39,040 nt of DNA, from contig JABXGV010000140.1 of the NCBI GenBank assembly GCA_016550485.1, forward strand, positions 1 to 39,040, in the 5' to 3' direction. The position numbers were made by a program, and so were the translations under genes. The notes beneath the pieces were generated by a model. It saw nothing but the letters and a program-made list of their open reading frames with translations. It was not told the DNA's origin and made no database searches. Below, piece by piece: positions 1-39,040 of this stretch (position 1 is the stretch's first letter; each line of letters begins with the position of its first letter). This DNA comes from an archaeon (GTDB taxonomy: Archaea; Asgardarchaeota; Hermodarchaeia; Hermodarchaeales; Hermodarchaeaceae).

Positions 1-2340
<2,340 letters not shown>

Positions 2341-2487
2341 TAATTAGAACCCACACTGATTCTGACTGGCGTTTTCCAGGATACACGACCTATGATTGGT
2401 CTCATCGGCGGTGTTGCATCTGCCTAGACCCTTCGCGCAGATATGACTAGGCGTACCCACGCTGTAACCTTTGGGTTGTATTCTCGC

Positions 2488-2504
2488 CGTAAATAAAGGT
2501 TTCG
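2488..2504 (-). promoter_or_regulatory. Putative BRE/TATA promoter of the 23S rRNA unit
   Basis: Minus strand CGAAACCTTTATTTACG, ~150 nt upstream of the 23S 5' end, with no 16S gene between. Confidence 0.5.
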
Positions 2505-2642
2505 CCAGAAGTACCTGTGATGGTAGGTTTTGGGTGCTGGAAGCCCTTTATCAGTCATGATGCATTGTGGGGGGCGGCTGTTGTGGGTTGGGTGTGGGGT
2601 TTTGCAGAGGTTTTTGTAAGGGTGTGGTGTTCTTGTTTGGTG

Positions 2643-3590
2643 ATGAGTGCTTCAAGGACCGGTGTTGTCTTTAATGTTCAACGGTTTTCCACTGAGGATG
2701 GTCCGGGTATTCGGACGACCGTGTTCCTGAAGGGGTGCGCGTTGCGGTGTCGGTGGTGCCAGAACCCGGAGTCGTGGACGTTGGAGCCGCAGCTGGTCTG
2801 GCATGCGGACCGGTGTATCGGGGCTCGACGTTGCCTCGACGCGTGCCCGAAGGGTGCTCTTGCGTTGGAAAGGGAGGGGATGCGGGTGATGCGGGAGCGA
2901 TGTGATGGGTGCGGGGAGTGTGTTGGGGCGTGCCAAGCGAAGGCGGTCGAGCTGGTTGGGTCTGAACGTTCAGTAGGAGATGTAACTGAGGAAGTGCTCC
3001 GGGACCGGGTGTTCTTTGAGGAGTCGGGTGGGGGCGTGACGCTTAGTGGTGGGGACCCCCTGTTCCAGGCATTGTTTGCTAGGGGGTTGATGGCGTCTTT
3101 CCAGGAGAATGGTCTGCATGTCGCTTTGGACACAGCGGGTTATTCCGGGGTGGAGGAGTTTGCGTCGCTGGCGAGTCTGGCGGACTTGGTGTTACTAGAT
3201 TTGAAGGTGATGAACCCTAATCAGCATCGTGCGGCGACAGGAGTGCCGGTTGACCCGGTGTTACGGAATGCGCGCTGGCTGGGAACACAATCTACGCGTG
3301 TGTGGATTCGTACCCCGGTTATTCCTGGGTTCACTGACTCTGCTCAGAACATCTCGGCGATCGCCGTATTCATTCGGGAGCACCTTCCCTTAGTGGAGCG
3401 GTGGGACCTATTGGGCTTTAACAACCTTTGTGTGGTTAAGTGGGAGCGACTCGGTATGGAGTTTCCTTGTAGGAACACGCCATTGGTTACCAGAGCACAG
3501 ATGGATCAACTGGTTGATGTGGCGCGCGAATCAGATGTGCCTGTTATCAGCTGGTCCGGCATGGTAGATGACAAGCCCTCGTCTCCCTAG
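2643..3590 (+). CDS. Radical SAM glycyl-radical-enzyme activating-like protein (PflA family)
   Basis: MSASRTGVVFNVQRFSTEDGPGIRTTVFLKGCALRCRWCQNPES (CX3CX2C radical SAM), ferredoxin-like insert, GGGVTLSGGDPLFQ. ORF opens at 2517 but homology starts at 2643. Confidence 0.9.
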   Translation: MSASRTGVVFNVQRFSTEDGPGIRTTVFLKGCALRCRWCQNPESWTLEPQLVWHADRCIGARRCLDACPKGALALEREGMRVMRERCDGCGECVGACQAKAVELVGSERSVGDVTEEVLRDRVFFEESGGGVTLSGGDPLFQALFARGLMASFQENGLHVALDTAGYSGVEEFASLASLADLVLLDLKVMNPNQHRAATGVPVDPVLRNARWLGTQSTRVWIRTPVIPGFTDSAQNISAIAVFIREHLPLVERWDLLGFNNLCVVKWERLGMEFPCRNTPLVTRAQMDQLVDVARESDVPVISWSGMVDDKPSSP

Positions 3591-3676
3591 ACCCTAGCAC
3601 TGATTGTGTTCTTAGAACGAGCTTCAGCTAAATTGTTAAGAGCCGAATGTACCAAATCGGGGGTGAAGTGTCATTC

Positions 3677-4768
3677 ATGGCTCGAAAGCGCGTACGTGAA
3701 TTAGGTCTGGTTATCGGTTCGGGGACTCCCGGACCCCGAAACGCGATATCCGATGTGCCTGGTGTGAAAGTGGGTCACACCACCCTCATTGAAGGTGAGG
3801 GGAAACTGGTGCCCGGAGCGGGACCAATAAGGACGGGAGTGACGGCAATCCTTCCTCATGGAGGAAACCTGTACGACGAACCTGTTGGTGCTGCTGCTCA
3901 TGTCATTAATGGCTTTGGTAAGGCTACCGGGCTGGCTCAAGTAGCTGAGCTGGGTGTGTTGGAGGCGCCAATCCTCATCACTAGTACGCTGAATGTTGGG
4001 TTAGTCTGGGATGCGGCTGTTCAATATCTCATTGATCAAAATCCGGAGGCGGCGATATCATCACCGACTCCTAATCCAGTCGTTTTAGAATGCCATGACG
4101 GGTTCCTTAATGATGCCCAAGGCCGTCATGTGCGGCAACAACATGTATTATCATCTATCGAAAAGTGCAGCACAAAGGTTGTTGAGGGGTGTGTGGGTGC
4201 TGGCACCGGTATGACGGCGTATGGATACAAGAGCGGCATCGGGACCGCGTCACGCCGACTTGCGAAGAAGCATGGTGCACACACTGTTGGGTGTTTAGTG
4301 GTTCTAAATTGTGGTCGCCGCGGTGACCTGATAATGGGAGGGATTCCCGTAGGAAAGCTCCTCAAAGACCCGCAGACGGATCGAATGTGTCCGCGTGGCG
4401 AGGATGGCTCAATCATCGTCATCCTGGGAACTGATGCGCCGCTTTCATCACGTCAACTCGGACGTTTAGCACGGCGAGCCGTCGTGGGGATAGGGCGGAC
4501 AGGTAGTGTTGTGAGCCATGGCAGCGGAGACTTTGTAGTTGCCTTTAGCACGGTCCCCCGCATAAGCCGCCAAAAACGGATATTCACCACTCGGGACCAG
4601 CTCCCGGATAAGCTACTTACACCATTATTTGCGGCAGTAGCCGAAGCTACTGAAGAAGCGATTCTCAACGCCCTATGCATGGCAGAATCAATGGAGGGTC
4701 GTGATGGAAACCTTGCAGAGGCGATTCCCATAGACCGGCTCCGACATCTCATAGAGCGATTCAAGTGA
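3677..4768 (+). CDS. P1 family peptidase (DmpA/D-aminopeptidase-like)
   Basis: GSGTPGPRNAISDVPGVKVGHTTL and GAGTGMTAYGYKSGIGTASR are characteristic of the DmpA family. Start chosen at MARKRVREL. Confidence 0.85.
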   Translation: MARKRVRELGLVIGSGTPGPRNAISDVPGVKVGHTTLIEGEGKLVPGAGPIRTGVTAILPHGGNLYDEPVGAAAHVINGFGKATGLAQVAELGVLEAPILITSTLNVGLVWDAAVQYLIDQNPEAAISSPTPNPVVLECHDGFLNDAQGRHVRQQHVLSSIEKCSTKVVEGCVGAGTGMTAYGYKSGIGTASRRLAKKHGAHTVGCLVVLNCGRRGDLIMGGIPVGKLLKDPQTDRMCPRGEDGSIIVILGTDAPLSSRQLGRLARRAVVGIGRTGSVVSHGSGDFVVAFSTVPRISRQKRIFTTRDQLPDKLLTPLFAAVAEATEEAILNALCMAESMEGRDGNLAEAIPIDRLRHLIERFK

Positions 4769-4780
4769 CTCCCAGTGTTT

Positions 4781-5455
4781 CTACCGGATTCTCTTTTCTT
4801 CGTGACGTTTACTAATCGTGCGGCGCCCAGTAACTAGATAACGAGTATTGTAACCAATTGCAAGAGCGTGATCCTCTGCACGTTCGAGATATCGTCCCGC
4901 AAGAATATAGTTCATTGCGACAGTTATACGCCGTGGATCCTCAAGAGTGTAAGTGATGACTTCACGGAATAGCTCTTCCATCATATCGTCTACTGTTTCA
5001 TCGTCTTCTTTGAGCATCTTGAGAGTTTTTGCGTCTTCGCTGAGGAGGGCGTGGATAGCGGTTTGTGTCATACTGATGGTGAGGCGGCTCATTTCGGGAA
5101 TCTTGATGAGTCGTTTGAAATGTTTCAACCCCTTCATTCTTTTCGTGAGGAGAGCAATGTTGTAACCATAGCGCCCAATCCGCCGCAAATCATTGATTGC
5201 CTTAATGTAGACAATTAACTTCCGGACATCAGATGCGACTGGTTGGTGGAGTGCGATACAACGCACACAAGCTTTCTCAACGATATCATCTAATTCATCT
5301 TGTTTCGCGTCGTCCTTGATGACGCGAGATGCTAGTTTCTGATCTAGTTCTACAAAACTTGTCACGCCTTGGCTAATCGCTTCTAAGGCGAGCTGGCTCA
5401 TCTTGTGCATGTAACTCTTGATTTCTTCCATACGTTCTCTCATTGCTTTGCTCAT
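4781..5455 (-). CDS. phoU: PhoU-domain phosphate signaling protein
   Basis: Helical PhoU repeats (RRIGRYGYNIA, YLERAEDHALAIGYNTRYLVTGRR); last gene of the pst cluster. Confidence 0.9.
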   Translation of the reverse strand: MSKAMRERMEEIKSYMHKMSQLALEAISQGVTSFVELDQKLASRVIKDDAKQDELDDIVEKACVRCIALHQPVASDVRKLIVYIKAINDLRRIGRYGYNIALLTKRMKGLKHFKRLIKIPEMSRLTISMTQTAIHALLSEDAKTLKMLKEDDETVDDMMEELFREVITYTLEDPRRITVAMNYILAGRYLERAEDHALAIGYNTRYLVTGRRTISKRHEEKRIR

Positions 5456-5473
5456 TACTTTTCACCTCGTCTG

Positions 5474-6241
5474 CTACCCAAATCGTCCTGTTAGAAAGGC
5501 CTCCGTTCGTGAATCCTTGGGGGCCTCTGCCATATGTGCGGTTTTTTCGTATTCCACTAGTTCTCCTAGGTATAGAAAGGCTGCCATATCAGAAACCCGT
5601 AATGCTTGCTGAACGTTATGAGTAACTATTATCACCGTGAGAGTTTTCTTTAACGTCAAGATAAGATCCTCAATTTTCTGGGCGCTAATAGGGTCAAGAT
5701 GGGAGACTGGCTCGTCCATCAACAGAATCCTAGGATTGACTGCTAACGCCCTAGCAATACAGAGGCGCTGCTGCTGACCCCCAGAAAGCTTCAGTGCAGG
5801 CTCTTCTAGTCGATGACCTACCTCCTCCCATAGAGCTGCGCGTTGAAGGCTGTCTCGTACAATTTCATCTAGCTCATTTTGATTTCGGATGCCATGTGTA
5901 CGAGGACCATACGCCACGTTGTCATAGATTGAGAGTGGAAAGGGGTTCGGTTTTTGAAAGACAAATCCAACCTCCTTTCTCAGTTTGTAGACATCCATAT
6001 CTGAATGAAAAATATCCTCTTTATCGATTAGAATAATACCAGTGCTTCGGAATTCTGGTACAAGACTGGAAAGTCGATTTATGGTACGGATTAGCGTTGT
6101 TTTTCCACAACCCGAAGGCCCCATCACGGCGGTAACGGTGTTGGGCATGATTGATAAAGTTATATTTCTCAGGACATGGAAATCTCCATACCAAGCGTTT
6201 AACTTCTTAATCTCAACTTTTGGTGTTACCATTTTTCTCAC
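5474..6241 (-). CDS. pstB: Phosphate ABC transporter ATP-binding protein
   Basis: Walker A GPSGCGKTT, signature LSGGQQQR, Walker B ILLMDEP; GFVFQKPNPFPLSIYDNVAYGPR typical of PstB. Confidence 0.97.
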   Translation of the reverse strand: MRKMVTPKVEIKKLNAWYGDFHVLRNITLSIMPNTVTAVMGPSGCGKTTLIRTINRLSSLVPEFRSTGIILIDKEDIFHSDMDVYKLRKEVGFVFQKPNPFPLSIYDNVAYGPRTHGIRNQNELDEIVRDSLQRAALWEEVGHRLEEPALKLSGGQQQRLCIARALAVNPRILLMDEPVSHLDPISAQKIEDLILTLKKTLTVIIVTHNVQQALRVSDMAAFLYLGELVEYEKTAHMAEAPKDSRTEAFLTGRFG

Positions 6242-7128
6242 TTCTTTCGAACTAAAATTCCGATTTTACTAGACATCCAGTTAGCAGCAATATCAACAAC
6301 CAATACAATAGTGATTAAAACGAAAGCTGTAGTGTAGGCCTTTTGATTTACAATTGGGGAGGGGTGCGTGGCGAAGGTCCAGATAGTGAAAGGCAGAGAA
6401 GCCACTGCATCAAAAATACTCCAAGGCGATTCTGCATTATATCCTGTAGTGAATATCAGTGGAGCTGTTTCTCCTGCAACGCGAGCAATGGCAAGTAGAA
6501 CCCCAGTTATTATAGCAGGGAAACAAGCGCGAAGAGTGACACGCCATGTAGTGCTCCAGCGTGTAGCTCCTAAGGCTAAAGAGGCTTCACGAAGGCTCAC
6601 AGGCACTGCACGCAAACTCTCTTGAGTTGTCCTTAGAACTGTAGGTATCATCATCAAAGCTAAAGTTAAGGCGCCAGAAAGCAGACTGTAACCTATTCCT
6701 AGCACCCAGACAAAGAACGTGTATCCGAAAGCACCGAATACAATAGATGGGACACCTGCTAGCACATCAGCAGTAAAAGCTACCATCTGTTGAATCCGAC
6801 CCTGTTTTGCATATTCTATAGTATAGACTGCAGCACCGATACTAAGAGGAATGGCGACTGCAGACGCAATTCCTACTAATTCGAGTGTGCCAACAATAGC
6901 GTTTCGAATTCCTCCCTCAAGGCCAAGGTTCGAAATTGATTCCAGAAACAATGTTGGAGATAATCCTGGTACTCCCTTTACAATTACATCTAACATAATA
7001 ACAAAGAACGGGATGGTCACTAGAACAGCTATGCCACTCAAGAGAACAAAAGCTGCCTTATCGAACCACTCTCGTCGGTTTCTCGGAAGCCGACCTAACC
7101 CCTTTCTCCATCTACTTTGGTGGATCAT
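6238..7128 (-). CDS. pstA: Phosphate ABC transporter permease
   Basis: ABC permease; LGATRWSTTWRVTLRACFPAIITGVLLAIARVAGETAPLIFT typical of PstA. Confidence 0.95.
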   Translation of the reverse strand: MIHQSRWRKGLGRLPRNRREWFDKAAFVLLSGIAVLVTIPFFVIMLDVIVKGVPGLSPTLFLESISNLGLEGGIRNAIVGTLELVGIASAVAIPLSIGAAVYTIEYAKQGRIQQMVAFTADVLAGVPSIVFGAFGYTFFVWVLGIGYSLLSGALTLALMMIPTVLRTTQESLRAVPVSLREASLALGATRWSTTWRVTLRACFPAIITGVLLAIARVAGETAPLIFTTGYNAESPWSIFDAVASLPFTIWTFATHPSPIVNQKAYTTAFVLITIVLVVDIAANWMSSKIGILVRKK

Positions 7129-7129
7129 T

Positions 7130-8041
7130 TTACTTCAACCCCCTCCGACGCATTCCCCAACGGATAACTAGCTTTGCTAAAATCGTAAACATAATCGATA
7201 TCAGGAGTAATACTAGCGCAACAGCGAAGAGGGCAGACCGGTATAAAGGATTAGATAGCGCATACCCTAATTGGGCAGTAATTACTGAGGTCATTACAAA
7301 GGATTGATCAAATATTCCTGCAGGATACATCAGACTATTTCCTGTGACCATATACACTGCCATTGTTTCACCTATTGCGCGCCCTAATGAAAGCAGAACA
7401 GCTGCGCCAATACCAGGAAGTGCTGTAGAAAGAACGACCCGGCGAGCGGTCTCAGTACGACTAGCTCCAAGAGCATAGGATGCTTCGCGTAACGAATCGG
7501 GCACCATTTGCATCGCGTCATCAGAAACAGCCACAATCGTCGGTAGAAGCATTACAGCAAGAATAATTGCACCAGCCAACACACCATATCCCGAATAATC
7601 TCCGACAATGGGACGGAACGTGGCTCTTAAAGCAGGTACCAAGGTTTTGAGACCCCAGAGACCATAAACAATTGAGGGAATTGCTGCCATGAATTCCATA
7701 ACCATTCGTAAAGGACGCCGCAATCGATTGGGACAATATTCCGAAAGGAATACCGCTGTTGCAATTCCAAGAGGCATAGCAAGAATTAAGGCGAGACCAG
7801 AAACCCAAACTGTTCCCGCAACAAACACGCTGATTCCATACAAGCCAGAATTTGGATCCCAAATTGGACCAAGAAGCCCTAACCCTTGAGTAAAGAGTGC
7901 AGGAGATGCCTCGATCCAAAGAAGAATAAAGATCCCTGCAATGACCAACGATGCAACTAATGAAGCAACAAGAAGAATATGACGTCCGAACCAATCACGG
8001 GCAGTAGCTCCGAATAATCGTTGGAACAATGATCGGGACAT
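7130..8041 (-). CDS. pstC: Phosphate ABC transporter permease
   Basis: ALGASRTETARRVVLSTALPGIGAAVLLSLGRAIGETMAVYMVTGN typical of PstC. Confidence 0.95.
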   Translation of the reverse strand: MSRSLFQRLFGATARDWFGRHILLVASLVASLVIAGIFILLWIEASPALFTQGLGLLGPIWDPNSGLYGISVFVAGTVWVSGLALILAMPLGIATAVFLSEYCPNRLRRPLRMVMEFMAAIPSIVYGLWGLKTLVPALRATFRPIVGDYSGYGVLAGAIILAVMLLPTIVAVSDDAMQMVPDSLREASYALGASRTETARRVVLSTALPGIGAAVLLSLGRAIGETMAVYMVTGNSLMYPAGIFDQSFVMTSVITAQLGYALSNPLYRSALFAVALVLLLISIMFTILAKLVIRWGMRRRGLK

Positions 8042-8077
8042 TGTTTCTTACAACTCCATTATCTTAGTTATATAACC

Positions 8078-9181
8078 TCAAGATTTAGATTCTCGAATCT
8101 TAGTCAGATGAACCATTGCCGAGTTTTGGGGAATTGGTATTTGAGCCGAAATGGGAGTAATTCCATCGATTATATTCAATGCGAGTGTTTGTGCGCCAGT
8201 GTCATTGATGTCTAGATATCCAACGTCGACTTGTATCCAAGTTGGGTTTTGACCGGTTGTAAGACACCAGCGGACGAATTCCAGAGAAGCAGTTCTGACA
8301 TAATTCGTGTTTACTAGATAGAATAACAGTCGTACAATTGGGTATGCACCTGCTGTCGGGGAATCCATTAACGAATCACCAGGATCTGTTAATTCGGTGG
8401 GGATTGCTATTTTAGCCGCTTCAGGGGAGGGTGATACCCACTCGTCATTCCCCTCGTTATAGAGTTCGGCAGCCGATACGCTTTCGAGATATGCTAAACC
8501 GACATATCCAATACCATTCGGATCACTTTGCACGCCACTCTTAACTCCCGGATTTCCATCAACTGCATGGAAGTTCGGTTGACCTGGCCAACTTATGCTT
8601 TCCTTATGTCCTAGTGACCAGCCAATACCACCTTCTAGCCACTTTCCAAAAGTTGCTGTAGTGCCGCTAGCATCAGATCTTACGTAGACTTCAATAGACC
8701 CTGTGACTTCCACTATTGTGTCCCATGTCGTTTCGAAATCTTCCCATGAAACAATGCTGCCATTGAATATAGAAATTGCTTGGTTTCGAGTTAATCGAAA
8801 ACCTGCTGATCCGTTGACTGCATTGTTGGATATGACGGCTAATGCATCCGCAGCCACTGGTATTACTTTGACAGTGGGATTTGCGTCAAGATAGTCTGAA
8901 TCCGGATAGGAGCTTGACGCCCCGATATCGACTATTCCTTCAGCGGCTTGGGTTTGTCCTAAACCAGAGCCTCCAGCTGAAACCTGTATTTGAACCGATG
9001 GGAACTCGACCGTGTACTCTTCAGCCCATTTTGTTGATAGCGGATGTATCGTCGTTGAACCAGAGGTTGTAATCCGAATTAATGTGGGAGTTCCGCGTGG
9101 TGCGATGTACCATCCTAGGAAACCACCGAATAGCAGTCCTATGATAAGACCGAGAGCAAGGCTGGAGTTGTTGATTTTCAT
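8078..9181 (-). CDS. pstS: Phosphate-binding protein
   Basis: TTSGSTTIHPLSTKWAEEY and VRSDASGTTATFGKWL. Internal ATG at 9181 (MKINNSSLALGLIIG..) preferred because the ORF's first ATG (9250) lies upstream of a TATA-like element. Confidence 0.93.
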   Translation of the reverse strand: MKINNSSLALGLIIGLLFGGFLGWYIAPRGTPTLIRITTSGSTTIHPLSTKWAEEYTVEFPSVQIQVSAGGSGLGQTQAAEGIVDIGASSSYPDSDYLDANPTVKVIPVAADALAVISNNAVNGSAGFRLTRNQAISIFNGSIVSWEDFETTWDTIVEVTGSIEVYVRSDASGTTATFGKWLEGGIGWSLGHKESISWPGQPNFHAVDGNPGVKSGVQSDPNGIGYVGLAYLESVSAAELYNEGNDEWVSPSPEAAKIAIPTELTDPGDSLMDSPTAGAYPIVRLLFYLVNTNYVRTASLEFVRWCLTTGQNPTWIQVDVGYLDINDTGAQTLALNIIDGITPISAQIPIPQNSAMVHLTKIRESKS

Positions 9182-9232
9182 TTTCGCTGTTACATCCTGT
9201 GAGAAGTTGAGGAACGTGCCCCGTAACCCAAA

Positions 9233-9266
9233 TATATAGTTTTCCGCCATAATCTATATATATTCT
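9233..9266. promoter_or_regulatory. Divergent TATA-like elements between pstS and the AbrB-PhoU regulator
   Basis: Minus strand GGAAAACTATATATTT and plus strand ATAATCTATATATATTC within ~30 bp, each at plausible spacing from its start codon. Confidence 0.5.
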
Positions 9267-9302
9267 AGGATTTCTATACAGTTCTGACATGCGCAGAAGT
9301 GA

Positions 9303-10328
9303 TTGAACGTGAATGGAGTAGAAACAAGAAAAATCCAACTTACTGGTGGCGCAACCTACATCGTTTCACTTCCGAAGAGGTGGGCGGAGCGGGCAGGACT
9401 AAAACCGGGTAGCGATGTGCAGCTTATCCCACAAGACCAACACTCCATCGTTATCCAAACCGCAGCCTCACTAGAAGGAGCGGAACTCTCTAAATCAAGA
9501 ATGTCTGTTGATGCGAGGACACCGACAGAAGATATTGTACGCGATTTCATCACCCAGTATCTGGCAGGATTTGACATAATTCAAATCGATTTAACGCAGG
9601 CCCCGGCAGACAAACGGATGCCCATCAAGAACGCGATTCGGAGCCTACTCATTGGCGTCGAAGTCATCAACGAAACTACAGACAACCTAACAATCCAGTG
9701 TTTTTTGGGACCCGCTAGTCTCCCATTTCTCAACGCCTTTGATCGGATGGAAGTACTTGTGCGTTCAATGCAAACAGACGCCGTAACTGCGCTTATCACT
9801 AGAGATAAGAAACTCGCAGAAGAGGTAGTTCAGCGAGACACTGAAATCGACCGGTTCTACTTCTATATTGTACGGCAATTAACTGTCGCTGTGGACCGCC
9901 GAGAACTCATCCAAAAGATTGGATTATCCAGTCCGCGTGCGTGTCTAGATTATCGGCAAGCAGTAAAGAGCATCGAACGGGCCGGTGACCACGCGACCCG
10001 GTTAGCCGAGTTAGCAGCAAGTCTTGCCCTTGCACCTGATACAGGTCATCCTCCCGCACTGTTGAAGATGCATGAACGGGCAGAGAGTATTTTTCAGGAT
10101 GCTCTTGAATCACTCCGCATCCTTGATGTGCCACTGGCACATCGTACAATTCGCCGCGTGAGAGAAGTCGCGGACTTAGAGGAGCATGGGATTCGCACCC
10201 TACTGAGCGGCGAGTATTCAATAGAGGCAGTAATTCCTCTTCGGCTTGCCTTCGAAAGTTTGAGGCGCATCGCCGAATATGGTTCGGATATCGCAGAAAT
10301 CGCGATCAACCTCTCGGTAGAACGCTGA
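9303..10328 (+). CDS. AbrB-like DNA-binding domain / PhoU-domain phosphate uptake regulator
   Basis: N-terminal GATYIVSLPKRWAERAGLKPGSDVQLIPQ (SpoVT/AbrB) plus two PhoU-like helical repeats; TTG start. Confidence 0.88.
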   Translation: MNVNGVETRKIQLTGGATYIVSLPKRWAERAGLKPGSDVQLIPQDQHSIVIQTAASLEGAELSKSRMSVDARTPTEDIVRDFITQYLAGFDIIQIDLTQAPADKRMPIKNAIRSLLIGVEVINETTDNLTIQCFLGPASLPFLNAFDRMEVLVRSMQTDAVTALITRDKKLAEEVVQRDTEIDRFYFYIVRQLTVAVDRRELIQKIGLSSPRACLDYRQAVKSIERAGDHATRLAELAASLALAPDTGHPPALLKMHERAESIFQDALESLRILDVPLAHRTIRRVREVADLEEHGIRTLLSGEYSIEAVIPLRLAFESLRRIAEYGSDIAEIAINLSVER

Positions 10329-10859
10329 CTAATTACCTATCCGTTGTCCGCAAAACGCGCAGTACCGCGCATCAGCATCGTTGTCGCGATAACAGTGTGG
10401 GCAAACACGTGGAAGAAAAACATCCTCCTCCTCGAAGAGCTCTTCTTCCAAAGTCGTCTCCGTCTTGGCGATTTCTTGAACAGCTCTGGCAGCTGTGTAT
10501 ATGGGGGTCCAGAGGATGCGTTTGTTATCTTTGGTTCCATGGGTCGGGCACTCTAATAACAAGATAGTCCAGTGGCCCTTTACTCCTACTTTCTGAGGAA
10601 AGGCGGGGGCACCGCACGTGTTACAGCGGAAAAGACGGTCAGCGGCAGCACCAATCCACTCACTGAGCTGGCTGTACGGAAGCAGAATACGAGTTGCCTT
10701 CCGGTGAACAGGGCATCGTACATAGACGGCAAGTGGTTGTAGTTCGCGGCGTTTCGAGGTTTGCGCCTCGTCAACCTTTAGCAGAATATAGGGGCGCCCG
10801 CAGGTGCATGTCAATGCCCCTTCCCATGCTGCTTCGCCCACGGTTTGATCTGCTGTCAT
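10329..10859 (-). CDS. Multi-zinc-ribbon protein of unknown function
   Basis: Cys motifs CTCGRPY, CPVHRK, CNTCGAP, CPTHGT and C-terminal CPHCYRDNDADARYCAFCGQ. Confidence 0.75.
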   Translation of the reverse strand: MTADQTVGEAAWEGALTCTCGRPYILLKVDEAQTSKRRELQPLAVYVRCPVHRKATRILLPYSQLSEWIGAAADRLFRCNTCGAPAFPQKVGVKGHWTILLLECPTHGTKDNKRILWTPIYTAARAVQEIAKTETTLEEELFEEEDVFLPRVCPHCYRDNDADARYCAFCGQRIGN

Positions 10860-10911
10860 AGTGTTGATCTCGATGTCTAGCTGGTTGCTCCAGCGTCTTA
10901 AGGTTTAGTAA

Positions 10912-11772
10912 CTAGGAATCGGGTTTCTTGAAAATGAGGATATATTCGTGGACTTTGTTTACTCGGAAAACATATGGGAACCCGAGAGGTCTGAGGTTGT
11001 GATATTCGTGGTGGCGGTCCCAGATTATGATGTCTTCAAGAGAGAAACCGGTCTCTCTCATTTGCTGAATGCAGTCCATGTGAAGGGGGTAGAATCTGCT
11101 ACCCTTTCGGAGGTCCATTACAACAAGAATACACCAATGACTAGGTTTCAGCACCGTGAACAGTTGTTCAAATACGCTGCTCAGGGCGTCTAGGAACTGG
11201 TTGTAGTCAGTGATGTTTCCAATATCTTGCTCTGATGGGCTGTACGGTCGAGGCTGCTTCCCGTCTGCAGTGCGGCGTTGGCAGTGGATATCCCAGTAAG
11301 GCGGCGATGTGACAACGAGGTCCACAGAGTCTGACTCTATGTACCGTCCGATGCGGCGCGCGTCCTCATGATAAATTACTGGGGCTGGAACGTCTTCTTG
11401 GTTAGAGCAGTTTTGCAGACGTTGTTTGGCAAGTGAAATGAACTCGGAGGAAATCTCAAACCCCACGCCCTGCCGTTTGAGTTCTTGAGCCGCAACTAGC
11501 GTGCTGCCCACGCCCATAAAGGGGTCGAAAACCACATCCCCTGGGCGAGTGTAGATGTCCAGTAACCGTTTTACTAGGGCTACCGGAAACAACGCTGGAT
11601 GTCGGAGGCGGGTTTCCTCCATGGTCTTTGTTAAATCCCAGATACTAATTGAATAGCGCGTCCAGGTTTTTCCATCTAGCGTATTTAACCGTCTTTTGCT
11701 GCGGCGCGGCTTCTCGGGCATCATAAGGCACCTCAAGGACACAAACTCTTTCATCGTACTAAAAGTCTGCAT
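10912..11772 (-). CDS. Solitary amino-DNA methyltransferase (N4/N6 type)
   Basis: SAM motif I DPFMGVGSTLVAAQELKRQGVGFEIS and catalytic motif TSPPYWDIH. Start may be internal (MMPEKPRRSKRR). Confidence 0.9.
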   Translation of the reverse strand: MQTFSTMKEFVSLRCLMMPEKPRRSKRRLNTLDGKTWTRYSISIWDLTKTMEETRLRHPALFPVALVKRLLDIYTRPGDVVFDPFMGVGSTLVAAQELKRQGVGFEISSEFISLAKQRLQNCSNQEDVPAPVIYHEDARRIGRYIESDSVDLVVTSPPYWDIHCQRRTADGKQPRPYSPSEQDIGNITDYNQFLDALSSVFEQLFTVLKPSHWCILVVMDLRKGSRFYPLHMDCIQQMRETGFSLEDIIIWDRHHEYHNLRPLGFPYVFRVNKVHEYILIFKKPDS

Positions 11773-11802
11773 TCCTACAAGAACCAGAAAGACCAGCCAA
11801 AC

Positions 11803-12342
11803 CTAAGGCGTATCAGTTGACTTCTTTATGACAAGTTGAGCTAGTCCATGAAAGGCTGCTTCTACGTTCTGCCCTGAAAGTGCCGAGGTCTCGTAGAACT
11901 CTGCCCCAAACCTACTAGCCAGTTCTTCACCCGAGCTCGTTTCCACTACACGCTGATCAACAAGGTCCGCCTTGGTTCCCCACAACGCAGGTGTATATCT
12001 CTCAATAGCCCGATTAACTTCTGGCAACCACCGCTCCTCAATGTGGTTAAAGGACTCTAATCGTGTCAAGTCAAAGGCGAAAACCACACCATCAGCCCCC
12101 TGGTAGTACTTCTGCCGCAAGAATTGGAAGCGTTCTTGCCCTCCAGTGTCCCATAAGCTAAGCGTAACGTGGGCGCCGTCAATGTAAACTTCCTTTACTA
12201 CAAGATTTATGGCCAAAGTCGTAATGTATGAATGGCTGAAGGTTCCAGTGGCGAAGCGGCGAACAAGTGAGGATTTGCCTACAGCCCAGTCGCCGCAAAT
12301 GACGATTTTAAATCTGTAGCTTGCCTGTGTCTCGCCGCCCAT
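11803..12342 (-). CDS. Ras/Rab-like small GTPase
   Basis: G1 GDWAVGKSS, G3 WDTGGQERF, G4-like GTKAD, G5-like ETSAL. Confidence 0.95.
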   Translation of the reverse strand: MGGETQASYRFKIVICGDWAVGKSSLVRRFATGTFSHSYITTLAINLVVKEVYIDGAHVTLSLWDTGGQERFQFLRQKYYQGADGVVFAFDLTRLESFNHIEERWLPEVNRAIERYTPALWGTKADLVDQRVVETSSGEELASRFGAEFYETSALSGQNVEAAFHGLAQLVIKKSTDTP

Positions 12343-12452
12343 AGAATCAACCTACCGAGTCAGTTCTATTGAATAGGCGAGTAGACTTTCTTCATCCAGT
12401 GTTTATTATACATTCGGTTATCACGTTATTTGAGTAAAGAGCCCCCAACCCT

Positions 12453-13031
12453 TCACTCTTTGGGTTTGGTGAGCGTCTTTGTCAGCAGAAGCTGAGCGAG
12501 ACTGTGGAAGGCCTTTTCGACATTCGCCCCGGTCAAGGCTGAAGTTTCATAATAGGTAGCGTCGATGCGCCGGGCGAGGTCCTCGCCGGACCGTGTGGTC
12601 ACCACGCGTTGCTCTGCCAAGTCCGCTTTAGTACCTATCAGAATCGTCGTATATCCTTGAACAGCGCTGTCTACTTCAGGCTTCCAGCGTTTTTCAATAT
12701 GATGATAGGATTCCGGGCGAGTTAAATCGTAGACAAAAATAACGGCCTTGGCGTTTTTGTAGTATTCCTTCCTCATTTTCTCGAATCGCTCTTGTCCAGC
12801 AGTATCCCAAATCGATAGGTCTATGTGAAATCCTTCGATGGATACTTCTGTTTTTACAAAGCTGACAGCTAGTGTAGTCTTGTAATCATAGGAGAATGTT
12901 CCAGTGGAAAAACGGCGTACAAGAGATGTCTTTCCAACCGCGTAGTCTCCACAGATTATTACTTTGAACAGGTACGACTGCGTTGCTTCACTAGCCAAAG
13001 AACTTGACCTCGATTTTACCGCGGCTTCCAT
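12453..13031 (-). CDS. Ras/Rab-like small GTPase (paralogue of the neighbouring gene)
   Basis: G1 GDYAVGKTS, G3 WDTAGQERF, G4-like GTKAD, G5-like ETSAL. Confidence 0.95.
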   Translation of the reverse strand: MEAAVKSRSSSLASEATQSYLFKVIICGDYAVGKTSLVRRFSTGTFSYDYKTTLAVSFVKTEVSIEGFHIDLSIWDTAGQERFEKMRKEYYKNAKAVIFVYDLTRPESYHHIEKRWKPEVDSAVQGYTTILIGTKADLAEQRVVTTRSGEDLARRIDATYYETSALTGANVEKAFHSLAQLLLTKTLTKPKE

Positions 13032-13098
13032 ATCAATTCAGTTATAATTTTTCCTTTAAAGCTACCGAAAGTCTTGTTCTTACATGAACCCTGAACGG

Positions 13099-13764
13099 CT
13101 AGTTTTGACGCTGTCCATAAGGACATAGTGAGACTATTGGACAAATATTGCATTGGGGGTCTCGGGCCTGGCAGATGTGTCGCCCAAAGGTGATGAAGAG
13201 CTGATTGATAATTCCCCACAGTTGTTTGGGGAGTATTTTCATGAGATCCTGTTCGACTTTCTCGGGAGTAGACCCTGCGGTTAATTCGAGGCGGCGACTA
13301 ATACGAAAAACATGGGTGTCAACGGCAATCCCTTCCACAATACCGAACGCGCGTGTTAACACGATGTTTGCCGTTTTCCGCCCAACACCGTGCAGACTGA
13401 GGAGCTCGTCCATAGTGCGGGGGACTTTTCCATCAAACTGTTGGATAAGCATCTGGCACGTGGTCTGGATGTATCGCGCTTTTTGTCGATAGTATCCCAC
13501 CGCAAAGATGTCTAATTCGAGTTGGTGGAGGTCCGTAGTCGCGAAGCTTTCAGCGTTCCGATATTTACGAAACAGTGTTTGGGTTACGCGATTCACTTGG
13601 GCATCGGTTGATTGAGCTGAGAGGATGGTCGCGACTAATACCTCGAAAGGATTTCGGGCTTTGAGTGTTACGTGGCTCTCTGGATACGTTTCTTTAAGGA
13701 GCTGGACAATCTGCATCGCCCGTGTTTCTACGTTATTCGCGTGAGGCAAGGCACTATCTCGCAT
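13099..13764 (-). CDS. nth: Endonuclease III
   Basis: HhH LLSLHGVGRKTANIVL, AVDTHVFRISRRL, 4Fe-4S motif CQARDPQCNICPIVSLC. Confidence 0.95.
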   Translation of the reverse strand: MRDSALPHANNVETRAMQIVQLLKETYPESHVTLKARNPFEVLVATILSAQSTDAQVNRVTQTLFRKYRNAESFATTDLHQLELDIFAVGYYRQKARYIQTTCQMLIQQFDGKVPRTMDELLSLHGVGRKTANIVLTRAFGIVEGIAVDTHVFRISRRLELTAGSTPEKVEQDLMKILPKQLWGIINQLFITFGRHICQARDPQCNICPIVSLCPYGQRQN

Positions 13765-13834
13765 GAGGGATTGGCATACATTCAGTGCAAAAACAAAAGA
13801 AGTATTTGCCCTTTCTAGAAGGACTGAGAAGTAA

Positions 13835-13843
13835 TCCTTAAAT
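13835..13843 (+). promoter_or_regulatory. Putative TATA box of the RNase P RNA gene
   Basis: TCCTTAAAT about 25-30 nt upstream of the inferred RNA 5' end at 13868. Confidence 0.35.
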
Positions 13844-13867
13844 GCAGCACCGATTCATCTTAGAGAT

Positions 13868-14255
13868 GTGGTTCAGAGAGGAAGGGCGGCTGCCGGGCGC
13901 GTAGCGTCTGAGGAAGGTCCGTCCTCCCCTGTGCGGCGATACGGTGAAATCCGTAGGGCGAGAGCTCTGCTCTGGGAACAGAAACGACACGCCCACCGCT
14001 GAGATGACAATGATGCAGCCGAGGGCCCTAATTTGTGGGTCCAAGCGGCAATCCGGTAACGGTGCGCCTGTTAACCTGTTGAGGATGGCGGTGGAACCGT
14101 TGAAACGGCCCATCATCGTGGGAGCAAGCCCAAATAGGCTGCCGATGAGGTGCACACTAAGGCGGCGGGTAGGGTGCTTAGCTGAATGCCGCTAAGCCGT
14201 TCGAGGCAACTCGGTCGGCCTAACAGAAGATGGCCTACTCTCCTCACTGGGCCAC
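13868..14255 (+). ncRNA. rnpB: RNase P RNA, archaeal type A-like
   Basis: Conserved blocks in order: GAGGAAGGTCCGTCC (CR-I), GGGAACAGAAACGACACGCCC, GGAGCAAGCCCAAATAGGCTGCC, GCGGGTAGGGTGCTTAGCTGAATGCC, CCTAACAGAAGATGGCC. Terminal P1 helix GTGGTTCAG-A-GAGG (13868-13881) pairs with CCTC-A-CTGGGCCAC ending at 14255. Confidence 0.9.
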
Positions 14256-14271
14256 CCACTTTCCAGTTTCG

Positions 14272-14808
14272 GTGTGCGTATTGAGTATTCCACGAATTTT
14301 GGTGCTGAGGATTCCAGGATGTGACCCAAAACGGTGTAGCGCGTTAAAGCTAGCCCGGCATGGATTTGTACGATTATTACGAACCCCTCGCCAGATTCGA
14401 CGGCGTACAATTGCGCTCAATCCATTCGCAGAGAAGGCGTTATCCCCAGCAGACCGCGAATTTGCTGAACAAGCGGGTATCTTAGTGTTGGATTGTTCTT
14501 GGAGCGAGGCGCAGGAACGGTTTCAAGATCGTCTCCGCGGCGAGCAACGATGCCTTCCTTATCTTGTTGCAGCAAATCCTGTCAATTATGGTCGGGTAGG
14601 AAAACTGAGCTCGGTAGAAGCGGCGGCGAGTGCTTTGTACATCCTCGGGCATCCTGAAACAGCACAGCGGATGCTGGGGCTATTCAAATGGGGACCACAC
14701 TTTCTCGAATTAAATAGAGAACCCTTATCCGAGTATGCTTCTGCGACTGATAGCAGTGATGTCATTGCACGTCAGCAATTGTTTATGCCTAACCCACGAA
14801 GTCAATAG
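14272..14808 (+). CDS. tsr3: Tsr3-like rRNA aminocarboxypropyltransferase
   Basis: LVLRIPGCDPKRCSALKLARHGFVRL and LDCSWSEAQERF..RCLPYLVAANPVNYGRVGKLSSVEAAASALYILG. GTG/TTG start (14272 or 14281) preferred over the 14230 ATG, which lies inside rnpB. Confidence 0.88.
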   Translation: MCVLSIPRILVLRIPGCDPKRCSALKLARHGFVRLLRTPRQIRRRTIALNPFAEKALSPADREFAEQAGILVLDCSWSEAQERFQDRLRGEQRCLPYLVAANPVNYGRVGKLSSVEAAASALYILGHPETAQRMLGLFKWGPHFLELNREPLSEYASATDSSDVIARQQLFMPNPRSQ

Positions 14809-14820
14809 AACACCTCGTAA

Positions 14821-16362
14821 TTATTCTTCTATCGAAATCTGTGAGTGGTATAAGGCTCGGATAGCTCCAGGGTCAATGATTACTCTGTGGATGTGTTCTG
14901 TCAAGTCGGAAGCTACAAGCCCAACACCTTTGTCTTGAAAAGCAAGTTGCCCTGCCGCGCCATTAATGAAGGCGCCAACACAGGCAGCAAGAAAGGACTG
15001 AACCCCTTGCGCGCGGATTCCTGAGATAACTCCTGCTAGCACATCACCTGTTCCTCCAATAGACAGTGCTGGAGTACCTGTCCAGTTGTAGCGTGTCTTT
15101 TCTGGGTCAGCGATGATATCAACTGGGCCTTTCAACAAGACTACACAGCCTAGTTTTCTGGCTAGAGTTCGAACTTCTTGCGCTCTTTTATCCAAGGATT
15201 GTGAAACCGTGCGCCCAGTGATATAACTGAGCTCCCCCGCGTGAGGAGTGATAATGGTAGTTGAACTCAGCTTCTCTACCTCTGAGATAACTTTGAGGGC
15301 ATCAGCATCGACTATTGTGGGTTTATCGTGCTGAGCAGCCAGTGAAAAAACCTGACGTGCTGCTGCCAACGTCTCGCTGTGTTCACCCAGGCCTGGACCT
15401 ATTAGTAGCGCATCTACTTGTTTGATACTACCGTGGATCTTTGAAAGGGTAGCTTCTTTGAGTATTTTTGTTTTAAAGGGAATAGGGATGATATCTGGGG
15501 ACTGGCTAGTGGCTGCAGAAATGACATTTGGCGGTGCAGCCAAGTAGATAATATCTACTCCACTCCTAAGTGCTCCAAGGCTTGCTAGAATTGGTGCACC
15601 GACATATCTGTCACTTCCTCCGATGATAAGAAGACGGCCAAAGTCACCTTTCTTTGTGTGTGGATGGCGTGGCTTGTATACTCGGAGGATATCTCCTGGA
15701 CCAATATAGAGTTCTGCTTCGGGTGGTATTCCAATATCCGCGACAACAAGCTTTCCAATATGTTCCTTTCCTCGAACAAGACCCTGTTTTGGGCGGTGGA
15801 AGGTTATAGTGATGTCTGGCTGAAATGCAGATTCCGTTGTTAGTACTCCAGTATCTGGGTGGAGACCAGTAGGCAGGTCCACCGCGATCTTAGTGCCTGA
15901 CATCCGGTTCATTAACTGCAGTGCCTGAAGCATCGGCTCTCTTGGAGTCCCCCTCATACCTGTTCCAAGTATCGCGTCAACAACAACAGATGACTTGATA
16001 TCAGGTAACTCAGAGGCGCTGCGAACAACGTGGATTCGAAGAGAGTGATGCATCTTGTTAACAATTTCCCAATTGATTAACGCCTCCGCGTGTTTAATCA
16101 ACGAAGGGTTTCCAAGAACAACAAGATGGATTTTGCAGTGCGAAGCTAGATGCCGCGCTGTTACAAAGCCATCGCCGCCATTTCCTCCAAGCCCTGAGAA
16201 GATTACGACACAAGACTCTGGTTTAATCCGTTTCAGAATTTCATCCGCCACGGCACGTCCTGCATTTTCCATTAGAAGCAGGCGGCTAATCCCTAGATGC
16301 TCTGCATTCCCTTCGATAGCCACCATTTCCTCAGAAGAAATCGCATCAGAGATTTTCATCAA
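14821..16362 (-). CDS. nnr: Bifunctional NAD(P)HX epimerase / ADP- or ATP-dependent NAD(P)HX dehydratase
   Basis: GLGGNGGDGFVTARHL (YjeF N-terminal) plus GRLLIIGGSDRYVGAP and GTGDVLAGVISG (dehydratase). Confidence 0.93.
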   Translation of the reverse strand: MMKISDAISSEEMVAIEGNAEHLGISRLLLMENAGRAVADEILKRIKPESCVVIFSGLGGNGGDGFVTARHLASHCKIHLVVLGNPSLIKHAEALINWEIVNKMHHSLRIHVVRSASELPDIKSSVVVDAILGTGMRGTPREPMLQALQLMNRMSGTKIAVDLPTGLHPDTGVLTTESAFQPDITITFHRPKQGLVRGKEHIGKLVVADIGIPPEAELYIGPGDILRVYKPRHPHTKKGDFGRLLIIGGSDRYVGAPILASLGALRSGVDIIYLAAPPNVISAATSQSPDIIPIPFKTKILKEATLSKIHGSIKQVDALLIGPGLGEHSETLAAARQVFSLAAQHDKPTIVDADALKVISEVEKLSSTTIITPHAGELSYITGRTVSQSLDKRAQEVRTLARKLGCVVLLKGPVDIIADPEKTRYNWTGTPALSIGGTGDVLAGVISGIRAQGVQSFLAACVGAFINGAAGQLAFQDKGVGLVASDLTEHIHRVIIDPGAIRALYHSQISIEE

Positions 16363-16429
16363 TTATCCACTCAATTCAGTGAAAGTTATAGCAATACAAA
16401 GCTTTTTGCGGAATATACTATTAGAATTA

Positions 16430-16687
16430 ATGCTAATTGAGGTGGATTCATTGCCGAAGGCCTATGTTTTAATCATCGCAAAGAAAACGGTTGATAAGGA
16501 TGCCTTCATAGAATCGTTAATGGAGATTGAAGAGGTCAAAGAAGCTTACATAGTACTTTACAACTACGATGTACTTGCCAAAATCGAAGTGAAAGACATC
16601 AAGCAACTTAAGCACACAATCATCAGCAAGATTCGGCAACTTCCTCAAGTAGAGAAGACAGTCACTTTGATTGCCGCTGAAAACTAG
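16430..16687 (+). CDS. Stand-alone Lrp/AsnC ligand-binding (RAM) domain protein
   Basis: AYVLIIAKKTVDKDAFIESLMEIEEVKEAYIVLYNYDVLAKIEVKDIKQLKHTIISKIRQLPQVEKTVTLIA matches the RAM fold pattern; no HTH. Start ATG 16430 or TTG 16451. Confidence 0.75.
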   Translation: MLIEVDSLPKAYVLIIAKKTVDKDAFIESLMEIEEVKEAYIVLYNYDVLAKIEVKDIKQLKHTIISKIRQLPQVEKTVTLIAAEN

Positions 16688-16714
16688 GTTCGAGGAGAAT
16701 GTGTTCGGCAGTAC

Positions 16715-17047
16715 TTACCGTTCACTTTTCCCTAGAAGGTCCTGTAGCTCATCCACAGTTAAATCCCTCGGTGGTAGCACAATCTCAGCACCATAGCTGT
16801 ATTGCTCTACCTTGCGTCCGACTTGATCAACTCGCTCGAATAGCTTCGCATATAGTTTCATAGCCTGGTCGATTGAGCCCCACCGTGCCTCCTCAAAAAT
16901 AACGTCCCATAATTCCTCAATCTCTTTCAATACCTGTTCACGGCTCTGCTCCTCTACAAGTATGTATCCTTCACCCGCCACACGTAACACCAATACCAAA
17001 TCAACAACTCCGCGAAACCTTGTGACAATACATTGCTGCAGTATCAC
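16715..17047 (-). CDS. Hypothetical protein (110 aa)
   Basis: Complete ORF with coding-like composition between RAM gene and tRNA; no family recognised. Confidence 0.5.
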   Translation of the reverse strand: MILQQCIVTRFRGVVDLVLVLRVAGEGYILVEEQSREQVLKEIEELWDVIFEEARWGSIDQAMKLYAKLFERVDQVGRKVEQYSYGAEIVLPPRDLTVDELQDLLGKSER

Positions 17048-17101
17048 TCAAAACCTTTAAAGAGTGTTTTTCTGAACCCATACACAACCCAAAAATCAAA
17101 C

Positions 17102-17213
17102 GGGCTCCTAGCTCAGCCAGGTTAGAGTGTCGGGCTAACACGCGCCAGAACTCCTGACGTGGGTCCCGAATTTAACCCGATGATCGCGGGTTCAAATCCC
17201 GCGGAGCCCGCCA
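17102..17213 (+). tRNA. tRNA-Lys(TTT) with ~34-nt intron (17137-17170); CCA encoded
   Basis: Acceptor GGGCTCC/GGAGCCC, D-stem GCTC/GAGT, anticodon stem TCGGG/CCCGA, T-arm GCGGG-TTCAAAT-CCCGC. Removing 17137-17170 gives loop CTTTTAA. BHB-like junction: CGGG:CCCG central helix with bulges CT|A and AA|T. Confidence 0.88.
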
Positions 17214-17271
17214 CTTTTCTTAATTATTTTGACAAGTTTCGCTCTTCAAGTGGATATCAAGAGGGGTGAAG

Positions 17272-17436
17272 TGGTGCGGGGGGCGGGATTCGAACCCGCG
17301 CAGGCCTACGCCACCGGGACCTGAACCCGGCTCATCTAGTCTCCCAGAAACAATCACCCAAATCGGGTTCTGTTTCGGGGTTTGACCATGCTTTGGTCAC
17401 TTCTGGCACGCGTGCCAGAAGTCCTGACACCCCCGC
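17272..17436 (-). tRNA. tRNA-Leu(CAG) with two inferred D-arm introns (17394-17422 and 17336-17381); CCA encoded
   Basis: Minus strand: acceptor GCGGGGG/CCCCCGC, anticodon arm CCGGG-TTCAGGT-CCCGG, long variable arm TGGCGTAGGCCTGC, T-arm GCGGG-TTCGAAT-CCCGC. 99 nt lie between acceptor and anticodon stems; removing two BHB-flanked segments leaves TG-TCA-GGAAGCATGGTCAAA-TGA-G, a normal tRNA-Leu D-arm. Confidence 0.85.
17399..17422. repeat. 24-bp perfect palindrome ACTTCTGGCACGCGTGCCAGAAGT inside tRNA-Leu intron 1
   Basis: Sequence equals its own reverse complement; forms the inner hairpin of the inferred intron. Confidence 0.85.
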
Positions 17437-17517
17437 TAGGAGAATGAGGGGCGGTTTAGGCTGGAATGGGTTGGAGATAAGTTTTTCTTCTTGAGGGGGG
17501 TTATCCGTTCTTTGTGG

Positions 17518-18327
17518 ATGGAAATGAACTGGGAACAGCATCTTCTCGAAGCCACGTTATTGGCTAAACAGCGTGTGCTCTCTTGCCTTCAGGAGGAGCC
17601 GGGCTACAAGGAGGTTGTAGGGGTAGGCGCTGGGGGCGATGAAACCAAGCGGTTTGATCAGGTTGCGGAGCAAACGATTGCTGAGTATCTACAAGACTAT
17701 GTTGATTTCACCCTGATTAGTGAGGAAGCAGGTGTCCAACAACACGGCTCTAATCCAGAAGGATATGTCATACTAGATCCTATTGATGGGAGCACTAATG
17801 TTAGTCGGGGTCTTCCTATAGCTTGTATATCAGCTGCTTATGGACCCGAGCCAAGATTCGATATGATTAATGTTGCAGTAGTGCGCGAAGTGTTTTCTGA
17901 AAGATGCTTTCATGCTATTCGAGGGAAAGGGGCTTTCAGTAATCATGTGGCGATTCGCCCTGCTGAGCCTCGACCACTTGAACGAAGCTTCATCGGTGTT
18001 GATGATGAGTTTCCGCCCAAACTCGTTTCTAATTCCTCGCTGGCTTCAAAGGGCAGGCGACTTGGGTCCACCCGGCATCTTGGAAGTAACGCGCTTGAAT
18101 TGTGCTATGTTGCGAATGGAGCATTTGATGCTTTTGTGGATTTGCGAGGGACCTTTAGAGGGACTGATTTATCAGCAGCCTCCTTGATTCTTAATGAAGC
18201 TGGAGCAGTTTTGGTTAACCCGCAGGGGCAGCCAGTGACTGGTAGATGTACAAACGAAGATAGGTACTCCTATGTCGCCGCTCGCGATTTAAAGCTGGCA
18301 CAAGAGTTGTTACGACTAGTGGGATAA
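17518..18327 (+). CDS. Inositol monophosphatase / fructose-1,6-bisphosphatase family protein
   Basis: ISEEAG and ILDPIDGSTNVSRGLP metal-binding motifs; GTDLSAASLILNEAGA. Confidence 0.92.
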   Translation: MEMNWEQHLLEATLLAKQRVLSCLQEEPGYKEVVGVGAGGDETKRFDQVAEQTIAEYLQDYVDFTLISEEAGVQQHGSNPEGYVILDPIDGSTNVSRGLPIACISAAYGPEPRFDMINVAVVREVFSERCFHAIRGKGAFSNHVAIRPAEPRPLERSFIGVDDEFPPKLVSNSSLASKGRRLGSTRHLGSNALELCYVANGAFDAFVDLRGTFRGTDLSAASLILNEAGAVLVNPQGQPVTGRCTNEDRYSYVAARDLKLAQELLRLVG

Positions 18328-18357
18328 AAAGAAAGGCGCGAAAAGCTCTTGGAATCA

Positions 18358-18645
18358 TCAATCATTAATCGTTTCTAGAAGGGATAACGCGTTCCAAATC
18401 CGTGTTCGCGCGTGGCTCGGACAGTTGGGGTCTAGTGTTGCATCACCCAATCTAGAAATGGCATTGGAGGCTCGAACAGCAGGTGATCCGATATCACTGT
18501 GTAGTGCATCTATCGCCTCGTTTGCAGCCCGACGAATGTTTCGGGGAACTGTGCTGTCTTCTGCGATTTGTGACAAGACAATAGTTACTTGCTCAATTTT
18601 GGTTAAAGTTTCCTCAGAGACTTCTTTATTACCTGGTTCAGTCAT
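18358..18645 (-). CDS. UPF0147 family protein
   Basis: IEQVTIVLSQIAEDSTVPRNIRRAANEAIDALHS.. typical of UPF0147; start at MTEPGNKE. Confidence 0.85.
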   Translation of the reverse strand: MTEPGNKEVSEETLTKIEQVTIVLSQIAEDSTVPRNIRRAANEAIDALHSDIGSPAVRASNAISRLGDATLDPNCPSHARTRIWNALSLLETIND

Positions 18646-18739
18646 TATTTTTGCCCCCTCGGTATATCTTACGTGGGTTAGGCGTGGAAACACCAATATG
18701 GCTTAAAAGCTTTTTTCACCCCTCTTTATTAGACTAAAT

Positions 18740-19108
18740 ATGCCAGATGAAGAAGTAACTAGGCGGATGGGAAAGCTGCTCAGAAAAGGGGCAGCAATTC
18801 TTGATAAAGCTTGCCCAACATGTGATACACCTCTACTTAGATTGCCTGAAGGCCTCTTGTACTGCGCGAAGTGTAATGTCAGATATTCCGAAGAGAAGGA
18901 AGGAACTGCCATAGAGTCGGCTAGTGCAGAGCGGTCTCTCAGATTGAAGGAGGTACTAGCACAATTAACTAGTAAAATTCTTGTGAGTATTGACTGCTTG
19001 TGTCAATCGTTGAGGGAACAGCCACATCTAGAGGAGATTAAGACCTTCGCTGCCATTGCTAAGGATCTTGTGGAAACCCTGAAAATCATACGTAGCATCC
19101 AGACATGA
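18740..19108 (+). CDS. UPF0148 / autoantigen p27-like zinc ribbon protein
   Basis: GKLLRKGAAILDKACPTCDTPLLRLPEGLLYCAKCNVRYSEE. Confidence 0.85.
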   Translation: MPDEEVTRRMGKLLRKGAAILDKACPTCDTPLLRLPEGLLYCAKCNVRYSEEKEGTAIESASAERSLRLKEVLAQLTSKILVSIDCLCQSLREQPHLEEIKTFAAIAKDLVETLKIIRSIQT

Positions 19109-19109
19109 A

Positions 19110-21416
19110 CTAGGTCGAGTCTGTATCTTGTACGTAAGGCGAGTCAAGGGCTTTTCTTATTGCGTTGGCCTTGGTTTTCCCGATTCCCTGAATGTCCTCC
19201 AATTCCTCAAGCGATGCATGGACAACTCCGCTGACATTTCCAAACTTGGCGAGTAGACGCTTTGCGAGGGTTACATTGACCCCAGGAAGGCTAGCAACAA
19301 TGTACTCTTGGAGCGCGGAAGTGCTCATTGAAGGCTTTCCCCCTCGGATGGCAAATGTATGTTTCCTTTCTTTTTGCTCACGACGAGCTATTGCAAAAAG
19401 GAGATTCGCTGCTTCAGAAGCATTAGCGACATTGACGATAGGCACGCGGAAATCAATCATCACACTAGCGATAGCGCCGCGAACAGATTGCGGACTAACT
19501 CCGCCTGATCCATAGAGACTTTCACCAGTGATGACGAGAAGAGGTATCGTGAATGTGTCACGCAAAGCGCTTAACTGGGTGAATAGCCGTCGATCAACAA
19601 TTGATTGAGCAAAGTCGTTTGCTGTTTTCGCTTCAACACCCACTCTGTCTGAGAGAATGTAATCTCCTACGTCTAGTGTTTCTGCCTGCAATTCGGCACC
19701 CAGTGACTTCAATGATTTTGCAATCCCCGAACGGAGTTCTCGACTGTCTATGACGATTTTTACAACCGCTGACTGAGAGCTTACCTCTGGTTCTTCGGGG
19801 GTTGCCTGTGTCATGAAATCTTTGAGCGTAGCTTGTTTCCTATCTCGCGCAACATCACGGGAAATCTTTCTCATTTCCCGTAGCAATTCCTTCATTTGAG
19901 CTTCTTTTCGGATTGCGGACCAATAGTATCCTTGATCCCGAGTCCCCTTAGCTACTAATACAACAACTTGTCCTGGTTGAGTACGACCAGTACGCCCCCG
20001 TCTCTGGATTAACCGTACAGCACTTGCCACAGCTTCATAGAAGATTACGAGGTTACATTCTTTGATATCCAAGCCCTCTTCCCCTACGCTGGTGGCCACT
20101 AGAACATTGTACCCTCCTTTGCGAAACGCCTGAAGAATCTCAGCTTGTTCTTTTTGGGATAAACCTGGATCATCAGTCTTGCTCGCCTGCCCGACAAACC
20201 GGACAGGCAGAACACCAGATAATTCCTTGAGTGTTGTTTCGATGAGCTGAGCGGTTCCACGAAAACGAGAGAAAATAATAACCCGAGAATTCGGGTCGTC
20301 CTTGAACTGACGATGAACTAGCCGTGTTAAAACGGGAAGCTTAGGGTGTTCCACTTTCCCTGCTCGGAGTTTTTCGGTGAGTAGCCTAGCTTCCTGAAAA
20401 TCTGTATCCTGAACTAGCTCACGAATTGCCTTGGAGGCACCACTTCTTTTCGCTTTACTGAAGACATCCGACAAATACGCTGCCAGTGCTGAAATGCCTT
20501 GAGTCTCTAACAGCTCCACACTATGAAATAACCGTATCAACGCTGCGCAATGAGATACGAGCTGGTACAAGTGACTAGGGGGTTGGGCTTCAGCTGCAAT
20601 TCGCCGCTGAAGGTCTCTTTGAAGCCCGAGAATATCACGAACCCCAACCCGTGTAAGATCACGTGTTTCTATGAATCCTGCCTCCTTTATTGGTTGCAAT
20701 CGTGACCTCATAGCTTGTCTCAGTCGACGCCCAACTTCCCTAAATTTTTCTGGGAGCTGCACTTCAAGCCATTCAAACTTAACATATGGAACATATGGCG
20801 CCACATCAGGGCTTTCTCGCGTACGAAGCTCAATATTCTCTATCCGTAGATTACTGACCACCTCACGGATCTTCTCTACCTCAGATCCGGGTGACGCCGT
20901 CAATGCTAAGAGAAGGGGTGAAATTGCCTGCTGGTAATACTGCTGTGCGATGAAGACGTAGGCATAATCACCAACAGCCCGATGCGCCTCGTCCACCACC
21001 AGTAAAGACACGTTCTTCAGCGTATAACGTCCTGCAAGGATGTCGTTCTGCAAAACTTGAGGAGTCATGAACGCTATCCGTACTTTGTCCCATACCCTCT
21101 CACGACGTGCAGGTGGAACTTCTCCTGTCACTAGCTGTAAATCCTCGTCGGATAAGTTCATTGCACTTTGAAATGTTTCTTGATGTTGAAGCGTTAAGGG
21201 CTTGGTTGGAGCCAGAAACACGCACTTGGAATTAGGGAATTTTTTCAGTCGATACGCAGCAGCCAATACAGCAATCAGCGTTTTCCCTAGACCAGTTGGT
21301 AAGATACAGAGAGTGTTCCATTTGATCGCCGTGCCAATTATGGTCTCTTGGTATAACCGTTTCTCGATAGCGCGCGGTTTAATCAGTGGGTGAGTGACGA
21401 ATTCTTTAGCTTTCAT
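19110..21416 (-). CDS. hef: Hef-type helicase/nuclease (SF2 helicase plus XPF-like nuclease plus HhH)
   Basis: LPTGLGKTLIA, VVDEAHRAVGDYAY, QRRGRTGR; C-terminal VIDSREL..DVGDYILSDRVGVEAKTANDF..RRLFTQL; tandem HhH at the C-terminus. Confidence 0.95.
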   Translation of the reverse strand: MKAKEFVTHPLIKPRAIEKRLYQETIIGTAIKWNTLCILPTGLGKTLIAVLAAAYRLKKFPNSKCVFLAPTKPLTLQHQETFQSAMNLSDEDLQLVTGEVPPARRERVWDKVRIAFMTPQVLQNDILAGRYTLKNVSLLVVDEAHRAVGDYAYVFIAQQYYQQAISPLLLALTASPGSEVEKIREVVSNLRIENIELRTRESPDVAPYVPYVKFEWLEVQLPEKFREVGRRLRQAMRSRLQPIKEAGFIETRDLTRVGVRDILGLQRDLQRRIAAEAQPPSHLYQLVSHCAALIRLFHSVELLETQGISALAAYLSDVFSKAKRSGASKAIRELVQDTDFQEARLLTEKLRAGKVEHPKLPVLTRLVHRQFKDDPNSRVIIFSRFRGTAQLIETTLKELSGVLPVRFVGQASKTDDPGLSQKEQAEILQAFRKGGYNVLVATSVGEEGLDIKECNLVIFYEAVASAVRLIQRRGRTGRTQPGQVVVLVAKGTRDQGYYWSAIRKEAQMKELLREMRKISRDVARDRKQATLKDFMTQATPEEPEVSSQSAVVKIVIDSRELRSGIAKSLKSLGAELQAETLDVGDYILSDRVGVEAKTANDFAQSIVDRRLFTQLSALRDTFTIPLLVITGESLYGSGGVSPQSVRGAIASVMIDFRVPIVNVANASEAANLLFAIARREQKERKHTFAIRGGKPSMSTSALQEYIVASLPGVNVTLAKRLLAKFGNVSGVVHASLEELEDIQGIGKTKANAIRKALDSPYVQDTDST

Positions 21417-21511
21417 GCATATCAGCGAATAAATTAATACCTGCTATATCATTTGTCAGACTGAATTTATATCCAACTAGCAAGGTGTTATCACTCTAAG
21501 GGGTTATTCAA

Positions 21512-21841
21512 TTGCCGGAGAAGTACCCATCTATTACCAATGCAGAAGTTTACGAGTTGCAGATTCCAGGAAACATCGTCGGTAAGGAGGTTATCGACGG
21601 AAGCGCCCGACGCATCGGTATCGTCCGAAGCCTACGTATCACTCTTCCCCCAGGAAAAGTTGAACTACAAGTTAAGGGCCTAGGAGTTGAACTGCCAATC
21701 GATGTAGCCAACATATCAGCTGTTGGAAACGTAATCCAGCTAACAAAGACGGTAAAAGAAGCGGAAGAAATCAGCATCACTGATGTCCAGCGACTTCGCT
21801 CGGAGATCTGGAAAGAGATTCAATCTTCAATAATGAGATAG
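21512..21841 (+). CDS. PRC-barrel domain protein
   Basis: IVGKEVIDGSARRIGIVRSLRITLPPGKVELQVKG; TTG start. Confidence 0.75.
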   Translation: MPEKYPSITNAEVYELQIPGNIVGKEVIDGSARRIGIVRSLRITLPPGKVELQVKGLGVELPIDVANISAVGNVIQLTKTVKEAEEISITDVQRLRSEIWKEIQSSIMR

Positions 21842-21878
21842 TTGCTAGCAGGTATTTATTTGCCTAGTTGATACTTCG

Positions 21879-23861
21879 ATGCGCCCCACAATGAAAAGGA
21901 AAAAGAAGAGGAAACCGTATCTCGGCCCTTTGTTTCTCGCCTGGTGCCTGAAGTGCAACCTCCCCATAGCCAAGGGTAAGCAGTGTGGTCGATGTGGGGC
22001 AGCCACGAGTAAAGTCAGAGTAACACCACCAGGCGACGCACGCCCCGCTTTTGAGGGCGATATCAAACCGCTTCGCTCTACGATTTCCGTACAATTTGGT
22101 GCGAAAGCTGCACGAGGGCTGATTCCCTCAGACAAGATTGTACTTCTGAATGCTATTCCAGAGCTGGACCGGTGCGAGGAAGTAATCCTTGACGGACAGA
22201 TAATCGGGTTACACAGGTTCAGGCTCGAACAACTATCTTGGGAGTTTATCCCAAAGTTAGAGGGCGCCCGAAGATTAGCTCAACTACTCCCCGGTAGATG
22301 TGTCGCCGTTGATGATGTAGCTGCGAGGGCTCTAGTTCGCGGCGCGAATTTAATGGGACCAGGTGTTGAAGCAGCAGATGCATCAATAAAATCTGGCGAT
22401 GCTGTTTTTGTTGTAAATCAACAGGGAAGCGTTGTGCTAACTGGAACCGCGCAGATGACAGGAGAGGAAATGCAAGCGAGAAATCGAGGTGTTGCCGTTC
22501 GAAATCGATATAGTGGACCACCAGCCGACCCCAAGATTCTACCTGGTGGACAGACATGGGAGCAGGTTGTAGAAGCGAATGACCCTCTGCTTCAACAATT
22601 AGAAAGGAAGGCGATCAGGTTCATACGCTCTACAACTACTGAAATTACTAAACATCCAGTAGTTGCCTTCTCAGGTGGGAAAGATAGCTTAGTAGTGCTT
22701 CTTCTGGTTAGGAAGGCGCTCAGAGACCATGAATTCCACGTGATGTTCATCAATACTGGCATCGAATTCCCTGAAACCGTCGAGAACGTCTCAACCACGA
22801 CCTCCAATCTAGGACTTATGAAGCGGCTCTTAGTCGGACAGGTCAATGAGGATCAATTCTTTCGTGTTCTCGAACAATACGGGTTTGTCGCACGTGATTA
22901 CCGAGTCTGTTGTAAAACGGTGAAACTCGGACCCACCGCCCAGCTGATCGAAGAGCACTTTCCTGAAGGATGCCTGAGCTTCATTGGTCAGCGCCGCTAC
23001 GAATCGCAACGTCGATCGCAATCCAGAAGAGTATGGAGAAACCCGTGGGTCCCCAAGCAGATAGGTGCAAGCCCAATCCATGATTGGACTGCCTTGATGA
23101 TTTGGCTTTATCTCATGAAAGAGAACGCTCCATATAATGTCCTGTACCAGCGTGGCTTCGAACGCATTGGATGTATGTTTTGCCCTGCTTCTGACATGAG
23201 CGAGTTTACGACTTTACAATCCTCTCATCCGGAAGAATGGAGGCGGTGGCGGAAGGTGGCTACTCGCATCACCAAGCAACAGGGATTATCAGAGAAATGG
23301 TTAAAATTCGGTTTCTGGCGCTGGAGGAATCACCCCCCACCTATACGAAAACTAGCTCGACAACTGGGCATTTCGCTTACACCTGAAACAGGTGAAACGA
23401 CACTAGAGAAGCTTGCATACACTATCACTTCTATCAGCGAAGAGGATGGAGAAAAAATACTACAGGGACGATTTAATCAACCAATTCCATTGGATTTAGC
23501 CATCACCTTCCTCCCAGCCTTGGGGGATGTTCTATATGACGTAGATAGGGGAATTGTGCAGGTGCTCAGTGGAAAGGGAGATGTGCAGTTTAGGTATACA
23601 CTTTTCGAGAGCGGCGACTTCACCATCAAGGGAATGGGGGCAATTCTTGAGAAAGAAGCAGAAGTTTTAGTCAAAGCTGTGTTACGTGGAATTCTTTGTA
23701 CAGGCTGCGGGATCTGCCTATCGCTCTGCCATAAGGACGCCATTGTTCTAGAACATCAACGTGCTAGAATCGAAAAGCAGAAGTGTATTCAATGCAGAGC
23801 ATGTCTTATGGGTCAATGCCCAACCCTCTTTGGATTCCAGCGTGCCTCCGAAGAACAATAA
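21879..23861 (+). CDS. PAPS reductase-like PP-loop protein with N-terminal zinc ribbon, PUA-like domain and C-terminal ferredoxin domain
   Basis: CLKCNLPIAKGKQCGRCGA zinc ribbon; PUA-like GDAVFVVNQQGSVVLTGTAQM; PP-loop VVAFSGGKDSLVVLLL; C-terminal CTGCGICLSLCHKDAI and CIQCRACLMGQCP. Confidence 0.88.
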   Translation: MRPTMKRKKKRKPYLGPLFLAWCLKCNLPIAKGKQCGRCGAATSKVRVTPPGDARPAFEGDIKPLRSTISVQFGAKAARGLIPSDKIVLLNAIPELDRCEEVILDGQIIGLHRFRLEQLSWEFIPKLEGARRLAQLLPGRCVAVDDVAARALVRGANLMGPGVEAADASIKSGDAVFVVNQQGSVVLTGTAQMTGEEMQARNRGVAVRNRYSGPPADPKILPGGQTWEQVVEANDPLLQQLERKAIRFIRSTTTEITKHPVVAFSGGKDSLVVLLLVRKALRDHEFHVMFINTGIEFPETVENVSTTTSNLGLMKRLLVGQVNEDQFFRVLEQYGFVARDYRVCCKTVKLGPTAQLIEEHFPEGCLSFIGQRRYESQRRSQSRRVWRNPWVPKQIGASPIHDWTALMIWLYLMKENAPYNVLYQRGFERIGCMFCPASDMSEFTTLQSSHPEEWRRWRKVATRITKQQGLSEKWLKFGFWRWRNHPPPIRKLARQLGISLTPETGETTLEKLAYTITSISEEDGEKILQGRFNQPIPLDLAITFLPALGDVLYDVDRGIVQVLSGKGDVQFRYTLFESGDFTIKGMGAILEKEAEVLVKAVLRGILCTGCGICLSLCHKDAIVLEHQRARIEKQKCIQCRACLMGQCPTLFGFQRASEEQ

Positions 23862-23896
23862 GAGTTTAATCTGTAGACGAAAAGGACTGGAACGTT

Positions 23897-25759
23897 ATGA
23901 GTCACGACGTGAAGGAAACCATCTCACTTTACACGCGTTTATTCAGCCTACCACGACCACGAAACATGGTTGCAGTGATAGTCATAGCCGCGATTGTAGT
24001 TGGGGGGCTAACCCAGCTATTTCGTACACCAGGCGATATCATTGCAATCGTGTTCGGGGCGATACGAGGTCTCATTCTCATCCTTCCAGCAGCAGGCCTT
24101 GCAGCGCTTGTTCTGTCGCTGGGAACCCGAGCACGCGGTATTCTGCGCGTCCACAGGCTTGTTGGCATTATCATGGTAACTACAATTCTACTCCTTGCCC
24201 TCTGGCTACTCTCAACCCTTATCGGGTGGATAATTGATCTTGTTTACGCGTTTCTTGGCGTCCCAATCTCTGGAATCACAGCGTTATTTTTCCTTCGCGG
24301 CTTCATTCTCGGTGCCGCATTCTCCTTATCAATCACCTACCTCGTAGTGCTGATTACTACTACAGTAGGGAGTGTAAAGGGAGCCCTCATCAGCATTGTT
24401 TTCCCTGCAACTAGTTTTGTTTCTTTCATTCTTACTGAACCGCTATTTACTTCCCCAATCTTATTCCAGATTGTGGGAATTTATCTTCTCCTTTCTATCA
24501 TTTACCTCCTCTGTGTCCAATTGCTGCTATATGCGGTTGGAAGGAAGTTCAAAAAAGCCCTCAATGTTGATGGCATCAAGCTATTCCGCGGCTTCCTAAT
24601 GGTCTGGATGGAGGGACAAGCCGACCAAATCGAGGAATGTTTCAAACAGATTGGCAAGAGAACCAAACTGCCCCTCGCAGTTCTATGCTTCACAACTGCG
24701 AAACAAAAACCGAAACTCGTCTTCGTCATCGCGGGGATACATCCTGGTCCTTTCAGAGATACAGGAAGTAGTACCCTCCCAAGTGCCATTGCTCAATGGG
24801 GACGAGACACACTGGGTGTTGTTGCATGTGCACCACATGGGACTGCAACTCACGCGCTGAATCTTGTTGCCCGTGATGAGATTAGCCTATTACTCGCAGA
24901 TGTTCAAGAAGCCTACAACCAGATAAAAGAAGTTGATTCGGTTTCCCAGTTTGTGCGCGCATCATCGGGTACAATTCAAGCTGGATGCCAACTCTTTGGC
25001 GATACCGCTCTCATCGTTATCTCACGTTCACCCGAGGAAATGGATGACATTAGCTTACCCGTGGGTAGACGAGTAAAAGAAGCGGTGGAGAAATTAGTGA
25101 AACACTGCATTGTGATCGATACACACAACTGCCTAGGAGAGCTAAGAGAATCTGTTTTCGAAGACTCTGCACTCGTACAAGAAATGGTTGATGCAGCCGT
25201 CAAAGCCACAAAGAAGGCACTTAAACTCAAACGAGGAGACGCAGGTCTCGGTACAGCTTCCAAACAGATGCAAGAATACGGACCAGCAGTGGGCATGGGC
25301 CCAGAAGGCATAACTGCATCTGTAATTGAAGTAAAGGGGCAGCGGATGGCATACGTTATCATAGATGGTAATAACATGGCACTTGGACTCCGAGAGAAAC
25401 TACTGAAAACCCTCGTACCCGACGTTGTCGAAGCAGCCGAAATCCTCACCACAGATACACACCAAGTCGCCGCTATATCAACCAAAGGCGAGGGGTACAG
25501 CCCAATCGGACTCGACATTCCCCAAGAAGCCATCATCAAGGCAGTAAAAGAGGTCACCCGCGAAGCAGCCAACAAGATAGAACCTACACATATCGCCATC
25601 AAAGTCGGAGAAACCCAACCCCTCCATGTGATGGGTGAGGGAACGGTCGAAACCATCACCAACCTGATACCCGTCTCGGCGAGAACCGCCAAGCGCGTCG
25701 GGCTAGCATCATTCGGCACCGCATTTTTTATCTCGCTGCTGCTCCTCACCCTCGTCTAA
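23897..25759 (+). CDS. DUF2070 family membrane protein
   Basis: N-terminal multi-TM region, then FVIAGIHPGPFRDTGSSTLPSAI, VIDTHNCLGE and MAYVIIDGNNMALGLREKL typical of DUF2070. Confidence 0.85.
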   Translation: MSHDVKETISLYTRLFSLPRPRNMVAVIVIAAIVVGGLTQLFRTPGDIIAIVFGAIRGLILILPAAGLAALVLSLGTRARGILRVHRLVGIIMVTTILLLALWLLSTLIGWIIDLVYAFLGVPISGITALFFLRGFILGAAFSLSITYLVVLITTTVGSVKGALISIVFPATSFVSFILTEPLFTSPILFQIVGIYLLLSIIYLLCVQLLLYAVGRKFKKALNVDGIKLFRGFLMVWMEGQADQIEECFKQIGKRTKLPLAVLCFTTAKQKPKLVFVIAGIHPGPFRDTGSSTLPSAIAQWGRDTLGVVACAPHGTATHALNLVARDEISLLLADVQEAYNQIKEVDSVSQFVRASSGTIQAGCQLFGDTALIVISRSPEEMDDISLPVGRRVKEAVEKLVKHCIVIDTHNCLGELRESVFEDSALVQEMVDAAVKATKKALKLKRGDAGLGTASKQMQEYGPAVGMGPEGITASVIEVKGQRMAYVIIDGNNMALGLREKLLKTLVPDVVEAAEILTTDTHQVAAISTKGEGYSPIGLDIPQEAIIKAVKEVTREAANKIEPTHIAIKVGETQPLHVMGEGTVETITNLIPVSARTAKRVGLASFGTAFFISLLLLTLV

Positions 25760-25838
25760 ATAACGTGAAACTTCACAAGCCTTTTTAGAGAAGAGCAAAT
25801 AGCTCACTAACAGGACCAGAAACTGGGCGGACTCTCCT

Positions 25839-26411
25839 ATGAAGCTATTCGAGATACGATTTCACGGTCGCGGCGGACAAGGTGGCGTCACCGGAGCCAA
25901 GATATTAGCAAGGGCCGCGGAGCTCGAAGATAAATTCTTTCAAGCTTTTGCACATTATGGTGCAGAGCGGCGTGGAGCTCCAGTAATGGCTTTCACACGA
26001 ATAGATAACAAGCCTATCAGAATCCATTCATATATTTACCAACCAGAAGCGATCGTTATTTTTGATGAAACCCTCCTTGAAATTCCAAGTATTCAAGACG
26101 GTCTAAGAGAAGATACCTTCGTAGTTGTGAATACACCAAGGGCTCCAAAGGACATCAAGCTTAAAGTCAAGGCAAAAGTCTCAACTGTGGATGCTACCAA
26201 AATCGCCTTGGATGCAGGAATCGTTGTCGCAGGAATTCCAGTTGTGAACACGATCATGTTAGGAGCGGTTGCGCGCGCAACAAACATCGTCAAAATCGAA
26301 AACGTAAAACAAGCCATACAAAAAGGGCTTGCAGGCCTCCCAGACAAAGTCATAAAAACTAACGTCGAGGCCGCCCAACGCGCGTATGATGCACTAGTGA
26401 AGGGGTATTAA
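25839..26411 (+). CDS. porG: Pyruvate/2-oxoacid:ferredoxin oxidoreductase gamma subunit
   Basis: EIRFHGRGGQGGVTGAKILARAAELEDKFFQAFAHYGAERRGAPVMAFTRI. Confidence 0.95.
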   Translation: MKLFEIRFHGRGGQGGVTGAKILARAAELEDKFFQAFAHYGAERRGAPVMAFTRIDNKPIRIHSYIYQPEAIVIFDETLLEIPSIQDGLREDTFVVVNTPRAPKDIKLKVKAKVSTVDATKIALDAGIVVAGIPVVNTIMLGAVARATNIVKIENVKQAIQKGLAGLPDKVIKTNVEAAQRAYDALVKGY

Positions 26412-26412
26412 G

Positions 26413-26706
26413 ATGGCAAAACTGAAGCGGAAACCACCGAGTCACCGTATCACCTGTATCACGTACCCAGAAAAGGGTGCCATGGGAAACACTGGAGATT
26501 GGCGTATCTTCCGTCCAGTAGTAGACCGTGAGAAATGCACGAGATGCCAGATGTGCTGGATGTACTGCCCTGATGCAGTTATCACAATGGATGAAGAAGG
26601 AATACCGACTTTCGACCTTGTCTACTGCAAAGGCTGCATGATCTGTGAAGAAGTCTGCCCAGCAAACGCGATTACACGCGTGCGCGAAACCGAAGCCAAA
26701 GAATGA
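26413..26706 (+). CDS. porD: Pyruvate/2-oxoacid:ferredoxin oxidoreductase delta (ferredoxin) subunit
   Basis: Two 4Fe-4S motifs CTRCQMCWMYCPDA and CKGCMICEEVCPANA; GNTGDWRIFRPVVD. Confidence 0.95.
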   Translation: MAKLKRKPPSHRITCITYPEKGAMGNTGDWRIFRPVVDREKCTRCQMCWMYCPDAVITMDEEGIPTFDLVYCKGCMICEEVCPANAITRVRETEAKE

Positions 26707-26721
26707 GGTACTTTCAAAGGA

Positions 26722-27912
26722 GTGAACAAAACAATGCCCAAAGTCGTATCAGTCAGCGGCAATCACGCAGCCGCTTGGGCTGCCCGAACCGCCGAACCAG
26801 CAGTTATCGCCGCCTATCCAATTACCCCCCAGACAACGATCGTCGAGAAGATTGCGGACTTTGTCGAGGGGGGTGAGCTAAGCTCACAATACGTACGAGT
26901 TGAAAGCGAGCACAGCGCCATGGCAGCTTGCATTGGCGCCTCAGCGCTGGGTTTGCGTACCTTTACCGCAACCTCTTCCCACGGCTTGGCTCTAATGCAC
27001 GAGATGCTGCACTGGGCGGGACGCGCGCGCCTCCCTATTGTCATGCCAGTCGTCAACAGAGCTATGGGACCTCCATGGAATATCTGGACTGATCATACGG
27101 ATTCGATGTCACAACGCGATACGGGCTGGATTCAGTTTTATGCATCGAATAACCAGGAAGTCTATGATACTGTGCTCATGCTGTTCCGTCTGAGTGAGGA
27201 CCCCAAGGTCCTATTACCGAGTATGGTATGTCTTGATGCGTTCATCCTGAGCCACACCTTTACACCGACCACAGTCTATGAGCACAAGGAAATCCGCGAT
27301 TTCCTCCCTGATTACAAGGCAGGGCACTGGAAGCTAGACCCCAAGGATCCAATGGCGACCGGAAACATTGCTGGACCTGAATATTATTACGAGCTGAGCT
27401 ACGCCATTCACGAGGGATTCGAAGCAGCACGGAAACTCATACCTCGTGTCGTGCGGGAGTTCGAAAAACACTTTGGACGCAGTCACGGTGGCTTCATCGA
27501 CACCTCCCGCTGCGAGGATGCAGAAGTGATCCTGTGGGCCATGGGCACGATGGGCGAGGAAGCCACGTTAGCCGTTGAGAATCTGCGCCAACAGGGCATC
27601 GCCGCGGGCTCAGCACGCCTCCGCGTGTTCCGACCCTTCCCCGTTGAGCAAATCCAAAAACTCGCATCAAAAGCCAAAGCCTTTGTCGTTGTCGACCGGA
27701 GCCTATCCTATGGACACACTGGTGGCCAAGCAACCGAAATCCGCTCAGCGCTCTACCGTGGCAACAATCGCATCCCCGTCCAAGGCGTCGTCGCTGGATT
27801 AGGTGGGAGAGACGTAACCCAAACCGATTTAGAGAAACTAATTCAGGTAGGCTTTGACGTTGCGGACAAAGGCGAAGCAGGGCCTGAAATATTCTATGGG
27901 TTGAAAAGGTGA
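26722..27912 (+). CDS. porA: Pyruvate:ferredoxin oxidoreductase alpha subunit
   Basis: GNHAAAWAARTAEPAVIAAYPITPQTTIVEKIADFV..VRVESEHSAMAACIGASALGLRTFTATSSHGLALMHEMLHWA. Start may be 26734 (MPKVVS). Confidence 0.96.
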   Translation: MNKTMPKVVSVSGNHAAAWAARTAEPAVIAAYPITPQTTIVEKIADFVEGGELSSQYVRVESEHSAMAACIGASALGLRTFTATSSHGLALMHEMLHWAGRARLPIVMPVVNRAMGPPWNIWTDHTDSMSQRDTGWIQFYASNNQEVYDTVLMLFRLSEDPKVLLPSMVCLDAFILSHTFTPTTVYEHKEIRDFLPDYKAGHWKLDPKDPMATGNIAGPEYYYELSYAIHEGFEAARKLIPRVVREFEKHFGRSHGGFIDTSRCEDAEVILWAMGTMGEEATLAVENLRQQGIAAGSARLRVFRPFPVEQIQKLASKAKAFVVVDRSLSYGHTGGQATEIRSALYRGNNRIPVQGVVAGLGGRDVTQTDLEKLIQVGFDVADKGEAGPEIFYGLKR

Positions 27913-28823
27913 AACAAATGGTAAAAGTCAAAGAGTTACCCAGAGAAGAGTACATCGAGCGGGGTCACGCAGCCTGCGGAGGCTGTGGTGCCACAATCGC
28001 AATACGCCACGCCCTCAAAGCCCTCGGCGGCAACACTATCCTCACCGTACCGGCCTGTTGTATGAGCGTAATCCAAGGCCTGTACCCCAAGAATGGGCTC
28101 AGCATCCCAGTCCTCAACACCGCCTTCATGACCTCCGGTGCAGCCGCGTCAGGGATCGCCGCAGGCCTCAAACACCTCGGAAAAGACAAAGAAATCAACC
28201 TAATGGCCTGGGCGGGAGACGGCGGCACCTACGACATCGGCATCCAAGCCCTCAGCGGCGCCGCAGAACGCCAAACCAACTTCATCTACACCTGCTACAA
28301 CAATGCAGCCTACGGCAACACTGGCATGCAGAGATCTGGTGCGACGCCTTATGGGTCGTATTCGACGACAACTCCTACTGGGAAGCGGCAGCATCGTAAG
28401 CCGATGGCTCGTATTATGGCGGAGCATGGTATCCCGTATACTGGTGTGATTTCTGCTGCTTATCCTCGACTGATTTATGATACGTACAAGAAGGCGAAGG
28501 ATATCGTTGGTACCCGCTTCATTGAGATTCATATTCCCTGCCCGACTGGGTGGCGTTATCCGACGTGGGACACGGTTAATATGGGTAAGCTGGCCGTGGA
28601 GAGTGGGGCGTGGATTATGTGGGAGCGGGAGGGTGACGAGTATCGTTTCTTGGGTCGGAGTAAGTTGATTGCGGAGGGGAAAGTGCAGCGGAAGCCGCTG
28701 ATTGATTGGATTAAGCCTCAAGGGCGATTCCGCTTCCTCCTCAAGGACCCGGGCATGATGGCTGAGTATGAGCGCGGTATCGAGCGAGAATGGGAAATAA
28801 TGAAGAGATTAGTAGGATGTTAG
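27909..28823 (+). CDS. porB: Pyruvate:ferredoxin oxidoreductase beta (TPP-binding) subunit
   Basis: GHAACGGCGATIAIRHALKAL, WAGDGGTYDIGIQALSGA, YNNAAYGNTGMQRSGATPYGS. Confidence 0.96.
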   Translation: MKQMVKVKELPREEYIERGHAACGGCGATIAIRHALKALGGNTILTVPACCMSVIQGLYPKNGLSIPVLNTAFMTSGAAASGIAAGLKHLGKDKEINLMAWAGDGGTYDIGIQALSGAAERQTNFIYTCYNNAAYGNTGMQRSGATPYGSYSTTTPTGKRQHRKPMARIMAEHGIPYTGVISAAYPRLIYDTYKKAKDIVGTRFIEIHIPCPTGWRYPTWDTVNMGKLAVESGAWIMWEREGDEYRFLGRSKLIAEGKVQRKPLIDWIKPQGRFRFLLKDPGMMAEYERGIEREWEIMKRLVGC

Positions 28824-28849
28824 ATTGGGGGTCCTAACGAATTTACTTC

Positions 28850-29094
28850 TTATTGATAGTTCTAGGGCTGATCAGGATGGAGCTATTACTGGAATTTACT
28901 TTCTAACGATTTCGAAGGATTATTGCAAGGTCAACAGTTCATACCGCTTACGGGAATAAGGGGGTGCAGAAGAATCCCGCATTCCGGATTCTTACGGGAA
29001 TAACGGTATGCAGAGATTATGGGCGACCCCCCCAGTGGAATACAGTTCATGCCACGAACAGGGTTTGGAGCTTCTGAAGCGGTTAGCTGGATGA
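28850..29094 (+). pseudogene. Decayed remnant of a porB-like gene (TPP motif and C-terminus, internally deleted)
   Basis: 28993-29094 translates YGNNGMQRLWATPPVEYSSCHEQGLELLKRLAG*, resembling porB YGNTGMQRSGATPYGS.. joined to ..EYERGIEREWEIMKRLVGC*. A second partial copy lies at 28947-28972; upstream text DQDGAITGIYFLTIS faintly resembles the GDG TPP region. Confidence 0.5.
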
Positions 29095-29176
29095 TAAATA
29101 CTTGATTTGTGGTTCAGGAACTACTTTAGTATAGTAGCGAGTAAGCAGTTCAGTACTTGATGGATGTGAATCAGGC

Positions 29177-29557
29177 TTGGTTAGTGGTCTAGAATTTGTA
29201 GAGGAGAAGGTTCAAGTTGGCAGGGCAAATATTGCTGTGGCAACTTGCAAGCTGGATAATGGGTTCCTAATCTTGGTGAGCGATGGGGAGTACCGTTTTG
29301 GTACGGTGGCAGTGGGTGTACCTACGCCCTTTGGAGAGATTTCGCCAACCGCGACCTCCTGTCTTGTTGGAACTCGGTTCCAAGCGGCGGTGAGGGCGAT
29401 GGCGGATATTGCGGCGCTGAAGCTGGGCGGCATCGTTTTTGTGAGCCTGTTCCTTTCAAAGGAGGGAGAAGCCTACGTCGGGTCAGTATTGGAGGCTGTG
29501 CGAAGGCTCATAGTCAAGAGGGGAGAAGCGACGGAGGCTTCAAAGGACCCTGAATGA
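29177..29557 (+). CDS. Hypothetical protein (126 aa)
   Basis: Complete ORF; GEISPTATSCLVGTRFQAAVRAMADIAALKLGGIVFVSLFL looks protein-like; TTG start; family not recognised. Confidence 0.6.
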   Translation: MVSGLEFVEEKVQVGRANIAVATCKLDNGFLILVSDGEYRFGTVAVGVPTPFGEISPTATSCLVGTRFQAAVRAMADIAALKLGGIVFVSLFLSKEGEAYVGSVLEAVRRLIVKRGEATEASKDPE

Positions 29558-29625
29558 GGATTTCGAATAAATTAAGAGAGAGTTGCACGCTTCGTTATGG
29601 TTAGCGACTTCATCGGGCTGATTTT

Positions 29626-30891
29626 ATGGGCTCTAAATCGTGGGGTATTATCAAAGACCCAATCCACGGGTACATCACAGTCTCGGAATTAGAGAAGAAT
29701 GTAATAGACACTAGGGTCATGCAACGGTTGCGGCGAATACGGCAGCTTGCAGGCTCTGAATTTGTGTATCCGGGCGCGAATCATACTCGTTTTGAGCACT
29801 CTTTGGGTGTCATGCACCTGGCAGGTGTCCTCGCGGGGCGAATCACATCTAGAGCTAAGGGCATCCAAGTTCTTCGACTTGCTGGGCTTCTACATGATGT
29901 AGGACATGGTCCGTTTTCACACACTTTCGAATCGCTCCTGGCTCGTCAGGGCCGCAACCATGAGGATCTCACAACTTGGCTTATTCAAGAAACAGAACTC
30001 GCAGACATCCTGAAGGATGGAGGCGTTAACCCAAAGGAAATGAGTTTGCAGGCGATAGGAAAACGGCACCAAACGAAGCACCCATACTTCAACCAAGTAA
30101 TCAGAAGCTCTATTGACGTAGATAAAATGGATTACATCGTGAGGGACTCTTTCCATACGGGGGCCGAATATGGAAATGTCGATATATTTCGTCTCCTTTA
30201 CACCATTGAAGTCTTCAAGGGAGACTTGGCAGTTAACGTAACTGCCCTTGCAGCGTTGGAATCCTTCTTGATTTCGAGGGTCCTCAGTTTTCGCTCCATT
30301 TACTTCCATCGCAGTAGCCGAGCGGTGCAGATAATGATCGCCGACGCGCTTGAATTGGCAGATGAAGAGCTTGGCCTCTCCACATTCAAGACGCCTGACG
30401 AGTATCTCGACATGGATGACTATGCAGTTTGGACTCATTTGAAGGAGTGCACGGCGTCGCGTCCACTGATTGAACGGTTAGAGCGGCGCGACTTCTTGTC
30501 GTGTGTTTACACCGTTGAAGCCATAGTTGACAAAACCCCCACACTTGATTTGTTCACAAAGGACATCGTCAGAAAGCAGTTTGAAGCAGAAATAGCTGCA
30601 AAGGCAAAAGTTGAACCTGAAACGGTCCGAATTGATTCACCACTCCTTCCCTCTCTTCCTTATCGCCATTCCTCAGCCATGGATCCCATGGAAATCCCTG
30701 GCTTTGCGTATATTAGGGGAACCAAGGTTCCTGTTCAGATATCAGATGTGTCTAGAGTCATCAATTCGCTAAAGGGATATCTGGATATCGTAAGAGTTTA
30801 TACATCATCACGACCTAACAAGGAAATCGTGGGGAAGGCAGCACAAGAGGTTCTAGGCGGGTCAACATATAGTGCTGGTATCTCGATGTAA
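29626..30891 (+). CDS. HD-domain phosphohydrolase (dNTPase/SAMHD1-like, COG1078 type)
   Basis: IKDPIHGYITVSELEKNVIDTRVMQRLRRIRQLAGSEFVYPGANHTRFEHSLGVMHLAG and LLHDVGHGPFSHTFE. Confidence 0.93.
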   Translation: MGSKSWGIIKDPIHGYITVSELEKNVIDTRVMQRLRRIRQLAGSEFVYPGANHTRFEHSLGVMHLAGVLAGRITSRAKGIQVLRLAGLLHDVGHGPFSHTFESLLARQGRNHEDLTTWLIQETELADILKDGGVNPKEMSLQAIGKRHQTKHPYFNQVIRSSIDVDKMDYIVRDSFHTGAEYGNVDIFRLLYTIEVFKGDLAVNVTALAALESFLISRVLSFRSIYFHRSSRAVQIMIADALELADEELGLSTFKTPDEYLDMDDYAVWTHLKECTASRPLIERLERRDFLSCVYTVEAIVDKTPTLDLFTKDIVRKQFEAEIAAKAKVEPETVRIDSPLLPSLPYRHSSAMDPMEIPGFAYIRGTKVPVQISDVSRVINSLKGYLDIVRVYTSSRPNKEIVGKAAQEVLGGSTYSAGISM

Positions 30892-30904
30892 ACATTGTAT
30901 CACG

Positions 30905-31954
30905 TTATATAAAGTCCGAAAGGCGCATTTGCAGTTTTGTACCCCTTCCAGGCTTGACAGTTTTTACTCCTAATTTCTCGAGAACCGCATAGAAGGTTGT
31001 TGTTTCCCCGTTGACGAGAAAGACTGCCTCAGGTTTTGCCTCCTCCACATAACGCAGTAGTTGTTGAAAGTCTGCATGGGCTGAGAGGACGAATGCCTTG
31101 TCAACGCTTTTCATTGGGAAGATTTGAGCCCAGCCTGTTGCTTTCGCACGAACAAAGCGATGACCCGCGGGGAAGAAGCGTCTGTTGAACCGTTGGGGTG
31201 AGATGTAAACGTAGTCTCCTTGCCTTATCAACTCCCGGCCTTCGACAGTATTGGCTGCCGTATACTCCAACGGAACACCGTGACGTACATAGACCTCATT
31301 TACCTTAGCTACAGTCGTGTCAACAACCACCGGTACGGTGAGATACATGTTGAGAATACGAAGTAGCTCCTGTGCCTTTCCTTTCGCATAGACTTGGAAG
31401 GCAGGGATTTTCTTCGATTTGAGTGAACAGCTTGTCCACTCAACTATTTCTGCACAAACTGACTCTCTTGGGGGGAATATCGCGTCGGGTCGTCCGTATG
31501 TTGCCTCGATGAGAAGGATGTCGCAAGGGATTGGCTGTGCGCCCTTTGTAATCAGCGTGGAACTGAGGTTCAAATCCCCCGTGTATACCAGCCGACGACC
31601 ATTCCATTCGACTTCGAATTGTGCGGCGCCTAGCATATGCCCTGCCGAATGAACATGGAGATCGACTCCTTCAGATAATCTGATTTTGCCACCCAGCTTG
31701 ACGGGCTGGGATTTCCGTGTTTGCCCCCCTAGAGCTTGATGGATATCGAGTGTGATTTGCGTCGCATACTTCTCGATTGAACTAGCAAATGCTGCAGTGT
31801 GATCAGAATGCGCATGCGAAACACACGCAACACTCTGTTGCGTGCTCACGTGCCTTGGGGGTTTGAGAGGATCAAACAAGATTCGCTGCACCCCAGCAAT
31901 AACGGCTATGTTCTTTGAACCTACAAGCTGGAAATCGGTAGCAAATCTCGACAC
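30905..31954 (-). CDS. Metallo-beta-lactamase/beta-CASP-like exonuclease family protein
   Basis: VSHAHSDHTAAF, HSAGHMLGAAQFEVEWNGRRLVYTGDL, FVLSAHADFQQLLRYVEE. Confidence 0.88.
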   Translation of the reverse strand: MSRFATDFQLVGSKNIAVIAGVQRILFDPLKPPRHVSTQQSVACVSHAHSDHTAAFASSIEKYATQITLDIHQALGGQTRKSQPVKLGGKIRLSEGVDLHVHSAGHMLGAAQFEVEWNGRRLVYTGDLNLSSTLITKGAQPIPCDILLIEATYGRPDAIFPPRESVCAEIVEWTSCSLKSKKIPAFQVYAKGKAQELLRILNMYLTVPVVVDTTVAKVNEVYVRHGVPLEYTAANTVEGRELIRQGDYVYISPQRFNRRFFPAGHRFVRAKATGWAQIFPMKSVDKAFVLSAHADFQQLLRYVEEAKPEAVFLVNGETTTFYAVLEKLGVKTVKPGRGTKLQMRLSDFI

Positions 31955-32111
31955 TGGTGGTTCCCCGTCAAGTAGAAGACTATCTACAACAAGGAAATAA
32001 TCAGCACTATAAAGCTTCTAGTAAGACAAACTCACCCAACACAGGCAGGGCGATAGGAAGCCACAGCTGACGTAGTGTCGATTGGGGCTTCTCTTAGTAT
32101 TCCAGCAATCC

Positions 32112-32303
32112 TCAAATTCCAAAAATCGAGAATAGCCCGAACTGAGCTAGTAGAACAAAGATAAGAAGAGCAATCGATAGGACAACAACACTGACCGGCC
32201 CGATCTTGACTCCTTCCGAGCTGTCAGCAAAGAACCGAATCAACCCGGCGCCTGCCGCTGGCATCGGCCCCTCTTGGCTTCGTCTTTTCCTTGATTTGGG
32301 CAT
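32112..32303 (-). CDS. Preprotein translocase Sec61beta/SecG subunit
   Basis: 63 aa: basic N-terminus, PMPAAGAGLIRFFADSSEGVKIGPVSVVVLSIALLIFVLLAQF. Confidence 0.9.
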   Translation of the reverse strand: MPKSRKRRSQEGPMPAAGAGLIRFFADSSEGVKIGPVSVVVLSIALLIFVLLAQFGLFSIFGI

Positions 32304-32418
32304 GGTAATGAACCTTCCTACTAAGGCTGCTCCTACGTTTACCGCAAGAGCTTTTAATGTTTTTCAATCCTACAACTCTGAAGTCCTGCAATATCGGTTT
32401 CACTAGGAGTAAAAGTAA

Positions 32419-33747
32419 ATGAAAACCTCTGAAGCTAGTGCCGCCTATAAACGCCTCTTTGAATTAATGGAGAAGCATCATGCCATGATGCATGAAGCTA
32501 TCCCGCTTATCGCGTCAGAGAATGTTCACTCTCCAGCTGTTAAAGAGGCGATGATTGTTGACTTTTCGGATCGATATGCTGAGGGTTGGCCGGGGGAAAG
32601 AGTTTATGCTGGCTGCAAATACATCGACCAAGTTGAGCTGCTGGCGAACGAGCTTACCGCGAAGCTATTTCGGGCAGAGTTCGCAGATACGCGGCCAATT
32701 AGCGGTGTCCTCGCTAACCTGAGTGTGCTCACTGCCTTTACTGAGCCAGGGGATCGGATGATGTGTTTGTCGATTCCCACGGGAGGGCATATCTCCTCTG
32801 CTAAGCATAAGCTCTGGGGAACAGCGGGTCGAGTACGGGGGCTCAAAATTCAGTACTTCAAGTATGACGAGCAGGAATTGAATATTGACATAGATGCCAC
32901 CCTGCGCAGAATCAGGCGATTGGAGAAAAGTGGAAAGCACATTGACATCTACATGCTTGGGGCATCAGTTTTTCCATTCCCTCATCCTGTTAAAGAAATT
33001 GCTGAAATCGCGGATGAATATGGCGCTTATGTAAACTTTGATGCAGCACATGTTGCTGGGCTGGTTGCCACCGATAACTTCCAGGATCCCCTGAGGGAAG
33101 GAGCCGATAGTGTGACTTTCAGCACCCACAAGACACTTCCTGGGCCGCAGGGAGGATGCATTGTATCTCACGCGAAGTTCGCTGACCGACTCAAACGCGG
33201 AGTATTTCCCGCGCTTCACTCAAACCATCACCTCCACCATATGGCTGCCAAGGGCGTTGTGATGGCGGAAATGCTCGCTTTTGGGAAGGAGTACGGAAAA
33301 CAAATTGTTGCAAATGCTCAGGCGCTGGGTCAGGCACTGTCTGAAGCAGGATTCAAGGTTCTCGCTGAACACAAAGGGTTTACAAAATCCCATGTTCTTC
33401 TCATCGAAGTGGCTGACACACCTTTACGAAATGGGCGCGCTGTGGAAGAGAAACTGGAAAAGGCAAACATCATCATTAACCGAAATCTATTGCCATGGGA
33501 CAAACGGATGGGGAGGGATTACGTTCGTCCTGGCGGAATAAGATTGGGTACAAGCGAAGTAACGCGGCTGGGCATGGGTAAAGACGAGATGTCTATTATC
33601 GCCCAATTCTTCAAACGCTTAGTGTTTGATGGTGAGGGACCATCGAAGGTAGCACGCGATGTTACAGAATTCCGCCAGAATTTCCAGAAAGTTCATTACG
33701 CCTTCGACACGGCACGTGATGCCTACGAATATGTGCGTCTTCGGTAG
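32419..33747 (+). CDS. glyA: Serine hydroxymethyltransferase
   Basis: IPLIASENVHSPAV, YAEGWPGERVYAGCKYID, DSVTFSTHKTLPGPQGG, RPGGIRLGTSEVTRLGM. Confidence 0.95.
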   Translation: MKTSEASAAYKRLFELMEKHHAMMHEAIPLIASENVHSPAVKEAMIVDFSDRYAEGWPGERVYAGCKYIDQVELLANELTAKLFRAEFADTRPISGVLANLSVLTAFTEPGDRMMCLSIPTGGHISSAKHKLWGTAGRVRGLKIQYFKYDEQELNIDIDATLRRIRRLEKSGKHIDIYMLGASVFPFPHPVKEIAEIADEYGAYVNFDAAHVAGLVATDNFQDPLREGADSVTFSTHKTLPGPQGGCIVSHAKFADRLKRGVFPALHSNHHLHHMAAKGVVMAEMLAFGKEYGKQIVANAQALGQALSEAGFKVLAEHKGFTKSHVLLIEVADTPLRNGRAVEEKLEKANIIINRNLLPWDKRMGRDYVRPGGIRLGTSEVTRLGMGKDEMSIIAQFFKRLVFDGEGPSKVARDVTEFRQNFQKVHYAFDTARDAYEYVRLR

Positions 33748-33755
33748 GAATTATT

Positions 33756-33769
33756 TTAAGGCGCCTTAA
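33756..33769. repeat. 14-bp perfect palindrome TTAAGGCGCCTTAA downstream of glyA
   Basis: Sequence equals its own reverse complement; intergenic between glyA stop and the CBS gene. Confidence 0.6.
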
Positions 33770-33835
33770 CTAGTCTTATCATATCGGATTTTTCTCTATC
33801 ATAGGAGTTTACAAGATTCACTCATCATCAATGTC

Positions 33836-34696
33836 TTGAGGCGAACCTGCTTGAAAGTAGAAGAAATCATGCAAACAGAATTTGTGCACTCGACGGTACC
33901 AGGCACACGGGCGACAGTTCTCCAGCTAATGGCCAAACACGGAACTAATACAATTCCTCTCCTAAAAAAGGGTTCAAAAGAGCTTGCAGGAATGGTTACA
34001 CGAGCAGATCTGATGAGTAAGGCAGAGGAGGAGCAACTAGCTTTGTTGATGAGGAGGGACCCACCAACCGTATCGCCATCAGATGAAGTAGAGGATGCTG
34101 CACGAATTTTCCTTGAACAAGGCCTCCGAAAAATACCAGTGGTTGATGGAAAACGGCGTCTAAAGGGAATGATAACTATTCACCAAATTATTAGGAAAGT
34201 TGTCAGCACCCAATACCCCAATGAGCTGATTTCACCTTTTGTCAAACGCCAAATTGTGTGCATTTGGGAAAACACACCCCTGCGAGCTACATACGCAGTG
34301 ATGAGATTAGCTGGTGCAGACATGCTACCAGTTCTTTCGAAAGAGGGAGATCTTGTCGGTGTGATATCTGTCGGCGACATAATGAATCTAGGCGAAATCG
34401 TAAACGAACGGAGACTCTCATCTATGAGTGCGGCCGGGGAAGGCACAGACTGGTCATGGGACGCGACGGCAGTCCTTCACATCGCTACAAAAGAACTGCA
34501 GTTACCCGATAAGATTGTTTCAGAAGTTATGATACGAGGGCCAATCACAACCTTCGAGAAGGCCACTATCGGAGAAGTCGTTAAGAGCATGCGGAGACAC
34601 AATATTAACCAGATGGTTGTGACGACCGCCAAGGGAGAGGTCTGCGGAATTATCAGAGATGCTGACTTGCTCCGTATATTCCAAAAAGCTGACTAG
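33836..34696 (+). CDS. Multi-CBS-domain protein
   Basis: Four CBS-like repeats: HGTNTIPLLKKGSKELAGMVTRADLM, GLRKIPVVDGKRRLKGMITIHQII, ADMLPVLSKEGDLVGVISVGDIM, INQMVVTTAKGEVCGIIRDADLL. Confidence 0.9.
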   Translation: MRRTCLKVEEIMQTEFVHSTVPGTRATVLQLMAKHGTNTIPLLKKGSKELAGMVTRADLMSKAEEEQLALLMRRDPPTVSPSDEVEDAARIFLEQGLRKIPVVDGKRRLKGMITIHQIIRKVVSTQYPNELISPFVKRQIVCIWENTPLRATYAVMRLAGADMLPVLSKEGDLVGVISVGDIMNLGEIVNERRLSSMSAAGEGTDWSWDATAVLHIATKELQLPDKIVSEVMIRGPITTFEKATIGEVVKSMRRHNINQMVVTTAKGEVCGIIRDADLLRIFQKAD

Positions 34697-37600
34697 GAGA
34701 GTTCGCTCCCCTGTTTTTCGGTGAAATCTCCTAACCTTGTTTGTTGTCGATCGGGTTCTTCGGAGGCGAAGAGCGAATCGATAGCGTCTTGAGCTAGTTC
34801 TAGGCGTTGGCGATAATACTTCGGGAGGTCGTACTCTTCCGCAATCCGGCGTGCTAAGCTGATGTACTTTGTGATTCCGCTCTTTGTGACGGTGAGAACA
34901 AGTTTGCCGCCACACTTGGTACACACACCAACTAAGGGAATGCGGCGAAACTTGGCATTACAACTCGTACACCTGAATTTCTGGGAGGTATATGCACGGA
35001 TATTACCGAAAATATCAGGAAGGAAATGGGACTTCAGCAACCGTGTCACCATATCCCTTACATCAACGGCGGCAATGCGTCTCCCTAAAGCCAACTGCCG
35101 ATCCACTTTCTCCTCCATCGTCTTCAATTTGGTATACAAAGTAACAGGGGGACCATAATTTGCGTCACGCGTAGGGTGAGAATAAAGAAAGCCTCTACAC
35201 TCAGCATCAGACCCCAGACGCTGCTCCACAATATCAAGAACATTCTCAACACCTCGAGGCTCAACAAAGAACTTAGCCCGCTCATAAAACTCCAAGGGAT
35301 AAATACCACCAACATCCATATTATGCGCCTCGTCATCAACCTCGGCAGGCGTAAGAGACACACTGAGCACTAATGGTGTATCCATCGTACCACCTCGCCG
35401 CGCAGGTAAAAACTCCCGGCTGAAATTAATCAACGCATCCAATGCCAGTAGTATCGAATCCTCGTCACCATCAGCGTTGCGGCGTTTTGCCGCGTGCCAG
35501 AAAGGGTGAGCGTAGCATACACGCAGGGGTGTGAAGCCAATGACACGGGCGATGATGCCCGCGGATGTATGGGGGGCGAGCCCTATTACTAGGTGACCTA
35601 GGATGTCTTCTGGCGATTTGAGCTTGTAGTAGGCATCTAGTTCGTACAAGTCTGTTAGCAGCTCGTCTATGAAGTGTGAGATACGGTAGAGATAGTTAGC
35701 GCAGTTTCTAGGGACGACGATGTCTTGTGGTTTAAGTTCGAGGATTTGGTCTTCTCGAGTTAGAGGCTTGCCCTGAATGTCTGCGTTGTAACCGAGTTCC
35801 AAGAGCTTATCGACAGTTACGTCGATTTCTTTGGGGGTGAAGTGCGTTAAGGGGGCGTCGGTCATATCAAAACGGATTGTGCCATCCTTGTAGACGTATA
35901 GGTCATGTCGGGCGCGTAGTACGGCTTTTTCGGGGATTTCAGAGATTTTGTGTTTGCTCATCAGTCCTTTAACGCCCTTTACTCTAGACGGGAGCCTAGC
36001 GCCGACAAGGCGGCGGACTCGCTGGAGCTGCTTTCTCAAGTTTAGTGTGGTTGGTCCGTAGGAGGTGGTCGGTTCTTGGCATTTGCTGCAAGTTGGTTCG
36101 GTTCTGAATTCCTGACATGTTGGGCACCAGCTTACACTAACGGTTTCGACCCCACAGGACATACAGGTCAAGAACATGTCAATTTCGCCACATTTGGGGC
36201 ATTTACGAAGTGTGGTTTCAACGTCTACTTTGCCTTTCTTTTCCGCCTTGATGATGTCTCGTGTGGGGCCACCAGCCATTCCCACGGGAAAGAGCCCGTG
36301 AACGGGTACTTTCATTTCTCGACGCTTTGCTTTCTCTGGACGCCCTATTCGCGCGCCAACAAAGAAGGTTCCTTTTTGTTTAATCGGGATGTACCAGTGT
36401 TTCTGGATGATGGACAAAGCATCACTTTTTTCATCTTCCACATTGACTATCGGGCACTGTTTCTCTCCAACGAACATTGAGTGTAGTATTGGGGCGGCTT
36501 CGTGGAATACCGCAGCCGCTTCTTCTTTTTCGAAGGGAATACAAAGCTCATCAAGAATTGCTTCAATTTCGGGGGTTAATTCGCCGATTAATCTGTTTAC
36601 ATGTGATTCATCGTGTTCTACGGTGAGACTCTGTACCCATCGCTGGAAGAAGATAAGTTGCTCATGAGTGATATCTTCCCAGAAATAGGTATAGCGAGGA
36701 TGAAGAGGAATGGAAAGGATAGATGAAATGGCTAGGGCTTGCCAGGGGTCAGGATACTGGTATAATGGATCTTGGAAAAGCTTAGTTAGTCGTTTAGGGT
36801 CAACCTTTTTTTCCAGCTCTTCCTTTTGGGATGGAGAAATCTCTAATAGCGCCCGTTTTACTTCTTGAATCCACCATTCTGGGCAATACCCAGCTGGCAC
36901 TAGAAGATGGTTATTCTCTCTGAACTCTCCGAACGCGATAAGGAGGTCGCCGAGAAATAGTATTCGTGCTAGCTTGCTTCTGAGATTTTTAGCCTCCGCA
37001 ACGCTATCCACTCTTTTAATGCTTCCATCATATAATTTCACAATCGGACCATGGATTGAATCAACAGGCATGGCAACCCCAGCTTTACCAGGCCTTTCGA
37101 CTATCAGTTGGGTTCCGCAGGCTACAAAGTTATCTAGAAGAACCATTGTTGCTGGATGAACGCCCAGAGCTGCGAGTCCTGTGTTTCTCGCCCTACCATA
37201 ACGAATCCTAAAACCGCCCTTCCTAGAAGGGTATGCAAGAACCGGGCGTCCCGCGATGATATCCTCGAGGAATTTATCATTTGGCTTGACCGTCTGTGAG
37301 GACTCTGTCTTTACGGATTTCTGAGGTGTGCGGCGCTCAATCCAATCCCAACCGGGTAATTTCAACCGTTTCACTTCTTTCGCCACTTTGTGGGCTTTGC
37401 CAAGGATACTGTCATTTAGAACTAGTATTGCACCTGTTCGGATGCGATTTGTCTCTACACCTGGTAAATCGCGATAGCCAGATACCTCCGCTTCAAGAGT
37501 GGGTTCTCCGGTTACTTCTACTGGAAGATTTTGGGCTGCAAGTCTGACTTCCTCGGAGGTAGAGGGGTATTGGAGGTGGCTTACTCTCTTGTAAAGCGCT

Positions 37601-38160
37601 ACCTCCTCAACGTATCGTTCTATGATATCCCGTGTGGGCTTGTATCGGTCTAGTCCAAGAACTCGTCTAACATCATCAGCAACGACAACTATTAGAGCAG
37701 CCTCAGTGCCTCCTGCTGCACGGATTGGTCCTGCAAAGTAAACAGCAAGATATTCGGAGCCATCTGAATTCTTCTTTATTTTTACTTGAGCTATTCCTTC
37801 GATGGGTCCTGCCGTGATTCCCTCTGTTAGGATTGCTAATGCTGTTCGGATGGCTTGGTCCAGAGCAACCTCGACATCCTGTACTTCATCAATAGCTTTG
37901 TGTACGATTTCACGAGCGACTTGGAAAGCGATTTCTTGCGGCGTCATTTCTTCAGCTAGCTCGCGTATCCGATTAGCCACCCCTGGAGGTCCAATTAACC
38001 CCTCAACGCGACCCGCAACATCATCTGCTGGACGTACTTCTACCTCCCTACATGGATCCAGTCCCTTTCTTCGCGCAGCTTGTGCTACTGCTTCAAGACG
38101 TCGTAGTTCATCTCGGAGATATGTCGAGTATTCACTATCAAAGTCCATTTCTAGTATCAC
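34693..38160 (-). CDS. polC: DNA polymerase II (PolD) large subunit DP2
   Basis: 1155 aa; YFAGPIRAAGGTEAALIVVVADDVRRVLGL, RYGRARNTGLAALGVHPATM, HPFWHAAKRRNADGDEDSILL, C-terminal zinc motif CTSCNAKFRRIPLVGVCTKCGGKL. Confidence 0.98.
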   Translation of the reverse strand: MILEMDFDSEYSTYLRDELRRLEAVAQAARRKGLDPCREVEVRPADDVAGRVEGLIGPPGVANRIRELAEEMTPQEIAFQVAREIVHKAIDEVQDVEVALDQAIRTALAILTEGITAGPIEGIAQVKIKKNSDGSEYLAVYFAGPIRAAGGTEAALIVVVADDVRRVLGLDRYKPTRDIIERYVEEVALYKRVSHLQYPSTSEEVRLAAQNLPVEVTGEPTLEAEVSGYRDLPGVETNRIRTGAILVLNDSILGKAHKVAKEVKRLKLPGWDWIERRTPQKSVKTESSQTVKPNDKFLEDIIAGRPVLAYPSRKGGFRIRYGRARNTGLAALGVHPATMVLLDNFVACGTQLIVERPGKAGVAMPVDSIHGPIVKLYDGSIKRVDSVAEAKNLRSKLARILFLGDLLIAFGEFRENNHLLVPAGYCPEWWIQEVKRALLEISPSQKEELEKKVDPKRLTKLFQDPLYQYPDPWQALAISSILSIPLHPRYTYFWEDITHEQLIFFQRWVQSLTVEHDESHVNRLIGELTPEIEAILDELCIPFEKEEAAAVFHEAAPILHSMFVGEKQCPIVNVEDEKSDALSIIQKHWYIPIKQKGTFFVGARIGRPEKAKRREMKVPVHGLFPVGMAGGPTRDIIKAEKKGKVDVETTLRKCPKCGEIDMFLTCMSCGVETVSVSWCPTCQEFRTEPTCSKCQEPTTSYGPTTLNLRKQLQRVRRLVGARLPSRVKGVKGLMSKHKISEIPEKAVLRARHDLYVYKDGTIRFDMTDAPLTHFTPKEIDVTVDKLLELGYNADIQGKPLTREDQILELKPQDIVVPRNCANYLYRISHFIDELLTDLYELDAYYKLKSPEDILGHLVIGLAPHTSAGIIARVIGFTPLRVCYAHPFWHAAKRRNADGDEDSILLALDALINFSREFLPARRGGTMDTPLVLSVSLTPAEVDDEAHNMDVGGIYPLEFYERAKFFVEPRGVENVLDIVEQRLGSDAECRGFLYSHPTRDANYGPPVTLYTKLKTMEEKVDRQLALGRRIAAVDVRDMVTRLLKSHFLPDIFGNIRAYTSQKFRCTSCNAKFRRIPLVGVCTKCGGKLVLTVTKSGITKYISLARRIAEEYDLPKYYRQRLELAQDAIDSLFASEEPDRQQTRLGDFTEKQGSELS

Positions 38161-38828
38161 ACAACTCCGAAAAGGGTGAATAAAACCTCTGACACCGCTA
38201 GTGCTATTCCAAGAACAACGGGGTTAAGGAGGTTGTCGTTAATCGAGAGTGCAACAATTTCTACTACAACAAGCATCACAGCAGCAATAAGTCCATAGAA
38301 CCACGGAATGCCTATGAAATATGATAGTAGGAGGAATGTAAGAAAGCCAAACACAAATCCGCCAATGGAGCCTTCAACTGTCCTATTGTCTCGTAGCCGG
38401 TGACGCCCAATCGACATTCCAATAATGGCAGCTGCTCCGTCTCCGATTGCTGAAACTAACACAGCGCTAACTGCCAGCCAGCCTGAGAGCATCCAATAGC
38501 AAGCGAGTCCGAATCGGAGAAGAAAAGACCCCCATAAGTAGAGTAGGAGTAGAGAGAATAGGGTTCCTACTGCGAAAAACACGTTAGCACCAAGTTTTGT
38601 TCGTTCAGCAGAACGCATGACTCGTTCAGTTACTCGCCGGAAAGGAAAGTAACCGTAGACTCGTACTCGAGAGAAATCAAATCCTAGGAAGAAGGCTAGA
38701 CAAATTCCTGCAAAGCCGATTGAGAGAAGAGGACCGCCAATCCAATTTACAATAGCCACTAGGCCCATTAACGAATGAAACAGCTTCCTATGAATTTCGG
38801 TTACAACCCTAGACGCTACCATATTCAC
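38157..38828 (-). CDS. Dolichol kinase-like / CTP-dependent lipid kinase (SEC59-type) membrane protein
   Basis: TEIHRKLFHSLMGLVAI.., AIGDGAAAIIGMSIGRHRLRDNRTVEGSIGGFVFGF.. Confidence 0.85.
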   Translation of the reverse strand: MNMVASRVVTEIHRKLFHSLMGLVAIVNWIGGPLLSIGFAGICLAFFLGFDFSRVRVYGYFPFRRVTERVMRSAERTKLGANVFFAVGTLFSLLLLYLWGSFLLRFGLACYWMLSGWLAVSAVLVSAIGDGAAAIIGMSIGRHRLRDNRTVEGSIGGFVFGFLTFLLLSYFIGIPWFYGLIAAVMLVVVEIVALSINDNLLNPVVLGIALAVSEVLFTLFGVV

Positions 38829-38960
38829 ATTCCTGATGGCTTAGGGACTTCTTAATTCTTTGCGCAGAAAGAGAAATTCCTTGAGCGACTCTAATAAAAT
38901 CTGCGAGCTTCAGAAAAGAATTTAAAGTCTGAGTCTTGTCAGATTGCCTAGCTCTGATTG

Positions 38961-39040
38961 ATGAAGATAATAAGGTGGCTATTGTTGCGCCGAATGAATA
39001 TTGTATTGATATTACTTGGGCTGCTACTGTTCGCTGTACC
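38961..39040 (+). CDS. 5' end of a hypothetical membrane/secreted protein (truncated by window end)
   Basis: ATG at 38961 gives MKIIRWLLLRRMNIVLILLGLLLFAV.., a signal-anchor-like N-terminus; open to the window end. Confidence 0.4.
   Translation, partial: MKIIRWLLLRRMNIVLILLGLLLFAV

Follow-up and report, generated by a model that had tools for sequence, protein, structure and literature searches.

The window, by which we mean the whole stretch of 39,040 nucleotides analysed, is contig C67 of a MAG that is 80% complete. Its closest named relative among the GTDB contigs is the Asgard archaeon Candidatus Hermodarchaeota archaeon YT1_014, whose polC is 86% identical. The polC gene of the window (34696–38160, minus strand) encodes the large subunit DP2 of DNA polymerase D, a protein of 1155 amino acids without an intein that is recognised by NCBIfam TIGR00354 (polC, E = 0) and by the Pfam N-terminal, central and catalytic domains of DP2. 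On the plus strand, at 27909–28820, lies a porB-like gene for the beta subunit of a 2-oxoacid:ferredoxin oxidoreductase (Pfam TPP_enzyme_C). Both genes harbour a point at which the choice of silent nucleotides switches between C/A and G/T.

A raw skew scan over all bases was noisy through amino-acid effects, and a silent-site test was used in its place. The end of a partial archaeal 23S rRNA gene (1–2340, minus strand) may account for part of the skew change that the raw scan gave near 2514. In the silent-site test each codon is scored by its keto (G/T) residual, taken relative to how often codons of that amino acid or codon box end in G/T on average, and the scores were scanned for change points. 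The top positive switches in the window are those in porB at 28322 (z 9.3–10.8) and in polC at 35443–35476 (z 5.7–7.8), with all other positive switches at z of about 4 or less.

A preliminary description had reported a codon switch at the catalytic NADGDED motif of polC, and the codons it quoted are present (gcg gca aaa cgc cgc aac / gct gat ggt gac gag gat tcg). The motif was right and the position, given as about 35490, was some 14 bases off: the maximum-likelihood change point separates the Asn codon AAC from the Ala codon GCT (AAKRRN/ADGDED, 35476/35475), 0 codons from the intein boundary of relatives and with a 2-logL interval of −1 to +4 codons. In 2000 within-gene permutations the gene-wide scan maximum was never reached. 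On the coding strand, G+T at third positions is 0.23–0.35 in the 40-codon bins upstream of AAKRRN and 0.72–0.82 in the first three such bins past it. Amino-acid content alone, which the preliminary description had named among the refuting explanations, is ruled out since the switch survives the per-amino-acid control. The switch is thereby confirmed as real, and it is stronger than had been claimed. On the N-extein side the coding strand is C/A-ending and the plus strand G/T-rich over 35476–36200, with a silent residual of about +0.2 per 100 bp that fades past 36200. On the C-extein side the coding strand is G/T-ending and the plus strand C/A-rich over 35001–35475 (silent residual −0.20 to −0.43), and the tract ends near 35001, its outer edge being placed near 35002–35014 by the scan (z −4.4 to −5.6).

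The position of this switch is the DP2 intein site, an association that is measured and firm. That the motif is an intein insertion region, as the preliminary description had suggested, was borne out by the sister genus: every one of its four genomes with polC in full length (G003, G004, G006 and G007) carries an intein of 533–547 amino acids directly after HAAKRRN, the host sequence resuming at CDGDED. In a further genome, G005, a contig end cuts the gene at the intein start. Pfam domains for intein splicing and for LAGLIDADG were found in the insert of G006, which also matches PI-PkoII, an endonuclease of solved structure. Once the insert is taken out, the four genes have their change point 0–3 codons from the junction at a gene-wide z of 4.4–10.7, and in G006 the G/T-ending codons make up 6% of the last 100 before the intein versus 76% of the first 100 after it. 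Across the family, the change point lies 0–5 codons from the DP2 site in 7 of 7 polC genes tested, any intein having been removed first.

The window polC has the same residue position in common with the known DP2 intein site KRRN/CDGDED and its LAGLIDADG endonuclease, but differs in having no intein, since NADGDED is read uninterrupted, and in having Ala at +1. Ala at this position cannot serve as the splicing nucleophile, and the window allele therefore carries no intein and could not do so without a change there. The switch is kept in both inteinless polC copies of G001, a genome of the same genus. These two copies (C36 and C93) were assembled into one MAG with 6% contamination and are 85–86% identical to the window polC; at intein position +1 one has Ala and the other Cys.

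Intein insertion points were located in eight genomes of the family, and 80 informative codons were tested on each side. The asymmetry is positive at 16 of the 17 distinct occupied sites when averaged over genomes (sign test, p = 1.4e-4), and z is at least 3 at 11 of the 17 sites, compared with 0.76% of the positions that make up about 620 kb of background. A strand-asymmetric scar at most intein sites is the rule for this family. The strongest are found at polC, at MCM sites b and c (z 8.7 and 6.5–7.3, respectively), in ribonucleotide reductase (6.6) and at polB-b (5.9); MCM site a reaches 5.3 in G001 and nrdD 4.0. Scars at the inteins of hel308, rpoA2 and atpA are weak or absent, and the only negative site is polB-a, whose C-extein flank reaches the second intein site of polB. 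The MCM gene of G003 has an intein at site b only, and sites a and c, empty here, are occupied in relatives; its C/A side stops at the empty site a (GDPGTAK/S) and its G/T side is strongest past the empty site c (EQH/T).

The preliminary description had argued that the switches in porB and polC, lying on opposite strands and running in the same plus-strand direction, must be a property of the DNA strand. This argument is empty because a change from C/A to G/T is left unaltered by taking the reverse complement, but the conclusion is right on other grounds. Pooled over the stronger sites, fourfold positions consist of C.59, A.26, T.11 and G.04 on the left and of G.52, T.31, A.10 and C.07 on the right, while the background is G.14, C.20, A.33 and T.34. 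Each flank thus comes close to the reverse complement of the other, and both are unlike the background. The strand leaving the site 5′→3′ is G/T-enriched on both sides. The profile runs from −0.38/+0.33 adjoining the site to about zero by 180–240 codons, i.e. about 600 bp and at most 600–700 bp. Crossing of gene boundaries was examined at two sites near gene ends, the tract in polC being wholly intragenic. At secY the asymmetry does not end with the stop codon but crosses the spacer and enters the gene beyond, and at etfA it extends past the gene end into a convergent gene on the opposite strand. The reverse-complement flanks and the crossing of gene boundaries together indicate that the effect acts on DNA, and at the etfA and secY sites the strand asymmetry is independent of gene boundaries and orientation. 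The possibility that such flips occur at random places in most genes, which had been named as a way to refute the original observation, was not what was found: in about 1.3 Mb of G003, z exceeds 6 at 0.015% of positions and falls below −6 at none. In about 1.2 Mb of mostly haloarchaeal contigs no flip beyond z ±6 was found.

Of the two inflections, the one in polC coincides with an intein site, and for the one in porB no such site was detected. The porB switch lies at the conserved motif NTGMQR/SGATP, at which no intein is known, in an interval (28317–28335) that corresponds to −6 to 0 codons from R/S (z 9.7, 0 of 2000 permutations). The plus strand is C/A-rich on its left (28001–28316, silent residual −0.26 to −0.47) and G/T-rich on its right (28336–28717, +0.23 to +0.46), with a sharp end near 28718 (outer edge z −4.2), and third positions go from about 85–90% C/A to 85–95% G/T across it. 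The switch at NTGxQR/SGATP recurs in the window genome, G001 and G004 and in a paralogue in G003. A search of 228 genomes of the phylum with two degenerate junction patterns, which other insertion points or junctions could escape, found no porB intein at NTGxQR/S, and an intein reading for the porB switch is not proven.

Three further switches are of the same kind. In etfA, which is fused to ferredoxin, the conserved switch at DPDAPIF..ADFSIVGD is found in G003, G006, G007, the window genome and G001 (L238:2634; L297, L299, L301, L304). At the C-terminus of secY (GILLAVGIMRQY) it is found in G003, G007, G005 and G004 (L191:10026; L309, L311, L312) and reaches the downstream gene. A sharp change from C/A to G/T also occurs inside the polC intein of G006 and G004, close to the second of the endonuclease motifs. 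In L033 it lies at YAWKM/GTNAY, between the two LAGLIDADG-like motifs, and C/A bias covers about 1 kb on its left; L035 has it too. The switches in porB, etfA and secY are as sharp and site-specific as those at intein sites, and no intein was detected at them. They and the intein-internal switch may mark ghost homing sites, sequences cut by free-standing endonucleases or other hot spots of breakage or strand invasion, and they leave room for a broader phenomenon. In G001 the gene next to etfA, probably etfB, has another switch, at AGKQAIDGD.

The best reading of these observations, inferred and as yet unproven as a mechanism, is that repeated break repair has left a strand-asymmetric mutational scar in polC, with the target of a homing endonuclease, the DP2 intein insertion point, at its centre; we give it a probability of roughly 0.6. 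The LAGLIDADG endonuclease of the intein would repeatedly cut inteinless alleles, each broken 3′ end would invade an intact copy, and synthesis would proceed outward past the break. If G and T were gained for A and C on the outward-synthesised strand, or on the displaced strand of like polarity, many such events would add up to an origin-like pattern, with C/A to one side of the break and G/T to the other. Resection of 5′ ends would expose the opposite strands, so damage to the resected tails would give a bias of the opposite sign. For the displaced strand, deamination (C→T, A→G) would give the right sign. Pure deamination, which yields transitions only, is insufficient, since it does not account for the increase in fourfold GC from 0.34 to about 0.6 or for the changed balance of pyrimidines and purines. 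A part was therefore probably played by polymerase error or by biased mismatch repair. Break-induced replication in yeast is mutagenic through single-stranded intermediates (PMC6765108). The preliminary description had named past intein activity and an asymmetry of break-repair mutation as separate possibilities. The asymmetry is there at the level of DNA and at the intein site, the repair process behind it being what we infer, and the two suggestions appear, with partial support, to be two halves of one explanation.

For the inteinless window allele, the sequence would suggest that the tract is a relic, or that the site was cut but no intein was inserted. Changes polarised among the three inteinless polC copies comprise, on the left side (the window copy and G001a), 19 from amino to keto versus 4 from keto to amino, and on the right side 13 from keto to amino versus 6 in the other direction, majority polarisation being itself biased towards erosion. 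These changes lean towards erosion of the scar and are only suggestive.

The alternative of most weight is that intein sites are a subset of a wider class of site-specific points of breakage or strand invasion, including targets of other nucleases, lost inteins and recombination at conserved motifs, and that the scar arises from recombination in general. The recurrence of the porB, etfA and secY switches at the same conserved motif across species speaks for this, as does the switch inside the polC intein of G006 and G004. Most conserved motifs are blank, however, with 13 positive peaks above z 4.6 in 1.35 Mb, and in several genes the fit to intein points is exact within a few codons; we regard this alternative as tentative and rather unlikely. 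Small local replication origins or points of replication restart would give the observed sign on both sides, which equals the leading-strand G/T bias around a replication origin. They are nevertheless very improbable, as the asymmetry is gone within some 600–700 bp and not many kilobases, and several such points occur per genome, within genes.

Selection on codons, or a co-translational effect that switches codon choice at the motif, is just as hard to uphold. Gene-level codon bias does exist, and some genes of G003 are mostly C/A-ending (L231:3391–5467, a gene of 692 codons that is C/A-ending over most of its length and lies beside an opposite-strand hydrogenase-like gene). But codon selection gives no reason for reverse-complement compositions on the left and right, the asymmetry passes through stop codons, a spacer and an opposite-strand gene, and the change points are located at intein boundaries. 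Less probable still is a mosaic gene, into which donor DNA of other codon usage was imported by co-conversion or transfer. Homing is generally accompanied by co-conversion of the flanks (PMC10643990), and the preliminary description had considered past endonuclease activity with co-conversion. The intein site in that proposal stands and the imported donor DNA is not supported, since two mirror-image donors would be needed at every site and neither flank is like the background.

The scar is limited in its distribution. In a mostly haloarchaeal set there is no polC scar, the mean z being 0.13 in 24 genes with an intein and 0.02 in 49 without, and at the polC inteins of other Asgard archaea z is near zero with the exception of G045 at 3.2. 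A general archaeal effect at polC inteins is thereby rejected for haloarchaea and most other Asgard families, and cutting alone is insufficient to produce the scar. Checks of UDG and DinB in the eight family genomes found no clade-specific repair feature: loss of UDG in the clade is rejected as a cause, UDG being present in 8 of 8 genomes, and DinB, present in 6 of 8, does not discriminate. The polC contig carries a gene for a Hef helicase-nuclease (19113–21416) and one resembling a ligase-associated exonuclease, below the curated cut-off (30908–31954). In the Asgard family f11, porB of G020 and G034 (L065, L066) is G/T-ending from about 25–40 codons before NTGTQRS onward, and the phenomenon may extend beyond the family.

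Among open-access papers we found no report of strand-asymmetric scars flanking such sites, but parts of the pattern are familiar. Co-conversion tracts of homing are likewise centred on the cut site and decay outward over hundreds of bp; they transfer donor alleles, whereas here the two sides bear a mirror-image bias of composition. Replication origins have a GC/keto skew of like polarity, with G/T enriched on the strand that departs 5′→3′ from the site; here the skew is limited to about 600 bp on each side and occurs at several intragenic points. Mutagenesis by break-induced replication and kataegis in yeast shares the passage through single-stranded break-repair intermediates (PMC6765108), but the yeast tracts are much longer and experimental, while those described here extend about 0.6 kb to each side, are fixed and occur in several species.

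Homing of inteins is usually inferred from the presence and absence of the element. If breaks leave compositional scars, the history of cutting would be readable from one genome, even after loss of the element, and scars of this kind could map past sites of DNA cutting. It is an evenly balanced proposition that endonuclease targets of the present and the past are marked in some archaea by a lasting scar, strand-asymmetric and about 0.6 kb long on each side, which the repair of site-specific breaks has left behind. Scars would then map ghost homing sites, including those in porB, etfA and secY where no mobile element is known, and would show how far repair synthesis runs in uncultured archaea and with which polarity. 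Where inteins are lacking, the scars would suggest that core metabolic genes have lost elements or are cut by site-specific nucleases yet to be recognised. If true, an Asgard lineage close to the archaeal-eukaryotic root would repair its breaks in a strongly mutagenic and strand-biased way, with a tract length that could be read from sequence alone.
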